From Gloeomargarita sp. SRBZ-1_bins_9 (GTDB taxonomy: Bacteria > Cyanobacteriota > Cyanobacteriia > Gloeomargaritales > Gloeomargaritaceae), in NCBI GenBank assembly GCA_039794565.1, contig JAUQVX010000001.1:62001-126000 (forward strand): a stretch of DNA of 64,000 nt. Reading direction: 5' to 3'. The translations under genes and the position numbers were made by a program. The notes beneath the pieces were generated by a model that searched no databases, was not told the DNA's origin, and was given only the letters and a program-made list of their open reading frames with translations. Within the stretch, counting starts at the first letter, position 1. Each line of letters starts with the position of its first letter. Below are positions 1 through 64,000 of the stretch, in pieces.

Positions 1-292
1 GAGGGGGCAGCGCCGGTAAATAATGGTTTTGCAACCGCTCCAGCATCACATCCGCATCCCGGGCCTGCCCCAACACCCGGCTGATCATCCCCACCTTGCG
101 GGCCACCCGCGGCACGTCCAACACCCCCTCGAAGGTCGTCAGCAACGAGCGCAAGCGCCGCATGGCCACCCGCATCTGGTGGATGGCTTCCGGGTCTTTT
201 CCCTCCTTGACCCCCTCCTCCTGCTTGCTCCACTTGCGAAAGGCCTTCCCGAGATGCTGATGGATCCACCACCCCAGGGTCGTCGCTGCCAT
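1..292 (-). CDS. CHAD domain protein (N-terminal part, cut by window edge)
   Basis: Reading leftwards from an ATG at 292, the frame stays open to the window edge and gives about 97 residues. It holds the opening of a CHAD domain: IHQMRVAMRRLRS, followed by a second basic helix and QARDADVMLERL. CHAD domains are helical, rich in conserved His and basic residues, and bind polyphosphate. The His and Arg of the first signature are present. The gene lies 63 bases downstream of cysH on the same strand, but the spacer carries its own candidate promoter and regulatory repeat. The rest of the protein is outside the window, so fusion to a CYTH domain cannot be judged. Confidence 0.8.
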   Translation of the reverse strand, partial: MAATTLGWWIHQHLGKAFRKWSKQEEGVKEGKDPEAIHQMRVAMRRLRSLLTTFEGVLDVPRVARKVGMISRVLGQARDADVMLERLQNHYLPALPP

Positions 293-307
293 AGCCGTTT
301 CCCCCCA

Positions 308-326
308 AGGTTAAGACGAGGTTAAT
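308..326 (-). promoter_or_regulatory. Pho-box-like tandem repeat before the CHAD gene
   Basis: On the minus strand two octamers, ATTAACCT and CTTAACCT, are separated by exactly 3 bases (CGT). This matches the cyanobacterial SphR (PhoB-type) box, described as tandem PyTTAAPyPy(T/A) octamers with 3-base spacers; usually three copies occur. A third upstream copy is poor. A -10-like TATACT lies just upstream (around 341-346), so the repeat would sit downstream of that -10, which is unusual for an activator. The element match is seen; its function is inferred. Confidence 0.4.
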
Positions 327-355
327 CAGAAATAACTCTAGTATAACCCGAGGAG

Positions 356-1150
356 CTAAAGATGGATCCCGCACTCGGTTTTGCCGGTGCCCCGCCAGCG
401 GCCAGCCCGTTCGTCCTCCCCTTCGGCAATCGGCGTAGTCAGCGGTTCATCCCCAATACTGGCGTAGCCCCGGTCGTGCAGGGGGTTGTAGGGGACTGTG
501 TGTTCCATGACGTAGGCCCAGCTTTGTTTGCGGGTCCAGTAGGCCAGGGGATTGATTTTGAGGCGCTGGCGCTTGTCCCACTCCAGCACTGGCATATCGG
601 CCCGGGTGGTCGCTTGGTCCCGCCGCCGTCCCGTAATCCAGGCCACCGCCCCCAGTTCCTGCAACCCCCGTTGCAAGGGTTCAATTTTGGTGAGGTAGTG
701 AAATTGCTCAATATCCGTCTCCCAGAGTTTTTCCCCGTAGCGCTGGGCAAAGGCCTCCCGGGAATTCACCGTCTGGATGCGGTAGATTTTCAGGTTCAAG
801 TCGTAGTGGGCCGTGGCTTGGGCCACCAGCTCCAGAGTCTCCGGGAAATGGTGCAGGGTATCCAAAAACAACACCGGCACGGGATGGGGGGGCTTGAGGT
901 CCCGGTAAAGCAGGTCGGTGATCACCATGTCCTCCACGTTAAAGGCACTGGCCTGCACCAACCCCTCCAGCAACAGGTCCACCGCCCAGGCCAGGATGTC
1001 CCGCGGGGTGGCCGTCGCTAACTCCCGGTTCAGGGTTGCCAGGTCAAGCTGGCGCACCTTCTGCCACAGCTCTGGATGCACAGTCGTTTCCGTCAACACA
1101 GGACTTGTTTTTTCACCATAGGGGGTCTGGGCACCAACTGGCTGATTCAT
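356..1150 (-). CDS. cysH: Phosphoadenylyl-sulfate (PAPS) reductase
   Basis: 264-residue assimilatory PAPS reductase, which reduces PAPS to sulfite with thioredoxin or glutaredoxin as donor in the cytoplasm. The N-half has the PP-loop-like fold region (ASAFNVEDMVITDLL, then VLFLDTLHHFPETLE). The C-terminus carries the catalytic KTECGIHL, with Cys260. The paired cysteines that bind the 4Fe-4S cluster of APS reductases are absent: the corresponding stretch reads YLTKIEPLQRGL. This makes it the PAPS type. The ATG at 1150 is preceded by AAGGGA. The gene is divergent from sir, whose product uses the sulfite, across a 77-base spacer with a perfect palindrome. Length is normal for the family. Confidence 0.93.
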   Translation of the reverse strand: MNQPVGAQTPYGEKTSPVLTETTVHPELWQKVRQLDLATLNRELATATPRDILAWAVDLLLEGLVQASAFNVEDMVITDLLYRDLKPPHPVPVLFLDTLHHFPETLELVAQATAHYDLNLKIYRIQTVNSREAFAQRYGEKLWETDIEQFHYLTKIEPLQRGLQELGAVAWITGRRRDQATTRADMPVLEWDKRQRLKINPLAYWTRKQSWAYVMEHTVPYNPLHDRGYASIGDEPLTTPIAEGEDERAGRWRGTGKTECGIHL

Positions 1151-1205
1151 TTAGCTTCCCTTAAGAGTGTCACACCACCATCCATGCTACAGTAAAAAAG
1201 AACCT

Positions 1206-1219
1206 ATTCCGATCGGAAT
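1206..1219. promoter_or_regulatory. Perfect 14-bp palindrome between cysH and sir
   Basis: ATTCCGATCGGAAT is a perfect palindrome ending 8 bases before the sir ATG, in the 77-base spacer between the divergent cysH and sir genes. Its position suits an operator or a leader element controlling sir. I cannot assign a regulator. Confidence 0.35.
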
Positions 1220-1227
1220 TAGCGACA

Positions 1228-2967
1228 ATGACCACAGTATCTGGAGGGGAGGGGCGGTTGCCCCGGCACGAGGCGGTCAAAATCCACAGCCATTACCTCA
1301 AGGACCCCTTGGCGGCGGAGATGGCCCAACCGACCAGCCACATCAGCGAGGCGGCCGCCCAGATTCTCAAGTTTCACGGCTCTTACCAGCAGGACGACCG
1401 GGACCAGCGGCAGGTCCTGCGGCAACAGGGGTTGGAGCGGGCCTACTCCTTCATGCTGCGCACCCGCCAACCGGGGGGACACGTGCCGCCATTGCTTTAT
1501 CGCACCCTGGACGACCTGGCTGACCGCTACGGCAACGGCACCCTGCGGATAACCACGCGTCAAACCTTTCAACTGCATGGGGTCCTCAAGGCCAACCTGC
1601 CAACGGTGATCCAAGAAATCGTGCGGCAGATGGGGAGCACCCTGGCGACTTGCGGGGACATCAACCGCAACCTCATGGCCCCTCCGGCCCCTTTTCGCCA
1701 CCGGCCCAGTTATCGCTACGCCCAGGAGTACGCCCGCCGCTTGTCCGATTTATTACTGCCCCGCACCCGCAGCTACTACGAACTCTGGATTGACGACGAA
1801 GAAATCCCGATTCCTGAACTCCCCGACTTAGCCAAACTGCCCCGTATTCACCTGGACGACCCGGTGGAACCCCTCTATGGCAACCAGTATTTACCCCGCA
1901 AGTTCAAATGCGCCATCACCGTCCCCGACGACAACACGGTGGATATTTACTCCCAGGACATCGGGTTGATTGTCATTACCGACGCCAAGGGCCAACTGCG
2001 GGGATTCAATATCTTGGTGGGGGGGGGCATGGGGCGCACCCACAACAACGACACCACGTTTCCCCTGTTAGGCCAGCGACTGGGGTTTGCGCCGGCGGAG
2101 ACCATTGAGACGGTCATCCAGGCCATCTTAGCCGTCCAGCGGGACTACGGCAACCGCCACGACCGCAAGCACGCCCGCCTGAAGTACCTAGTGCACCAGT
2201 GGGGGATACGCAAGTTCCGGCAGGTGATGCAGGAATACGCCGGCCTGAAGCTGAAACCCTGGCATCCCCTGCCGCCCTTTCCAGCGGGAGTAAATTACCT
2301 GGGCTGGCAACCCCAAGGGGACGGCAAGTTATTTTTGGGGTTATCCATCCCCACCGGGCGGATTCGGGACACGGCCACCTGTCGTCTGAAAACGGCCCTA
2401 CGGCGCATCAACGAAGAATTTTGCCTGCCGATACAACTGTGTCCCACCCAGGACCTGATCCTCACCGACATTGACCCGGCCTGGCGACGACCCATCACCC
2501 AAATTTTGCGGGAGCACGGGGTACCCTTGCCCGAGGACCTTTCCCCCCTGCGGCAACTGGGGATGGCCTGCCCGGCGCTGCCCACCTGCGGTTTGGCGAT
2601 CACCGAATCCGAACGGGTCTTTCCTGAGGTCCTGACGCAAATCGAGACCGTTTGGCAAGAGCTGGGGTTGGGCGACACCCCCCTAATTGTGCGCATGACC
2701 GGCTGCCCCAACGGTTGCGCCCGTCCCTACCTGGCGGAGGTGGGTCTGGTGGGAACTTCAGCGGGGTATTACCAAGTCTGGGTAGGTGCCAGCCCCAACG
2801 GCGACCGCCTGGCCCAGGTCCTGTGGGAGAAGGTGGCCTTGGATGAGGTCGCCCCCACCCTCAAACCCCTGTTTGCCTTCTACAAACAGGAACGCTACAC
2901 GGGAGAGCGGTTCGGGGACTTCTGCCACCGGGTCGGGCTGGCGCGCCTTCAGGAAATCGCCCCCTGA
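1228..2967 (+). CDS. sir: Ferredoxin-dependent sulfite reductase
   Basis: 579-residue siroheme and 4Fe-4S enzyme that reduces sulfite to sulfide with ferredoxin as donor. The N-terminal region matches the cyanobacterial/plant sulfite reductase pattern (ILKFHGSYQQDDRD, then FMLRTRQPGGHVPP). The cluster and siroheme ligands are visible as C448-x5-C454 and C493-x3-C497 (TGCPNGC). It is shorter than plant enzymes. Divergent from cysH, so two consecutive steps of sulfate assimilation are paired. The start is the ATG at 1228: the preceding sequence is outside family similarity, and starting later would remove the conserved YLKDPL segment. Nitrite reductase is the main alternative, but the FHGSYQQD pattern and the cysH context favour sulfite reductase. 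Confidence 0.92.
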   Translation: MTTVSGGEGRLPRHEAVKIHSHYLKDPLAAEMAQPTSHISEAAAQILKFHGSYQQDDRDQRQVLRQQGLERAYSFMLRTRQPGGHVPPLLYRTLDDLADRYGNGTLRITTRQTFQLHGVLKANLPTVIQEIVRQMGSTLATCGDINRNLMAPPAPFRHRPSYRYAQEYARRLSDLLLPRTRSYYELWIDDEEIPIPELPDLAKLPRIHLDDPVEPLYGNQYLPRKFKCAITVPDDNTVDIYSQDIGLIVITDAKGQLRGFNILVGGGMGRTHNNDTTFPLLGQRLGFAPAETIETVIQAILAVQRDYGNRHDRKHARLKYLVHQWGIRKFRQVMQEYAGLKLKPWHPLPPFPAGVNYLGWQPQGDGKLFLGLSIPTGRIRDTATCRLKTALRRINEEFCLPIQLCPTQDLILTDIDPAWRRPITQILREHGVPLPEDLSPLRQLGMACPALPTCGLAITESERVFPEVLTQIETVWQELGLGDTPLIVRMTGCPNGCARPYLAEVGLVGTSAGYYQVWVGASPNGDRLAQVLWEKVALDEVAPTLKPLFAFYKQERYTGERFGDFCHRVGLARLQEIAP

Positions 2968-3029
2968 TACATCCTCCTTTTGTATAAACACTGTTTGTAC
3001 GGTTATCGGGGGATCTAAAGTCGAAAAAT

Positions 3030-3051
3030 CCGTTAAGAATGGGGTTAACGG
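3030..3051. promoter_or_regulatory. Inverted repeat upstream of the radical SAM gene
   Basis: CCGTTAA (3030-3036) and TTAACGG (3045-3051) form perfect 7-base arms around an 8-base spacer, 58 bases before the radical SAM start codon and 62 bases after the sir stop. No T-run follows, so an intrinsic terminator for sir is unlikely. An operator is the better guess. Confidence 0.3.
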
Positions 3052-3109
3052 CTTGTCAGGGGGTGGTGAATCTTCCTAAACTAGGGGCACGTGTCACGCG
3101 GCAAGACCC

Positions 3110-4729
3110 ATGGTTGAAGCAACTGGAACCTCCCGGCGCACCCCTTACCGGCCTCAGCACCGGCGGCGCATTTTGTGTGTGTTTCCCCGCTACAGCCCCG
3201 CCTTTGGGACGTTTCACCATGCCTACGAACTGATGCCGGGGGTGAAGGCCTTTATGCCGCCCCAGGGGTTGCTGGTGGTAGCGGCCTACATGCCTGAAAG
3301 CTGGGAGGTGCGTCTGGTGGACGAGAACATTCGACCTGTGCGCCGGTGGGAGTATCGGTGGGCGGATGCGGTGATCATCAGCGGCATGCACATCCAAAGG
3401 CCCCAGATTTTAGCCATCAATCGCCAGGCCCATCGCTGGGGCAAGATTACGGTTTTGGGGGGACCATCGGTGTCGGCCTGCCCGGAGTACTACCCGGAGG
3501 TGGACATTTTGCACCTGGGGGAGCTGGGGGATGCCACCGATGCGGTGATTGCCTACTTGGACCAACACACCACCCGCCCGGAAAAACAGCTCATTTTTCG
3601 TACCCAAGAACGGGTGCCCCTGCACGAATTCCCCATTCCCGCTTACCACAAATTGCCCCTGGACCGGTATTTCATCGGCAGCATTCAGTTTTCCAGCGGT
3701 TGTCCCTACCACTGCGAGTTTTGTGACATTCCTGCCCTGTATGGCAACCACCCCCGTCTGAAAACGCCCCAGCAAATCCTCGAGGAGCTAGACGCCATCC
3801 TGGCAGCGGGGAATCCGGGGGCCATTTACTTTGTAGACGACAATTTTGTGGGCAATCGCAAGGCGGTGATGCAACTGCTGCCCCATCTGATTGAGTGGCA
3901 AAAAAAGCGGGGGTATCCGGTGCAGTTTGCCTGCGAAGCCACCCTAAACCTGGCCCAAAGCCCCAAAATTTTGGCCATGATGCGGGAGGCCTATTTCTGC
4001 ACCGTGTTTTGCGGGATTGAAACCCCCGAGCCGGAAGCCCTGCGGTCCATTGCCAAAGACCACAACCTGAGCCTGCCTATTTTGGAGGCGGTGAAAATTC
4101 TCAACAGTTACGGCCTCGAGGTGGTCTCCGGGATCATTATGGGTCTGGACACGGACACCCCCGACACCGCCGACCGGATTCTGGAATTTATTCGCCTATC
4201 GAACATTCCCATGTTGACCATCAACCTGTTGTATGCCCTACCCAAAACCCCCCTGTGGACGCGGCTGGAAAAGGAAGGGCGCTTGATTTTTGATGAAAAC
4301 CGCGAATCCAACGTGGATTTCCGGCTGCCCTACGAGCAGGTGGTGGCCATGTGGCGCTACTGCATTACCCAAGCCTACACTCCGGAATTCCTCTACCGGC
4401 GTTTTGCCTACAACCTGAAGCACACCTATCCCAACCGCATCCAGCCCCCTAACAGTCCCGCCCGCACCAACTGGAAAAACCTACTCAAGGGCTTGCGGCT
4501 CATGGCCAATATATTGGTCAAGGTGGGGCTGTTGAGCGACTACCGGGATGTGTTCTGGAAGTTCGCCCTTCCCGCCCTCAAAGAGGGGCAAATCGAATAC
4601 GTCATCAGCGCCGCCCTGGTGGCCCATCACCTGATTAAATTCGCCCGGGAGTGCGGCCAGGGGCACCAGTCGGCCTCCTTCTACTCCCAAAAAATCCGCC
4701 ACCCCGTGGCCGTCAGCACCACCTATTAA
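3110..4729 (+). CDS. B12-binding radical SAM protein, HpnP-like (candidate hopanoid C-2 methylase)
   Basis: 539 residues in the class B radical SAM methylase layout. An N-terminal cobalamin-binding Rossmann domain (about 20-150, with VLGGPSVSACPEYYP) is followed by the radical SAM core, where C198-x3-C202-x2-C205 (SSGCPYHCEFCDIP) binds the 4Fe-4S cluster. A C-terminal DUF4070-like region starts near LPYEQVVAMW. From memory the sequence resembles HpnP, which adds a methyl group to the A ring of hopanoids. Close relatives of unknown substrate exist in many bacteria, so the assignment is tentative. No hopanoid pathway gene is adjacent. The last four bases, TTAA (4726-4729), also supply the stop of convergent cydB. 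Confidence 0.75.
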   Translation: MVEATGTSRRTPYRPQHRRRILCVFPRYSPAFGTFHHAYELMPGVKAFMPPQGLLVVAAYMPESWEVRLVDENIRPVRRWEYRWADAVIISGMHIQRPQILAINRQAHRWGKITVLGGPSVSACPEYYPEVDILHLGELGDATDAVIAYLDQHTTRPEKQLIFRTQERVPLHEFPIPAYHKLPLDRYFIGSIQFSSGCPYHCEFCDIPALYGNHPRLKTPQQILEELDAILAAGNPGAIYFVDDNFVGNRKAVMQLLPHLIEWQKKRGYPVQFACEATLNLAQSPKILAMMREAYFCTVFCGIETPEPEALRSIAKDHNLSLPILEAVKILNSYGLEVVSGIIMGLDTDTPDTADRILEFIRLSNIPMLTINLLYALPKTPLWTRLEKEGRLIFDENRESNVDFRLPYEQVVAMWRYCITQAYTPEFLYRRFAYNLKHTYPNRIQPPNSPARTNWKNLLKGLRLMANILVKVGLLSDYRDVFWKFALPALKEGQIEYVISAALVAHHLIKFARECGQGHQSASFYSQKIRHPVAVSTTY

Positions 4730-5766
4730 TGACCCGCTGCTTGGGGTTTCCCCGGCCCCCCAATCTTGCCCCGGAAGACCACGTAGTTGTAGATGTTATA
4801 GCCCAGGACGATGGGGATCAAAAAGCCCACAAACGTCAGCATAAACACCAACGTACTGGGGGCCGCCGCTGCCTGGTAAATGGTGATGCTGGGGGGAATG
4901 ATGTGGGGAAAAATCAAAAACCCCAACCCGATAAACGACAGGGCAAAGATCAAAAAGGTGTACACAATGGGGGCCACCTCCTGACGTAACTGCAAACTGC
5001 GCAACAAAGCCGCCACCAGCCCTAACCCCAGCACAGGAATCGCCGCAAAAACATACACCAAAGGCCGCGAGAACAACAACTCCCGCGCGTGTTCCGACAG
5101 CAGGGGGGTGCTCACGGTGATGTAAATCGCCCCCGCCAGGGTCGTCCAGGTGGCAATCGTTGCCGTGCGGTAGTAAGTCTGCTGCAACTCGCCGGTGGTC
5201 TTCAGGATCAGGTAGGTGGAACCGATGAGCACATAGCCCTGGATCAAAGTCAAGGCCACCACCACCGTCCGCCAGGTCAACCAATCCCAGGGGGTGCCCA
5301 CAAAATGCCCCGCCGCATCCACCTTGATCCCTTCAAACACCGTTCCCAGGGCAAACCCCTGCCCCAGGGCGGCAATGAAACTCCCCACCCCAAAGGCCAC
5401 GTTCCACACCATCTTGTTCTCAGCATTTTCCCGGAACTCAAAGGATACCGCCCGCAGGATCAGCCCCACCACCATGATCACCAGGGGGATGTACAGGGCC
5501 TGCAGAATCGTGGCGTAAGCTAGGGGAAAGGCCCCAAACAACGACCCCCCCATCAGTACCAGCCACGTTTCGTTGGCGTCCCAGACATTCCCCAGACTGG
5601 TCATCAAAATCGTGCGCCGTTCCTCTCCCTTGGCCGTCAGGGACAAAATCCCCACCCCCAGGTCAAATCCATCCAGCAACACATACAGGAATAAAAACAG
5701 CCCCAAGATGAAAAACCAGACCTGGGGCAGAAAATGGGCCAGGGGGTCCAGGGATGTGGACGGCAT
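4726..5766 (-). CDS. cydB: Cytochrome bd-type quinol oxidase subunit II
   Basis: 346-residue polytopic membrane subunit of the bd-type terminal oxidase. The N-terminus WFFILGLFLFLYVLLDGFDLG is the hallmark first helix of CydB. About eight further hydrophobic segments follow, including the GNVWDANETWLV motif. The ATG at 5766 was chosen because GAGGAGGT lies 4 bases upstream and the family signature begins there. The frame is open further upstream but only as an overlap with cydA. It lies 17 bases behind cydA, so the two form an operon. The stop overlaps the convergent radical SAM stop in a shared TTAA. Confidence 0.95.
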   Translation of the reverse strand: MPSTSLDPLAHFLPQVWFFILGLFLFLYVLLDGFDLGVGILSLTAKGEERRTILMTSLGNVWDANETWLVLMGGSLFGAFPLAYATILQALYIPLVIMVVGLILRAVSFEFRENAENKMVWNVAFGVGSFIAALGQGFALGTVFEGIKVDAAGHFVGTPWDWLTWRTVVVALTLIQGYVLIGSTYLILKTTGELQQTYYRTATIATWTTLAGAIYITVSTPLLSEHARELLFSRPLVYVFAAIPVLGLGLVAALLRSLQLRQEVAPIVYTFLIFALSFIGLGFLIFPHIIPPSITIYQAAAAPSTLVFMLTFVGFLIPIVLGYNIYNYVVFRGKIGGPGKPQAAGH

Positions 5767-5783
5767 AGGGCACCTCCTCAATC

Positions 5784-7223
5784 CTAAAACTGGGCTTCCG
5801 CTGGACGTTGGTCCGGTAAATGCTGGGCCGGTTCGATGACCGGTTGTACAGCCGCCCGGGGTGCTGGCAGGGACAAATTCGGCCCCTTGAGAATAATCTT
5901 GCGCCCGAAGTACAGGGCCATGACAAAGAACACGGCATACAGCAGCATCAGCCCCGTCAAGGAAAACAGCACCAACTGGGGCGGCAAATCGGAGGCCGAC
6001 TCCACCGTACGCAACTGCCCATAGACCAGCCAAGGTTGACGGCCCACGCAGCGCACCATCCAGCCCGCCTCCACGGCGATATACCCCAGCGGCCCCGCGT
6101 ACACCCAGGCCCAGAGTAGCCACCGATTTTCACTAATCCTTTCTGGAAGAAATTGCCCCCGCCACCACTGCACCAGGGACACCACCATCAACCCCGCGAA
6201 AAACAGCCCGATAGCAATCATGAGGCGGAACGAATAGTACACCAAGCCCACCAATTGGGGCCGGTCCTGGGGCGCCCATTCCTTCAACCCCAAAATCGGC
6301 GTCTCCAAGGCCGGTTTGAACTCCAGCAGGTAGCTCAACAAACCAGGAATCTTCAGCTCCCAGGTGTTAGTCTGCAACTGGTTATTGGGCAGGGCCAGCA
6401 GACTCCAATCCGCCGGGGTATGGGCCGGCACCGTTTCCCACAGGGCCTCCATCGCCGCCAGCTTGGTGGGCTGGTAATGGTACACCTGTTCCGCGCTCCA
6501 GTGTCCCACCAGGATTTGCAGCGGCGCCACCAGCACCAACATCACCAGGGCAATCTTCAACGAACGGCTGAAAAACGCTGTCTCCCGCCGCTGTAGGATA
6601 TACCAGGCGCTAATCCCCCCAATCACCAACAGCGACGTTTCCAAGGTGGCAAAAAACATGTGCAGAAAACTGTGGAGCATATAGGGGTTGCCAATGGCCT
6701 GAAAAAAGTCCTGCACCACGAACTTGCCATTGACAAACACTCCCCCGGCGGGCGTCTGCAACCAGGAATTAGCCGTCAAGATCCAAAACGTAGACAGGTT
6801 GGCCCCAATCGCCACACAAATCGTGGAAATGAGATGGATCACCGGCGGCACCCGCTCCCAGCCAAAGACCATAATCCCCAGGAAGCTGGCCTCCAGCATA
6901 AACGCCATCGTGCCTTCAAAGCCCAACAGGGTCCCAAAAAAGTCTCCTACCGCTTCCGAAAACGGCGCCCAATTCAGCCCAAACTGAAACGCCATCGGTA
7001 ACCCCGACGCCACCCCAATCCCAAAATTCAGCAAATACAACTTCGACCAAAACCGGGCGTGGTGGTAGTAGGCCAGGTCGCGGGTCTTCAGCCACAGGGC
7101 CTCGACGATCACCAGATAAATCGCCATCCCCGTGGTTAGCACTGGCCAGAGCATATGAAAAATGGCCGTCAGGGCAAACTGCCAGCGGGACAGGGTCACC
7201 GTATCCAACCAAGACTCCAGCAT
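5784..7223 (-). CDS. cydA: Cytochrome bd-type quinol oxidase subunit I
   Basis: 479-residue haem-bearing subunit that oxidises plastoquinol or ubiquinol and reduces oxygen to water. His23 in FALTAIFHMLWP corresponds to the axial haem ligand, and GRQPW (394-398) is the conserved signature near the quinol site. The length is about 40 residues below E. coli CydA, suggesting the short-Q-loop (CioA-like) subtype common in cyanobacteria. AAGGA sits 3 bases before the ATG. Upstream, TATAAC in the 85-base gap to hemF may be its -10. In cyanobacteria this oxidase disposes of excess electrons and protects against over-reduction. Confidence 0.95.
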   Translation of the reverse strand: MLESWLDTVTLSRWQFALTAIFHMLWPVLTTGMAIYLVIVEALWLKTRDLAYYHHARFWSKLYLLNFGIGVASGLPMAFQFGLNWAPFSEAVGDFFGTLLGFEGTMAFMLEASFLGIMVFGWERVPPVIHLISTICVAIGANLSTFWILTANSWLQTPAGGVFVNGKFVVQDFFQAIGNPYMLHSFLHMFFATLETSLLVIGGISAWYILQRRETAFFSRSLKIALVMLVLVAPLQILVGHWSAEQVYHYQPTKLAAMEALWETVPAHTPADWSLLALPNNQLQTNTWELKIPGLLSYLLEFKPALETPILGLKEWAPQDRPQLVGLVYYSFRLMIAIGLFFAGLMVVSLVQWWRGQFLPERISENRWLLWAWVYAGPLGYIAVEAGWMVRCVGRQPWLVYGQLRTVESASDLPPQLVLFSLTGLMLLYAVFFVMALYFGRKIILKGPNLSLPAPRAAVQPVIEPAQHLPDQRPAEAQF

Positions 7224-7308
7224 AAATCCTTACTTGAGCATTGTGGGGACACTCCTGTTATAGGACCCGACCGGTGGCTGCCCCGACGGATTACAGATTT
7301 TTTTCACC

Positions 7309-8313
7309 CTACACCGTGGCCAGGGCCAGCCAGTCCTGGGGCTTGAGGAACTCCTGGGTCAGTTGCGCCTCGGGACTCCCCGGCTCCGGCGTGTAGCAGT
7401 ACTCCCAGCGGGCCAGCGGCGGCATAGACATCAGGATAGATTCAGTGCGCCCGTTGGTTTGTAACCCAAAGATCGTTCCCCGGTCGTAGATGAGATTGAA
7501 CTCCACGTAGCGCCCCCGCCGGTAAAGCTGGAACTGCCGCTCCCGGTCCCCATAGACCATATCCCGGCGCCGTTCCACGATGGGCAAATAGGCCGGCAAG
7601 AACGCCTGGGCGCAACTTTGCACCATGCGGAACACTTCCTCCCAACAACGGGGGGGCAATTCCCCTACTTTGTTGCTGTAGATGGCCGCATTGCCCTGGG
7701 AGTGGTTGCCCCGGTACAGGGGACCAACCCCGTCTTGGTAATCAAAGAAAATCCCACCCACCCCGCGGGTTTCCTGCCGGTGCTTCAAATAGAAGTATTC
7801 ATCACACCAGCGTTTGAACACCGGATAGTATTCGGGGTGATGGGCATCCAGCGCTTCCTTGTGGACCCGGTGAAAATGCACCGCATCCTCCCGGAAGGGG
7901 TAGTAGGGCGTCAAATCCGCGCCCCCGCCAAACCACCACACCGGCCCCGCCTCAAAATAACGATAGTTTAAATGCACCGTGGGGACGTAGGGATTGCGGG
8001 GATGCAATACCAACGACGTTCCTGTGGCGTAAAAAGGATGCCCCTTGGCCTCGGGACGCTGTTCCACAATCGAGGGGGGAAGCTGCTGCCCCCAAACCTC
8101 AGAGAAATTCACCCCCCCCCGCTCCAGGAGTGCGCCACCCTCCATCACCCGTGAGCGACCGCCACCCCCCTCGGGCCGTTCCCAGGTGTCCTCCCGGAAC
8201 TTGGCCTGACCGTCAGCCGCCTCCAAGGCCTGACAAATCTCATCCTGCAACTGCCGCAAAAATTGACTCACCCGTTGCCGGGCATCACTCGGCGGTAACC
8301 CTGCTACTGCCAT
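7309..8313 (-). CDS. hemF: Oxygen-dependent coproporphyrinogen III oxidase
   Basis: 334-residue aerobic coproporphyrinogen III oxidase, which decarboxylates two propionates to give protoporphyrinogen IX for haem and chlorophyll. Family signatures are visible: [38 protein letters not shown], and the [14 protein letters not shown] stretch with the conserved C-terminal Arg-rich segment. A strong GAGGAGGGG ribosome site precedes the ATG. Full family length. It lies downstream of bioB with its own consensus-like promoter in the 81-base gap, and 85 bases ahead of cydA on the same strand. No oxygen-independent HemN homologue is seen in this window. Confidence 0.96.
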
Positions 8314-8343
8314 CAGTTCCCCTCCTCGTCAAACCTGTTCCCT

Positions 8344-8374
8344 ACTATACCAAGCCCTCGCCAGCTATTGTCAA
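8344..8374 (-). promoter_or_regulatory. Candidate sigma-70 promoter for hemF
   Basis: On the minus strand TTGACA (8369-8374) and TATAGT (8344-8349) are separated by 19 bases, 31 bases before the hemF ATG. The hexamers are near-consensus; the spacing is a little long. The AT-rich stretch around it contrasts with the GC-rich genes. Confidence 0.5.
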
Positions 8375-8394
8375 CAAGTCTGAATTATTAACAA

Positions 8395-9396
8395 TCAACA
8401 AGTTGTTTTATTGCCAATGCGGGGTGGGCGGCTGACGAGTCCCAGTTGCGCCAGGAGAGCCTGGTCCTGTTGGTAGCTGGGGCAGGGGGTGGTGCGGGTG
8501 AGCATCTGGCCGTCGTCGCTGGAAAAAATCGAGTTCACGCCCGCCAGGAAGCACAGGGCCTGTTCCGCCGGACTCAGGTGGGCCCGCCCTGCCGCCAGGC
8601 GCAAATCGCTTTTGGGCATGAGAATCCGGGCGGTGGCCAGCACCCGCAGCACATCCCACAGGGGCACCGGTTCCTGGTTCGCCAGGGGGGTTCCTGGTAC
8701 CCGGGACAGGATATTAATGGGCACCGATTCCGGGTGGGGTTGCAGGCGCGCCAGGGTGGTCAGCAGGTCAATCCGGTCTTGATGGGTTTCCCCCAGCCCC
8801 AAAATCCCTCCGCAACACACGGTGATGGGCGTCTGGCGCACGTGGGCAATGGTGTGGAGACGGTCGTCGTAGGTGCGGGTGGTGATCACCTGGGGGTAAT
8901 AGCGGCGGGAGGTATCCAGGTTGTGGTTGTAGGCGTACAGTCCTGCTTCGCTCAACTGGCGGGCTTGCTCAGATGTCAGCATCCCCAAGGTGCAGCACAC
9001 CTCCAACCCCAGGGCCGTCACCCGGCGGATCATTTCCAGCACCTGGTCAAACTGCCGTCCCGGTCGCACCTCCCGCCAGGCCGCCCCTAGACACAACCGG
9101 CTCACCCCCTGGGCTTTGGCCCGCTCGGCAATGGCCACCACCTGTTCCACATCCATCAGGGGCTGGGGCGTAATGCCCGTCTGGTAGTGGGCCGACTGGG
9201 CGCAATAGGCACAATCTTCGGGGCAACCGCCGGTTTTCACAGACACCAGCTTGCACACCTGCACCTCGCGGGGGGAATGGTAGCGCCGGTGGATCTGTGC
9301 CGCCTGGAGGATCAGTTCCAGTAGGGGTTGCTCGTAAATCGCCTGGACCTCCTCCGGTTGCCAGTCGTAGCGACAGTCGGGTGCCGTAACCGTCAT
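8395..9396 (-). CDS. bioB: Biotin synthase
   Basis: 333-residue radical SAM enzyme that inserts sulfur into dethiobiotin. The cluster motif C58-x3-C62-x2-C65 is in [34 protein letters not shown] and GGILGLGET, both typical of BioB, follow. The 2Fe-2S ligand region [13 protein letters not shown] lies near the C-terminus. I take the ATG at 9396; a TTG two codons upstream is possible. bioF, the first committed step of the same pathway, is at 33.6 kb, so the biotin genes are scattered rather than clustered. Confidence 0.96.
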
Positions 9397-9468
9397 TGTC
9401 AATCGCTCGCTTCCATGATTTGGTTATTACTTTGCCCGTAAACGTATCCCACCGCAACTATCAGACCG

Positions 9469-9984
9469 TCAGCGGGGTTTCTTCCTCAGCACCTCCTGGC
9501 ACTCCACCGTCTGCCCATCCCGACTCCGCAGCCAGTAGCACAGGGGCCTTTCCTCCCGGATTTGCCAGGGCAAGGCCGCCATTTGCCCCTGCAGCAACAG
9601 CCACTCCAGGCAATCCCGGTCCAGACAGACCAGGCGGATTCGTCCCCCCTCACCGGCCTTAGCCCCGCCGATTAGGTGCAATTGAGCGCGCCGCCGCAGT
9701 TGATACCAAAACCCCGCCGGTGGCATCCCCCCTGGCCGGTGCAGAGAAATCAGCGGGTCGGTTAACCCCAGGGCCTGTTCGTAGTGGGCGTAGTAATGCA
9801 GGGGAGTTTCGGCCCGTTCCAGCCCCAGGTCCTCCTCCAGGAATCGCCGCGTCGCCTCCAGGTCCGAGGTCATGACGGTGTACACCTTGGGGGAACGGCG
9901 CAGGAATAGCCACAGGGCCGTCCCGTAGCCCACCAGCAGCAACACCATTACCCCCTGGGGGGAAAGCAGTCCTTCCGGCGCCAT
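9469..9984 (-). CDS. Membrane-anchored glyoxalase-like (VOC-type?) protein of unknown function
   Basis: 171 residues with one hydrophobic segment near residues 11-28. The soluble part starts VYTVMTSDLEATRRFLEEDLGL, which resembles the first beta-alpha unit of glyoxalase/VOC-fold domains. Two aligned metal ligands expected of an active VOC enzyme are not evident, so a catalytic role is doubtful. It starts 2 bases after the stop of the RodZ-like gene and should be co-transcribed with it. That would suit a membrane-bound accessory protein, but I recognise no specific function. Confidence 0.6.
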   Translation of the reverse strand: MAPEGLLSPQGVMVLLLVGYGTALWLFLRRSPKVYTVMTSDLEATRRFLEEDLGLERAETPLHYYAHYEQALGLTDPLISLHRPGGMPPAGFWYQLRRRAQLHLIGGAKAGEGGRIRLVCLDRDCLEWLLLQGQMAALPWQIREERPLCYWLRSRDGQTVECQEVLRKKPR

Positions 9985-9986
9985 CG

Positions 9987-10760
9987 CTATCGCACCGGCT
10001 GGGGTGTCAGGGTGGGGTTGTCCACGGTCAATTTCACTTCCTTCACCTCGCCCTTGGCGCCCAGGGGTTGGGCCGGCCCGTCATTGATCCGCACCTGCAC
10101 TTCCCCGGCATTACCCGCCGCCAGCACCAAGGTTTCCCGCGCCGTCCAGGTTTGGGTCATCCCCCCACTCAAAATCCCTTCAAACACCACCTGCCCATCG
10201 GCCACCACCTGCAGCCAGGATTGGCCCGTCAACTCCACCTGCACCCGCAGTTCCCCAGCCGGTGAGGGTGAAGCGGCCACAGGGGACGGGGATGTCGGGG
10301 CCTGGGGCGATGGCTCCGTTGTCTGGGGCGTTGAATCGGGACTTGTTGGGGATGGGGGTGTTGGACGCAATAGATAGGACAGCAGCCCAATCGCCCCCAG
10401 GATCAACAGGAAGTACGTTAGGTACAAATGCCAAGGCCGCAGAGCCGGACCGCTAGGAGGGCGGGACGTGGGCAGGGGCGTGACCGTCATCACCGGCTCC
10501 AAGGGGCTCAAGTCCAAATCTTGAATCTGTAAAAGTTGGGCGTACTGGCGCAGAAAGCCCCGCACATACACGGGTTCCGGTAACTGGTGCACGTCTCCTT
10601 CCTCCAGGGCACGCAACATGCGGGTTTGGATGTGGGTGCGCGCCGCCACGTCCGCCAGGGTGAGATTTTTCTCCTCCCGCACCTGACGCAAATACTGGCC
10701 GATTTCCCGTAAACGCGCCGCTTGTGTAGGGGTGTAGGGACTCACCTTCATACCATCCAT
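9987..10760 (-). CDS. RodZ-like helix-turn-helix membrane protein
   Basis: About 257 residues in RodZ order: a cytoplasmic Cro/CI-type HTH (about 16-75, with LRQVREEKNLTLADVAAR and YVRGFLRQYA), one membrane helix (about 111-131), a Pro/Ser/Thr-rich linker, and a C-terminal DUF4115 domain ending near residue 250. RodZ links MreB filaments to the elongation machinery and sets cell shape; no mreB lies in this window. Two closely spaced in-frame ATGs (10760 and 10751) are possible starts and neither has a strong ribosome site. The gene follows the pseudouridine synthase gene by 30 bases. Confidence 0.8.
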   Translation of the reverse strand: MDGMKVSPYTPTQAARLREIGQYLRQVREEKNLTLADVAARTHIQTRMLRALEEGDVHQLPEPVYVRGFLRQYAQLLQIQDLDLSPLEPVMTVTPLPTSRPPSGPALRPWHLYLTYFLLILGAIGLLSYLLRPTPPSPTSPDSTPQTTEPSPQAPTSPSPVAASPSPAGELRVQVELTGQSWLQVVADGQVVFEGILSGGMTQTWTARETLVLAAGNAGEVQVRINDGPAQPLGAKGEVKEVKLTVDNPTLTPQPVR

Positions 10761-10790
10761 GCACAACCAGACCGGCGGTTTTGCTCTATC

Positions 10791-11522
10791 TTACAAGTTT
10801 ACTTGCGCCCGCACCGCCCGGCAAAAGGCCAATTCCGGCTCTGTCAAGGGACGGATCTTCCCCACCGGCAAGTTCCCCAAATCAATGGCACCGATGGCCT
10901 GTCGATGCAACCGGACCACTGGATAGCCCAACTGGGCTGCCACCCGCCGGATTTGTCGGTTGCGTCCCTCCCGCAGGCGCACCTCCAACAGGGTTTGTTG
11001 AGGGAAGGTCCGCAACACCCGCACCTGGGCCGGCAAGGTGGGTCGTCCGTCCAGTTCCACCCCCTGCCGCCACCGTTCGAGAACCCGCGCCGAGGGATGC
11101 CCCGCCACCCACACCCAGTACACCTTCCACACGGGATGGCGGGGATGGGTCAAGGCCAGGGTTAATTCCCCATCGTTGGTGAGCAACAAGGCCCCTGTAG
11201 TGTCCACATCCAAACGGCCCACGGGATACAACGGCGGCAGGCCCGGCGGCAAAAAATCCCGTACAGTTCGGCGTCCTTGGGGGTCATAGCAGGTGCTGAC
11301 CACCCCCAGGGGTTTGTGCAGCAGGTAGTAGTACCGGCGGGGGGCCGGGGGTAAAGGCCGACCTTGTACCGTGATCTGATCCACCTGGGGGTCACACCTT
11401 TGCCCCAACTGGGCCGGTCGTCCGTTGACCCACACCTGTCCTGCCCGGATGAGCGCTTCTGCCTGCCGCCGCGCCGCCACCCCTCGTTGGGCCAGAATTT
11501 TCTGTAACCGCTGGATTGTCAT
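10791..11522 (-). CDS. RsuA/RluB-family rRNA pseudouridine synthase
   Basis: 243 residues. An N-terminal S4 RNA-binding domain (about 1-50, RLQKILAQRGVAARRQAE) is followed by the RsuA/RluB/E/F catalytic domain with the GRLDVDTTGALLLTNDG motif and catalytic Asp105. EGRNRQIRRVAAQLGYPV is the second family motif. It isomerises a uridine in ribosomal RNA; which position cannot be read from sequence alone, though RluB (23S) is the commonest match. Its ATG overlaps the stop of the peroxiredoxin gene as ATGA, implying translational coupling. Confidence 0.9.
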   Translation of the reverse strand: MTIQRLQKILAQRGVAARRQAEALIRAGQVWVNGRPAQLGQRCDPQVDQITVQGRPLPPAPRRYYYLLHKPLGVVSTCYDPQGRRTVRDFLPPGLPPLYPVGRLDVDTTGALLLTNDGELTLALTHPRHPVWKVYWVWVAGHPSARVLERWRQGVELDGRPTLPAQVRVLRTFPQQTLLEVRLREGRNRQIRRVAAQLGYPVVRLHRQAIGAIDLGNLPVGKIRPLTEPELAFCRAVRAQVNL

Positions 11523-11962
11523 CCGGCTAAACCCAAGTCCGCCAAGATATCGCTGGCATGGGTGGCCGTGTTGACCGTGGTATAGACACGACTGATTTTG
11601 CCCTGGGGGTCAATGACATAGGTCACCCGTTTGCTGTACCCACCCCCGTCGACGTCGTAGGCCCGGCTGATGGCCCCATCCGTATCCACCAGCAGGGGAA
11701 AGGGTAGGTTGTACTTCTGGGTAAAGGCCTGGTGCGATGCCTGGTCGTCTCGACTGACCCCCAACACCACTACATTGTGCTGCTGGTAGGTGGCATAGTG
11801 GTCCCGGAACCCACAGGCTTCCTTGGTGCAACCGGGGGTGTCGTCCTTGGGATAGAAATACAGCACCACGGTTTTACCCGCAAAATCGGCCAACGATACG
11901 GGGCGACCCTGGGTGTCCACCGTGCGAAAATCAGGCGCCTGCATCCCTACAGCCAGAGCCAT
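11519..11962 (-). CDS. bcp: Peroxiredoxin, Bcp/PrxQ type
   Basis: 147-residue thiol peroxidase. The peroxidatic Cys45 and resolving Cys50 sit in KDDTPGCTKEACGFRD, the C-x4-C spacing of 1-Cys-loop PrxQ enzymes that form an intramolecular disulfide and are recycled by thioredoxin. The ATG at 11962 has GGAGG at 6-base spacing; an ATG two codons upstream abuts the ribosome site and is less likely. First gene of a bcp / rluB-like / rodZ-like / unknown operon, divergent from trmL. Confidence 0.93.
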   Translation of the reverse strand: MALAVGMQAPDFRTVDTQGRPVSLADFAGKTVVLYFYPKDDTPGCTKEACGFRDHYATYQQHNVVVLGVSRDDQASHQAFTQKYNLPFPLLVDTDGAISRAYDVDGGGYSKRVTYVIDPQGKISRVYTTVNTATHASDILADLGLAG

Positions 11963-12121
11963 AACCATCCTCCACGCATCGGTCAAGGCTATTGTATCGT
12001 CTGGAACCGGTAAACCCCCATAACACCGGCGTAAAAGCCAATTCATCCCCCGCAGGTAGTGATTACAATTCCTAATAGGCCACCGAAAATTAAAATAAAT
12101 TTAAAGATGCTAATCGAAGGA

Positions 12122-12610
12122 ATGTACAGCTTTTGTGATACGGATTTCCCCTTGCATGTTGTTTTGGTCCAGCCGCAGATTCCCCCTAATACTGGCAATA
12201 TCGCCCGCACCTGTGCGGCAACACGCACACCTTTACATCTCATTGGACCCCTAGGATTTGAACTAAGCGACCGCTATTTGAAACGGGCTGGTCTGGACTA
12301 CTGGCCCTATGTCCGCTACCGGGTTTATCCTGATTGGCCCAGTTTTGTCAGTACATGTACCCCAGTGAATGGACGCTGGCTGGCCTTTACTCCCCAGGCG
12401 GAAACCTGCTTTTGGGACTACCGATTTCGCTGGGGCGACTGGCTGTTTTTTGGCAGCGAAACCACGGGCTTACCGCAGATTTGCCTGCAGGCTTGTCATG
12501 CACATTTACATATCCCCATGGTGGAACCGGGCGTGCGCAGCCTCAACCTATCGGTAAGCGTGGCCGTGGCCCTGTTTGAAGCCCGCCGCCAGCTTTATCA
12601 CGAGAAATGA
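12122..12610 (+). CDS. trmL: tRNA (cytidine/uridine-34-2'-O)-methyltransferase
   Basis: 162-residue SPOUT (trefoil-knot) methyltransferase of the TrmL family, which methylates the wobble nucleotide of tRNA-Leu isoacceptors. The signatures HVVLVQPQIPPNTGNIARTC at the N-terminus and the SAM-binding knot GSETTGLPQ and VRSLNLSVSVAVALFEA near the C-terminus are all present. Upstream in-frame starts (ATG 12107, GTG 12059) lie in AT-rich, non-conserved sequence that looks like the promoter region shared with bcp, so the ATG at 12122, with AAGGA just before it, is preferred. Confidence 0.88.
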   Translation: MYSFCDTDFPLHVVLVQPQIPPNTGNIARTCAATRTPLHLIGPLGFELSDRYLKRAGLDYWPYVRYRVYPDWPSFVSTCTPVNGRWLAFTPQAETCFWDYRFRWGDWLFFGSETTGLPQICLQACHAHLHIPMVEPGVRSLNLSVSVAVALFEARRQLYHEK

Positions 12611-12734
12611 CATATGGTATGTGATCCAAAGCACATATAACATTTGTTTAATCTTTAGGGGTAGGTCCGGACGGGAACATCGGCCTTGCCAGGGATAAGG
12701 ATTTATCATCGGGGGTTTACGGCTGCTGGGTGTC

Positions 12735-12855
12735 ACCCACTAAATAACAGGACTAGAGCGATGGGACGATGTTCCCAGTGGTGGAGGGGTGAATCGGGTG
12801 TTGGGTCCAACCGACACGCGGGTAGCCCTGAGCAGGTTCGCTCCTTGAGTGGTTG
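12735..12855 (+). promoter_or_regulatory. Structured leader, candidate c-di-AMP (ydaO/yuaA-type) riboswitch
   Basis: The 277-base leader of the LysM-M23 gene holds conserved-looking blocks in ydaO order: AGAGCGATGGGAC with a GGGA/TCCC hairpin, then GGGGTGAATC, then CCGACA and GGGTAGCCC, enclosed by complementary CCACT (12738-12742) and AGTGG (12848-12852). c-di-AMP riboswitches are known upstream of cell-wall hydrolase genes in cyanobacteria and Firmicutes. GTCACC near 12731 could pair with GGTGAC of the ribosome site at about 12880-12885. I matched this from memory; a covariance-model search would decide. Confidence 0.5.
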
Positions 12856-12887
12856 TTTTCCTCACACCCGTTTTTAGGAGGTGACCC

Positions 12888-14276
12888 ATGCCGCAGCATG
12901 ACTGCCGCCATTTTGACTGGCAACCTCTGCAAGTTTTTCCTGAATCTATGGCCTCGATCCCGAGCGATACGCCGGCACGCTCTCTGGCTACTTCGTCGGT
13001 GTTGACGGGCCTGGTGGCTGTGGGTGCTCTGGTGGGGCAGGGAGTGGTCTGGGCCCAGGAGCCGGTGTTAACAGCGGAGGTGCCATCTCAGCAGCAGGAA
13101 GCCGGTGGAGCCGTGGCGCCGGAGGAACTCCTGTTGGAGCACCGGGTGCGGGCGGGCGAAACCCTCTGGCAGTTGTCTTACTTGTATCAGGTGTCGGTGG
13201 AAGAACTGGCCCGCTTTAACGGCCTGCAACCGAATCAGGTGCTGGCGGTGGGTCAAGTGCTGCGAATTCCTCCCCGTTCGACGGCGCCTAATCGCACGGA
13301 AACCCTGCTGGAGCGGGTACGGCGACAGGCCTTGGCCCGACAGGGACGTTTACCGGCCCAGGCCACGACGCTAATGGAAGCACCCCGGCTGGTGGCGCAT
13401 AGTGCCCAGGAGGTCTCACCCAAGTACCTGGGGACCTATCGGGTGCAACCGGGAGATACCTTGAGCGAGATTGCCCGCCGTTATCAGGTTTCGTTGCCGG
13501 AATTGGTGCGCTGGAATCGCCTGAGAAATCCTGACCTGCTCTATCCGGGTCAAGTGTTGCGCATCCCCAGTCCGGCCTTGCTGCCCCCGGCTACGGCCCA
13601 ACGGCCTGTGCCCCAGGTGTTGGCCAATTTGCGTGCGCCCCGGTTGGCCACGCCCTCAGCGCCGACACCACGGCCCAGTACACCGCCGGTCAATCCCCTC
13701 CAGGGAACGGATGCCCTGGGTGAGCTGAATACGGATAACCTACGGCGGCAACCAGCGGTTCAGGACCTATCGGCCATCCTGCCGCCTGTGTTTCCGCCCC
13801 TGCCATCGGAAGGCACTGCGGATGACCGGCAAGCTTTGACGTTGCCCCCATTGGAAAACATTGACCGGTTTCTCCCCAAAGACCCCAGCTTCTTCCGGAG
13901 CTATATCTGGCCGACGCGGGGCATTATCACTTCGGGTTTTGGACCGCGTTGGGGGCGGATGCACCAGGGGATTGATATTGCCGGGCCGGTAGGGACGCCG
14001 ATTGTGGCCGCTGCGCCGGGGACGGTCATCTTTGCCGGTTGGAATTCGGGCGGTTACGGCAATCTGGTGAAAATCCAGCATGACAACGGCAGCGTCACCT
14101 ACTATGCCCACAACCATCGTCTGTTGGTGCGGCCCAACCAACGGGTGGAACAGGGGCAGTTGATTGCGGAGATGGGCAGCACTGGCTTTAGCACCGGGCC
14201 ACACCTGCACTTTGAAATCCGCAAGCCGGGCCGGGGGCCGGTGAATCCCATAGCCTTCTTGCCGCCCCGTCGGTAA
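12888..14276 (+). CDS. LysM-LysM-M23 peptidoglycan endopeptidase (NlpD/MepM-like)
   Basis: 462-residue exported cell-wall protein. A hydrophobic segment (about 40-56, ending VVWAQ) serves as signal or anchor. Two LysM peptidoglycan-binding repeats (about 85-128 and 184-227) and a Pro-rich linker lead to a C-terminal M23 peptidase or LytM domain. The zinc ligands are present: His359 and Asp363 in MHQGIDIAG, and His439/His441 in GPHLHFE. This indicates an active peptidase rather than a degenerate NlpD activator. AGGAGGTGACCC precedes the ATG. The long structured leader suggests control at the RNA level. Confidence 0.92.
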   Translation: MPQHDCRHFDWQPLQVFPESMASIPSDTPARSLATSSVLTGLVAVGALVGQGVVWAQEPVLTAEVPSQQQEAGGAVAPEELLLEHRVRAGETLWQLSYLYQVSVEELARFNGLQPNQVLAVGQVLRIPPRSTAPNRTETLLERVRRQALARQGRLPAQATTLMEAPRLVAHSAQEVSPKYLGTYRVQPGDTLSEIARRYQVSLPELVRWNRLRNPDLLYPGQVLRIPSPALLPPATAQRPVPQVLANLRAPRLATPSAPTPRPSTPPVNPLQGTDALGELNTDNLRRQPAVQDLSAILPPVFPPLPSEGTADDRQALTLPPLENIDRFLPKDPSFFRSYIWPTRGIITSGFGPRWGRMHQGIDIAGPVGTPIVAAAPGTVIFAGWNSGGYGNLVKIQHDNGSVTYYAHNHRLLVRPNQRVEQGQLIAEMGSTGFSTGPHLHFEIRKPGRGPVNPIAFLPPRR

Positions 14277-14412
14277 CGGTTTGCCCAGTTGGTTTGTAGG
14301 GGGTGTGGGGTCATGGGAGGTCCTGTGGCCCCTTATTGATTGCCGGGTGGGGGAACCCCAGGCTTTGTGAAAAAACCTATACAATTTTGAAAAGTTTACC
14401 TAGGGTTTACCG

Positions 14413-15810
14413 ATGGAAACACTTGGGCAACGTTGCTCTGCCTGGCTACAGCGGCGTTTGTTGCTGGGGTGGGAGCCAACGCCGGAGTTGCTGGTGATTC
14501 TACTGGTGTATTTTGTGCAGGGGGTCATTGGTCTGGCCCGGCTGGCGGTGAGTTTTTTTCTCAAGGACGAGCTGGGACTGACGCCGGCGACGGTGGCGGC
14601 TTTGACGGGAATTGCGGCGTTGCCCTGGATGGTGAAACCGCTGCTGGGGCTGGTGGCGGATGGACTACCCCTGGCAGGTTACCGGCGACGCTCCTATTTG
14701 ATGCTCTCGGGGGTCCTGGGGGCCACGGCTTGGGGGTTGCTGGCGACGTGGGTGCAGCGACCTGGGCAGGCGGTGGCGGCCATTACCTTGGCGTCTTTGG
14801 CCACGGCGCTGGGGGATGTGATTGCCGATTCGTTGGTGGTGGAACGGGTGCGGGGGGCGGGCCAGAGCCATACGGGGTCGCTGCAATCCTTGTGTTGGGG
14901 AACCAGTGCCCTGGGGGGGGTGCTCACGGCCTATTTCAGCGGAGCCTTGCTGGAGCATTTGGGGACGCGGGCGGTGTTTGCCCTTACGGCCTTGTTCCCG
15001 GTGCTGGTGACCCTAGGGGCTTGGTGGGTGCAGGAACGACCCCAGCCCCGTACCCAGCAGATGGTGCGACAGATGGGGCACCAGGTGCGGCAACTGTGGC
15101 AGGCAGTACGCCAACCCAGTATTTTCCTGCCGACGGCGTTTTTGTTTCTCTGGCAGGCGACACCCACGTCCGACAGCGCGTTTTTCTTTTTTGTGACCAA
15201 TGAGTTGCACTTTCCGCCGGAGTTTTTGGGCCGGGTGCGGCTGGTGACCAGTGTGGCGGCCCTGGTGGGGGTGTGGATTTTCCAACGCTATTTGCGGGAG
15301 GTGCCAATTCGTCGCCTGTTGTTCTGGACGACGGTGCTCTCGAGCGCCCTGGGGATGACCACCCTACTTTTGGTCACCCACACCAACCGGTGGCTGGGGA
15401 TTCCTGACCGCTGGTTTAGTTTGGGCGATAGCGCCATCTTAACGGTGATGGGGGAAATCGGGTTTATGCCGGTGCTGGTGCTGGCGGCGCGCTTGTGTCC
15501 CCCGGGGATTGAGGCCAGCCTGTTTGCCCTGTTGATGTCGGTGCTGAATTTGGCGGGGGGGGTGGCCCATGAGTTGGGGGCGCTGTTGACCCACCTGCTG
15601 GGCATTACGGAAACCCGGTTCGACCGGCTGTGGCTGTTGATCACCATTACCAATCTCAGCAGCCTGTTGCCCCTACCGCTGTTGGGTTGGCTCCCCGATG
15701 AGAAGGCGGCGCCCAAATCAGAATTGCCCCCGGCGGTGGTGGCCGATACGGTGGTGCTGGGGGAGGTGGCGCCGGGGTTGCATTTCGAGGCGGTGGAGGT
15801 GGAGTCCTAA
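14413..15810 (+). CDS. Folate/biopterin transporter (FBT, MFS-related)
   Basis: 465 residues with about twelve hydrophobic segments and the FBT/BT1 family layout. The motif near residues 65-90 ([20 protein letters not shown]) and [15 protein letters not shown] are typical of the cyanobacterial and plastid folate-biopterin transporters. These inner-membrane or plastid-envelope proteins carry folates. A TATACAAT stretch upstream may serve as -10. The stop TAA shares its bases with the stop of the convergent nfu gene (CTAA, 15807-15810). Confidence 0.88.
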
Positions 15811-16046
15811 AAGACTTGCTCGACTTCGGCGATTTCTGGGATAAATTCCTTGAGGCGCCGTTCGATGCCCATACGCAGGGTCATGGTGGAACTGGGGCAG
15901 GCACCACAGGCTCCCTGTAACCGCAGCCGCACAATGGGGCCGTCAATTTCCACCAACTCCACGTTGCCCCCATCGGCCATTAGGTAGGGGCGCATTTCGT
16001 CCAGGACTTTTTCCACGTTTTCCACGGTCAACGGCAAGGTCTCCAT
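15807..16046 (-). CDS. Nfu-type iron-sulfur cluster scaffold
   Basis: 79-residue stand-alone NifU C-terminal domain. The cluster-binding C47-x2-C50 is in [18 protein letters not shown]. Cyanobacterial Nfu delivers 4Fe-4S clusters, notably to photosystem I, and small proteins of this size are the norm in the phylum. It is divergent from glyA across 93 bases and shares its stop with the convergent transporter gene. Confidence 0.93.
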
Positions 16047-16139
16047 AGGCTTCCCCCAATCAGGCTATGATGGGACAGGGATACGGCGGTAAACGCTCAT
16101 CCTTAAGTGTAACGTGGAAGTTCAGTTGGGGGGAAAACG

Positions 16140-17414
16140 GTGACGGATATTGCCCTAGCGCAGTTGGCGGCAACCGACCCGGTGGTGGCGGATTTGTTGG
16201 CCCAGGAGTTGCAACGGCAGCGGGACCACCTGGAGTTGATCGCCAGTGAAAATTTTGCGTCGCCGGCGGTGATGGCGGCCCAGGGGTCGGTGCTGACCAA
16301 TAAGTACGCGGAAGGTCTGCCGGGGAAGCGCTACTACGGTGGGTGTGAGGTGATTGACGCGGTTGAGCAGTTGGCCATTGACCGGGCGAAGGCCCTGTTT
16401 GGGGCGGCCCACGCCAACGTGCAACCCCATTCCGGCGCCCAGGCGAACCAGGCGGTGTTTCTGGCGCTGCTACAACCGGGGGACACGATTCTCAGCATGG
16501 ATTTGAGCCACGGGGGACATTTGACCCACGGTTCGCCGGTGAATTTGTCGGGGATGTGGTTCCGGGCGGTGCATTACGGGGTGCATCCCCAAACCCACCG
16601 GCTGGACTATGACCAGATTCGCGACCTGGCGCGGCAACATCGGCCTAAGTTGATCATCTGCGGCTATTCGGCCTATCCCCGCCAGATTGATTTCGTGGCT
16701 TTCCGGGCGATTGCTGACGAGGTGGGGGCCTATTTGCTGGCGGATATAGCCCATATTGCGGGGTTGGTGGCAGCAGGGGTGCATCCTAGTCCCTTGCCCC
16801 ATTGCCATGTGGTGACGACGACGACCCATAAAACGTTGCGGGGACCCCGGGGGGGGCTGATTCTCACCAATGACCCAGAACTGGGCAAGAAACTGGACAA
16901 GGCGGTGTTTCCGGGGGTTCAGGGGGGGCCGCTGGAGCATGTGATTGCGGCGAAGGCGGTGGCCTTTGGGGAGGCGTTGCGCCCGGATTTTCGCACCTAC
17001 ATCCAGCAGGTGGTGCGCAATGCCCAGGTGCTGGCCCAGGGGTTGCAGGAACGGGGGTTGCCGGTAATCAGCGGCGGTACGGATAACCACCTGGTGCTGG
17101 TGGATGTGCGACCCACGGGCTTGACGGGGAAAGCGGCGGATGCCCTGCTGGGGGCAATTAATGTGACGGTGAACAAAAACACGATTCCCTTTGACCCGCA
17201 ACCGCCATTTGTGACTAGTGGGATTCGCTTGGGGACGCCGGCGATGACGACCCGGGGATTTGCTGAGGCGGAGTTTGCCGAAGTGGCAGCGATCATTGCT
17301 CACCGGTTGTATCACCCGGGGGATACGTCGGGACGGGAGCGAGTGGCGGCCCTGTGTCGGCGGTTTCCCCTGTATAGCCATTTGCCCCAGCGCGAGGTGG
17401 TGCCGGTGTCGTGA
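16140..17414 (+). CDS. glyA: Serine hydroxymethyltransferase
   Basis: 424-residue PLP enzyme that interconverts serine and glycine with tetrahydrofolate. It works in one-carbon metabolism and photorespiration. The PLP lysine is Lys231 in [30 protein letters not shown] and [10 protein letters not shown] are further family signatures. The start is a GTG preceded by a G-rich stretch. It overlaps the next gene by one base (TGATG), so it heads a three-gene operon with a glycosyl-phosphate transferase and bvdR. folD, the other one-carbon gene in the window, is at 56 kb. Confidence 0.96.
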
Positions 17415-18463
17415 TGCCCTACCATCTGCTGGCGTTTCTGCTGGCTGCAGGGGTGGTGCTGGGGGTCACCCCCTGGGTAAAGCGGTGGGGGTTGCAGGTG
17501 GGGTCGGTGGACCTGCCCAATGAGCGCAAAATTCACCGGCAACCGATGGTGCGCATCGGGGGGGTGGCCATTTTTGTCGGTTACGTGCTGGCGCTGCTGG
17601 TGGTGTGGTGGGCGGGGGGGTTTGTGGATGCCCAGGGTCAACCGCTGCGGGCGCAGGCAGATGCGCAAATTTGGGCGACAACGGTGGGGGGGCTGGGGTT
17701 TTTCCTGATCGGGTTGGTGGATGATCTGTTTTCCCTGTCGCCGGGGGTGCGGCTGGTGCTGCAAATGGTGGTGGCGGGGGCGGTGTGGGCCTGGGGGGTA
17801 CGGATTGATTTTGTGACGCTGCCGGGGCTGGGGCTGGTGTCGGTGGGGAGCTGGAGTTTGCCCTTGACGTTGCTGTGGCTGGTGGGGATGGCCAACGCTA
17901 TCAATATGGTGGATGGGGTGGATGGGTTGGCGGCGGGGGTCTCAGGGATTGCGGCGGTGGTGCTCCTGGTGGTGACGCAGTTTCTGGGGCAACCGGCGGC
18001 AGCGTTGTTGGCGGCAGCCCTGGCGGGGGCATGCTTGGGCTTTTTGCGCTATAACTTCAACCCGGCGCAGATTTTTATGGGGGATGGGGGGGCCTATTTC
18101 ATGGGCTTTACCCTGGCGGCGATGGGGGTCATTGGTCTGGTAAAGCGGGTGACGACGGCGGCGGTGGTGTTGCCCTACATCATCCTGGCCGTGCCCCTGC
18201 TGGATATGACCTGGGTGGTGATTGACCGGCTGCGGCGGGGTAAATCCCCTTTTTTCCCAGATCAACGCCATTTACACCACCGGCTGCTGCGGGCGGGGCT
18301 GTCCCAGCGGGAAACGGTGACGGTGATCTATAGCTTGACCCTGTGGGCCGGTAGCGTGGCCCTGGCGCTGGCGGAGCTTCCCGGGTCGGCGGTGTATGTT
18401 ACCGTGGCGACTCTGTTGCTGGGGTTTGTGGGTTGGCGGGTCTGGCAGCGGCGGCGGTCATGA
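17414..18463 (+). CDS. Polyprenyl-phosphate glycosyl-1-phosphate transferase (WecA/TagO/MraY family)
   Basis: 349-residue polytopic membrane enzyme of glycosyltransferase family 4, which loads a sugar-1-phosphate from a UDP-sugar onto undecaprenyl phosphate to start envelope polysaccharide synthesis. Family motifs: DLPNERKIHRQPMVRIGG (about 35-52), GLVDDLFSLSP, the catalytic NAINMVDGVDGLAAG, FMGDGGAYFMGF, and the cytoplasmic HLHHRLL. The DLPN...H and HxH loops favour a WecA/TagO-type UDP-GlcNAc enzyme over MraY. It starts one base inside the glyA stop and overlaps bvdR by ATGA. Confidence 0.9.
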   Translation: MPYHLLAFLLAAGVVLGVTPWVKRWGLQVGSVDLPNERKIHRQPMVRIGGVAIFVGYVLALLVVWWAGGFVDAQGQPLRAQADAQIWATTVGGLGFFLIGLVDDLFSLSPGVRLVLQMVVAGAVWAWGVRIDFVTLPGLGLVSVGSWSLPLTLLWLVGMANAINMVDGVDGLAAGVSGIAAVVLLVVTQFLGQPAAALLAAALAGACLGFLRYNFNPAQIFMGDGGAYFMGFTLAAMGVIGLVKRVTTAAVVLPYIILAVPLLDMTWVVIDRLRRGKSPFFPDQRHLHHRLLRAGLSQRETVTVIYSLTLWAGSVALALAELPGSAVYVTVATLLLGFVGWRVWQRRRS

Positions 18464-19458
18464 CGATTGGGTTTGGTCTGATTGGCACGGGGTATGCGGC
18501 CAGCCGGCGGGCGGAATATCTGGCCCAGGACCCACGGGGGCGGTTGGTGGCGGTGGCCGGGCACACCTGGGAAAGGGTGCAGCAGTTTATCGGCCGGTAT
18601 CCGGCGGCAGCCTGCGGCGACTGGCAAGAGGTGATCCAGCACCCCCAGGTGGACGTTGTCATCGTGGCGACGGTGAATGGGTTGCATGGGGAGATCGTGG
18701 GCCAGGCGGTGGCGGCGGGTAAAGGGGTGGTGGTGGAGTATCCCTTGGCGCTGGATTACGGGCAGGCGGCGCAACTGGTGCAACAGGCCCGGGCGCAGGG
18801 GGTGTTTTTGCATGTGGAGCACATTGAGTTGCTCAGCCCCATTCACCAGGCGCTGCAGGAGGTGCTGCCTAAGCTGGGGACGGTGACCTACGGACGGTCG
18901 GTGAACCTGGTGGCCCAGTATCCGGCGCCCCGCAAGTGGACCTATCACCATCAGTGGTTTGGTTTTCCCCTGGTGGCGGGTCTGGCGCGGGTGAATCGGC
19001 TGTTGGATTTGCTGGGGCCGGTGGCCTGGGTGTTCTGCGAGGCGGCCTTTGCCGATACGCAAGACGGTTACTACCGCAGTTGCCGGTGCAGTGCCCTATT
19101 GGGTTTTGTGGGGGGGGCGCTGGTGGAATTGACCTACGGCAAGGGGGAAACCATCTGGGAGGACCAGCGGCATTTCAGCTTGCACGGCACCCAGGGGGGC
19201 GTCCTTTTTGAGGGAGACCAGGGGGAGTGGGTCACACCAACGCAGCGCCAGACCCTGACCTTACCGGGGCGACAGGGGTTGTTTCACCAGGACATGCGCC
19301 AGGTGCTGGACCATCTGACTCGGGGAACGCCCCTGTACACTACGCCGGAAAAGAGTCTGGCAGCTCTGCGGGTGGCTACGGCGTTACAGGCGTCGGCACA
19401 GAGGGGCCAGCGGGTAGTTCTGGCGGAATGGGCACCGCCGGGGTCTGGGGTGGCGTAG
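18460..19458 (+). CDS. bvdR: Biliverdin reductase (BvdR, Gfo/Idh/MocA fold)
   Basis: 332 residues. The N-terminal Rossmann fold starts IGFGLIGTGYAASRRAEYL. The middle and C-terminal stretches HVEHIELLSPIHQALQE, YPAPRKWTYHHQWFGFPLV and ELTYGKGE match what I recall of Synechocystis BvdR (slr1784) and distinguish it from general sugar dehydrogenases of this fold. BvdR reduces biliverdin to bilirubin with NADPH and affects phycobilisome pigment supply. ATGA overlap with the preceding gene. The last 83 bases overlap the convergent secG coding region. Confidence 0.88.
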   Translation: MTIGFGLIGTGYAASRRAEYLAQDPRGRLVAVAGHTWERVQQFIGRYPAAACGDWQEVIQHPQVDVVIVATVNGLHGEIVGQAVAAGKGVVVEYPLALDYGQAAQLVQQARAQGVFLHVEHIELLSPIHQALQEVLPKLGTVTYGRSVNLVAQYPAPRKWTYHHQWFGFPLVAGLARVNRLLDLLGPVAWVFCEAAFADTQDGYYRSCRCSALLGFVGGALVELTYGKGETIWEDQRHFSLHGTQGGVLFEGDQGEWVTPTQRQTLTLPGRQGLFHQDMRQVLDHLTRGTPLYTTPEKSLAALRVATALQASAQRGQRVVLAEWAPPGSGVA

Positions 19459-19723
19459 AGGTTTCGGCGGGTTTGGGGGCGGGAAGGGTGCTACCGGGGA
19501 GCCAACCGGCCGAAAGGATCACAGTGGTACTCATGAACACCACCGCCAGACTCCAGGTGACGCGGTTGAGGGTGGTTTCGGCGCTGCGGGTGCTGCTGAA
19601 TAGCTGGGCCTGACCCCCAATGGCGGCAATCCCTTCCCCTTTGGGACTGTGCAAGAGAATGAGCACGATCAAGGCAACGGCGCTGAATAGCCAAATGGCT
19701 TCCACCAGGGTCACAATGCTCAT
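19376..19723 (-). CDS. secG: Preprotein translocase subunit SecG, with a Pro-rich C-terminal tail
   Basis: 115 residues. The first 75 are a typical SecG: two membrane helices (about 5-22 and 53-72) flanking HSPKGEGIAAIGGQAQLFSS, the conserved loop. SecG assists the SecYE channel. Cyanobacterial SecG proteins are usually about 75-80 residues. Here a 40-residue Pro/Ala/Thr-rich tail follows (repeated PAP, TPPQTP, PVPIPPELP), and it is this tail that runs antisense over the 3' end of bvdR. The tail looks low-complexity and probably periplasmic or unstructured. Confidence 0.9.
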   Translation of the reverse strand: MSIVTLVEAIWLFSAVALIVLILLHSPKGEGIAAIGGQAQLFSSTRSAETTLNRVTWSLAVVFMSTTVILSAGWLPGSTLPAPKPAETSTPPQTPAVPIPPELPAGPSVPTPVTP

Positions 19724-19838
19724 GGGTCTGTCCGGTCAACAGCACTCTACATATCTTACCGTAAGAATTTGGCTCGCCTTGCCTACCAAAACTATCGCAA
19801 TGCCAGGGGTGCTCGTCCCATGGTTGTCGCCGCTACGT

Positions 19839-19873
19839 TTTAACCGAGATTTAACGGGGATTGGCCGGCCAAT
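19839..19873. promoter_or_regulatory. Direct repeat plus 14-bp palindrome before pyk
   Basis: TTTAACCG (19839-19846) and TTTAACGG (19850-19857) are spaced by 3 bases, a weak two-copy Pho-box-like pattern. A perfect palindrome ATTGGCCGGCCAAT (19860-19873) directly follows, with TTTTT after it. It lies in the 237-base divergent spacer between secG and pyk, 88 bases before the pyk ATG. Likely regulatory; the regulator is unknown. Confidence 0.3.
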
Positions 19874-19960
19874 TTTTAGATTTTCTTTGCCCTAAACCGG
19901 CTGCCATGGCGCAAAAGCTGTGTTAGTTTAGCAGTGAATTGGCCCCCCCTGGAGCTAGCG

Positions 19961-21391
19961 ATGGAACCCATCAGGCCTTTACTTCACCACACCAAAATCG
20001 TCGCTACGATGGGTCCGGCGAGCAATTCCCCGGAAATGATCCGTCAGTTGCTCCAGGCAGGGATGAATGTGGCCCGATTGAATTTCTCCCACGGGACCTA
20101 CGAGGACCACGCCCGTTGCATCGAACATTTGCGAGCAGCGGCAGCGGAATTAGATTTGCCTTTGATGCTGCTTCAGGACCTGCAGGGGCCGAAAATTCGG
20201 GTGGGGGACCTGCCGTCGGAGGGGCTGCCGCTGACGGAGGGGATGCCGTTGACGCTGGTGCCGGTCGGGACGCAGGACGGCCAACCCCAGACGGTGGGCA
20301 TTGATTATCCCCACGTGGCGGAGGAGGTGACGCCGGGAACGCCAGTGCTGCTCGATGACGGGTTGTTGGAGCTGCGGGTGGAACGGGTGGAGGGCCAGCG
20401 GGTGCACTGCACGGTCGTTAAGGGGGGGACGCTGCACCGCCACAAGGGGGTGAATTTCCCCACGCTGAACCTGCGGCTGCCGGCCCTGACGGAAAAGGAC
20501 AAGCGGGATTTGGAGTTCGGCTTGGCCCACGGGGTAGATTGCGTCTCCTTGAGTTTTGTGCGGCGGCCAGAGGATGTGCGGGAGTTGCGGCAACTGCTCC
20601 AGGAGCGGGGGGCCCATGTGCCGGTGCTGGCCAAGATCGAAAAACCCCAGGCGGTGGCCAATATTGAGGCCATCATTGCCGAGTGCGACGCCGTGATGGT
20701 GGCCCGGGGGGATTTGGGGGTGGAAATGAGTCCAGAAAAGGTGCCCCTGATCCAAAAGCGCATCATTCACCTGTGCAACCAAAGGGGCGTGCCAGTGATT
20801 ACAGCTACTCAAATGCTGGAGAGTATGATCCACCACCCCCGGCCCACCCGGGCGGAAGCCAGCGATGTGGCCAATGCTATCCTGGACGGGACGGATGCGG
20901 TGATGTTGTCGGGGGAATCGGCGGTGGGGCGCTATCCGGTGGAGGCGGTGCGCATGCTGGCCCGGATTGCTATGGAGGTGGAGCCGGCGACCCGCTTTGC
21001 CAACTATCCGGCCAACCAAAGTGAGGATGTGGACGCCATTACCGAAGCTATGCACGCCATCGAGGACACGTTGGATTTGCGCTGCATTGTGGTGTTTACC
21101 AACTCCGGTCGCACGGCCCGGTTGGCGTCTGCTGAACGGCCCCGCAAACCCATCGTGGCCTACACGCCCCACAAGCATATCTACAACCAACTCAGCCTGT
21201 ACTGGGGGGTCCGCCCGGTGCTGACCCGCTGGTTTACGGACAACGTGATGGAGGTGCTCCGGGAGATGGAACGGGATTTGCTCCAGCGGCGGTATGTGAT
21301 TCCTGGGGACAAGGTGCTGGTAATGGCGGGGATTCCCTTCGGTCAGGCCCAGACCACCAACTTTCTCAAAATCCACACCATCCAGGGCTAG
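19961..21391 (+). CDS. pyk: Pyruvate kinase
   Basis: 476-residue glycolytic enzyme making pyruvate and ATP from phosphoenolpyruvate. Signatures: KIVATMGPASNSPEMI at the N-terminus, LARGDLGVEM-type metal/PEP region (MVARGDLGVEMSPEKVPLIQ), TATQMLESMI, and the C-domain NSGRTARLAS. It lacks the C-terminal PEP-utiliser extension that makes some cyanobacterial isoforms about 590 residues. The ATG at 19961 has GGAG 8 bases upstream and is preferred to the GTG at 19934. Its stop shares CTAG (21388-21391) with the convergent GerMN gene. Confidence 0.96.
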   Translation: MEPIRPLLHHTKIVATMGPASNSPEMIRQLLQAGMNVARLNFSHGTYEDHARCIEHLRAAAAELDLPLMLLQDLQGPKIRVGDLPSEGLPLTEGMPLTLVPVGTQDGQPQTVGIDYPHVAEEVTPGTPVLLDDGLLELRVERVEGQRVHCTVVKGGTLHRHKGVNFPTLNLRLPALTEKDKRDLEFGLAHGVDCVSLSFVRRPEDVRELRQLLQERGAHVPVLAKIEKPQAVANIEAIIAECDAVMVARGDLGVEMSPEKVPLIQKRIIHLCNQRGVPVITATQMLESMIHHPRPTRAEASDVANAILDGTDAVMLSGESAVGRYPVEAVRMLARIAMEVEPATRFANYPANQSEDVDAITEAMHAIEDTLDLRCIVVFTNSGRTARLASAERPRKPIVAYTPHKHIYNQLSLYWGVRPVLTRWFTDNVMEVLREMERDLLQRRYVIPGDKVLVMAGIPFGQAQTTNFLKIHTIQG

Positions 21392-21969
21392 AGCAAGGGC
21401 AGCCCGGCGTCTTGGGCAAACTGGCGGCGGGTGGTGGGGTAATCCACAACCAGACCTTCGCCACCGATGGGGGGGGCTGGCTGACCTTCGATTTGCAGGT
21501 AGATAGGGGCCTGGGGATTCAAACTGCTGGCGGTGTAGATGACCTGGGCCACCCGATAGATGACGGAATAACTGCCGCCGCCGCTGGTGAACTCCCGGGA
21601 GAGATTCACGTACACCGCCCCATTTTTAATCTCCAGTCCCAGCAGCCGGGTGCCGGGGGGAATGGCGCTAACTCGGTCGCCGCTGGGGGTACTCAGCAAC
21701 AGGTTCAGAGCTTGGCGCAGGGCCGCTGCCGGGTCGTTTTTGGGGGCGTTGGGCAGGGGGTCGCTTACCAACATCTCTTGCCCCTGTCGCACCTGCAGCC
21801 AGTACAGCCGGGGTTGCTCCGCCGTGACCACAAAGGGTTTTGTTTCTGGGCGACGGGCCTGCTGGAACCACCAGAGACTACCCCCCCCCACCCCGCCGAC
21901 CAACACCGAAGCAGCCAGCACCCAGGGCCACCACCGCCGCTTTTTCCCCGCTTGCACCGAGCGCCTCAT
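21388..21969 (-). CDS. GerMN domain protein (sporulation/spore-germination-like, membrane anchored)
   Basis: 193 residues: basic N-terminus, one membrane helix (about 15-35, VLAASVLVGGVGGGSLWWF), then a GerMN domain (about 85-185) with RQALNLLLSTPSG, NGAVYVNLSREF and the repeated alpha/beta pattern. GerMN domains occur in many cyanobacterial cell-envelope proteins without spores; their ligand is unknown. The ATG at 21969 is the first start that leaves a normal signal anchor. Divergent from dapB, convergent on pyk with a shared stop. Confidence 0.82.
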   Translation of the reverse strand: MRRSVQAGKKRRWWPWVLAASVLVGGVGGGSLWWFQQARRPETKPFVVTAEQPRLYWLQVRQGQEMLVSDPLPNAPKNDPAAALRQALNLLLSTPSGDRVSAIPPGTRLLGLEIKNGAVYVNLSREFTSGGGSYSVIYRVAQVIYTASSLNPQAPIYLQIEGQPAPPIGGEGLVVDYPTTRRQFAQDAGLPLL

Positions 21970-22086
21970 CGTTTGGTAACTCCCGTTTTTCTTCCATTGT
22001 GCCCTAACCACCCCTGACGACGTTTTCCCCTGGCTCCAGGTGCCTTTACAATAGCCCAGAGGGGGGAAGGGGAAAGCAGATAAGTT

Positions 22087-22905
22087 ATGAATGAGCGCAT
22101 TCCGGTGATTGTGACTGGCGCGGCAGGGCGCATGGGACGTCAGGTGGTGCAGGCAGTGGCCGCCAGTTCGGACATGGTGCTTGTGGGGGCGGTGGACCAC
22201 CAGCGGGTGGGGGAAGATGTAGGAGTGGTCGCCGGAATCGGAGAACTGGAAGTGCCCATTACGTCCGATTTGCAGTCCCTGTGCGCCCTGGTGGCCCAGG
22301 AAAAACAGCCGGGCGTGATGGTGGACTTTACCCATCCCCGCAGCGTGTATGACAATGTGCGGGCGGCCATTGCCTACGGGGTCTATCCGGTGGTGGGCAC
22401 AACGGGCCTGAGCGCCGAGCAAATCCAGGACTTGGCCGAGTTTTGCGACAAAGCCAGCATCGGTTGCATTATTGCTCCTAATTTTTCCATCGGCATGGTG
22501 CTGTTGCAACAGGCGGCGATCCAGGCCTCCCGTTACTTTGAACACGTGGAAATCATCGAGCTGCACCACAACCAGAAAGCTGACGCCCCCAGCGGTACGG
22601 CCTTGAAAACGGCGGAAATGCTGGCCGAGATGGGCAAAACCTACAACCCCCCCCAAGTTGAAGAAACGGAAACCCTTGCTGGTGTACGCGGGGGTATCGG
22701 TCCAGAAAACATCCGCATCCACAGCGTGCGCTTACCGGGGTTGCTGGCCCATCAGGCAGTTATGTTTGGGGCGCCCGGCGAAATCTACACCCTGCGCCAT
22801 GACGTTACGGACCGCCGCTGTTACATGCCCGGTGTTTTGCTGGCCATCCGCAAGGTACGCCAACTCAAGCAACTGGTCTACGGCCTGGAAAAAATCCTGG
22901 ATTAG
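22087..22905 (+). CDS. dapB: 4-hydroxy-tetrahydrodipicolinate reductase
   Basis: 272 residues. NAD(P)H-binding [14 protein letters not shown] at the N-terminus, VGTTGLS, and the catalytic/substrate motif [20 protein letters not shown] identify DapB, which makes tetrahydrodipicolinate for lysine and meso-diaminopimelate. Cyanobacteria continue this pathway with LL-diaminopimelate aminotransferase; a candidate of that class lies at 28.9 kb. Length normal. The EgtB-like gene begins 2 bases after its stop. Confidence 0.96.
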
Positions 22906-22907
22906 GC

Positions 22908-23954
22908 ATGGTGGCTGTTGAGCAACTGCGGCAACTCTACACCGACTGCCGGGAAAAAACCCTAGCTTTGATTGCCCCCCTGACGGATGCCCAGTGGGTC
23001 CAGCAGGTGCACCCGGATTTCAGTCCCATCGGCTGGCATGTGGGCCATATCGCCTACACGGAAGCCCTGTGGTTATTGGGTGAGCCTTTACCCTATCCGG
23101 AGTTGGCCCCCCTGTTTCGGGCAGATGGTTACCCCAAAGCCGAACGCAGCCGCCTTTTGCCCCCCCGCCATGTTCTCCTGACCTATGTCCAGACCATCCG
23201 GGAGAAGGTCCTGGCCCAGCTCACCCACGTCACGCCAGACAACCGGCGCCTGTGGTACTGGGTGGTGCAGCACGAAATGCAACACCAGGAAACCATTTGC
23301 CTGCTGCGGGCGCTCCAGGGCAATTTACCGCCACCATTGCCGGAGATCGACGCATGTTCGACGCCCTGGGAGCTGGACTGTCAGTCGGTTACCGTAGGCA
23401 GTGACGACATCGCCGCCTTGGACAATGAACGTCCCCCCCACACCCAAACCGTGGGTCCCTTGCGCATCAGCGCCCACCCCGTGACCCAGGAGGAATTTCA
23501 GGCCTTTATCAAAGCGGGTGGCTATCGGGAAAAACGCTGGTGGTCGGAGGCGGGCTGGGCGTGGCTGCAACAGGAGCAAGTAACCCGGCCTGTGTACGAG
23601 CAACCGGCATCGCCCCGGCAACCGGTCTGCGGCGTGAGCTATTACGAAGCGGAGGCCTATTGTCGCTTTATCAGCAAACGGTTGCCGACGGAATGGGAGT
23701 GGGAAACGGCGGCACGCCAGGGGTTGCCCTACCGGGGGTTGGTTTGGGAATGGACCTGCTCCCCCTTTGCCCCCTATCCCCATTTCGCCCCCTATCCCTA
23801 CCAGGGCTACTCGGCGGCCTATTTCGATGGACATCATTACGTGCTGCGGGGGGGCAGTTGGGCTACCCATCCCTACCTAAAACGGCCTAGTTTTCGCAAC
23901 TGGTATTTACCGGGAGTGCGCCAGATTTTTGCCGGATTCCGTTGGGCCGACTAG
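22908..23954 (+). CDS. Compact EgtB/SUMF1-type non-haem iron protein (DinB + FGE-sulfatase domains)
   Basis: 348 residues. The N-terminal DinB-like bundle carries the His triad of sulfoxide synthases: His44/47 in GWHVGHIAYTE, and His122 and His126 in HEMQHQE. The C-terminal formylglycine-enzyme fold shows HPVTQEEFQAFI, ISKRLPTEWEWETAA, VWEWT, LRGGSWAT and IFAGFR. This is the EgtB (ergothioneine) architecture, but about 60-80 residues shorter than characterised EgtB: only about 8 residues separate WETAA from VWEWT. No egtD methyltransferase is adjacent, so substrate is uncertain. It is coupled to dapB and ends in a CTAG shared with the solute-binding protein gene. Confidence 0.8.
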   Translation: MVAVEQLRQLYTDCREKTLALIAPLTDAQWVQQVHPDFSPIGWHVGHIAYTEALWLLGEPLPYPELAPLFRADGYPKAERSRLLPPRHVLLTYVQTIREKVLAQLTHVTPDNRRLWYWVVQHEMQHQETICLLRALQGNLPPPLPEIDACSTPWELDCQSVTVGSDDIAALDNERPPHTQTVGPLRISAHPVTQEEFQAFIKAGGYREKRWWSEAGWAWLQQEQVTRPVYEQPASPRQPVCGVSYYEAEAYCRFISKRLPTEWEWETAARQGLPYRGLVWEWTCSPFAPYPHFAPYPYQGYSAAYFDGHHYVLRGGSWATHPYLKRPSFRNWYLPGVRQIFAGFRWAD

Positions 23955-25708
23955 TCCTCGAGTTGCAGGTGGGGCAGGTTCCAAAAGGGGCCGCTCAGGG
24001 CCGAAAACGCAATCCCTTTGACCCGATTGCGAATCGCCTGCAAGCTCAAGTTATTCACCAGATAGATAAACGGCAATTCCTCTTGCACCAGTTGTTGGAA
24101 TTCGGCATAGATGGCCCGGCGTTTATCTTCATCCATTTCCTGGGAACCCCGCACCATCAGGTCGTCAATTCGCAGCTCCCAATCGCTGGGGGACCAATCC
24201 TTCAAGGGGGGTTGTCCCGGCAAGGGGCCTTGATTAAAGGTGTGCAAGCTCCCCCGACTGTACCAGATATTAAAGCCGCTGTGGGGGTCAATGCCACCGC
24301 CCCCAAATCCCCCCAAATAACACTCCCAATCCCGGGTTTTGTTCAACCGTTCCACATAGGCATTAAAGCTCATGGTTTGGATATCCACCTGCATCCCCAG
24401 TTGGGCTAAATCCTGTTTGATCTGGGCAGCCATGGCCGGACGAACTCGGCGTTCGATATTGGTCAGCAACGTGAAACGCACCGCATTGCCCTGGTCATCC
24501 CGCAACCGCCCCTGGACGTCCCAGGAAAAACCTGCCGCCTGGAGCAACTCCCGCGCCTTTTGGGGATTGTAGGTGTAGCGCTTGACGCCCTGGTAGTAGT
24601 AGGGACTGGCCGGGTGAATGGGGGAATCCTGCAGCACCCCTAGCCCCCGAAAAATGGTGTTTTTCATGCGCTCTCGGTTGATCCCATAGGCCACCGCCTG
24701 GCGAAAGTTGCGATTGTTAAACCAGCGGGATTTCACCGGGTCTACTAGCGGTACTCCCTGGGCGTTGCGGGCGCGGTTTAGGTTAAAGGCAATGAAGGTG
24801 CTCAGGGTTTCCGGACCGGCATTGTAGACCGTAAAATTACGGCGTTTTTCTTCTTTTTTAAGCAGTTGGAAGGCCTCAGGAGCCACTTCAACCGCGTCCA
24901 ACTCCTGGGACATAAAACGCAGCAGCTGTGTGTCGGTGGATTCAATGATTTGCCAGATGATGCGTTCGATGTAAGGTAGGGGCTGGCCCTGGGCATCTTT
25001 TTGCCAGTAGTAGGGATTGCGGCGAAAGACCACCCGTTGCCCCGGCGTAAAGCGCTCCATGACGTAGGGACCATTACCCACAATTTGCTCAACCGGGGTG
25101 TCAATGCCCCACATGGACAAAAACCGGGGATTGCCCTGGGCGTCTACGGTTTCAATGCCGGGTCGCAACAGGTGGGCCGGTAGGATGGCAATACCCCCCA
25201 CAAACCGCAAAAACGGGGCGAAAGGTTCGGGGATGCGAAATTCCACCTGCCGGTTGTTGAGGGCACGTACCGTTGGAAAGGCCCGGCTTTGGCCAATGCG
25301 CAAAATGTCCTGAATACCAGAAGGAATCTGGGGGTTGAGATAGACATCGCGGAAGGAAAACACCACGTCCTCAACGGTCAAAGGCGCCCCATCCGACCAA
25401 CGCAGGTTCTCCCGCAGGGTAAACACAATGCGCTTTTTGTCAGGACTGATGTCCCAGGACTCAGCCAAGCCGGGGTCCAACGCCAAGGTGAGGCCATTGG
25501 TTTGCAACAGTCCTTCGTAAATGAACCCAAATACGCTGTAGAAGGAGGTGTTCAATGGGTAGTTAAAGGTGGCCGGTCCAGCGGGCGTAGCTAGGACCAA
25601 CTGGGGTACCCGCGCCGTAGGTTGCCGCAGGCTGCAACCGGTAAGCCCAACAGCAATGGGCAGACTTCCTAGCCGCGTCATTAACCACCGGCGTGACAGC
25701 CCAACCAT
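23951..25708 (-). CDS. ABC transporter solute-binding lipoprotein, family 5 (peptide/nickel type)
   Basis: 585 residues. The N-terminus has a twin Arg, hydrophobic stretch and lipobox LTGC with Cys25, so a lipid-anchored periplasmic protein is expected. The body is SBP_bac_5: FTLRENLRWSDGAPLTVEDV, VEQIVGNGPYVMERFTPG, and NNRNFRQAVAYGINRERM are typical of DppA/OppA-like proteins. It should bind a peptide or similar ligand for an ABC permease, but no permease or ATPase gene is adjacent. The ATG at 25708 leaves the signal peptide intact. Downstream of the V4R cassette on the same strand, separated by 88 bases. Confidence 0.9.
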   Translation of the reverse strand: MVGLSRRWLMTRLGSLPIAVGLTGCSLRQPTARVPQLVLATPAGPATFNYPLNTSFYSVFGFIYEGLLQTNGLTLALDPGLAESWDISPDKKRIVFTLRENLRWSDGAPLTVEDVVFSFRDVYLNPQIPSGIQDILRIGQSRAFPTVRALNNRQVEFRIPEPFAPFLRFVGGIAILPAHLLRPGIETVDAQGNPRFLSMWGIDTPVEQIVGNGPYVMERFTPGQRVVFRRNPYYWQKDAQGQPLPYIERIIWQIIESTDTQLLRFMSQELDAVEVAPEAFQLLKKEEKRRNFTVYNAGPETLSTFIAFNLNRARNAQGVPLVDPVKSRWFNNRNFRQAVAYGINRERMKNTIFRGLGVLQDSPIHPASPYYYQGVKRYTYNPQKARELLQAAGFSWDVQGRLRDDQGNAVRFTLLTNIERRVRPAMAAQIKQDLAQLGMQVDIQTMSFNAYVERLNKTRDWECYLGGFGGGGIDPHSGFNIWYSRGSLHTFNQGPLPGQPPLKDWSPSDWELRIDDLMVRGSQEMDEDKRRAIYAEFQQLVQEELPFIYLVNNLSLQAIRNRVKGIAFSALSGPFWNLPHLQLED

Positions 25709-25796
25709 CCCCTGGTTCAGAAGTCTTGGTGTGGGGACATGGTAGCACGGGCACGGCACCGGTGTAGGCCATAGCTGTAGGCATCAAGGCCCATAC

Positions 25797-26081
25797 CTAA
25801 AGAACCGAATTGCCCGGAGAGACGCTGGAGGCGGCGAGGGCTGCTGGGGCCAGGTCCCCAACGGACGTCTCGGTTGGCAGGGTCTGGAGATAGCTGAGCA
25901 CGACATCCTGTCCCCGGCGCAGGCGTAAGGTCAAACGCGGAGCCACAGTCGAAGCCACTAGCCGTCCCTGCGGCAGGTCCATCCACACCAAGGTGCCAAA
26001 CACCCGACAGGTGCCCTGCCCGATCGTTGCCAGGGTGACCAGTTCCGCCAGGGTCAGGGGACGGGGTAAAACCACATCCAT
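25797..26081 (-). CDS. Small protein of unknown function in the V4R/Roadblock cassette
   Basis: 94 residues from the ATG at 26081, which has GGGAGGGT 5-7 bases upstream. A 110-residue version could start at ATG 26129, 3 bases after the V4R gene stop, but has no ribosome site. The sequence PLTLAELVTLATIGQGTCRV, then a beta-rich stretch (RLTLRLRRGQDVVLSYL), suggests a small alpha/beta domain. I recognise no family. Its close spacing behind the V4R gene makes co-expression likely. Confidence 0.55.
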   Translation of the reverse strand: MDVVLPRPLTLAELVTLATIGQGTCRVFGTLVWMDLPQGRLVASTVAPRLTLRLRRGQDVVLSYLQTLPTETSVGDLAPAALAASSVSPGNSVL

Positions 26082-26132
26082 CGCCCACCCTCCCCCACAC
26101 TCCCGTCGTTGGAGCAGGTGTAGTTGCATGGC

Positions 26133-27374
26133 TCAGTTGGCTGTGGCAATGAATTCACACCAGGGGTCACCCTTTTCCCGGGCGCGCACCTCCTGGCCCC
26201 GGAAACAGTTGCCCCGCCGGAAGAGATTGTTGTAAAGCGTTTCGTCCAGGGTCGGTTTTTGGGCAATGTGACCCCGATAGACCAGGTTCATCAGGGCCGG
26301 TACGGCACCCTGGGCAAAGAAACAGGCCCCCGTTGCGCTCTGGGGATAGGTAGCCAGGAAGTAGTTGGTCTCGTAGTTGCCGTCAATGACCACCCGACAG
26401 GACTGGTCACTGGCAATTTCTACCAGTTCCCAGCGGCCCCACCCCAGACTGCTGGCGACCGCATAGCCCCCGTGAATCCAGTCTGTGTCGTTTTGGATCA
26501 GGGGCTGCACCAGGCTTTCCCACTCTACCGACGCCATGATGTTGCCGAAGGTATAAAACACGCACACGTGGCCGGATTCCCGCAGCAGTTCGCAGCCGAC
26601 TTCCTCCAGGGCAGGATTCACGGCCCGTAGGGCATCCAGAAACCGGTACTGAATGCGGTTGTAGTAATTCGCCGGCATCCGGGTTAGCAGTACATTAAAC
26701 GCCCGAATCTGCCCCTGCTCATCCCCCGCCAACGGTAAGCCCCACAAGGTTTCATTCAGGGCTTCGTAGTCTACCGAGGTCTTGGCCCGGGCAATGGACG
26801 CCGGTTGGTCAATGATGCGTCCCATACCCGGACTGGGGGTCAGGGGGCGGCGGGTCGCAACCGGTTGCACCCGAATCACACAGTGGTCCCCCCGGGTCAC
26901 CGCCTGGCACTGGGTTTCTTCGGCCTGGTAATCTCCCAGGGACCCATAAATGGCATCTAAGGCCGCTGCAGCATAGCCCACCGCCACGTGGTCAATGGGT
27001 TTGTGCCGCTGAAGGGTTGCCCCATACTTGCCCAGCCACCCTTGCGCGTAGTGGGAATGGCGCAGTTCAATGTCGGCCCCCTGGGGAGAAATGTCCCCGT
27101 CTATTTGCCCAAATCCCAAGAAACTAAACAGTTGCCGGGCCACCTGCCAACGTTGGACCGCCTGGGTGACCCCTAGCTTCCCAAAGGCCCCCTGCAACAG
27201 GCTGAAAAATATCTCCTGGGCTGACTGGCGTAGGATCGTCACCCCGTCGATCCAGGCCGGGTCTTCAATCGTTTGCTGCAAAAAGAGGTTGTAGTGGTGG
27301 CAGTGGAAAATCACCGGTTCGCCAAACAAACCCACCAACTTGCGGGAACGGTCCACAATCAGTTGCTCGAGCAT
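26133..27374 (-). CDS. Double V4R (4-vinyl-reductase-like) domain protein
   Basis: 413 residues built as two V4R-like halves, about 1-175 and 215-405. The first contains FHCHHYNLF near residue 23 and VAVGYAAAALDAIYGSLG. Each half ends in the typical V4R pattern: a CQAVTRGDHCVIRV-like strand pair in the first, GNCFRGQEVRAREKGDPWCEF in two parts in the second. V4R domains bind small ligands in XylR/DmpR-type regulators, occur in BchJ, and share a fold with TRAPP Bet3 subunits. In Synechocystis the photosystem-related slr0144-slr0152 cluster contains single V4R proteins, so a role in chlorophyll or photosystem assembly is a reasonable guess. The GGAGGG ribosome site before ATG 27374 fixes the start. 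Confidence 0.75.
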   Translation of the reverse strand: MLEQLIVDRSRKLVGLFGEPVIFHCHHYNLFLQQTIEDPAWIDGVTILRQSAQEIFFSLLQGAFGKLGVTQAVQRWQVARQLFSFLGFGQIDGDISPQGADIELRHSHYAQGWLGKYGATLQRHKPIDHVAVGYAAAALDAIYGSLGDYQAEETQCQAVTRGDHCVIRVQPVATRRPLTPSPGMGRIIDQPASIARAKTSVDYEALNETLWGLPLAGDEQGQIRAFNVLLTRMPANYYNRIQYRFLDALRAVNPALEEVGCELLRESGHVCVFYTFGNIMASVEWESLVQPLIQNDTDWIHGGYAVASSLGWGRWELVEIASDQSCRVVIDGNYETNYFLATYPQSATGACFFAQGAVPALMNLVYRGHIAQKPTLDETLYNNLFRRGNCFRGQEVRAREKGDPWCEFIATAN

Positions 27375-27393
27375 GGGTTTCCCTCCTGCCGAC

Positions 27394-27993
27394 TTATTCA
27401 ACGGCAATAGGCAGCCGTTCAACCCCCAGTAACTCCTTGACCCCCTGGCTCAGAAGACGTACCTCATTGGCCGTTAAATGTCCCTTGGCCAACTTGTCCG
27501 GGTGCAAACCGGTCTTGAGGGACAAACGCAACAGGACAAAGTTAGGGTCGGGGGCATAGCGCCGGGCGTAGTCCAACAATAACTGGGCCCTGGACTTGAC
27601 CTGGTCGGTGGGGTCCGGCAATAGGGGTTGCGCGTCGATCAGGATGGCTTTTAACCGCTCGGTCACCAGCTTCAGTTCCGTAGTCGCCCGGGTCATCATC
27701 AGGACAAAGTAGGGCGACCGGGGAAACGCTCTCACCAGTAGGCGAATCCGTCCGGACCCCGCCAGGATGTAGTCGGCGGTCGTCTGGGGGTCAAATAGTT
27801 GACAAAACCGTGCATTAGTCCGCACCAGGTCACTGGCATAAGCCCCTAGGGAATGGATATCCGCCACCGCCTCCGGGTCGTAATTGATTTCGGCTAGGGT
27901 CCGGTCATCGGTTGTGCGCCCGATCAATACCGCCAGCAGCCCCGGTAACCCCGCTACATGCTGTTGCAACACGCTCTCTAAACTGCGAGCCAT
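27394..27993 (-). CDS. Roadblock/LC7-like protein paired with V4R
   Basis: 199 residues. The first about 112 follow the Roadblock/LC7 pattern: an N-terminal helix (LESVLQQHVAGLPGLLAVLI), central helix with DIHSLGAYASDLVRT, two strands (IRLLVRAFP, YFVLMMTRA), and a last helix TELKLVTERLKAIL. Such domains dimerise and regulate small GTPases (MglB) or act as scaffolds. The C-terminal 80 residues are helical and unknown. It starts the cassette, 19 bases before the double-V4R gene and divergent from the DUF2358 operon. No MglA-like GTPase is nearby; the only GTPase in the window is Era. Confidence 0.65.
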   Translation of the reverse strand: MARSLESVLQQHVAGLPGLLAVLIGRTTDDRTLAEINYDPEAVADIHSLGAYASDLVRTNARFCQLFDPQTTADYILAGSGRIRLLVRAFPRSPYFVLMMTRATTELKLVTERLKAILIDAQPLLPDPTDQVKSRAQLLLDYARRYAPDPNFVLLRLSLKTGLHPDKLAKGHLTANEVRLLSQGVKELLGVERLPIAVE

Positions 27994-28088
27994 TCCCTAC
28001 CTCCGCAACTGCAACAAATACGAAATTTGAATCTATAAGGTTGTAGTAAAGGAAAGGTCAATAGGGGCCGGGCTATAGCCTGGTTTTT

Positions 28089-28107
28089 TAAGGTTCTCTT
28101 AACCTTA
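28089..28107. promoter_or_regulatory. Inverted repeat in the divergent Roadblock/DUF2358 spacer
   Basis: TAAGGTT (28089-28095) and AACCTTA (28101-28107) form perfect 7-base arms around CTCTT. The right half contains CTTAACCT, a perfect Pho-box octamer, and 3 bases before it TTTAAGGT is a 6/8 match. The T-run lies 5' of the hairpin, so it is not a terminator on the plus strand; on the minus strand the hairpin is followed by A. A regulatory site is more likely. Confidence 0.3.
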
Positions 28108-28152
28108 GCGGCGGTGTGCTAGAGTAGGGGTTGGGATAGCGCTGCTAAAGCC

Positions 28153-28557
28153 ATGGACGTGCTGGCGACGTTGCGGGAGGATTACGCCCGGTTTCCCCGC
28201 GACCAAACCTACGACATTTACGCGGAAGACCTGGTTTTTGCTGATCCCGTGATGCGGGTGCGGGGGCGGGAGCAGTTTCGCGGGATGATTGCCTTTTTGG
28301 CGACCTGGTTTCGGGATATTGAGCTGGTGTTGCACGACATCTGGCAGGAGGGACCGGTGATCCACACCCGTTGGACGATGCGGTGGACGGCGCCTTTGCC
28401 CTGGCAACCCCGGGTGAGCGTTACCGGCCGCAGCGAACTGACCCTGAATGAGCAGGGGTTAATTGGGCAACAAATTGACTACTGGGATTGCTCCCGTTGG
28501 GACCTGGTGCGCCAACATTGGCCGTTTGCATCCCAGCGCCCCCATCGCCGACAATAA
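28153..28557 (+). CDS. DUF2358 protein (NTF2-like fold)
   Basis: 134 residues of the cyanobacterial and plastid DUF2358 family: LREDYARFPRDQTYDIYAED, VFADPVMRVRGREQF and QQIDYWDCSRWDL follow the SnoaL/NTF2-like pattern. Function is not established. It heads a plus-strand run with a thioredoxin (34-base gap) and an aminotransferase. No signal peptide or membrane helix is seen. Confidence 0.82.
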   Translation: MDVLATLREDYARFPRDQTYDIYAEDLVFADPVMRVRGREQFRGMIAFLATWFRDIELVLHDIWQEGPVIHTRWTMRWTAPLPWQPRVSVTGRSELTLNEQGLIGQQIDYWDCSRWDLVRQHWPFASQRPHRRQ

Positions 28558-28591
28558 CATTTAGGACGGTTGGTGATGTGGGTAACGGTTT

Positions 28592-28924
28592 ATGACGGCA
28601 GGGCCGGTGGCAATTCGGGAGGAGGCCTTTACGGCAGAGGTCCAGCAGGCGACAGAACCGGTGTTGGTCTATGTGTGGGCGGACTGGTGTGGCCCTTGCC
28701 GCTTGATGACCCAAATCCTGACTGAGATGGCCCCCCAGTGGCAGGGACGACTAAAAATGGTGAAGATGCACGCGGATGAGAACCCGGCAACGGTCAGGCA
28801 ATACCAGGTGACGGGCATTCCCACCCTGTTGCTGTTTCGCCGGGGGGAGGTGGTCTGGCGCCACGAGGGGGTGCTCAATCCAGCCAAGTTGACCCAGGCG
28901 TTGACCCAGCATCTGGCGGAGTAG
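28592..28924 (+). CDS. Thioredoxin-family protein
   Basis: 110 residues of one thioredoxin domain with active site WADWCGPCRLM (Cys33, Cys36) and the cis-proline in VTGIPTLLLF. Without a signal peptide it should be a cytoplasmic disulfide reductase. The N-terminal VAIREEAFTAEVQQATEPVL is normal for thioredoxins, though the sequence is somewhat divergent from the main TrxA type. It is possibly a donor for CysH or PrxQ, both encoded in the window, but that is inference. Starts 34 bases after the DUF2358 gene and 4 bases before the aminotransferase. Confidence 0.9.
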   Translation: MTAGPVAIREEAFTAEVQQATEPVLVYVWADWCGPCRLMTQILTEMAPQWQGRLKMVKMHADENPATVRQYQVTGIPTLLLFRRGEVVWRHEGVLNPAKLTQALTQHLAE

Positions 28925-28928
28925 GTCC

Positions 28929-30107
28929 ATGGTACGACTGGCGGAGCGACTGGCGCCCCTGACGCGCAATGTGTTTGCCGATATGGACCAGGCCAAGGCC
29001 CAGGCGGCGGCCCAGGGAATGGATGTGATTGACCTGTCGCTAGGGTCATCGGATTTGCCCACCCCCCCAGACATCCTGGCGGTGATTGCCGAGGCCCTGC
29101 AGGATACCCGCACCCATGGGTACTTGCTGTTTCATGGCACGCGGGAGTTTCGCCGGGCAGCAGCCACCTGGTATGAGCGGCGCTATGGGGTGCCAGTGGA
29201 CCCGGAAACGGAGGTCTTGCCCCTAATTGGCTCCCAGGAGGGGACAGCCCATTTGCCCTTGGCGGTCCTCAATCCGGGGGATTACGCCATTTTGCTGGAC
29301 CCGGGTTATCCGTCCCATGCGGGGGGAGTGGCCCTGGCGGGGGGGCAGGTGTACCCGTTGCGTTTGCGGGCAGACCAGGGGTTTTTGCCGGATTTGGGTC
29401 AAGTTCCTGAGGCGGTATGGCGTCGGGCGCGGCTGCTGGTGTTGTCCTATCCCCATAACCCCACAACGGCAATGGCGGACCTGGCGGTGTTTGAGGCGGC
29501 GGTGGACGTTTGCCGGCACTATGACCTGGTGCTCTGCCATGACTTTCCCTATGCGGATTTGGTGTTCGGGGAACAGTTGCCCCCGTCGGTGTTGCAGGCG
29601 GACCGGGACAAGCGGGTGAGTATCGAGTTTTTTAGTCTCTCCAAGTCCTACAACATGGGGGGGTTTCGCCTGGGCTATGCCATCGGCAATCGAGAGCTGA
29701 TCCTGGCGCTGCGGCGGGTCAAGGCAGTGATTGATTTCAACCAGTACGCGGGGATTTTGCGGGCGGGGGCGCAGGCGCTGCTGGGGGACCAAACGGGGGT
29801 GCGGAAGATGGTGCAGACGTTCCGGGAACGGCGGGATGCCTTTGTGGCGGCGTTGCAACGCATGGGCTGGCAGGTGCCGGTTCCCCAGGCGACGATGTAT
29901 ATCTGGGCGCCGTTGCCCCCGGCCTGGGCGGAACGGTCGTTAGAGTTTTGTCAGCACTTGGTGCAGAAAACGGGAGTGGCGGCGTCGCCGGGAGCCGGGT
30001 TCGGTCCGGGGGGGGAGGGCTATGTGCGCTTTGCATTGGTGCATCCCCCGGCGCGGTTGCAAGAAGCAGTGGACCGCATGGCGCATTGGTTGGGGATGGG
30101 GGCATGA
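28929..30107 (+). CDS. PLP aminotransferase class I/II (LL-diaminopimelate aminotransferase-like)
   Basis: 392 residues of a fold-type I aminotransferase. The PLP lysine is Lys239 in FFSLSKSYNMGGFRLGY. DLSLGSSDLPTPPDIL and LIGSQEGTAHLPLAVLNPGDY mark the substrate and cofactor region. Cyanobacterial homologues are often annotated LL-diaminopimelate or aspartate aminotransferase; the paralogues are hard to separate by eye. dapB is in the window but not adjacent. The start ATG at 28929 lies 4 bases after the thioredoxin stop. Confidence 0.85.
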   Translation: MVRLAERLAPLTRNVFADMDQAKAQAAAQGMDVIDLSLGSSDLPTPPDILAVIAEALQDTRTHGYLLFHGTREFRRAAATWYERRYGVPVDPETEVLPLIGSQEGTAHLPLAVLNPGDYAILLDPGYPSHAGGVALAGGQVYPLRLRADQGFLPDLGQVPEAVWRRARLLVLSYPHNPTTAMADLAVFEAAVDVCRHYDLVLCHDFPYADLVFGEQLPPSVLQADRDKRVSIEFFSLSKSYNMGGFRLGYAIGNRELILALRRVKAVIDFNQYAGILRAGAQALLGDQTGVRKMVQTFRERRDAFVAALQRMGWQVPVPQATMYIWAPLPPAWAERSLEFCQHLVQKTGVAASPGAGFGPGGEGYVRFALVHPPARLQEAVDRMAHWLGMGA

Positions 30108-30179
30108 GGGCTTCCCTGGCTTGGTGCAGCGCGGACCTGGCCTACTTGCCGTGAAATGGGGAGTTGCTGGTGACCCGCG

Positions 30180-30448
30180 CACCCATGGGCAACACGCAGC
30201 GGGTCACTGGCGGGGAGCGCCGGATTGGGTGGAGGAGGTGCTGTCGCGACCGTCAGGTGAAATTAAAACTTTATTCATCCCGTGGGGTGCTGGCGTACTG
30301 GATTGTGGACTGGCTAAGCCGACAGGTGAGTGTTTATCGCCGCACTGAACGGACCTGGCAGTTGACCGTGACCCTGTACCCCCAGGACAGGCTCCCATCG
30401 CCCCTGTTGCCGGGTTTCGCCTGTCCCGTCACCGAGCTGCTTGTCTAG
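30180..30448 (+). pseudogene. Decayed Uma2/DUF820 nuclease-like gene
   Basis: In the 384-base gap between the aminotransferase and nadA, one frame reads GAPDWVEEVLS (about 30214-30246) and a different frame then continues RDRQVKLKLYSSRGVLAYWI, VDWLSRQVSVYRR and a normal C-terminus SPLLPGF to a stop at 30446-30448. Together these are the C-terminal third of a Uma2-type (PD-(D/E)XK-like, DUF820) protein, with a small deletion and frameshift after VLS and no N-terminal two thirds. Uma2 genes are abundant and often decayed in cyanobacteria. No insertion sequence borders are visible. Confidence 0.65.
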
Positions 30449-30491
30449 GGATGGCGCATCTCCCAGCTGGCCGAACGCCTAGTCCCGTTCC

Positions 30492-31454
30492 CTAGCCAAT
30501 GCCGGTACTCATGGCCAGCATGCGTTCCAGGGGCACGAGCGCGTTTTGGCGGATGTCTTCCGGGACGGTGATTTCCGGTTGCCCATCCCGCAGGGCCAGA
30601 TAGACCTTCTCCAGGGTGTTCAAGCGCATGTAGGGGCACTGGTTGCAGGCGCAGCCGTTGTTGGCAGGGGCAGGGATAAAGACCTTGTCCGGGGCGGCTT
30701 TTTGCATCTGGTGGATGATGCCGGGTTCGGTGACCACGATGAATTCCCGGGCGTCGCTGCGCTGGACGTACTTGAGTAACCCGGTGGTCGAAGCAATATA
30801 GTCGGCCATCTCCAGCACCGGCGCTTCGCATTCCGGGTGGGCAATGACCAGGGCCTGGGGATGGCGCACCTTCAACTTCACCAATTCCTGATAAGAAAAC
30901 GTTTCATGGACGATGCAACTGCCCGGCCAGAGCACCATCTCCCGCCCCGTTTGCTTCATCACATAGCGCCCCAGGTTTTGGTCCGGCGCAAACAGAATCG
31001 GCTGGTCTGGGGGAATCTGCTGCACGATGGCCACGGCATTAGAACTGGTGCAGATAATGTCGCTCATGGCCTTGATGGCCGCCGAACAATTGATGTAGGA
31101 AATCACCAGGTGGTCGGGATACTGGGCCTTAAACGCCGCAAATTGGTCTGGGGGACAACTGTCGGCTAAAGAACACCCTGCCGCCAAATCCGGCAATAAC
31201 ACTCGCTTGTCGGGGTTGAGAATTTTGGCCGTCTCCGCCATGAAATGCACCCCGGCAAACAGAATCACATCGGCCTTGGTCTGGGCCGCCTGCCGCGATA
31301 ACCCCAAGGAATCCCCCACATAGTCGGCCACGTCCTGTACCTGGGAGTCCTGATAGTAATGGGCTAAAATGACGGCGTTTAACTCCCGCTTCAAGGCCTG
31401 AATCGCCCCCACTAGGTCCTGGGGCAATGCCGTCTCCTGCACCGGCAAAAACAT
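30492..31454 (-). CDS. nadA: Quinolinate synthase
   Basis: 320-residue 4Fe-4S enzyme that condenses iminoaspartate and dihydroxyacetone phosphate to quinolinate. Signatures: [45 protein letters not shown], and C-terminal [12 protein letters not shown]. The ATG at 31454 has AGGAG 8 bases upstream; an upstream extension to 31553 is AT-rich and not conserved. The partner nadB is at 57.4 kb, so the de novo NAD pathway is split in this genome. Divergent from cobA. Confidence 0.95.
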
Positions 31455-31550
31455 GGGCCGACTCCTGTATCGTTTGTAACGCTTTGTTGCATTATAGTTG
31501 ATCTTACCAAAATGGGAGCGCGGGTGACAGAAATCTAAAAAAAAAAGTCG

Positions 31551-31579
31551 CAAATGTCGGTCGGGATATAGTACATTTG
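31551..31579 (+). promoter_or_regulatory. Inverted repeat around the likely cobA -10
   Basis: CAAATGT (31551-31557) and ACATTTG (31573-31579) are perfect 7-base arms 15 bases apart, and TATAGT (31566-31571) lies between them. The arrangement looks like an operator overlapping a promoter, 28 bases before the cobA ATG. No cobalamin riboswitch box was seen in this leader. Confidence 0.35.
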
Positions 31580-31606
31580 AAAAATCCGGGTTGGGGTTGA
31601 GGTGGC

Positions 31607-32323
31607 ATGACCGGTCGGGTGTATTTGGTGGGGGCGGGTCCGGGGGACCCCGGTTTACTGACGCTCAAGGGGAAGACGCTGTTGGAGTTGGCGGATGTGG
31701 TGATTTATGATGCCCTGGTCAGTCCCCCCATCCTGGCGATGATCAATCCCCGGGCGGAGCGAATTTTTGTGGGTAAGTACCGGGGTTGGCACAGTTGGTC
31801 CCAAGGGGAAATTAACCGGTTGCTGATGACCAAGGCACAGCAGTACGAGCGGGTGGTGCGGCTCAAAGCCGGGGACCCGTTTATTTTTGGGCGGGGAGGC
31901 GAAGAGGTGGCGGCGCTGCACCAGGCGGGGATTCCGGTGGAGGTGGTGCCCGGCATTACTGCGGGGTTGGCTCTGGGGTTGCCCTTGACCCATCGGCAGT
32001 ACAGCTCCAGTGTGGCCCTGGTGACCGGTCACGAGGCGGTGGACAAGACGCGCCCGCCGGTCAATTGGACGGCTTTGGCCCAGGGGGCGGATACGTTGGT
32101 GATTTACATGGGGATGCACCATTTGGGGGAGATTGTTCAGGAGTTGATGGCGGCTGGCCGAGATGGGCAAACGCCGGTGCAGGTGGTGCAGTGGGGGACT
32201 TGGCCCCAGGAGCGGCGGGTGCGGGGAACCCTGGCGACGATTGGGGAGGTGGTGGCCCAGGCGGGGGTGGGAGCGCCGGCGGTGATCGTAGTCGGAGAAG
32301 CGGCTGCCGCCGAACCGCTATGA
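31607..32323 (+). CDS. cobA: Uroporphyrinogen-III C-methyltransferase
   Basis: 238 residues. The SUMT signatures [18 protein letters not shown] and [18 protein letters not shown] bind SAM and substrate. It makes precorrin-2 for siroheme (needed by the sulfite reductase at 1.2 kb) and for cobalamin. Single-domain form without a CysG-type dehydrogenase. GAGGTGGC precedes the ATG. It leads a plus-strand run with an SPFH protein, bioF, cbiD and a CBS protein. Confidence 0.95.
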
Positions 32324-32354
32324 TCAGGACAACCGACCGGTTGGGAAGGGAGCT

Positions 32355-33581
32355 ATGGAGTTTTTAGTCATCCTGGCGATTGCCCTGGTGATTGTGGTGG
32401 CGGCGGTGCGCAATCTCTACTACATCTGCCAGCCTAACGAGGTGTTGATTTTTGCCGGAACCACGCGCTGGGTGCCCTCTTTGCGGCGACGGGTGGGCTA
32501 CCGGTTGGTCAAAGGCGGCAGCAGCCTACGTATGCCCTTGTTTGAGCGGGTGTTGCGCCTGGATTTGACCAATTTGATTATTGAGCTGAAGGTGGTGGGG
32601 GCTTATTCCAAGGGGGGGATTCCCCTGCGGGTTGAGGGGGTGGCCAATATCAAAATTGCCGGCGAGGAACCCATCATCCACAACGCCATCGAACGACTGC
32701 TGGGCAAAACGCGGGAGGAAATTAAACGCATCGCCAAGGAAACCCTGGAGGGGAATTTGCGGGGGGTGCTAGCGAGTCTGACGCCCCAGCAGGTCAACGA
32801 GGATAAGTTGGCCTTTGTGCGCAGCCTGCAGGATGAGGCGGAGGAGGATTTGGGGAAGTTGGGGCTGGTGCTGGACACGCTCCAGATTCAAAACATTTCC
32901 GACGATGTGGGGTATTTGGACTCGATAGGGCGCAAGCAGCGGGCGGAATTGTTGCGGGATGCCCGGATTGCTGAAGCCCAGGCCCAGGCCCAGGCGGCTA
33001 TCCAAGCGGCGGAAAATGCCCGTCTGACGGTCTTTGCCCAATTGGACGCCGAGATGCAGATCGTGGAGGCGGAGGTGCAACGGCGGATTCGCGATGCCCT
33101 GACCCGGCGGGAGGCCCTGGTGGCGGAGGTGCAGGCGGAAGTGGGGGCGCAGATTGCCCGGGCGCAGGCGGATTTGGCGGTACAGCGGGAGCGAATTGCC
33201 CAGGTGCGCCAACAACTCCAAGCGGATGTGGTGGCTCCAGCCGCGGCCCAATGTCAACAGGCGATGGAGGCGGCGCAAGCGGCAGCGGCCCAGATTGTGG
33301 AGGAGGGCAAGGCCCTGGTGGAAGGGATGCGGCAGTTGGCGACCACCTGGCGACAGGCGGGGGATCAGGCGCGGCAGATTTTCCTGCTCCAAAAGCTCGA
33401 ACCCCTGCTCCAGGCCCTGGCGGCGACGGTTCCCCAGGTGCAGGTGGACCGGATGACGGTGTTGGACCCGGCAACGGCCACAAGTACGGCAGCCTGGTGG
33501 GAGCAGGTGCGGGCGGCCACGGGGATTGATGTCCAGCGCTTGTTACCTAAAATGGCTCCACCGGCGGAGGAGACGACCTGA
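32355..33581 (+). CDS. Flotillin-like SPFH/band 7 membrane protein
   Basis: 408 residues: one N-terminal membrane helix (about 3-20), an SPFH domain (about 25-190, with YICQPNEVLIFAG, NIKIAGEEPIIHNAIERLL and LDTLQIQNISDD), then a long Ala/Gln/Glu-rich coiled coil (about 200-310). Flotillin-family proteins form oligomeric cages and organise membrane microdomains. It starts 31 bases after cobA and ends 3 bases before bioF. The association with cofactor genes is unexplained. Confidence 0.87.
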   Translation: MEFLVILAIALVIVVAAVRNLYYICQPNEVLIFAGTTRWVPSLRRRVGYRLVKGGSSLRMPLFERVLRLDLTNLIIELKVVGAYSKGGIPLRVEGVANIKIAGEEPIIHNAIERLLGKTREEIKRIAKETLEGNLRGVLASLTPQQVNEDKLAFVRSLQDEAEEDLGKLGLVLDTLQIQNISDDVGYLDSIGRKQRAELLRDARIAEAQAQAQAAIQAAENARLTVFAQLDAEMQIVEAEVQRRIRDALTRREALVAEVQAEVGAQIARAQADLAVQRERIAQVRQQLQADVVAPAAAQCQQAMEAAQAAAAQIVEEGKALVEGMRQLATTWRQAGDQARQIFLLQKLEPLLQALAATVPQVQVDRMTVLDPATATSTAAWWEQVRAATGIDVQRLLPKMAPPAEETT

Positions 33582-33584
33582 GGG

Positions 33585-34769
33585 ATGGCGGTTGTCCAAA
33601 GTCACCCCTATCGCTGGCTAGAAGAAGCCCTGGCCACGATTCGGCGGGCGCACTGGCAACGAACGCTCAAACCGGTGACGGGTCCTCCAGGGCCGGTGGT
33701 GCAGATGGAGCATCGCGCCGTTTTGAACTTCGCCAGCAATGACTATCTGGGGTTGGCGGGGGACCCCCGGTTGGTGGCGGCAGCAACCCAGGCTATGGCG
33801 CGCTATGGGGTGGGGACGACGGGTTCGCGGCTGTTGAGCGGTCAGCGGGAGTTGCACCGGGAGCTGGAAACGGCCCTAGCTCGCTGGAAAGGTACAGAGG
33901 ACGCCCTGGTTTTTAGCAGTGGTTATGCAGCCTGTTTGGGGACGGTGGTGGCGTTGGTGGGCAAACCGGATGCCGTTTTCCAAGACGCCTACAACCACAG
34001 TTGTCTGCAACAGGGAGCGAAGTTAAGCCAGGCCCAGGTGTACACCTATCGCCACAACGACCTGGCCCACCTTGAACAATTGCTGGCTACCCATCGCCGG
34101 CACCATCGCCGCGCCCTGATTGCCACCGAAAGCCTGTTCAGTATGGATGGGGACACCTGTCCGTTGCCGGCGCTGCTGGACCTGGCGGATGCCTACGACT
34201 GCATGGTGCTGGTGGATGAGGCCCACGGCAATGGAGTGTTTGGGGCGCAGGGGGCCGGTTGGGTGGTGGCGACGGGTTGTCAAGGGCGGCCCCTAATCCA
34301 GGTAGGCAATTGCAGCAAGGCCCTGGGGAGCATGGGGGGCTATGTGGCTGGCGGTGCGGCGTTAATCGCCTATCTGCGGCACCGGGCACCCACCTGGGTC
34401 TACAGCACCGGGCTTTCGGTTCCCGATACAGCAGCCGCGTTGGCAGCCATTGCCATTGTTCAGCAGGAACCCCAACGACAGGCCCAGCTCTGGCGCAATG
34501 TCCACCACCTGCGGGAGGCGTTAACCCAGGCGGGATTGCCCCTGCTGTCGTCGGTTCCATCCCCCATCGTTTGCCTGCCCCTGCGGGATACGGCCACGGC
34601 GGCCCGGTTGGAACCGGAACTGCTCCGGGCGGGGGTGTTGGCCGGGGTGGTGCGTCCCCCTACTGTGCCCACCAGTCGGTTGCGCCTGTCGGTGATGAGC
34701 AGCCATACACCGGAGCACATTGCCCAGTTGGTGGCGGTTTTGAGCCAATTTCCTGGGGTCTATGGCTAA
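33585..34769 (+). CDS. bioF: 8-amino-7-oxononanoate synthase
   Basis: 394-residue PLP enzyme of the alpha-oxoamine synthase family that joins pimeloyl-thioester and alanine in biotin synthesis. Motifs: LNFASNDYLGLAGDPRLVAA, VLVDEAHGNGVFGAQGAG, and the PLP lysine in NCSKALGSMGGYVAGG. Glycine C-acetyltransferase is the alternative, but cyanobacteria generally use this type as BioF. It overlaps cbiD by 8 bases. Confidence 0.9.
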   Translation: MAVVQSHPYRWLEEALATIRRAHWQRTLKPVTGPPGPVVQMEHRAVLNFASNDYLGLAGDPRLVAAATQAMARYGVGTTGSRLLSGQRELHRELETALARWKGTEDALVFSSGYAACLGTVVALVGKPDAVFQDAYNHSCLQQGAKLSQAQVYTYRHNDLAHLEQLLATHRRHHRRALIATESLFSMDGDTCPLPALLDLADAYDCMVLVDEAHGNGVFGAQGAGWVVATGCQGRPLIQVGNCSKALGSMGGYVAGGAALIAYLRHRAPTWVYSTGLSVPDTAAALAAIAIVQQEPQRQAQLWRNVHHLREALTQAGLPLLSSVPSPIVCLPLRDTATAARLEPELLRAGVLAGVVRPPTVPTSRLRLSVMSSHTPEHIAQLVAVLSQFPGVYG

Positions 34770-35838
34770 GGCGGGTTACACCTTGCCGGTGTTTGCCTGT
34801 GCCAGCGCGGTGGCGGCTTTGCACTTCCTACGCACCCAGGAGGTGCTTGACCAGGTGGAGTTGGATTTGCTCAACCCCCCAACCAAGGCGACGGTTCCCA
34901 TTGAGCAGGTGGTGCCCTTGTCCACCGGGGCGGTGCTGGCCATGACCCGCTCCCAGCCGGGGGATAATTTGGACCTGACCCGCGATACGCCGGTTTGGGC
35001 GCTGGTGTCCTGGGGGGAGCCGTCGGCAGAACCCTTGACCCTGGTGGGGGGTTATGGGGTGGGGTGGCATCGGGAAACGGGACAGGCCGCCATTTATCGC
35101 TATGCCCGCCAGCTTTTGGCCCATCACCTGACCAGCGAACGACCCCTACGGGTGGAAATCATCCTGCCCCAGGGGCGGCGCTTAGCTGAACGAACGTCTA
35201 ACGCGGCCTTTGGGGTGGTGGAGGGGTTGGCGCTATTGGGCACCAGCGGGATAGCCCATCCAGTGAGTGCGCCGGAACAGCTGGAACAGTTTCGGGAGGA
35301 GTTGCGCCGCAAAGCTCCCCAGGGCGACCTGGTGTTTTGTGTGGGGGAAAACGGGTTGGATTTGGCGCGCGCCTGGGGGGTTCCCGAATCCGTCTTGGTG
35401 AAAACGGGGAATTGGTTGGGACCACTGTTGGTGGAGGCGGCGTGGCTCGGGCTGCGGAGCGTCACTTTGCTGGGCTATTACGGGAAGGTGATCAAATTGG
35501 CGGGGGGGATTTTTCACACCCATCACCATGTGGCGGACGGGCGCTTGGAAATCCTGGTGGCCTGTGGGGTGCGGGTGGGGTTGCCCCTGCCGGTGTTGCA
35601 AAAGCTGCTCGACCAACCGACGGTGGAGGCGGCCATGCAGTACTTGCACCAGGTGCAGCCCCTGCAGGTGCGACCCCTGTACGACCTGATCCTGGACCAC
35701 ATCCGGCACCGCACCCGGCAGTATCTCCAGGCCCACGGCGGTCAACCCCTGGAATTGGAGGTGATGTTGTTCAATCGGGAGCGGCAGATGGTCGCCCAAA
35801 CCCCCGGCGCTCAACGCTGGTTGCCGTCCCTGCGCTAA
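34762..35838 (+). CDS. cbiD: Cobalt-precorrin-5B C1-methyltransferase
   Basis: 358 residues with the CbiD hallmark GRRLAERTSNAAFGVVEGLA (split here: RRLAERTSNAAFG and VVEGLALLGTSG), GYYGKVIKLAGGIFHTHHHVADG and a Ser/Ala-rich N-terminus. The enzyme methylates C1 during anaerobic-type corrin ring synthesis. The N-terminal GxTTGxCAAAA-type pattern is altered to YTLPVFACASAVAAL, a modest oddity. Overlap with bioF by 8 bases implies coupling of a biotin and a cobalamin gene. Confidence 0.9.
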   Translation: MAKAGYTLPVFACASAVAALHFLRTQEVLDQVELDLLNPPTKATVPIEQVVPLSTGAVLAMTRSQPGDNLDLTRDTPVWALVSWGEPSAEPLTLVGGYGVGWHRETGQAAIYRYARQLLAHHLTSERPLRVEIILPQGRRLAERTSNAAFGVVEGLALLGTSGIAHPVSAPEQLEQFREELRRKAPQGDLVFCVGENGLDLARAWGVPESVLVKTGNWLGPLLVEAAWLGLRSVTLLGYYGKVIKLAGGIFHTHHHVADGRLEILVACGVRVGLPLPVLQKLLDQPTVEAAMQYLHQVQPLQVRPLYDLILDHIRHRTRQYLQAHGGQPLELEVMLFNRERQMVAQTPGAQRWLPSLR

Positions 35839-35868
35839 GATGCTGATGACGAGCACGGAGCGCCATCC

Positions 35869-36348
35869 ATGACCAAGACCGTTGCCCAGGCGATGACCCC
35901 CGACCCGGTGGTGGTCTATCCCCGGACACCCATTGAGGAGGCGATTCAAATCCTGGCGGAGCGGGGGTTTAGCGGTTTACCAGTGGTCAATGAGCGGCAT
36001 CAGTTGGTGGGGGTGTTATCCACGCTGGATATTCTTCACCGGCAAGAGGGTTTGCGTCCGCCTTTATATTTCTGGTTCATGGATGCGGTGATCTGGCTGG
36101 AAAACCCGCACCATTACCGGCAGGAATTGCACAAGGTGCTCGGACCGACCGTAGCCGATGTCATGACTCCCCATCCCATCAGCATTCATCCCGAGGCATC
36201 CTTGACCGTTGCCGCCCACAAAATGCACCAGCACAACGTGCGGCGCTTGCCGGTGGTGAATTCAGAAAACCGGGTGGTGGGCATTTTGACCCGGGGGGAT
36301 ATTGTACGGGCGTTGGCGGAGGACATGGCCCAACCGACGGAATCCTAG
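35869..36348 (+). CDS. Tandem CBS-domain protein
   Basis: 159 residues made of two CBS motifs (about 1-58 and 95-155), each with the usual start (VAQAMTPDPVVVYPRTPI; VADVMTPHPISIHPEASL) and end (FSGLPVVNERHQLVGVLS; VRRLPVVNSENRVVGILTRG). CBS pairs bind adenosine nucleotides and gate partner proteins. Between them, YFWFMDAVIWLENPHHYRQE resembles the insertion seen in plastid and cyanobacterial CBSX-type proteins, which regulate thioredoxins. Follows cbiD by 30 bases. Confidence 0.87.
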   Translation: MTKTVAQAMTPDPVVVYPRTPIEEAIQILAERGFSGLPVVNERHQLVGVLSTLDILHRQEGLRPPLYFWFMDAVIWLENPHHYRQELHKVLGPTVADVMTPHPISIHPEASLTVAAHKMHQHNVRRLPVVNSENRVVGILTRGDIVRALAEDMAQPTES

Positions 36349-36473
36349 GGGACTAGACGACCTATTCATCCTAACCCACAAGCCAATCAGCCGGTATTGT
36401 TGCCGGGGAAAGGGTCGCGTTTGAGGTGCAGCGCGCTATACTATCGGCTTAACAGTGGGTGGGGGTGCGTGCC

Positions 36474-38303
36474 ATGTGCGGCATTGTGGGGTATGTGGGG
36501 TTGCAACCGGCCTTGGGGATTCTCATGGAGGGTCTGCGCCGCCTGGAATACCGGGGCTACGACTCGGCGGGCATCGCTTGGCTCGGCGACGGCGAAATTC
36601 ACGTACTGCGGGCGGCCGGGAAATTGCACAACCTACAAGCGCAACTGCCTTCGGTGTCAGCCCATGTCGGCATTGGCCATACCCGCTGGGCCACCCACGG
36701 CAAACCGGAGGAGCGCAACGCCCATCCCCACACCGATAACCACCGGCGGGTGGCTGTGGTACAAAACGGCATTATCGAGAACTACCGCGTCCTGCGGGAG
36801 GAACTGACGGCCCAGGGGTGCCTATTCACCTCGGATACGGATACGGAGGTGATTCCCCATCTAGTGGGCTGTTACCTGCGCCAGGGTCACTCCTTTTTGG
36901 AGGCGATGCGGTTGACCGTGTCCCGTTTACAGGGGGCCTTTGCCATTGCCGCCATCAGCGCCGATGCCCCCGATGAAATTGTCCTAGCTCGCCAGCAAGC
37001 GCCCCTGGTGGTGGGTTTAGGGCAGGGGGAATTTTTTTGCGCGTCGGATACGGCGGCGTTGATCAGCCATACCCAGGCGTTTTTGCCCCTGGAAAACGGG
37101 GAACTGGCCCGCCTGACGCCTTTGGGGGTAGAAGTTTATACCTTCGCTGGGCAACGAGTGCAGCGTTATCCCCAGCGGTTGACCTGGAGTCCCCTGGCGG
37201 TGGAAAAGGGCGGCTTCAAGCACTACATGCTCAAGGAAATCCACGAGCAGCCAGCCGTGTTGCGCCAGGGGTTGGAGTCCCACTTACTGGAGGGGAACAT
37301 TGCGCTAGGGCCAGTGCAGGAGTTATACGGGCAGGTGGAGCAAATTCACATTGTCGCCTGCGGCACCAGTTGGCACGCCAGTCTGGTGGGGAAATATCTG
37401 CTAGAGCAGGTCGCGCAGATACCCACCCATGTGTACTATGCCTCCGAATTTCGCTATGCTCCGCCCCCCTACACGCCCCGTACCCTGACCATCGGTGTTA
37501 CCCAATCGGGAGAAACGGCGGACACCCTAGCGGCCCTTTCGTTGGTTGCCGGTCGCACCCTGACCGGTACGCCCTGGTTGCTGGGGATTACCAACCGGCC
37601 TGATAGCACCCTGGGGCGATTGGTGCCCTATTTGATTGACACCCGGGCAGGGATTGAGATTGGAGTGGCGGCCACCAAAACCTTTTCCGCGCAAATACTG
37701 GCGTTTTACCTACTGGCGCTGGACATGGCCCACCAGCGGGGTTTGATGGATCAGGACAAGCAAGAACTGTATCTTACCAACTTACAGCAAATCCCCAACC
37801 ATGTGGAGTGGATATTAGAGAGCCAGATGCCGGTGATTGAGCAGGTAGCGCATCAATTTCAGGACGTGCAACATGTGATTTATTTGGGGCGGGGGATCAA
37901 TTTTCCCATTGCGTTAGAAGGGGCATTGAAATTGAAAGAAATCAGCTATATTCATGCCGAGGGCTATCCCGCCGGCGAAATGAAACACGGTCCCATTGCT
38001 CTGTTAGATAGGAATGTACCGGTGGTGGCGATTGCCATGCCCGGGAGCGTTTATGAAAAGACGATTAGTAATGTGCAGGAGGCCCGAGCGCGGGAAGCGC
38101 AAATTATCGGTGTGGGCACCGCTGCCAACCTGGAGATTCCCGATCTGTTTCAGGTCAATCTGACCGTTCCCAATGTGCCGGAGTTGCTCTCACCGTTTGT
38201 CACCGTTGTCCCGCTGCAACTTCTGGCCTATACCATTGCGGCTCAGAAGGGCTTAGATGTGGACCAACCCCGCAACCTGGCCAAGTCCGTGACGGTGGAA
38301 TAA
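36474..38303 (+). CDS. glmS: Glutamine-fructose-6-phosphate aminotransferase (isomerising)
   Basis: 609 residues. The mature N-terminal cysteine nucleophile follows the initiator Met in MCGIVGYVG, the class II glutamine amidotransferase start, which fixes the start at 36474. Two SIS isomerase domains follow (HIVACGTSWHASLVGKYLLE; VIYLGRGINFPIALEGALKL), and the protein ends in QPRNLAKSVTVE. It makes glucosamine-6-phosphate for peptidoglycan and lipid A. The lipid A gene lpxD lies convergent just downstream. A TATACT in the leader may be its -10. No glmS ribozyme is apparent in the 125-base leader. Confidence 0.96.
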   Translation: MCGIVGYVGLQPALGILMEGLRRLEYRGYDSAGIAWLGDGEIHVLRAAGKLHNLQAQLPSVSAHVGIGHTRWATHGKPEERNAHPHTDNHRRVAVVQNGIIENYRVLREELTAQGCLFTSDTDTEVIPHLVGCYLRQGHSFLEAMRLTVSRLQGAFAIAAISADAPDEIVLARQQAPLVVGLGQGEFFCASDTAALISHTQAFLPLENGELARLTPLGVEVYTFAGQRVQRYPQRLTWSPLAVEKGGFKHYMLKEIHEQPAVLRQGLESHLLEGNIALGPVQELYGQVEQIHIVACGTSWHASLVGKYLLEQVAQIPTHVYYASEFRYAPPPYTPRTLTIGVTQSGETADTLAALSLVAGRTLTGTPWLLGITNRPDSTLGRLVPYLIDTRAGIEIGVAATKTFSAQILAFYLLALDMAHQRGLMDQDKQELYLTNLQQIPNHVEWILESQMPVIEQVAHQFQDVQHVIYLGRGINFPIALEGALKLKEISYIHAEGYPAGEMKHGPIALLDRNVPVVAIAMPGSVYEKTISNVQEARAREAQIIGVGTAANLEIPDLFQVNLTVPNVPELLSPFVTVVPLQLLAYTIAAQKGLDVDQPRNLAKSVTVE

Positions 38304-38557
38304 GCGGAATAATCATTTTGTTGTTTCCACAGACTTCCGTAGCAAGTGGGGACAGACAGCGGGAGCGTTTGACGCGTCAGCGCCAGTTGTCAGCGATTGG
38401 AGATTTGTACTGCTTTTGTAGTGGACGCAAATCTTTACACATTGACGCGCCGGTGACCCATCAAACAGGGGTGATGGACTACGGCCCCATGCTTAAACCC
38501 AGTCAGCGTTGCTGGCAGAGGGTTAACTTTTTCGGGAAACAACTGGCAAGAAACGAG
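38304..38557. other. 254-base convergent spacer between glmS and lpxD
   Basis: No convincing gene. It contains GACGCGTC (38371-38378), an imperfect hairpin with arms AGATTTG (38401-38407) and CAAATCT (38428-38434), and a second GACGCG block at 38443-38448. Neither strand shows a classical terminator T-run after the hairpin. It is unusually long for this compact window. Confidence 0.35.
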
Positions 38558-39583
38558 CTATCCCTTCATTTCCCGTTTCAGCTGCCGCCAGGTCTGATAG
38601 ATGTCGGGTAACCGCTGGACCACGGCCATGGCCTTGCGCCACAGGGGCAACGGAATCGCCGGATAACCCGCGACGGCACTCCCTGCCGGTACATCCTGAT
38701 GCAAACCGCTTTTGGCTGCCACCTGCGCCCGTTCCCCCACCCGCAGTTGGTTGGCCGCCCCCACCTGTCCCCCCAACACCACCCAGTCCTCCAGGATGAC
38801 GCCGCCAGCTAAGCCTACTTGGGCTGCCAGGGCACAGTGCTTCCCCAGCCGGCACCCATGGCCGATGTGCACCAAATTATCCAGCTTGCTTCCCTGGCCA
38901 ATGCGAGTTTCGCCGACAGCAGGCCGGTCAATGCAGGTGTTAGCGCCGATTTCCACCCCCGCTTCAATCACCACCCGTCCCGACTGGTGCATCTTTACCC
39001 ACCCGGCAGGCGTCGGCACAAACCCAAAGCCATCGCTGCCAATGACCGCCCCGCTGTGGATGATGCAATCCGGCCCAATTTCCGTGCGCTCATACACGGT
39101 GCAGTTGGCGTATAGGATACTGCGGGCGCCGATGCGCACCTGGGGTCCCACCACCACCCCCGGCCCGATTTGCACGTCTTCCTCCACCACCGCTCCTGCC
39201 TGGATCACCGCCTGGGGACCTACCCGGACACCTGGGGCCAGTTGCGCCGTCGGGTCAATCACCGCCGTGGGATGGATACCCGGGGGCAAAGACGCCGGTT
39301 GGTAAAAACAACTAATGGTCCGGGCGAAGGCCAAACGTGGGTCAGGCACGGCTACCCAGGCCAACCCCCGCTGTTCCGCAATAGCCTGCAATTCTGGGTC
39401 TAGGGGCAAAATAACAGCTGATGCCTGGGTCTGTTGCAGTTGAGGTAACCAGCGCCGGTCCTCCACAAAGGTCAATTCCCCGGCTTTGGCTTCAGCAACA
39501 CTGGCTATACCCGTAAGGATGGGATTACCACCCCCTTGGGCGCTGCCGGGTAACTGGGCCAGGACATCCTGAAAAGTCAACAT
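38558..39583 (-). CDS. lpxD: UDP-3-O-acylglucosamine N-acyltransferase
   Basis: 341-residue lipid A enzyme that transfers a hydroxyacyl chain to UDP-3-O-acyl-glucosamine. An N-terminal uridine-binding domain (about 1-100, with GELTFVEDRRW) leads into a left-handed beta-helix of hexapeptide repeats (GIHPTAVIDPTAQLAPGVRV onwards). GSDGFGFVPTPAGWVKMHQ and NLVHIGHGCRLG hold the conserved catalytic region. Most cyanobacteria carry lpx genes even when typical lipid A is reduced. It is 17 bases behind the ftn2 stop, so the two are probably co-transcribed. Confidence 0.93.
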   Translation of the reverse strand: MLTFQDVLAQLPGSAQGGGNPILTGIASVAEAKAGELTFVEDRRWLPQLQQTQASAVILPLDPELQAIAEQRGLAWVAVPDPRLAFARTISCFYQPASLPPGIHPTAVIDPTAQLAPGVRVGPQAVIQAGAVVEEDVQIGPGVVVGPQVRIGARSILYANCTVYERTEIGPDCIIHSGAVIGSDGFGFVPTPAGWVKMHQSGRVVIEAGVEIGANTCIDRPAVGETRIGQGSKLDNLVHIGHGCRLGKHCALAAQVGLAGGVILEDWVVLGGQVGAANQLRVGERAQVAAKSGLHQDVPAGSAVAGYPAIPLPLWRKAMAVVQRLPDIYQTWRQLKREMKG

Positions 39584-39600
39584 GTTTTGTATCTTAGCGT

Positions 39601-41367
39601 TCAGCGCAGCAGGGAAATGCGGCGAATGCGCCAGCCAGAGTCCCCTTTGACCAACTCGTAACGGGCGCGATAGGTGCTGCGGCCCATGTCCTGCCCTTGC
39701 ACCTGCACCTGGTCTTCGATCCGTGCCTCCACGACCATTTCCTTCGGTTTGCCCATCTGCAGGTGCTCGATTTCCAGCCGTTTGAGAGTGTGGGTTTCCA
39801 CAATGCCTTCTGCTTGCAGTTGCTGCGCCCGTTGCCGCCACTGGCTTAAGGCCGGGTCCATCAGGATATGGCCAAGCTGGTCAATCGCCCGTTGCGCCCC
39901 CAACGCCTGGGCCTTGATGCGCTGCCAGGTGGTCAAGGTTTCTAATGCCGCTGCTCGTAGGTCCACCGTGGGCGGCGTAGGACGCGGATGCGGGGTAGGT
40001 ATGGGCACCGGCGGTTGCTCGAGCGTAATGAGTAATCGGGGCGGTTGGGACGCACGCAGCCACCACACCAGACCCACCGCCGTGGTCACCGCCACCACAC
40101 CACTGGTAACCAGCCAAGGGGACTGCCGGGACCGAGGCCGGGAACGGAAAGGGCTGCTGGCTAAGGAGGGGGTAGGAGGCGGCGCAGTTGTTGCGGGAGT
40201 TTGCCAGCACTCTAGCACTGCTGTCACCTGGGGGTCATCAAAGTAACGCTGGATAGCGAGCGCTGCCGCCGTTACTCCCCGAGCAAAAGGGAGAATTTCC
40301 CGGTGGAGCCAGCGCTGGGCATAGCGGTACAGGGCAACCAGCTCGTCGGGAGCTGCCCGGCGCACCTCCTGCACTGGGGGTTCCACGTTCCCACCGGCAA
40401 TGTACTGCTCCCAAAAGGTCAGCGCGGTTTCCGTTTGGCCCAACAGTAGGGTAGTCACGGCCAACTCCAAGGGCACGGGTTGGGTCCGGTGCAGAAACCG
40501 CAGCCAATTTTCTGCCTCCTGTATCCGCTGAGGTTGATGCTGGACCACCCCCAAGCCCAGGGCCGCCTGCGCCGCCAGATAAGCCCCCACCGCTGAAGGT
40601 CGCCGTGCCTCCCGCCCAAAATACTCATACTGCTCCGCCAGGGTCATGTAGGGCCGCAACTGTTGCAGAAACCGAATCCCCTCCTCCACCCCCAGGCCTG
40701 CTGCCGCATCACCCGTGCCTTCGATGCCCCCCCGTTCATCCAACATCTGTTGTAAAAGGGCCAACCCTGCCCGTCGGCCTGGCTCGTCTTCCAACGGCAA
40801 AGCCACCAGTTCCAAAATGCGGTAGGGTCGCAGCCGCGCCAGGTCCACCTGCAACTCCTGCAACAGATGGGGAAACAACCCCCCTGTACGCTGTAACAAT
40901 GCCAAGCCCTGCTCCAGATACACCCCGGCGCGCTGGTAATTCTGTCGCTGCCATTGCTCCCGCCCCAGTTCCAAATAGGCCAACACCATAGTCAGCACCG
41001 TATCGCCGTAAATGCTGGGGGGAATGCCGTTTTGACAAGCCGCCTGACCGGTTTTGAGAATCTGCTCGTACTCCCCCCACTCCAACCACAAGGCCAAGGC
41101 CCCCGGCAATTCCTCCCCCTCCACCCACACCACCGGCGCGACCGGCATCTCCGTATTTTCCCCGGATTGATCCCCTGCCGTGCTCGCCTCTAAGATAATC
41201 CGATAAGCTTGCTCGATGACTCGACGGCGGGCGGCGGTCGCCAGGGGAGAATAGTCAGGCCGTACCGCCGACTGTAATCGCTGAGCCAGCACAGGATGGA
41301 TTTGCTCCACCGCCGTTTGCGCCGGAACACCTAGGACCCGATAGCAATCCAAGGCAACTCGTACCAC
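39601..41367 (-). CDS. ftn2: Cell division protein Ftn2/ZipN (ARC6-type)
   Basis: 588 residues from a GTG start. The N-terminus VALDCYRVLGVPAQ is the degenerate J-like domain of Ftn2/ZipN. A helical, TPR-like region follows (about 100-370). One membrane helix lies near residue 425-445 (SGVVAVTTAVGLVWWL). The C-terminal about 115 residues are the IMS/DUF4101 domain (TTWQRIKAQALGAQRAID through YELVKGDSGWRIRRISLL). The protein anchors FtsZ at the membrane and organises the divisome; plant ARC6 is its descendant. No strong ribosome site precedes the GTG, but family similarity begins right there. Confidence 0.9.
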   Translation of the reverse strand: MVRVALDCYRVLGVPAQTAVEQIHPVLAQRLQSAVRPDYSPLATAARRRVIEQAYRIILEASTAGDQSGENTEMPVAPVVWVEGEELPGALALWLEWGEYEQILKTGQAACQNGIPPSIYGDTVLTMVLAYLELGREQWQRQNYQRAGVYLEQGLALLQRTGGLFPHLLQELQVDLARLRPYRILELVALPLEDEPGRRAGLALLQQMLDERGGIEGTGDAAAGLGVEEGIRFLQQLRPYMTLAEQYEYFGREARRPSAVGAYLAAQAALGLGVVQHQPQRIQEAENWLRFLHRTQPVPLELAVTTLLLGQTETALTFWEQYIAGGNVEPPVQEVRRAAPDELVALYRYAQRWLHREILPFARGVTAAALAIQRYFDDPQVTAVLECWQTPATTAPPPTPSLASSPFRSRPRSRQSPWLVTSGVVAVTTAVGLVWWLRASQPPRLLITLEQPPVPIPTPHPRPTPPTVDLRAAALETLTTWQRIKAQALGAQRAIDQLGHILMDPALSQWRQRAQQLQAEGIVETHTLKRLEIEHLQMGKPKEMVVEARIEDQVQVQGQDMGRSTYRARYELVKGDSGWRIRRISLLR

Positions 41368-41518
41368 CGCCAGCGTTGCTCTCGCCCAGCCCTTGGGGAG
41401 TCTAGCACGACTTTAGAGTAGGTCCTGCTCGTTCAGCAAGTACCAGCATCACACCCGCTCGTTCACAAAAATTAACCACCCGCAACCCCACCAGAGCATA
41501 TTTTTTCGGAATAAACAG

Positions 41519-41524
41519 TATAAT
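41519..41524 (+). promoter_or_regulatory. -10-like TATAAT before the DUF4278 gene
   Basis: A consensus TATAAT lies 58 bases before the DUF4278 ATG in the 215-base divergent spacer behind ftn2. No good -35 is found 17 bases upstream (a T-run sits there), so it may be an extended or activator-dependent promoter. The 9-mer GCTCGTTCA also occurs twice, 30 bases apart (41427 and 41457), upstream of it. Confidence 0.35.
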
Positions 41525-41582
41525 TAGATACAGAAAGACAGCTGTCTGGACAGGAGTTGGGTTGAGCAGGAGGGCAGAGGCC

Positions 41583-41762
41583 ATGCAATACCATTTCCAC
41601 GGTGCGGTGTATGAGCACGACCCGTCGGTGGTGCCGGTGAGCGAAGGGGAAGTCGGTGGAAAATACCGGGGGGCGACCTGGAAAACCCACCGGGTGCAGG
41701 TGCCATTACCCCAGCGGACGCCGCAGCAGTTCCGTTATCGGGGGGCGACCTATTCCCATTAA
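41583..41762 (+). CDS. DUF4278 small protein
   Basis: 59 residues. The pattern YHFHGAVYEHDPSVVPVSEG, GGKYRGATWK and a repeated FRYRGATY at the C-terminus is the DUF4278 signature, a short beta-rich family restricted mostly to cyanobacteria and often induced by stress. The GGAGGGCAGAGGCC stretch before ATG 41583 fixes the start. Confidence 0.85.
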   Translation: MQYHFHGAVYEHDPSVVPVSEGEVGGKYRGATWKTHRVQVPLPQRTPQQFRYRGATYSH

Positions 41763-41848
41763 GCCCATAAGTTCGTAAAGTTTTGCGGAACCCTCGGCTT
41801 TGTACCGGGGGTTTATTTTATGCTGGAAGGTGGCGGGGTTAACTATCT

Positions 41849-42595
41849 ATGCAGACCAAGGAACAGGGCAAACCGCTTCCCCAGGTGCTGGTGGGGCTAG
41901 TGTCTCTATCGGTAGCCTTCGTCATCAGTAGTGTGGTTGCGGCCGAGGCGGTGCAGGGGTTGCAGCGGGGTAACCAGGTGATGCGGGTGACCGGTTCAGC
42001 GCGGCGGGCGATCACATCTGATTACATTGTCTGGCAGTTTCGGGTGGAAAGCCAGGACCCTTCCCTGCAAACGGCTTACCGACAGGTGACGACCTACACC
42101 GAGCGCATCCGGCGTTTTTTGCAACAGGAGGGAGTGCCGGAAGAGGAGGTGGTGTTTGCGGCTTTGGAAAACACCCCCCTCCAGGAGAACATCAACGGGC
42201 GGGACACGGGCCGTATCCTGGCTTACCGGCTGGTGCAGCGGGTGAAGGTGAGTTCGGCAGCGATGGACAAAATTACGGCGCTGGTCAATCGAGCCAATAA
42301 TTTGATTAATGAGGGGATCCCCATCATTGCTGACCCCCCCCAGTACCTCTACAGGGATTTGGCGAAGCTGCGGGTGGAGATGGTGGCGGAGGCGGTGCGG
42401 GATGCCCAAAATCGCGCCCAGAGTATTGCCAGAGCAACGGGCAGCCGCGTGGGCCGAGTCCGTAATGTGGATACGGGGGTGTTTCAAATTACGTCCCGCT
42501 ATTCCACCGAGGTGAGCGATTACGGGATTTACGACACCTCCTCTAAAGAAAAAGACATTACGGCGGTGGTCTCGGTCAGTTTTGGGTTAGATTGA
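41849..42595 (+). CDS. SIMPL (DUF541) domain protein, exported
   Basis: 248 residues. An N-terminal hydrophobic segment (about 10-32, VGLVSLSVAFVISSVVAAEA) acts as signal or anchor. The rest is a SIMPL/DUF541 domain: VTGSARRAITSDYIVWQFRV, RRFLQQEGVPEEEVVF, RLVQRVKVSSAAMDKI and the helix VEMVAEAVRDAQNRAQSIAR. BP26-like members of this family assemble into ring-like oligomers in the periplasm; role unknown. Its TGA overlaps the ATG of the DUF92 gene by one base. Confidence 0.85.
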   Translation: MQTKEQGKPLPQVLVGLVSLSVAFVISSVVAAEAVQGLQRGNQVMRVTGSARRAITSDYIVWQFRVESQDPSLQTAYRQVTTYTERIRRFLQQEGVPEEEVVFAALENTPLQENINGRDTGRILAYRLVQRVKVSSAAMDKITALVNRANNLINEGIPIIADPPQYLYRDLAKLRVEMVAEAVRDAQNRAQSIARATGSRVGRVRNVDTGVFQITSRYSTEVSDYGIYDTSSKEKDITAVVSVSFGLD

Positions 42596-43350
42596 TGCCG
42601 CTGTCTTGGTTGGGGAGCCACGCCTGGGCGCAGGCCGTTCTGTTGAACACGGTGCTGGTTGCCCCCTGGTTGTTCCTGCCGCCGACGGTGTTGACCCGCT
42701 GGGGCTGGGTGCATGCCTGGATGCTGGGGGTGCTGTTGTGGGGGACCTTGAGCTGGCGGGGTTATCTGGTGGTTTTGGTGTATTTTGGGGTGGGGTCGGT
42801 GGTCACCAAGGTCGGCTACGGGCACAAAGCGGCGGCCGGCATCGCGGAAAAACGGGGGGGGGCGCGGGGACCCGAAAATGTTTGGGGTTCAGCGGCGGTC
42901 GGCACCCTGTGTGCCTTGGCTACCCTGGTGTTTCCGGCCTGGAGAGGGCTATGGCAGTTGGGGTTTGTGGGGAGTTTTGCCGCTAAGTTGGCCGACACGG
43001 TTTCTAGTGAAATCGGCAAGGCCTATGGACGCACGACAATTCTGTTGACCACGCTGCAACCGGTGCCCAGGGGAACGGAAGGGGCGGTGAGTTTAGAGGG
43101 AACGCTGGCGGGTCTGGCGGCCGGTCTGGTGATGGCGTTGGTGGGCTATGGCCTGGGTCTGACGGCTGGGGCGGGCGTCCCCATTTGCACCCTGGCGGCC
43201 CTGGTTGCCAACTTGTTGGAAAGCTGGGTGGGGGCGACCTGGCAAACCCGTTACCCCTGGCTGACCAATGAATGGGTAAATGTGCTCAATACCCTGGCGG
43301 CGGCCTTGCTCAGCATGGGGTTGGGGCTGGCCTGGGACAGATTGATGTAA
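42595..43350 (+). CDS. DUF92/TIGR00297 membrane protein, candidate phytyl-phosphate kinase
   Basis: 251 residues with about six membrane helices. GHKAAAGIAEKRGGARGPENVWGSAA (in two parts: GHKAAAGIAEKRGGARGP and ENVWGSAA), FAAKLADTVSSEIGKAYGR and EGAVSLEGTLAGLAAG are typical of TIGR00297, whose plant member VTE6 phosphorylates phytyl phosphate so that phytol from chlorophyll turnover can enter tocopherol or phylloquinone synthesis. It starts inside the preceding TGA (TGATG), and a methyltransferase gene follows 96 bases later. Confidence 0.83.
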   Translation: MPLSWLGSHAWAQAVLLNTVLVAPWLFLPPTVLTRWGWVHAWMLGVLLWGTLSWRGYLVVLVYFGVGSVVTKVGYGHKAAAGIAEKRGGARGPENVWGSAAVGTLCALATLVFPAWRGLWQLGFVGSFAAKLADTVSSEIGKAYGRTTILLTTLQPVPRGTEGAVSLEGTLAGLAAGLVMALVGYGLGLTAGAGVPICTLAALVANLLESWVGATWQTRYPWLTNEWVNVLNTLAAALLSMGLGLAWDRLM

Positions 43351-43446
43351 CCGCGACCTTAGGGCAACCATGGCCTCACCCCTGATAACCCCCTGTATGC
43401 CACAATTGAACAGACCCCGCGAAACTGACCGGTCCCTAGGTTCCCG

Positions 43447-44025
43447 ATGGCCTTCAAATTCCCGGAGACCAATTGGCAAGCCCTATTAAGTCCTGAACGG
43501 GCAACCTGGCAGAGCCTGGATGTCTTTTTCCAGGTGGCCCAACCCCGGGCGCAGGAGGTTTGGGCGGACATAGGTTGTGGGCCAGGCTATTTCACCCTGC
43601 CGTTGGCGGAGCGGGTGCACAAGGTTTATGCCCTCGATAGCTCCCCCTGGATGCTGGAGAGATGCCGCGAACGAGCTGTCGCCCAGGGTTATGGCAATGT
43701 GGAAACGCGCCCATGTGAGGAGACGGCGATCCCCCTGCCCGACAAAAGTGTGGATGTGAGTTTGCTCGCCAACCTGGTGCATGAGTTGCTTCAGCCCCAG
43801 GCGTTTCTGGCTGCGGTGGGCCGCATCACCCGGGCGCGCGTGCATGTGATCGATTGGCATCCGGTTCCCTCCCCGGCGGGTCCTCCCCTGGTCGACCGGC
43901 TACCCAAAGACCAGGTGATCGACCTCCTGACCGGCTTGGGGTTTGTCCTGGTCCAGGATGCCCCCGTTTATCCCTACCACTATTTCCTGACCTTTCGGCC
44001 CCCCGCCAGCGTTACACCCGGTTAA
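43447..44025 (+). CDS. Class I SAM-dependent methyltransferase
   Basis: 192 residues. Motif I VWADIGCGPGYFTLPLAERV and acidic residue in VYALDSSPWMLERC bind SAM; the PCEETAIPLPDKSVDV and LANLVHELLQPQAFL blocks are motif II/III of the UbiE-like Methyltransf_11 group. Substrate unknown. Nearby DUF92 kinase invites a prenyl-lipid role, but this is only context. Confidence 0.8.
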   Translation: MAFKFPETNWQALLSPERATWQSLDVFFQVAQPRAQEVWADIGCGPGYFTLPLAERVHKVYALDSSPWMLERCRERAVAQGYGNVETRPCEETAIPLPDKSVDVSLLANLVHELLQPQAFLAAVGRITRARVHVIDWHPVPSPAGPPLVDRLPKDQVIDLLTGLGFVLVQDAPVYPYHYFLTFRPPASVTPG

Positions 44026-44091
44026 AAAAGGGCCTGGTCTGGGGAGCGGGCAAGGTATAGTAAAACCCAACGACGATGAGCAATTGCCACC

Positions 44092-45474
44092 GTGACCATT
44101 GCCAGCATTAACCCCTACGACGGCCGCGTTTTGCAGACCTTCACCCCCTTGGGCGAGGCAGAACTGGAAACCAAGCTGGCTCTGGCCGTGACAGGGTTTG
44201 CCACCTATCGCCGCTGGTCCCTGGCGGAACGGGCTGCCGGTTTACACCGCTTGGCCGGTGCCCTGACCCAGGGACGGGAGCAATGGGCGCGGTTGATGAC
44301 CCTGGAGATGGGCAAACCCATTCAGGCGGCCCGGGCCGAAGTGGATAAATGCGCCTGGGTCTGCCGGTACTACGCAGAGCAGGGAGCTGTTTTCCTCCAG
44401 GACCAGGCTGGACCGTTAGAGCGTTTACCCGACGGCACCGTCGCCCAAACCTGGATTCGCCGCCAACCCCTGGGGCCGATTCTAGCCGTCATGCCCTGGA
44501 ATTTCCCCTTCTGGCAGGTGTTTCGCTGTCTGGCGCCGGCGTTGATGGCGGGCAACGTGGTCCTGCTCAAACACGCCTCCAATGTGCCCCAGTGCGCCCT
44601 GGCCATTGAACAGTTGGTTACCCAAGCCGGTTTTCCCCCCGGTGTGCTGCAAACCCTACTCATCCCCAGTGACCGGGTGGCTGCCCTGGTGGCCGACCCC
44701 CGCATCCGTGCCGCTACTCTGACCGGCAGTGAACCAGCGGGGAGGTCTTTGGCCATGGCGGCCGGACGCGCCCTGAAAAAAACCGTCCTCGAACTGGGGG
44801 GCAGCGACCCGTTGATCATCCTACCCAGCGCCGACCTGGAAGCAGCGCTGACCACCGCCGTCACCGCCCGCTTGCTCAACAACGGCCAATCCTGCATTGC
44901 CGCCAAACGTTTAATCCTTCACGCCGACATTGCCCCCCTGGTCCTGCCCCGGTTGGTGGAGCGCTTTCAAGCCGTCAAAATGGGTGACCCCCTCGACCCC
45001 ACCACCGAACTGGGACCCCTAGCCACCCAGGCCCAGCGGGAGGAATTGCACCGTCACGTGACCCAGATGATCCAAGCCGGGGCCAAATGCTGGTGCGGCG
45101 GTCAGATACCCCCTGGCCCCGGTTTCTTTTACCCCCCTACCCTCTTGAGTGATTTGCCCCCCAGTGCCCGGGACATCGAATTTTTTGGCCCCGTTTTCCT
45201 GGTGTACACCGTCCCGGACCTGGACGCCGCCATTCAACTGGCCAACGATTCCCCCTTCGGTTTAGGTGCCAGCGCCTGGACCCGCGACCCCCAGGAACAA
45301 GCCCGGCTGATCGACGAACTGGAATGCGGTTCCGTGTTTATCAACGGCCTGGTCAAATCCGACCCCCGTTTACCCTTCGGCGGCCTCAAACAATCCGGCT
45401 ACGGTCGGGAACTCGGGGAAGCCGGCCTGCTCGAGTTCGTCAATCTGAAAACGATCTGGGTGAAAACATCCTGA
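44092..45474 (+). CDS. gabD: NAD(P)-dependent succinate-semialdehyde dehydrogenase
   Basis: 460-residue aldehyde dehydrogenase. General base Glu234 is in ELGGSDPLIIL and catalytic Cys268 in NNGQSCIAAKR. SINPYDGRVLQTF at the N-terminus and INGLVKSDPRLPFGGLKQSG near the end match SSADH. In cyanobacteria this enzyme converts succinate semialdehyde to succinate and closes the TCA cycle via 2-oxoglutarate decarboxylase or the GABA shunt. Starts at GTG 44092; an ATG 16 bases upstream is out of frame. Confidence 0.87.
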   Translation: MTIASINPYDGRVLQTFTPLGEAELETKLALAVTGFATYRRWSLAERAAGLHRLAGALTQGREQWARLMTLEMGKPIQAARAEVDKCAWVCRYYAEQGAVFLQDQAGPLERLPDGTVAQTWIRRQPLGPILAVMPWNFPFWQVFRCLAPALMAGNVVLLKHASNVPQCALAIEQLVTQAGFPPGVLQTLLIPSDRVAALVADPRIRAATLTGSEPAGRSLAMAAGRALKKTVLELGGSDPLIILPSADLEAALTTAVTARLLNNGQSCIAAKRLILHADIAPLVLPRLVERFQAVKMGDPLDPTTELGPLATQAQREELHRHVTQMIQAGAKCWCGGQIPPGPGFFYPPTLLSDLPPSARDIEFFGPVFLVYTVPDLDAAIQLANDSPFGLGASAWTRDPQEQARLIDELECGSVFINGLVKSDPRLPFGGLKQSGYGRELGEAGLLEFVNLKTIWVKTS

Positions 45475-45719
45475 GAAAACCCGTTAAAAAATATGACAAA
45501 AATCAGCGCCAAACGCCTCTGCTTCCTCCTTTGGACCCTATTTTTTTAGGTATAAATGCCCAGGATAAAGTGATTTCACTTGCAGCCTTGTTACAAACGG
45601 GGTTTTAGGTTTGATAATGGGTCAAATTTTTTTAGAAAACTTTATTCCTCAGACCGGATGGGGGATGCTAACCTTAATTTCACATTCTTCTACTACGATG
45701 CAAACGCTGGAGGTGTGAT

Positions 45720-45899
45720 ATGATTGGCAAGACGGTACAGGTCAAACCGGGGACTCGCAATCACAAGGGTTTTTTTGTAGATGAAGCCCCCTATACCCTG
45801 GTGAATATCAATGCCGCCGGCTGGGCCGTGATCTGTATTGATGATGCCATTTGTCACTTTGTGGACCCGGACGACTTAGAAATCCCCAGTGACAGCTAA
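45720..45899 (+). CDS. Small conserved-looking protein of 59 residues
   Basis: A 59-residue frame starts at ATG 45720 with GGAGG at 6-base spacing and ends at TAA 45897-45899. It begins MIGKTVQVKPGTRNHKGFF and ends DDAICHFVDPDDLEIPSDS, with NINAAGWAVICI in the middle: a small acidic beta-rich domain. GC-rich third positions match its neighbours, supporting coding. It stands alone in a 628-base stretch between gabD and sigF. I do not recognise a named family. Confidence 0.75.
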   Translation: MIGKTVQVKPGTRNHKGFFVDEAPYTLVNINAAGWAVICIDDAICHFVDPDDLEIPSDS

Positions 45900-46102
45900 G
45901 TCCCCCTGACCAACGCCGCAGCCCCCGGCAAACCGGCGCCTGAAATCAGTTGGCAGCGTCAAGGTTAACGGTGGCGATCGGGTGGGCCCAATTAGGCCTG
46001 ACCCCGTTAATGTTGTTTCCCCCACCTGCTGCACGGTCATCCCGGGGGTTGCTGCCAGGGAAACAAGCCACCATTTAGCCTGGCCACCCTACATCCCCAT
46101 TA

Positions 46103-46885
46103 TCAATCCGCCTCGGACAGCAATTCCCGTAGGCGCCTCAATCCTTTTTTCAGATGGCGCGAGACGGTCACCACACTCACCTTCAGGCAATCCGCCACTT
46201 CTTTTTGGGTGAACTCATGGAAAAAGATGAATTCCAGGATTTCCCGGGTGCGGCTTTCCAGGTGAACCAAACACTGTTCTAGGCGAATACGGTCCTCCTG
46301 GGCCAACTGGAAACTGCGGTATTCCGGGTCACACACCTGATCCCCCAGGAATAGGGGCCGACCCTCTTCCTCGCCGACGCACATATCCAGGCTAACCAGG
46401 GACTGATTGCGCCAGGCCAATTGGGCTTCCTGCCACTCCTGCAAGGTAATGCCCAACTGTTGGGCCAATTCCGCCGCCGTGGGTTCCCGCCCCTGGGCCT
46501 GCCGCCACTGCTCTATCACCTGGGCCGCCCGTTGCTGGAGTTCCACCCACCGCCGGGGCAAACGGACCAACGAGCTTTGGTCCCGTAAATAGTGTTGAAT
46601 CGCTCCCCGCACATAGGGCAAGGCAAAACTGCTAAAGGCCACCCCCCGCTCCACATCAAAGCGCTCAATCGCCTGGATTAACCCCAGTACACCCACCTGG
46701 ATCAGGTCTTCTAAGGGTTCTTGACACCATCGGTGAAAGCGGTGGGCCTCCCGCCTCACCAAACCCATATTGGCCTGCACCAGCCGATTCCGTAATTCTA
46801 CCGATTGGGTAGCCCGATACGCTTTCAGCCAAGCCAGGGATTGGGCCTTGCTGTTAACATCGTCCTGTTCCGATGTAACCGGCAT
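46103..46885 (-). CDS. sigF: Group 3 RNA polymerase sigma factor, SigF type
   Basis: About 260 residues: region 2 (NRLVQANMGLVRREAHRFHR, EDLIQVGVLGLIQAIERFD, VAFSSFALPYVRGAI), region 3 (LVRLPRRWVELQQRAAQVIE, REPTAAELAQQLGI) and region 4 (REILEFIFFHEFTQKEVADC, VSVVTVSRHLKKGLRRL). Lack of region 1 and the compact layout place it with cyanobacterial SigF, which controls pili, motility and salt responses. ATG 46885 has no ribosome site, whereas a TTG at 46933 has GGAGG 4 bases upstream; the protein could therefore be 16 residues longer. Lies 138 bases downstream of psbO. Confidence 0.88.
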   Translation of the reverse strand: MPVTSEQDDVNSKAQSLAWLKAYRATQSVELRNRLVQANMGLVRREAHRFHRWCQEPLEDLIQVGVLGLIQAIERFDVERGVAFSSFALPYVRGAIQHYLRDQSSLVRLPRRWVELQQRAAQVIEQWRQAQGREPTAAELAQQLGITLQEWQEAQLAWRNQSLVSLDMCVGEEEGRPLFLGDQVCDPEYRSFQLAQEDRIRLEQCLVHLESRTREILEFIFFHEFTQKEVADCLKVSVVTVSRHLKKGLRRLRELLSEAD

Positions 46886-47023
46886 TGTAGGGGGTATCCA
46901 TTGGCCTAGGGGAAGCCCAGGGGTCGCAATCAAGCAACCTCCAGCTCTTTCAGACTAGCAAAGTCCTCCTCCCCAGACAAGGGTGATTTTACGAAGAGGG
47001 CGGTGGGGTATCCGCACAAGCCC

Positions 47024-47878
47024 CTAGGCCGCTGGCCGGACGCGAGCGTAAAAGACGCCCCGCACTTTCACATCGTGGGGTTCGTGGGCGCCGAATTCCG
47101 TATCCGACGGTTGCTCACTTTCAAAGGTGCCAGCAATTTCGCCCGTGGAACCATCTACCTGAGCCACCTGTAGGGAGATATGTCCCTCCGCCACTTCCGC
47201 AATCTTGACGTTGGCCTTGCTGAACTCCGGAGCATCGGGGCTGGCCGGCACCCCCACGGCGGTTTCATAGCCCGTCGCCACCCCCCGGCCCTTGGGGTCC
47301 TGGAACAGAGCCGAGCGGTAGGGAGGAACCTTAAACGTGCCCTCGAAATCGGTGGAGGTATTGATCACCGTCGCACCCGGTTGCGTTTGGGCGACCAACT
47401 CCTTAATCGTGAAGAGGAAGGGTACCCGCTCGCCGCCTGGCAGTTGGACGGTAATCGGTTGAAAATCCAATCCTTCTTTTTCCTTAAGGGTCAACACCCC
47501 ATCGGGACTCACCTGTAAATCTGCCTCCACGGCATCAATCGAGGAGGTGGCCCGGGTCAATAGCTTGGCCGGAACAAAGGTAGGTTCCTTGCGTTTCGTG
47601 GTCGTTTCCTCCTTCACAAAGAAGCTGGTGGGTTCTAAACACAAGTCCGTCACCCGGTAGGTCTTGCCGGGTTCGAGGGCCAGGGAACCCCGCGCAAAAT
47701 CGCTCAGCTGGGGACATTTGTTGGCCAGACCGGTTCCTTTGACCTGTTCATAGGTCAGACTTTTAATTTGTTCGTAGGTCAACCCTTCGGTGGTCGTCCC
47801 CACTGCTGCCGTCGAACAGGCCGAGACCAGTATCAAGCAGCACATCAGCAATACGGATAACAGCGCGCGATACCCCAT
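47024..47878 (-). CDS. psbO: Photosystem II manganese-stabilising protein PsbO
   Basis: 284 residues. The 33-kDa lumenal extrinsic protein that protects the oxygen-evolving cluster. Signatures: KGTGLANKCPQLSDFARGSL, FVKEETTTKRKEPTFVPAKL, QPITVQLPGGERVPFLFT, KGRGVATGYETAVGVP, EIAGTFESEQPSDTEFGAHE. The conserved disulfide Cys pair is in NKCPQ and DLCLEP. The signal peptide ends LVSAC, which also fits a lipobox. Just after it, LTYEQIKS and LTYEQVKG form a tandem duplication absent from the PsbO proteins I know. GGAGG lies 6 bases before ATG 47878. Only 27 bases separate it from the protease gene upstream. Confidence 0.97.
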   Translation of the reverse strand: MGYRALLSVLLMCCLILVSACSTAAVGTTTEGLTYEQIKSLTYEQVKGTGLANKCPQLSDFARGSLALEPGKTYRVTDLCLEPTSFFVKEETTTKRKEPTFVPAKLLTRATSSIDAVEADLQVSPDGVLTLKEKEGLDFQPITVQLPGGERVPFLFTIKELVAQTQPGATVINTSTDFEGTFKVPPYRSALFQDPKGRGVATGYETAVGVPASPDAPEFSKANVKIAEVAEGHISLQVAQVDGSTGEIAGTFESEQPSDTEFGAHEPHDVKVRGVFYARVRPAA

Positions 47879-47905
47879 AGCCAACCTCCACAACAGCCGT
47901 GGCCT

Positions 47906-48676
47906 TTATTTTACCGTGAAAGGGGGTCTTTCTAGGCAAGACGGGGTCAGTTCGGTTACCCATAGCCAGATGGCGGTTATGGGGATACCCCAGTTCAGCT
48001 CGGCCAGTTGGCTCTGCAGGTGGGGGGCTGGTGTTTCCCCACTGAGGTAACGGTCAAGGCTGCCCCACAGGGGTTGGTGCATGCCATTGAGGGCCACCAA
48101 TCGCCCCTGTTGATCGAGCACCGGCCCGCCGCTCATGCCCTTGGCAATGGGGTTGGTATAGCCGAGGCGATAGCCGCCCTCCAGGGGTTGGGGCAGGATG
48201 AGGCGCACGTGGCCAGTTGTCATAACAAAACCCGGGTCGGGGTGTTCCTCAGTCGGGAAAGGAAAACCCGCAGCGAAAACCGGGTCGCCGACCTGAGGCA
48301 GACGGGGTTGGGGACAGGCCAGGCTATAGGACTGGGCACTGGTGAACTCCAGCAGGGCCACATCGGTGGTGGTAGGTATAGGGGGCCGGGCGCGGACGCT
48401 ATGCCATTGACCATCGGGGGTGCGCACCGAATAGCGGGTGGCCTGGGGGTCACTATCGAGCACGTGTTGATTGGTCACCACGGTATAAATCTGGTCGCGG
48501 CGGGCCAGCAAAACCCCCGAACCCCCACTGGCGCCAACTCGCACCTGGACCGTAATCTCCCGGGCCTGCTGGGTAAGGGTGTCCAGCGGGGAGGAGGAGG
48601 CTGAACGGTGCCATTGCCAGAGTCCCCCGCCCAGCAACAGGGCCAACCATCCTAACCACCAATAACGGACCTTCAA
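47906..48676 (-). CDS. Trypsin-like serine protease, membrane anchored
   Basis: 256 residues. N-terminal membrane helix (about 6-21), then a chymotrypsin-fold domain with the full catalytic triad: His71 (VVTNQHVLD), Asp105 (TTTDVALLEF) and Ser182 (GMSGGPVLD). No PDZ domain follows, so it is not a standard Deg/HtrA protein. The anchor would place it in the periplasm or thylakoid lumen. It sits between a COP23 gene (3-base gap) and psbO (27-base gap), all in one direction, so the three are probably co-transcribed. Confidence 0.85.
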   Translation of the reverse strand: MKVRYWWLGWLALLLGGGLWQWHRSASSSPLDTLTQQAREITVQVRVGASGGSGVLLARRDQIYTVVTNQHVLDSDPQATRYSVRTPDGQWHSVRARPPIPTTTDVALLEFTSAQSYSLACPQPRLPQVGDPVFAAGFPFPTEEHPDPGFVMTTGHVRLILPQPLEGGYRLGYTNPIAKGMSGGPVLDQQGRLVALNGMHQPLWGSLDRYLSGETPAPHLQSQLAELNWGIPITAIWLWVTELTPSCLERPPFTVK

Positions 48677-48679
48677 GGT

Positions 48680-49195
48680 TTAGGGGGTCAGTTCAGTTCC
48701 TTCGACCTGTTGGAGCAATTCCTGGAAATCCACGTAGGGCCGAGCCGTGGTTTCGTTCAAGGGACCGGAGGCGCGGGTGCGGATATTGAACAGTTGGTTG
48801 ATCACCCGGGTCGGATTGACCCCTGGTCTGAGGGTGAACAACAACCCCGCGCAGGGACCCCCATGGCTGCGGGCGACACAAATGACATTCTGGCCGTTCA
48901 TCCGCCCGGTGGTGATAAAACTCAGGGTGCCGTCGTCGTAATAGGTCTGGAAGCGTTGGGACACCTCCCGGCAGCGCCGCTCGTTGGAATAGCCGCTCTC
49001 GGCAAAGGTGTTCGAGGTCCAGCGGATGATGGGAACCACTCGATTGCCGGAGCGCACCAGGGTCGCCGGTGCTCCCTGACTAGTACCGCAGTAAAAGGTA
49101 ATGCGCTTGGGATTCCCTTGGACCGCCGATTGAGGAACAAGCATCCCCAGGGACACCAGCGCCAGCAGCATACCGCCACCCCGTAGATAAAACAT
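48680..49195 (-). CDS. COP23 domain protein, exported
   Basis: 171 residues. Signal peptide about 1-26 (MLLALVSLGMLVPQSAVQG), then a COP23 domain: ITFYCGTSQGAPATLVRSG, RRCREVSQRFQTYYDDGTL, NGQNVICVARSHGGPCAGL and LFTLRPGVNPTRVINQL. COP23 is named after a membrane protein of a unicellular cyanobacterium whose synthesis follows a circadian rhythm; function unknown. Four Cys suggest disulfides. GGGGGAG precedes ATG 49195. It heads the COP23 / protease / psbO cluster and is divergent from glgB. Confidence 0.85.
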   Translation of the reverse strand: MFYLRGGGMLLALVSLGMLVPQSAVQGNPKRITFYCGTSQGAPATLVRSGNRVVPIIRWTSNTFAESGYSNERRCREVSQRFQTYYDDGTLSFITTGRMNGQNVICVARSHGGPCAGLLFTLRPGVNPTRVINQLFNIRTRASGPLNETTARPYVDFQELLQQVEGTELTP

Positions 49196-49342
49196 AAGTC
49201 TTACTCCCCCCTTGCTACCTGAGCCTATTCTAAGGCCGACGGGTGAACTTCCCATGGCACCGACGCAGGGGATTTGATACCATTCTCCAAGTTTCTTTAG
49301 ATTTAGGATTAAACCGAGTCGTTGTGAGGCCCGTGTTTTGGC

Positions 49343-51634
49343 ATGACTATGTTACCCCCGCTACCCCAAGACCAAGTGGAATTGCTGGTGCGCAACCAAC
49401 ACCACGACCCCTTTGCGGTGCTTGGACCCCATCCGGTGACCATTGACGGCCAGACTCGATGGCACATCCGCGCCTATTTGCCCCATGCGGAGGCGGCCTG
49501 GGTGCGCTGCCCGACCCTGCGCCAGGAATTTCCCATGACCACCCGGCAGGACCCTCACCTGTTTGAGTGCCTGCTGCCCTTTGCCGAGTTGCCCAACTAC
49601 CAGTTGCGGGTCATCGAAAGGGGCCATGAGCGGGTTTTTTACGACCCCTACAGCTTCAAAACCCCGAAGCTCACCGACTTTGACCTGCACCTGTTTGCTG
49701 AGGGCAACCACCATCGCATTTACGAGAAACTGGGGAGCCACATCACGGAAATTGACGGCGTTCAGGGGGTGTATTTTGCCGTGTGGGCGCCCAATGCCCG
49801 TAATGTCTCGGTCATCGGCGATTTCAATAACTGGGATGGGCGCTGGCACCAGATGCGCAAGGGTCATACCGGCGTTTGGGAGCTGTTTATTCCGGGGCTG
49901 GGGGAAGGTACCAAATATAAATACGAGGTCAAAAACTGGGAAGGGCACATTTACGAAAAATCGGACCCCTACAGTTTTCGCCAGGAGGTGCGCCCGAAAA
50001 CGGCATCTATTGTCACCAACCTGGATACCTACGAGTGGCAGGACCAGGAGTGGATGGAACGGCGCCGCCACACGGACCCTCTGACGCAACCCATCGCGGT
50101 TTACGAGGTGCATTTGGGGTCCTGGTTACACCGGGCTTTTGAGGTGCCGACGCCCAACGGGGAAGAACCGGTGGCGGTTTCCGAGTGGAATCCGGGTGCC
50201 CGCTATTTGACCTACCGGGAGTTGGCCCACGAGCTGATTCCCTACGTCAAGGAAATGGGGTTTACCCATATCGAATTGCTCCCGGTGGCGGACCACCCCT
50301 ACGACGGGTCTTGGGGCTACCAGGTGGTGAGTTATTACGCGGCGACTTCCCGCTACGGCCCGCCCCAAGATTTTATGTACTTTGTGGACCAGTGCCACCA
50401 AAACGGTATCGGCGTGATCATTGACTGGGTGCCGGGGCATTTCCCCAAGGATGGGCACGGTTTGGCCTATTTTGACGGCACGCATCTGTACGAATACGGC
50501 GACCCGCGCAAGGGGGAACACAAGGAATGGGGTACGCTGGTGTTTGATTACGGGCGTCCCGAGGTGCGCAATTTCCTGGTGGCCAACGCCCTGTTTTGGT
50601 TCGACAAGTACCACATTGACGGGATTCGGGTGGATGCGGTGGCCTCGATGCTGTATTTGGATTACGGGCGCCGGGATGGGGAGTGGGTACCCAACCAGTA
50701 CGGTGGGCGGGAGCACTTGGAAGCGGTGGACTTTTTGCGCCAGGTGAATCAGGTAATCTTCAGTTACTTTCCTGGCATTCTATCCATCGCCGAAGAATCC
50801 ACCGCCTGGCCGATGGTCTCCTGGCCGACTTACGTGGGGGGGTTGGGTTTCAACCTGAAGTGGAACATGGGGTGGATGCACGATACCCTGGACTATTTCC
50901 GCATGGACCCCTGGTTCCGCCAGTTCCACCAAAACAACATCACCTTTAGCATCTGGTATGCCTTTAGCGAGAACTTCATGCTGGCTTTATCCCACGACGA
51001 GGTGGTGCACGGCAAGGCCAGTTTGATGTCCAAAATGCCGGGGGATGAGTGGCAGAAATTTGCCAACATGCGGGCCTTGTTTGCCTATATGTTCACCCAT
51101 CCAGGCAAGAAAACCCTGTTTATGGGGATGGAGTTTGGCCAGTGGCAGGAGTGGAATGTCTGGACAGACCTGGAATGGCACTTGCTGCAGTACGAACGCC
51201 ACCAGGTGCTCAAGCATTATCTGGCAACCCTCATTCATCTTTACCGCAGCGAGCCGGCCCTTTATACCCAGGACTTCACCCTGGAGGGGTTTGAGTGGAT
51301 TGATTGTTCGGATAACCGCCACAGCGTGGTGTCCTATATCCGCTACGACAAGGACCGGAGCAATTACATCGTGGTGGTGTGCAATTTCACGCCCCAGCCT
51401 CATTCCCACTACCGGATTGGTGTGCCGGAGCCGGGCTTTTACCGGGAAATTTTCAACAGCGATGCCCGGGAATTCGGCGGCACCAATATGGGGAATTTGG
51501 GGGGCAAATGGACGGAGGACTGGGGTTACCACAACCGACCCTATTCCTTGGATTTGTGCCTGCCCCCCTTGGCGGTGTTGATGTTTAAGTTGGACCGGGA
51601 AAAAACGGCGGCCGTGTTGGGCGATGCGTCCTAG
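49343..51634 (+). CDS. glgB: 1,4-alpha-glucan branching enzyme
   Basis: 763-residue GH13 glycogen branching enzyme. An N-terminal N1/CBM48 region ([33 protein letters not shown]) precedes the catalytic barrel, where Asp431 ([16 protein letters not shown]) is the nucleophile and Glu484 ([10 protein letters not shown]) the acid/base. [14 protein letters not shown] carries the third conserved Asp. It introduces alpha-1,6 branches into the cyanobacterial storage glucan. Full length with the N1 extension. Its last 11 bases overlap a small membrane protein gene. Confidence 0.97.
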
Positions 51635-51884
51635 TTGGACAATGTTGCTGCTGTTGGATGTGGCGGTGGTGCTGCTGGGGTTTGCCTGGTGGATGGTGGC
51701 GGTGTTGGGGCAAGGGGTATGGCCGGGGCTGGGGCGTACCTGGCTGCAGCTCTGGCAACCCCTGTGGCAACCAGCGATTGGTCTGCTGGTCCTGGGGGCT
51801 ATCGGGACGGGGGTGATGAACTGGTGGCGCACTAGCGGCCCCGGGCGTGCAGGTCGTTCAAAATCTGACAACAGTCCCCAGTGA
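51624..51884 (+). CDS. Small two-helix membrane protein overlapping glgB and plsC
   Basis: 86 residues with two hydrophobic helices (about 7-30 and 48-67) and a basic C-terminus. It begins 11 bases inside the glgB end and its last 53 bases run antisense over the plsC 3' end. No ribosome site beyond the glgB coding sequence is obvious. I do not recognise a family. The regular hydrophobic pattern and the coupled position favour a real gene, but a chance frame in GC-rich DNA cannot be excluded. Confidence 0.5.
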
Positions 51885-52467
51885 CTTGCTCCAGGGTTTC
51901 CCGCCGCGTGTCCGGGGGTGGGGGCAGCAGGGGGGCAATCCGCACGGTGACGGGGGTAGGGCGAGGCCAGCCTTTCCCACCAGGGCGAATCGCATGGGTG
52001 CCCCAAAGCATCACCGGCAACAGGGGGACTTGGGCCTTGGCGGCGATCAGGGCGGCCCCTAGCTTGGGTTCCGTCACGCGGCCATCGGGGGTGCGGGTTC
52101 CCGACAGAAAAATGCCGACGGCCCAGCCCCGGGCGAGGGCATCCAAAGCAGCCTGAACGGCTTGGCGGTCAGAGGTGCCCCGTCGTACCGGAAAGGCCCC
52201 GTACCAGCGGATCAGGGTCCCCAGCAGCGGTACCCGGAACAGTTCCTCCTTGGCCATGTAAGCCACCGGTCGCCCCAGGGCACAGGACACCAAGGGTGGG
52301 TCAAAATCGCTAGCGTGGTTGCACACCGCCACAAAGGGTCCCCGGCGCGGTACATGCTCAAATCCCTCCACCCGCCCCTGGAAATAGCCCCAAAAAGCGG
52401 GGGCCACCGCCGACCACTTGAACAGGTGATATAAAACCAGGGCCGACCAGGGTTCCCGTTCCGCCAT
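51832..52467 (-). CDS. plsC: 1-acyl-sn-glycerol-3-phosphate acyltransferase family protein
   Basis: 211 residues of the PlsC/LPLAT family. The catalytic H-x4-D is in AVCNHASDFDPPL; GAFPVRRGTSDRQAV, FLSGTRTPDG and PVMLWGTHAI are the following blocks. In block III the usual EGTRS reads SGTRT, a noticeable change. It acylates lysophosphatidate to phosphatidate, or a related acceptor. The ATG at 52467 overlaps the TPR gene stop by one base (TGATG). Confidence 0.86.
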   Translation of the reverse strand: MAEREPWSALVLYHLFKWSAVAPAFWGYFQGRVEGFEHVPRRGPFVAVCNHASDFDPPLVSCALGRPVAYMAKEELFRVPLLGTLIRWYGAFPVRRGTSDRQAVQAALDALARGWAVGIFLSGTRTPDGRVTEPKLGAALIAAKAQVPLLPVMLWGTHAIRPGGKGWPRPTPVTVRIAPLLPPPPDTRRETLEQVTGDCCQILNDLHARGR

Positions 52468-53039
52468 CACTTAGCCGGTTGGGTAGGCTGAGGCGCCCGT
52501 TGTTCCAAAGCTTGGATAAACGCCTGCATGTCCTTGACCCCTTCTGTGTCACCCCGTTCCTGGTAGAGTTGGGCCGCCTGGCGAAAATCCCGCAGCGCCT
52601 GGGCCACGTCGTTGTTGTCCGAATGCAGCGCCCCCCGGAAGGCATACAAATCCGGCGCCTTGCCGTCCAACTTGATGGCCTCGTTCAAATCCGCCAACGC
52701 CCCCGGCAAGTCCATCATCTGCCGCCGCACCACCCCCCGGTAGGCATAGGCCGCTGCTGCCCTAGGGTCCAGTTGGATGGCCTTAGTAAAATCCTCTAGC
52801 GCCTGCTTGGCATTCCCCAGATTGGTATAGGCCACCCCCCGCAGGATAAAGGCCGTCGCGTTATTAGGGGCCAGTTTCAACACCTGGTTCAGCTCCAAAA
52901 TGGCCGCCTCGAAATCCCCCCTTTGCCCCCGCTCCACTGCCCGCTTCAACAACGCCTCCACATTGACCGTTTGGGTCAACCCCGCCGGCGCCAAGGCCAA
53001 GGCCCATACCACACCCCACACCACTACCCAGCGCTTCAT
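52467..53039 (-). CDS. Exported tetratricopeptide-repeat protein
   Basis: 190 residues: signal peptide (about 1-22, ending GLTQT), then about four TPR units, including RGDFEAAILELNQVLKLAPN, GNAKQALEDFTKAIQLDPRA, and GALADLNEAIKLDGKAPDLY. TPR stacks bind partner proteins. GGAGGTTGGTATC precedes the ATG. It lies 21 bases behind argS and overlaps plsC by one base. Confidence 0.88.
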   Translation of the reverse strand: MKRWVVVWGVVWALALAPAGLTQTVNVEALLKRAVERGQRGDFEAAILELNQVLKLAPNNATAFILRGVAYTNLGNAKQALEDFTKAIQLDPRAAAAYAYRGVVRRQMMDLPGALADLNEAIKLDGKAPDLYAFRGALHSDNNDVAQALRDFRQAAQLYQERGDTEGVKDMQAFIQALEQRAPQPTQPAK

Positions 53040-53060
53040 GATACCAACCTCCTTCCGGTG

Positions 53061-54815
53061 CTACATGCGCTCGACCACGCGAATCCCCAGGAGCGACAAC
53101 CCTAACCTCAAAATTTTAGCAGTGAGATAGGCCAGGCCCAAACGGGACGAACGCTCCGGTTCCGGGGCCGCCAACACCGGGCATTGGTCGTAAAACTGGT
53201 TGAACTTTTGACTCAGTTCAAACAGGTACTGGCACAGGCGATGGGGGAACAAATCCACCGCCAATTGGGCAATCACATCGGGAAAGGCGAGCAAATGTTT
53301 GGCCAAGGTCCATTCGACCGCCTCCGTGAGCGCCCATTCCGGCACAAAGTGGGTGAAATCAACACCTCCCTTGCGGGCAATCCCCTGCACCCGCACGTAG
53401 GCATAGAGCAGGTAGGGTGCCGTATTGCCCTGTAGGGCCAACATCTTGTCGTAACTAAACACATAATTGCTCAGGCGATTTTGGCTCAAATCGGCGTATT
53501 TGACGGCGCTGATGCCGATGACCCGCGCCAAATTTTGGATGTATTCCGGCGATTCCTGGCGTTGTTCGGCGGCCCAACGCGCTTCGATATCCTGTTGCGC
53601 CCGCCGGATGGCCTCTTCTAGCAAATCCTTCAGCCGGACCGTTTCCCCCGACCGGGTGCGGAATTTTTTGCCGTCTTCCCCCAGCACCAACCCAAAGGGC
53701 ACATGGAGGCATTGCACCCCCGGCGGAATCCAGCCCGCTTTTTGGGCCGTGGCAAAGACTTGGGCAAAGTGCTGGCTCTGGCCGATGTCGGTTACGTAGA
53801 GAATGCGCTGTGCCCCGTCCTGTTGCACCCGGTAGCGCAAAGCCGCCAGGTCTGTCGTGGCGTAGTTATAACCCCCATCGGATTTTTGGATAATCAGGGG
53901 TAGGGGGCTGCCGTCGGCATTGGTAAATCCCTCCAAAAACACACACCAGGCCCCCTGGTCCAGAACCGCCAAGCCCTTAGCCTTTAATTCCTCCACCACC
54001 TCCGCCAGAAAGGGGTTATAGAAAGACTCGCCCCGCTCCTGCAGTTCCACCTCCAGTAGGTCATAGATTTGCTGGAACTCCCGGCGCGACAGTTCACACA
54101 GAAATTTCCAGGCGGCCATCAGCTCCGGGTCCCCTGCCTGCAACTGCACCACCACCTGTCGGGCCCGGTTCTGGAAGGCCTCATCGCTATCAAAACGCTG
54201 TTTAGCCTGGCGATAAAAGGTCACCAAATCCCCCAAATCCACCGCTTTTTTTTGCGTAAAAAATTCTGGGTGAACCTCCTGGAGATAAGCAATCAACATG
54301 CCAAATTGGGTGCCCCAATCCCCCACGTGATTGAGCCGCAGCACCCGGTGCCCCAAAAACTCAAACAAGCGGGCCAGGCAATCCCCAATGATGGTAGAGC
54401 GCAAATGGCCCACGTGCATTTCCTTGGCAATGTTGGGGCTGGAGAAATCCACAATCACCGTCTCCGGCTGGGCCGCTAGGGGAACACCGCAGCGGGGGTC
54501 TTGCATCTGCTGCTGCAGCCAGGCCGTGACGGTGCTGGGTTTCAGGCGGAAGTTGATAAACCCCGGCCCCGCGATTTCCGGTCGTTCATAGGGCGTCTCG
54601 GTGGGCAATTGGGCCACAATCGCCGTTGCCAGGTCCCGGGGTTTCTGCTGCAAGGGTTTAGCCAGGGTCAGGGCAATGTTGGACTGGAAATCGCCGAATT
54701 CGGGACGACTGGCGGGGACCACCAAGGGTTCTGTCGGCGACCAATCGGGCTGGTGCAGGAGTTGGCGAATAGCTGCTGTTAGTTGTTGCTCTAGGGTGGC
54801 AAGGGGGGTAAGCAT
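53061..54815 (-). CDS. argS: Arginyl-tRNA synthetase
   Basis: 584-residue class I synthetase. The HIGH signature appears as [12 protein letters not shown] after [10 protein letters not shown]; the KMSKS loop is degenerate, as in most ArgRS ([17 protein letters not shown]). N-terminal tRNA D-loop-binding domain about 1-110 and C-terminal anticodon domain ([12 protein letters not shown] onwards). The ATG at 54815 has GAGG at 6-base spacing. It starts 8 bases after the nucleotidyltransferase gene. Confidence 0.96.
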
Positions 54816-54823
54816 GGTCAACC

Positions 54824-55969
54824 TCAGACATCCAGTCGGCTGGGGACCAAGGGGGCGGGTTCTTCACAGCGGGCGTCGGTAATCAACCAATCCAGCGCCG
54901 CCTTTTGCAGGTCAATCGTCGCCCCGCTTTTATCCACACAGTAGCGCCCAAACACCAACTTGTCCTTCAGGTGTACCCCCTCCCCCAAGCGCGAGTACTC
55001 AAAAATAATACTCCGTTCCACGCAGGCGTTGCGACAGATGCGGCAGTTGGGGCCAATCATCGCCGGGCCGATAATGGTTACCCCCGGTTCAATGCGGGTC
55101 ATACCCCCGATGTACACCGGTCCCTGGATATGCACCTTCGACCAGTCCACCGCCACATTTAACCCCGTATAAATCCCGGGACGAATTTCCTGGCCGGGAA
55201 TCGGCACGTGGGGGACCTGCCCTTGCAGCACCATTTGCACCGTGCGCCAGTAGTCGGGAACCCGGCCAATATCAATCCATTCGAACTCCATGGGCAGGGC
55301 GTAAAAGGGGGCGTTAATTTCCACCAGGTGGGGGAACAATTGGCTACCCAAATCGTACACCTGGTTACTGGGGATGTGGTCGAATATTTCCGGCTCAAAA
55401 ATGTAAATCCCCGTGTTGATCTGGTTGCTGCGCGCCTGGTCGGGGGCCGGTTTTTCCTGAAAAAGACAAATGCGCTGGTCGGTGTCGGTGACCACCACCC
55501 CATAGTTGGATACCTCTTCCCAAGGGACGGGTTTAGTGATGAGGGTGGCCAAGGCTCCCTTTTGCCGGTGCCAGCGAATGGCCGCCGTCAAATCCAGATC
55601 AATCAGGGCATCCCCGCACAGCACGACAAAGGTGTCATCAAAAAAGGGGTTGAATTCCTGGATACGTTTCATGCCCCCTGCCGACCCCAGGGCCTCCCCA
55701 ATGAGTTCTCCTTCCACGATGCGCCCCTCAAAGGAGTAGGCAATCTGCACCCCAAACCGCTGCCCATCCCGGAAATAGTTTTCGATCTGGTGGGCCAGGT
55801 GACTGACATTCACCATGATCTGGGTAATGCCGTGTCGCCGCAACAGGTCCACCAAAAACTCCATCACTGGCCGCTCCAGAATGGGAATCATGGGCTTGGG
55901 AATGGTATAAGTAATCGGCCGGACGCGGGTGCCCTTGCCGGCGGCCAGAATCATGCCTTTGTAGGCCAT
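54824..55969 (-). CDS. Sugar nucleotidyltransferase (mannose-1-phosphate guanylyltransferase-like)
   Basis: 381 residues. The nucleotidyl-transferase fold begins [20 protein letters not shown], has [12 protein letters not shown] and [16 protein letters not shown], and ends in a left-handed beta-helix (about 250-345, [20 protein letters not shown]). This is the architecture of GDP-mannose pyrophosphorylases and some glucose-1-phosphate enzymes, activating a sugar for polysaccharide or glycolipid synthesis. The exact sugar cannot be read here. First gene of a minus-strand operon with argS, a TPR protein and plsC. AAGGAGAG lies rather far (about 18 bases) upstream of the ATG. Confidence 0.88.
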
Positions 55970-56064
55970 GGCGTGTGCGGTGCGAATCTCTCCTTATGCT
56001 AAGCTGGCAGCGCCTGGTTCGCTAGCCATGATAACTTGATCCAAACTGCAAGGTGCGATTCCAG

Positions 56065-56961
56065 ATGGCGGCCCAACTCCTGGACGGTAAAACCTTAGCC
56101 CAAGCGATCAAGGCCCAGTTGCAAAGTTGGCTGGCGGCGGTAACCCCCCAGGTGGGCCGTCCCCCCGGCTTAGCGGTACTCTGGGTGGGGGAAAACCCGG
56201 CCAGCGCCGCCTACGTGGGACAGAAACAAAAAGCCTGCACCCAGGTGGGGATGGCGACGTTTGGGGGGCATTTCCCGGCGGAGACCTCCCAGGCAGAGTT
56301 ACTGGCCCTGATTGACCAATTGAACCGGGACGAGCGGGTTGACGGGATTTTGGTGCAATTACCCCTGCCGGACCACTTAGACGGTAGCCAATTGCTGCGG
56401 GCAATCAACCCGGATAAGGACGTGGATGGCTTACATCCGGTGAATTTGGGCAAGCTGTTGCGGGGGGAACCAGGGCTGCCAAGTTGTACACCGGCGGGGG
56501 TGATGCGGCTGTTGCACCACTACCGGATTCCCCTGGCGGGCCAACGGGCGGTGGTGGTCGGACGCAGTACGTTGGTGGGTAAACCCCTAGGGCTGTTGCT
56601 CCTGGCGGCGGATGCCACAGTGACCCTGGCCCACTCCCGCACGACGGACTTGCCCCTGCTGACCCGTCAGGCCGACATCTTGGTGAGTGCAGTAGGACGG
56701 GTGGGACTCATTACCCCGGCGATGGTCAAACCTGGGGCGGTGGTGGTGGATGTGGGCATTAACCGCACCGATCAGGGCCTGGTGGGGGATGTGGATTTTG
56801 CCGGTGTGCAACAGGTGGCTGGTTGGCTGACACCGGTGCCGGGGGGGGTGGGACCCATGACCGTGGCCCAGTTGTTGCTCAATACCGCCCAAAGTTACGC
56901 CCAGCGCCAGGGGTTAGACTTGCCGCCCTGGTTCCGTTCAACCCCCCCCGCCCCATTCTAA
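56065..56961 (+). CDS. folD: Methylenetetrahydrofolate dehydrogenase/cyclohydrolase
   Basis: 298-residue bifunctional one-carbon enzyme. The active-site lysine lies in [28 protein letters not shown], the [16 protein letters not shown] block and nucleotide-binding [19 protein letters not shown] follow, and it ends [19 protein letters not shown]. It supplies 10-formyl-THF for purines and fMet and interacts metabolically with GlyA. ATG 56065 is preferred over an upstream GTG at 56053 because family similarity begins at LLDGKTLA. Confidence 0.96.
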
Positions 56962-57018
56962 GATGGAGATAAAGTTTTTTTATTCAGCAGGCGTAATTGT
57001 GTTGGGAGGTGGCTGGCG

Positions 57019-57405
57019 ATGAAAGCGTTGTGGCGTGGTCTGTGCTGGTTAGGGGTGGCCCTGGCCCTGTGGTGGGGTTTACAGCAGCCGGTCTGGGCAG
57101 GGACGGAGGGTGTCCGCCCGGGTCTCAACAACGTGGAGGCCAAACTGGCAACCGCCTACGGTAAGAAGATTGACCTCAACAACACCAACATCACGGCCTT
57201 CAAGAAGTTGCGGGGCATGTACCCGACGATTGCCAAGTTGATCGTGGCGAACGCCCCCTACGAAAAGGTGGAGGACGTGCTGAATATCCCCGGCCTGACG
57301 GATCAGCAGAAGGAAATTCTCCGGTCCCATCTGGATGCCTTTACCGTCACGGAACCGGAGGCGGCCCTGGTGATTGACCGGATCAATAACGGGATTTACC
57401 GCTAA
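57019..57405 (+). CDS. psbU: Photosystem II 12-kDa extrinsic protein PsbU
   Basis: 128 residues. Signal peptide about 1-30 ([13 protein letters not shown]), mature protein of about 98 residues with a helix-hairpin-helix: [39 protein letters not shown]. PsbU binds the lumenal side of photosystem II beside PsbO and PsbV and stabilises the oxygen-evolving centre, especially against heat. GGGAGGT lies upstream of the ATG. No psbV in the window. Only 7 bases separate it from nadB. Confidence 0.96.
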
Positions 57406-57412
57406 GGACCAG

Positions 57413-58996
57413 ATGACCGTGCCACCAGCAGATTGGGATGTCCTAGTCATCGGCGGTGGCGCGGCGGGTTTGTACGGGGCGCTATCTCTGCCGAAAGACC
57501 TGCGGGTGGGACTGCTGACCAAGGACCCCCTGGAGTTGTCGGCCAGCGGTTGGGCGCAGGGGGGGATTGCGGCGGTCACGGACCCGGAGGATTCCTACGC
57601 GTTGCACGTGCAGGATACGTTGCAGGCGGGGGCGGGGTTGTGTGACCTCCCAGCGGTGGAATTTTTAGTTTCCCAGGGGGCGGCCTGTATCCAGCGGCTG
57701 TTGGCATTGGGGGTGGCCTTTGACCGCTATGGGGAGGGGTTGGCCTTGGCGCTGGAGGCGGCCCACTCCCGGCCCCGGATTCTCCATGCTGCCGATAGTA
57801 CGGGGCGGGAACTGGTGAGTACCCTGACGGAGCAGGTCCTGCAGCAACCCCACATCCAGGTGCTGGAACGGGCGCTGGCGGTGGATCTGTGGGTGGAGGC
57901 GGATCGGTGTGGAGGGGTGTGGGTGTGGTACCAGGGCCGGTGGCAGACCTGGCGAGGGCGAGCGGTGGTGTTGGCCACCGGTGGGGGGGGACAGTTGTTT
58001 ACACCAACGACTAATCCGCCGGCCAGTACGGGGGACGGGGTGGCCATGGCCTGGCGGGCGGGGGCGACGCTGCGGGATGTGGAGTTTGTCCAGTTTCACC
58101 CCACGGCCCTGGCAATTCCTGGAGCGCCGGCCTTGCTTATTTCCGAAGCGGTACGGGGGGAAGGGGCCTATTTGCTGAATGACCAGGGGGAGCGGTTTAT
58201 GCTGCGCTATCACCCCCAGGGGGAATTGGCCCCCCGCTACATTGTCAGCCGCGCCATTTTCCAGGAGTTGCAGCGCACCGGCCAAAACCATGTCTGGTTG
58301 GATATGCGCCCCATTGACCCGGACCGGCTGGCCCACCGGTTTCCCCATATCCTGAACACCTGCCGCCAATGGGGTTTGGACCCCCGCAAGGAGTTGATCC
58401 CGGTGGCACCGGCGGCCCACTACTGGATGGGAGGCGTATGGACGGATTTGCAAGCCCGCACCAGCTTGCCCGGTCTGTACGCCATTGGGGAAGTGGCCAG
58501 CACAGGGGTCCACGGGGCCAATCGCCTGGCCAGCAATTCCCTGCTGGAGTGCCTGGTGTTCGGGGGGCAATTGGCCGCCATCGAGTTGGGCACCTGGCCG
58601 TCAGGGGAACCTCCAGCTCTGGTCACTGGTGCGGTGGATAGGGCGTGGTTAGAGACCGTGCGGCAGCAATTGCCCCGGTTGATGGGCCGGCGGGCGGGGA
58701 TCGCGCGAGACGAGGAAGGACTCAGCCTGGCGCTGCAACAGGTGCAGGCGTGGCGACGGGCGTTCCCGGCATTGGCCCCCGCCAGTGAGGACTTTGCCCT
58801 GGTGCGCCTCTGGAGCGAGACCCGCAATCTCTTGGACTGTGCCTATTTGGTGTTACAGAGCGCCCTGCGGCGGCGGGAATCCCGGGGGAGCCACTACCGT
58901 CTGGACTATCCCGAACCGTCGCCAGCGTTCCAGGTCCACACCCTGATCCAGGGGGACCGGTGGCAGTGGGCGCCCATAGCCCAAGTGGCTGCCTGA
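57413..58996 (+). CDS. nadB: L-aspartate oxidase
   Basis: 527-residue FAD enzyme that oxidises aspartate to iminoaspartate, the substrate of NadA. FAD-binding VLVIGGGAAGLYGALSLP at the N-terminus; SGWAQGGIAAV; substrate region FVQFHPTALAIPGAP and SEAVRGEGAYLLN; GEVASTGVHGANRLASNSLL near the end of the FAD domain; helical C-terminal domain. ATG 57413 has AAGGA 4 bases upstream. It follows psbU by 7 bases, an odd partner. Confidence 0.95.
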   Translation: MTVPPADWDVLVIGGGAAGLYGALSLPKDLRVGLLTKDPLELSASGWAQGGIAAVTDPEDSYALHVQDTLQAGAGLCDLPAVEFLVSQGAACIQRLLALGVAFDRYGEGLALALEAAHSRPRILHAADSTGRELVSTLTEQVLQQPHIQVLERALAVDLWVEADRCGGVWVWYQGRWQTWRGRAVVLATGGGGQLFTPTTNPPASTGDGVAMAWRAGATLRDVEFVQFHPTALAIPGAPALLISEAVRGEGAYLLNDQGERFMLRYHPQGELAPRYIVSRAIFQELQRTGQNHVWLDMRPIDPDRLAHRFPHILNTCRQWGLDPRKELIPVAPAAHYWMGGVWTDLQARTSLPGLYAIGEVASTGVHGANRLASNSLLECLVFGGQLAAIELGTWPSGEPPALVTGAVDRAWLETVRQQLPRLMGRRAGIARDEEGLSLALQQVQAWRRAFPALAPASEDFALVRLWSETRNLLDCAYLVLQSALRRRESRGSHYRLDYPEPSPAFQVHTLIQGDRWQWAPIAQVAA

Positions 58997-59068
58997 AACC
59001 GTAGCCGAGATAGCCAAGTCCCCTGGGGCTGCCTGCGTACAATGGGGACAAAGCCTAGGGGGACGGCG

Positions 59069-61690
59069 ATGCGCATCCTACAGATGTTGATCCTGCGGGG
59101 GCCGAATTACTGGAGTATCCGGCGGCACCGGCTGATCGTGTTGCGGCTAGACCTGGAGGACTGGGAGGACCGCTATACGGACCAACTGCGCGGCTTCTAC
59201 GCGGACCTGGTGGACCTGTTGCCGTCCCTGGAGGAACATGCCTGCTCGCCGGGCTGCCGGGGGGGATTCCTCCAACGGGTGCGGGAGGGGACGTTGCTGG
59301 GCCATGTGGTGGAACATGTGGCCCTGGAATTGCAGACCTTGGCGGGGATGCCCGTAAGTTTTGGCCGCACCCGGGAGACGTCCACCCCTGGGGTCTATAA
59401 CGTGGTGTATGAGTACCAGTATGAACGAGCGGGACGTTACGCTGGCCGGGCAGCAGTGCGCATTTGCGATACGTTGGCGGCGGGACGGCGTTACCCCCGG
59501 CGGGAGCTGGAGGCCGACCTGGCCGAACTGCGGGACTTGCGGCAGGCCGCTTCCCTAGGCATCACCACCGACGCCCTGGTGCAGGAGGCGGAACGCCGGG
59601 GGATTCCCTGGGTGTGCCTGCCGGCGTGGGACATCGTGCAACTGGGCTATGGCATCCATCAACGCCGGCTCCAGGCTGCCCAAACGGACCGGACGAGCAT
59701 TTTGGGGGTGGAATTGGCCGGGGACAAAGCCAGCACCAAACGGCTGCTCCAGGCGGCAGGGATGCCGGTGCCCAAGGGAGAGGTCATTCGACGGCGGGAT
59801 GACCTGGCGGAGGCCATTGACATCGCTGGCGGCTTTCCGGTGGTGATCAAACCCCTAGACGGCAACCATGGCCGGGGGGTTACGTTGAACATCCGTACCT
59901 ACTCGGACGCGGAGCAGGCTTACAACCGGGCCAAGGCCGAATCCAAAAGCGGCGCGGTGATGGTAGAACGCTATCACCCAGGCAACGATTACCGGGTACT
60001 GGTGGTGGGGGGACAGGTGGTGGCGGTGGCCCAGCGCCTTCCAGCCCATGTGGTGGGGGATGGGCGCTCCACGATTCGAGAACTGGTGGACCAATTAAAC
60101 CGGGACCCGTGCCGAGGGGAAGGCCATGCTAACGTACTGACCCGCATCGAATTAGACGAGGCCAGCGAGTGGGTGTTGCGCCAGCAGGGATATCACCTAG
60201 ATACCATCCTGCGCCTTGGGGAAATCGCCTACCTGAAAAACACGGCCAATCTGAGCACCGGCGGCATGGCGGTGGACTGTACCGACCAGATACACCCGGA
60301 AAACCGTTGGCTGTGTGAACGGGCAGCCCGCTGGGTGGGTTTGGACATTGCGGGAATCGATGTGATCACCCCCGATATCGGTCAGCCCTTGCGCCAAGTA
60401 GACGGGGTCATCGTGGAGGTCAACGCCGCCCCGGGTTTGCGGATGCACCTACAACCCAGCGCCGGTACTCCCCGCAATGTCTGCGCCCCGATTCTGGATT
60501 TGCTATTTCCCCAAGGGCAAACGGGGGAGATTCCCATCATCGCCATCACGGGTACCAACGGCAAAACCACCACCACCCGCTTGACAGCGTACCTGTGTCA
60601 GCAGACGGGCCGCGTGGTGGGCTATACGACGACCGACGGCACCTACATCGGCCCCCATTTGGTGGAACCGGGCGATAACACGGGTCCCCAGAGCGCTCGC
60701 CTGATTCTCAACGACCCCACAGTGGAGATTGCCGTTTTGGAAAGTGCCCGGGGAGGCATTCTCCGGTCGGGGTTGGCCTTTAGCCGTTGCCAGGTGGGGG
60801 TGGTGCTCAATGTGGCCGACGACCACCTGGGCAGCTACGACATTGACACCCTAGAGCAAATGGCCATGGTCAAAAGCGTGGTGGCGGAGGTGGTGCGACC
60901 GGAGGGGCTGGCAGTGCTCAACGCCGAGGATGAACTGGTGGCGGCCATGGCCCGGCGGGTGAAAAGTCGGGTGGCCTACTTTAGTCTCAACCCAGACCAT
61001 CCGGTGTTGCGCCAGCACCAGCAGCAGGGGGGTCTAGGGGCCACGGTGCGGGACGGGGATATCCTCCTGGTGGAGGGGGAACGCTACACCCCGCTGTTGC
61101 CGGTTCAGGAGGTACCCTTGACCCTGGGAGGGACGGTGCGGTTTATGGTGGCCAATGCCCTGGCGGCGACCCTGGCAGCCTATGGGGTGGGGGTGTCCCT
61201 GGAGCAGATTCGCCAGGGGTTGCGCAGTTTCCAGGCGTCGGTGGAGCAAACCCCAGGCCGCATGAATCTGTTGCCGGTCCGGGACTTCTTTGTCCTGATT
61301 GACTACGCCCACAATGCCCACGGCTACCGGGCGGTGGGGGACTTTGTTCGCACCTGGCGTAAAGGAGAGCGCATCGGTGTCATCGGGGCGCCTGGGGACC
61401 GGCGGGATGAGGACCTGCGGGAAATCGGGCGGGTGGCGGCGCACCTGTTTGACCAGCTGATTGTCAAGGAGGACGACGATACCCGAGGCCGCCGGCGGGG
61501 AGAGGCTGCAGATTGGATAGCCAGGGGGGTGCAGGAACGACGGGACAACCCCGTGATGCAGGTTATCCTCGATGAAACTGAGGCGATACAAACGGCGCTC
61601 CGCCAGGCCCGCAGCGGTGATCTGGTGGTGATTTTCCCCGAAAGCGTTCGTCGCGCCCTGGACCTGGTGTGCCAAGCCCAACAGCCGTGA
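59069..61690 (+). CDS. cphA: Cyanophycin synthetase
   Basis: 873-residue enzyme that makes the nitrogen reserve multi-L-arginyl-poly-L-aspartate. N-terminal domain (about 1-160, with RGPNYWSIRRHRLIVLRLDL), ATP-grasp domain (about 215-470, DKASTKRLLQAAGMPVPKGE; VIKPLDGNHGRGVTLNI) that adds Asp, and a Mur-ligase-like domain (P-loop 495-502, GTNGKTTTTRL; NVADDHLGSYDID) that adds Arg. AGGGGGA precedes ATG 59069, and a TACAAT at about 59038 may be its -10. No cyanophycinase gene is in the window. It overlaps era by GTGA. Confidence 0.96.
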   Translation: MRILQMLILRGPNYWSIRRHRLIVLRLDLEDWEDRYTDQLRGFYADLVDLLPSLEEHACSPGCRGGFLQRVREGTLLGHVVEHVALELQTLAGMPVSFGRTRETSTPGVYNVVYEYQYERAGRYAGRAAVRICDTLAAGRRYPRRELEADLAELRDLRQAASLGITTDALVQEAERRGIPWVCLPAWDIVQLGYGIHQRRLQAAQTDRTSILGVELAGDKASTKRLLQAAGMPVPKGEVIRRRDDLAEAIDIAGGFPVVIKPLDGNHGRGVTLNIRTYSDAEQAYNRAKAESKSGAVMVERYHPGNDYRVLVVGGQVVAVAQRLPAHVVGDGRSTIRELVDQLNRDPCRGEGHANVLTRIELDEASEWVLRQQGYHLDTILRLGEIAYLKNTANLSTGGMAVDCTDQIHPENRWLCERAARWVGLDIAGIDVITPDIGQPLRQVDGVIVEVNAAPGLRMHLQPSAGTPRNVCAPILDLLFPQGQTGEIPIIAITGTNGKTTTTRLTAYLCQQTGRVVGYTTTDGTYIGPHLVEPGDNTGPQSARLILNDPTVEIAVLESARGGILRSGLAFSRCQVGVVLNVADDHLGSYDIDTLEQMAMVKSVVAEVVRPEGLAVLNAEDELVAAMARRVKSRVAYFSLNPDHPVLRQHQQQGGLGATVRDGDILLVEGERYTPLLPVQEVPLTLGGTVRFMVANALAATLAAYGVGVSLEQIRQGLRSFQASVEQTPGRMNLLPVRDFFVLIDYAHNAHGYRAVGDFVRTWRKGERIGVIGAPGDRRDEDLREIGRVAAHLFDQLIVKEDDDTRGRRRGEAADWIARGVQERRDNPVMQVILDETEAIQTALRQARSGDLVVIFPESVRRALDLVCQAQQP

Positions 61691-62583
61691 GTGAGGATTT
61701 TCGCTCTGGGTTTGTGGCCCTGATTGGCCGCCCTAACGTGGGGAAATCCACCCTGCTCAATCGTCTGGTGGGGCAAAAAGTGGCCATCACATCACCGGTG
61801 GCCCAGACCACCCGCAACCGGCTGCGCGGCATTCTCACCCTTGCTCAGGGCCAGATCATCCTGGTAGATACACCGGGCATTCACAAGCCCCACCACCGTT
61901 TGGGAGAAATCCTGGTGCAAAACGCCCAAGGGGTGGTCAAAGCCGTGGACCTGGTGCTGTTTCTGGTGGATGGCAGTCAACCGGCAGGGGCCGGGGACCA
62001 GTTCATCGCCCACTGGCTGGCCACCCAGAAAACCCCGGTGGTGCTTGGCCTGAACAAATGTGACGCCCAACCCCCAAACCAGGCGGCGGCCATCATCCAG
62101 AGCTACCAGCAACTGTTGCCGGAGGCGCCCTTGCTGACGTTTTCGGCCTTGACGGGGGAGGGGATTCCCACTTTGCAGGAGCGGTTGTTACAGATGCTGC
62201 CCCCCGGCCCCTGTTACTACCCCCCCGACCTGGTCACTGACCAGCCCGAGCGTTTCCTGATGGCAGAACTCATCCGGGAACAGATTTTACATTTAACTCG
62301 CGAGGAAGTGCCCCATTCGGTGGCGGTCACCATTGACCAGGTGGAAGAGCTGCCCAAGGTTACCCGCATCCTCGCCACCATCATCGTGGAGCGGCCGTCC
62401 CAAAAAGCCATCATCATCGGCCACCAGGGGCAAATGCTCAAAACCATTGGCAGCCGCGCCCGCGCCGAGATGCAAAAATTGGTGGATGGTCCGGTGTACC
62501 TGGAACTGTTTGTCAAGGTGGAACCCAAATGGCGGGAAACACCCCATCTACTGCGGGACTTGGGCTACCGCCCGGAGCCTTAA
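61687..62583 (+). CDS. era: GTPase Era
   Basis: 298 residues from GTG 61687, which overlaps the cphA stop (GTGA). G1 GRPNVGKSTLLNRLVGQK, G3 DTPG (VDTPGIHKPHHRLGE), G4 LNKCD and a C-terminal KH RNA-binding domain (PSQKAIIIGHQGQMLKTIG). Era matures 16S rRNA and the 30S subunit. An earlier GTG at 61669 is possible. The dihydroorotase-like gene starts 55 bases before its stop. Confidence 0.94.
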   Translation: MSEDFRSGFVALIGRPNVGKSTLLNRLVGQKVAITSPVAQTTRNRLRGILTLAQGQIILVDTPGIHKPHHRLGEILVQNAQGVVKAVDLVLFLVDGSQPAGAGDQFIAHWLATQKTPVVLGLNKCDAQPPNQAAAIIQSYQQLLPEAPLLTFSALTGEGIPTLQERLLQMLPPGPCYYPPDLVTDQPERFLMAELIREQILHLTREEVPHSVAVTIDQVEELPKVTRILATIIVERPSQKAIIIGHQGQMLKTIGSRARAEMQKLVDGPVYLELFVKVEPKWRETPHLLRDLGYRPEP

Positions 62584-63785
62584 AGGGGGAGGTGCTGCTG
62601 CGACAGGTGCGTCGGCTGGACCCCCTGACCCAGCGGGAGGAAGTCACCGATGTCTGGCTCCGGCAGGGGAAAATCCACGCTGTTGGCCCTCATCTTCCCC
62701 TGACAGAAGGGGTGGCGGAGTATCCGGCCCAAGGGTGCTGGCTGGGACCGGGACTGGTGGACCTCTACAGCCAGAGCAGCGAACCGGGTTACGAAGGGCG
62801 CGAGACCCTGGCCCAGCTAATACACCAGGCTCTGACGGGGGGCTTTACCCAAGTCGCGCTACTGCCCCACACCCAGCCCGTCCTGGACAATGCCGCGGCA
62901 GTCACCTGGTGGCAGGAGCAACAAAGCCGGTGCCCGGTACACCTACATCTGTGGGGGGCCTTGACCCAGGAGACCAAGGGCGAACAGATGGCACAACTGC
63001 GGGAATTGGCCCAGGCGGGGGTGGTGGGGTTTGGGGAAGCCCGACCCTGTGTGCGCTGGGACCTGCTTCAACAAATCCTGCTTTATGTCCGACCCCTGGG
63101 CAAACCCCTGCTACTGTGGCCCCGGGCGGAAGTGAGTCATGGCGTAGCCCGGCCCGGGGTGTGGAGCGTTACGCTGGGGTTGCCGGAGATGCCGGTGGCG
63201 GCCGAAAGTGCTGTGTTAGCCGGCATTCTGGAGTGGGTGCGGTTGTATCCAACGCCGGTGCACCTAATGCGCCTTTCGACTGCCCGTGCCGTCGCCCTGG
63301 TAGCCCAAGCCAAGGATGCGGGTTTGCCGGTGACCGCCAGTACCCCTTGGACCCACCTGCTGTGGGATAGCAGCCACTTGAGCGGCTATAACCCCTATCT
63401 ACGCTTCGACCCACCCTTGGGGAACCCCGACGACCGGCAGGCCCTGATTCGGGGAGTGAAAACCGGTGTGATTGACGCCATTGCCGTTGACCATCAAGCC
63501 TACACCTATGAGGAGAAAATGGTACCCTTGGCCCTGGCGCCCCCAGGCATTCCCGGCTTCGGCGTCGCCTTGCCCTATCTCTGGGCGGGCTTGGTGGTCA
63601 CTGGCGCCTTGACTCCCCTAGAACTCTGGTCGGCTTTGAGCGTCAAACCTCTGACCTGCTTAGGCCTGTCGCCGGACCCTTCTCCCACTCCGGTTCTGTT
63701 CGCTCCCCAGGAACCAGTCACTCAGACGCTACCTTTGCCCGGCGCGCCCCAAGGACGGGTGTACACCCCCTTAACCCTGGATTAA
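62529..63785 (+). CDS. Dihydroorotase homologue lacking zinc ligands (PyrC'/PyrX-like)
   Basis: 418 residues with the amidohydrolase/dihydroorotase fold, e.g. GCWLGPGLVDLYSQSSEPGY and VIDAIAVDHQAYTYEEKMVP. The zinc-binding D-x-H-x-H-x-R-x-P-G of active enzymes reads D78-L-Y-S-Q-S-S-E-P-G, so both His and the Arg are lost; a further conserved His is Arg248 (HLMRLSTA). Asp321 is kept. Such proteins occur as non-catalytic partners that stabilise aspartate carbamoyltransferase; that role is inferred here. The ATG at 62529 makes a 55-base overlap with era; a GTG at 62592 is an alternative start. Confidence 0.88.
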   Translation: MAGNTPSTAGLGLPPGALKGEVLLRQVRRLDPLTQREEVTDVWLRQGKIHAVGPHLPLTEGVAEYPAQGCWLGPGLVDLYSQSSEPGYEGRETLAQLIHQALTGGFTQVALLPHTQPVLDNAAAVTWWQEQQSRCPVHLHLWGALTQETKGEQMAQLRELAQAGVVGFGEARPCVRWDLLQQILLYVRPLGKPLLLWPRAEVSHGVARPGVWSVTLGLPEMPVAAESAVLAGILEWVRLYPTPVHLMRLSTARAVALVAQAKDAGLPVTASTPWTHLLWDSSHLSGYNPYLRFDPPLGNPDDRQALIRGVKTGVIDAIAVDHQAYTYEEKMVPLALAPPGIPGFGVALPYLWAGLVVTGALTPLELWSALSVKPLTCLGLSPDPSPTPVLFAPQEPVTQTLPLPGAPQGRVYTPLTLD

Positions 63786-63855
63786 CGTTTTCATTACATG
63801 GTGTTGATGTTGAGGGGCTAAGGTAAAGGCCAGCCGGCGTGTAGGGAAAGCAGTC

Positions 63856-64000
63856 ATGACCATAGCGGCGCGACCAGCCCCAGGAGCGAGTTGGCGTGAA
63901 TGGGTGGCAACGGCGCTGGAGTTAGCGGGTAAGGCGCGCTGCGAACGTTTTTTTGGCCGCTTAGCGTATCTTCCCCTGACCGGGGACGGCCTGTGGCAAG
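63856..64000 (+). CDS. Start of an unidentified gene (cut by window edge)
   Basis: An open frame from ATG 63856 runs to the window end, giving 48 residues that begin MTIAARPAPGASWREWVATA and continue through ELAGKARCERFFGRLAYL. GGGAAAG lies 5-11 bases upstream and codon use resembles the neighbours. It begins 70 bases after the dihydroorotase-like gene. Too little is visible to name a family. Confidence 0.5.
   Translation, partial: MTIAARPAPGASWREWVATALELAGKARCERFFGRLAYLPLTGDGLWQ

Follow-up and report, generated by a model that had tools for sequence, protein, structure and literature searches.

A tandem V4R protein and two small partners form a patchily distributed gene set that is joined to a Roadblock domain in hot-spring cyanobacteria

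Three intact minus-strand open reading frames (ORFs) at positions 25797–27993 of the window, the 64,000-nt stretch of a Gloeomargarita genome that was analysed as a whole, encode a Roadblock protein whose C-terminal part is a helical module (A), a protein of two tandem V4R units (B) and a small protein (C). A, B and C constitute an undescribed set of small proteins that is patchily distributed across bacteria and archaea; the trio found here is its hot-spring cyanobacterial form, and A-B-C, rather than the Roadblock domain, is the conserved unit. In the best reading, to which we assign a probability of roughly 0.45, a twin-V4R core binding a metal, a redox cofactor or a ligand would act together with two small partners and be coupled in this genome to a Roadblock platform.

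The three adjacent genes (Table 1) are separated by 19 bases (gene 1 to gene 2) and 3 bases (gene 2 to gene 3), which confirms the arrangement and the gaps given in a preliminary description made from the letters of this DNA. The mechanically called ORF of gene 2 begins earlier, with a TTG at 27422; the 413-aa start, an ATG at 27374, was preferred because relatives support it. In Thermosynechococcus and Thermostichus-type genomes the trio was kept in the same order and on the same strand while the flanking genes were unrelated, so that the adjacency holds in related genomes, and the counterparts of genes 1, 2 and 3 shared 56–61%, 66–68% and 44–46% identity with those of the window, respectively. 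This recurrence amid unrelated flanks indicates that the three are real genes rather than chance ORFs, including the small third one noticed earlier, which also recurs beside B in other genomes. A search for a sigma-70-type promoter upstream of the trio gave no match.

Table 1. Position and content of the three genes and of the part of gene 1 that encodes module A
Feature	Coordinates	Strand	Description
Gene 1 (P0001, 199 aa)	27394..27993	-	Roadblock/LC7 (~residues 1-120) and helical module A (~135-199)
Module A coding part of gene 1 (C-terminal)	27394..27603	-	Consensus RL.LK.G...AA.E.LG; iterated HMM, alignment
Gene 2 (P0002 / B, 413 aa)	26133..27374	-	Tandem V4R; FHCHHYN, H108, H269, C271, Y334/E335 conserved
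Gene 3 (P0003 / C, 110 aa)	25797..26129	-	Small protein with invariant cysteine 11

The product of gene 1 had no Pfam match at all, Robl_LC7 included, because its sequence is too divergent; even its homologue at locus L028 reached 17.8 bits to Robl_LC7, for which the cut-off is 23. In the AlphaFold model (five-row alignment, mean pLDDT 75.5), residues 1–120 adopt the Roadblock topology of a helix, two strands, a helix, three strands and a helix, and 62 PDB chains matched this model at E ≤ 1e-3 (best E 3e-5), the 50 matches listed being Ragulator, MP1/p14, MglB, MglC, Thorarchaeal and Streptomyces Roadblock proteins as well as one outer-arm dynein chain. The earlier naming of a Roadblock-like protein is thus upheld by fold and by structure matches, although the Pfam profile finds nothing. 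In predicted fold and topology the protein resembles the Roadblock/LC7 members MglB, LAMTOR/Ragulator and CvnB, from which it differs in lying below Pfam detection, in carrying the C-terminal module A and in having no adjoining GTPase gene. A Synechococcus MAG carries two tandem copies of the Roadblock-A gene upstream of B (L025:6157-6768 and 7297-7908). At two Thermostichus-type loci, a further small protein weakly similar to LAMTOR5 (L016:5548-5925 and L025:4193-4570) is encoded ~2 kb and 3.4 kb upstream of B, respectively.

The last ~65 residues of the gene 1 protein form a separate helical module in the model, and this module A is usually a stand-alone protein of ~70 residues beside B outside the cyanobacteria; in a genome from another class of the same phylum (G004), a 68-residue protein directly upstream of B resembles it. 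By iterated HMM searching, 34 ORFs homologous to A were found in 33 of the 83 loci with B, and the C family, of ~100 residues, was found beside B in 31 of them. Every A and C homologue lies on the strand of B, mostly no more than tens of bases away. A protein upstream of B in Bacteroidota was linked to A by hhalign (E 7.6e-10), and fusions were observed: A and B are joined in one ORF in a Cytophagales genome (L036), A sits on a HAMP membrane protein in a haloarchaeon (L056), and the Roadblock-A fusion occurs in hot-spring cyanobacteria and in one MAG (L028). Neither A nor C belongs to a Pfam family, and PDB profile searches with each gave no usable match; cysteine 11 of C was invariant in all 24 aligned relatives. 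Two gammaproteobacterial small proteins, T and D, were considered as homologues of C and A, and as their profile comparison was not significant they are taken merely as positional counterparts. The conserved order and the fusions make an A-B-C complex the simplest reading: the products of the trio would form one complex, whose core in bacteria and archaea would consist of the tandem V4R protein B, a helical docking module A and the cysteine-bearing partner C.

The assignment of B to the V4R fold rests on several comparisons. The N-terminal half of the window protein scored 23.4 bits against Pfam V4R (PF02830), below the 31-bit cut-off, and 14 of 33 B-family members matched the V4R profile, the best at 4e-15, with an NCBIfam match to MsvR in 3 of the 33. 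Foldseek retrieved PoxR/MopR sensor domains and Bet3, the B profile gave a weak PDB match to MJ1460 (E 0.003), and the structural neighbours PoxR, H-NOX and CesD named in a study of Asgard V4R proteins (PMC10933270) were likewise returned by Foldseek for B. The AlphaFold model of B was built from a shallow six-row alignment (mean pLDDT 54.5, weak) and predates the wider family. The two halves of B are homologous to each other (hhalign E 1.6e-10), and they are encoded by two adjacent genes in Polyangium, Sericytochromatia and some archaea. Fold, family-wide profile matches and homologous halves therefore agree with the tandem V4R identity proposed earlier, with the window protein alone falling below the cut-off. 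B shares its fold and its family-wide Pfam matches with the V4R proteins PoxR/MopR (sensor domains), MsvR, MJ1460 and TRAPPC3/Bet3; unlike these, it has two V4R units per chain (or two genes in some lineages), its own His/Cys motifs and no conserved zinc ligands. Its related halves would probably pack as a pseudo-dimer, in the manner of V4R/TRAPPC3 dimers.

The sequence FHCHHYN occupies residues 23–29 of B, and FHC.HYN was near-invariant across 83 sequences, a conservation that is partly circular because relatives were recruited through FHC[HN]HYN or [FY]LQQTIED. Outside these recruitment motifs, H108, C271 and E335 were conserved in 100% of the 83 sequences, T275 and W285 in 99–100% and H269 in 96%, and the His/Cys positions were retained across domains of life. 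The suggestion that the His-rich motif could bind metal has thereby gained backing as a possible metal or cofactor role, from FHC.HYN throughout the family together with H108, H269, C271 and E335. The classical V4R zinc/cysteine site (E-x2-C...C) is not conserved (C165 in 31/83, C406 in 24/83, other ligand columns variable), which does not exclude V4R membership, since eukaryotic TRAPPC3 has lost the site too (PMC10933270). B would most likely bind a metal, a redox cofactor or a small molecule via its conserved His/Cys residues.

Most B loci have no Roadblock gene nearby, and the Roadblock protein is therefore not part of the universal core. Nevertheless, separate Roadblock genes were found near B in about five lineages, namely L071, L080/L084, L079/L083, L098 and L028, compared with about 0.6 expected in the 1.0 Mb examined, given a density of 0.58 Roadblock genes per Mb across twelve host genomes; the corresponding rough Poisson P of about 3e-4 is indicative, because the pattern was noticed before testing and the lineages are perhaps not fully independent. 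In an Acidithiobacillus MAG (L071:6722-9822), an ODP-family di-iron-type protein, a Roadblock protein and B follow in close succession, the longest B frame overlapping the Roadblock gene by 4 bases. The Roadblock gene lies ~1.5 kb upstream of B in Halothiobacillus (L080/L084), near B on the opposite strand in Acidocella (L079/L083), and after an additional B that is strongly diverged and split into two genes at L098:3789-5379 (minus strand). A 149-aa, possibly V4R-like protein follows B at L071, and a periplasmic-binding-like protein is encoded near B in the Halothiobacillus and Acidocella loci (L079, L080, L083 and L084).

Single signalling-type neighbours of B were an MCP (L090), a CheB-like tail (L031), a receiver-like domain (L030), a kinase (L042) and a GAF-SpoIIE protein (L038). 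When 148 proteins near B were compared with 148 far from it, no enrichment was found for response regulators (2 near, 3 far) or for histidine-kinase-type ATPase domains (4 near, 3 far). A general chemotaxis or two-component association, as these single neighbours had suggested, was therefore removed from consideration.

What B does with a bound group can be read in two main ways. Among the V4R relatives, those of established function (PoxR/MopR and MsvR) sense ligands or redox conditions, and it is these relatives together with the Roadblock and HAMP fusions that favour a sensor or regulator role. Because A is fused to Roadblock in hot-spring cyanobacteria, a Roadblock dimer would there receive the signal set by the ligand or redox state of B. 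Alternatively, B could form the core of an undescribed enzyme that depends on a metal or a thiol; A and C would then be its small subunits, and Roadblock a cyanobacterial addition that serves only structure or dimerisation. We regard this enzyme as a serious, if on balance unlikely, alternative: the conserved His/Cys and Trp/Glu residues of B resemble a catalytic or cofactor site more than a variable sensor pocket, the invariant cysteine of C and the class V aminotransferase (cysteine desulfurase family) that follows or is fused to C at L021/L070, L057 and L059 are in keeping with it, and so is the lack of enrichment of general signalling genes near B. However, the aminotransferase link is limited to few lineages, and the recurrent Roadblock neighbours, the fusions of A to Roadblock and HAMP and the sensor functions of the V4R relatives point to regulation.

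If the sensor reading is followed downstream, the Roadblock dimer could act on a GTPase encoded elsewhere. As the preliminary description had correctly noted, no GTPase adjoins the trio, and no small GTPase gene was found in or beside any cyanobacterial trio examined. At another locus of this genome (C1:315.5-321.0 kb, L122), genes for a Roadblock protein, a small GTPase, DUF4388 and hemerythrin lie together, with corresponding loci at L123 and L124 and an adjoining globin-like gene in G089 and G177; its GTPase, at about C1:318 kb, is a possible candidate partner in trans. PATAN-domain and MglB genes are known to be associated (PMC4316618). A direct MglAB-type operon was rejected, given that no GTPase adjoins and that the GTPase-linked Roadblock lies at a different locus.

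In TRAPP, a subunit of V4R fold (TRAPPC3) occurs together with longin subunits, and both kinds, as well as Roadblock proteins, are present in Asgard archaea (PMC10933270). The trio resembles these systems in pairing a V4R-fold protein with a Roadblock/longin-fold partner, a likeness at the level of co-occurring folds; unlike TRAPP, the cassette has no Rab-like GTPase, its V4R is tandem and it includes the extra parts A and C. This composition of TRAPP, along with the Roadblock-linked GTPase present in these genomes, would suit a bacterial TRAPP/MglB-like module in which a Roadblock dimer and the V4R protein serve as a GEF/GAP platform for an MglA/Rup-type GTPase, but we consider such a module decidedly improbable: GTPase genes are missing from the cyanobacterial trios, in these genomes the GTPase already has a Roadblock protein of its own beside it, and most B loci have no Roadblock. 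A more speculative extension of the sensor reading, which we hold to be unlikely, is that A-B-C could be a twin-V4R pseudo-dimer complex with its own metal or redox centre, repeatedly wired to Roadblock (longin-related) platforms, and hence a prokaryotic counterpart of the V4R-plus-longin arrangement of TRAPP that would serve redox or ligand signalling, not membrane traffic. The 464-aa neighbours of B in archaea (L076 and L094) were also considered as longin-like, a reading that was dropped because neither Pfam nor PDB comparisons supported it.

In the open-licence PMC literature we found no description of a bacterial Roadblock-V4R pairing, which may exist in other literature; in the papers covered, the two folds were treated together for archaea only, in the Asgard proteins (PMC10933270). 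With its own His/Cys positions, and with two of its four modules (A and C) outside any Pfam family, the bacterial pairing offers a small testable system for the coupling of a V4R ligand pocket to a Roadblock scaffold, a question that also bears on the origin of TRAPP, and the Thermosynechococcus homologues occur in culturable strains.

The preliminary description had proposed a role in chlorophyll or photosystem assembly, and the distribution of B speaks against it. In a profile search, strong matches (E < 1e-80) were found in 15 of the 390 Cyanobacteriia genomes, all within three genera: that of the window (3/7 genomes), Thermosynechococcus (8/11) and Thermostichus (4/6). In 18 further Cyanobacteriia genomes only weak matches to single V4R-like stretches were found (E 2e-8 to 1e-3). 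B is thus missing from nearly all Cyanobacteriia, so that it does not match photosystem genes in phyletic pattern, and it is present in non-photosynthetic bacteria and archaea, which also argues against a BchJ or 4-vinyl reductase-type role in chlorophyll synthesis. In addition, an slr0144-slr0149-type cluster with two V4R proteins, a ferredoxin-like protein and two globin-like proteins lies on contig C13 of this genome, away from the trio (L023:7686-10787). BLASTP of the 413-aa B against the V4R proteins of this cluster gave no significant similarity, and the B profile scored only 12.7 bits. The trio shares with the slr0144-slr0149 V4R/Fe-S/globin (BBAG) cluster (PMC10151467, PMC13326532) the presence of two V4R units in cyanobacteria, but differs from it in V4R families, partners and locus, and does not have the V4R pair, Fe-S protein and BBAG globin that define that cluster. 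A role in chlorophyll or photosystem assembly comparable to that of BchJ or of the V4R proteins of slr0144-slr0152, to which the V4R fold and the cyanobacterial hosts had pointed, is accordingly very improbable, and a misleading interpretation of the trio is removed.

Thermosynechococcus and Thermostichus are established hot-spring lineages, and the Gloeomargarita-type genomes with the trio probably represent another. Named relatives of the window's B included those from Gloeomargarita sp. SKYG116 (85% identity) and from Thermosynechococcus and Synechococcus MAGs. Between a Thermostichus-type (G177) and a Thermosynechococcus-type genome (G089), B was 79% identical and GlmS 48%, compared with 68% and 65% between the window and G089. 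With B identity far above GlmS identity in the former pair, horizontal transfer is indicated on the single marker GlmS, and hot-spring cyanobacteria seem to have exchanged the V4R gene. In the B tree, the cyanobacterial sequences grouped with that of L028, from a MAG titled Thermus/Deinococcus, whose locus encodes, besides Roadblock-A, B and C, a further Roadblock-like protein and one similar to DUF4388.
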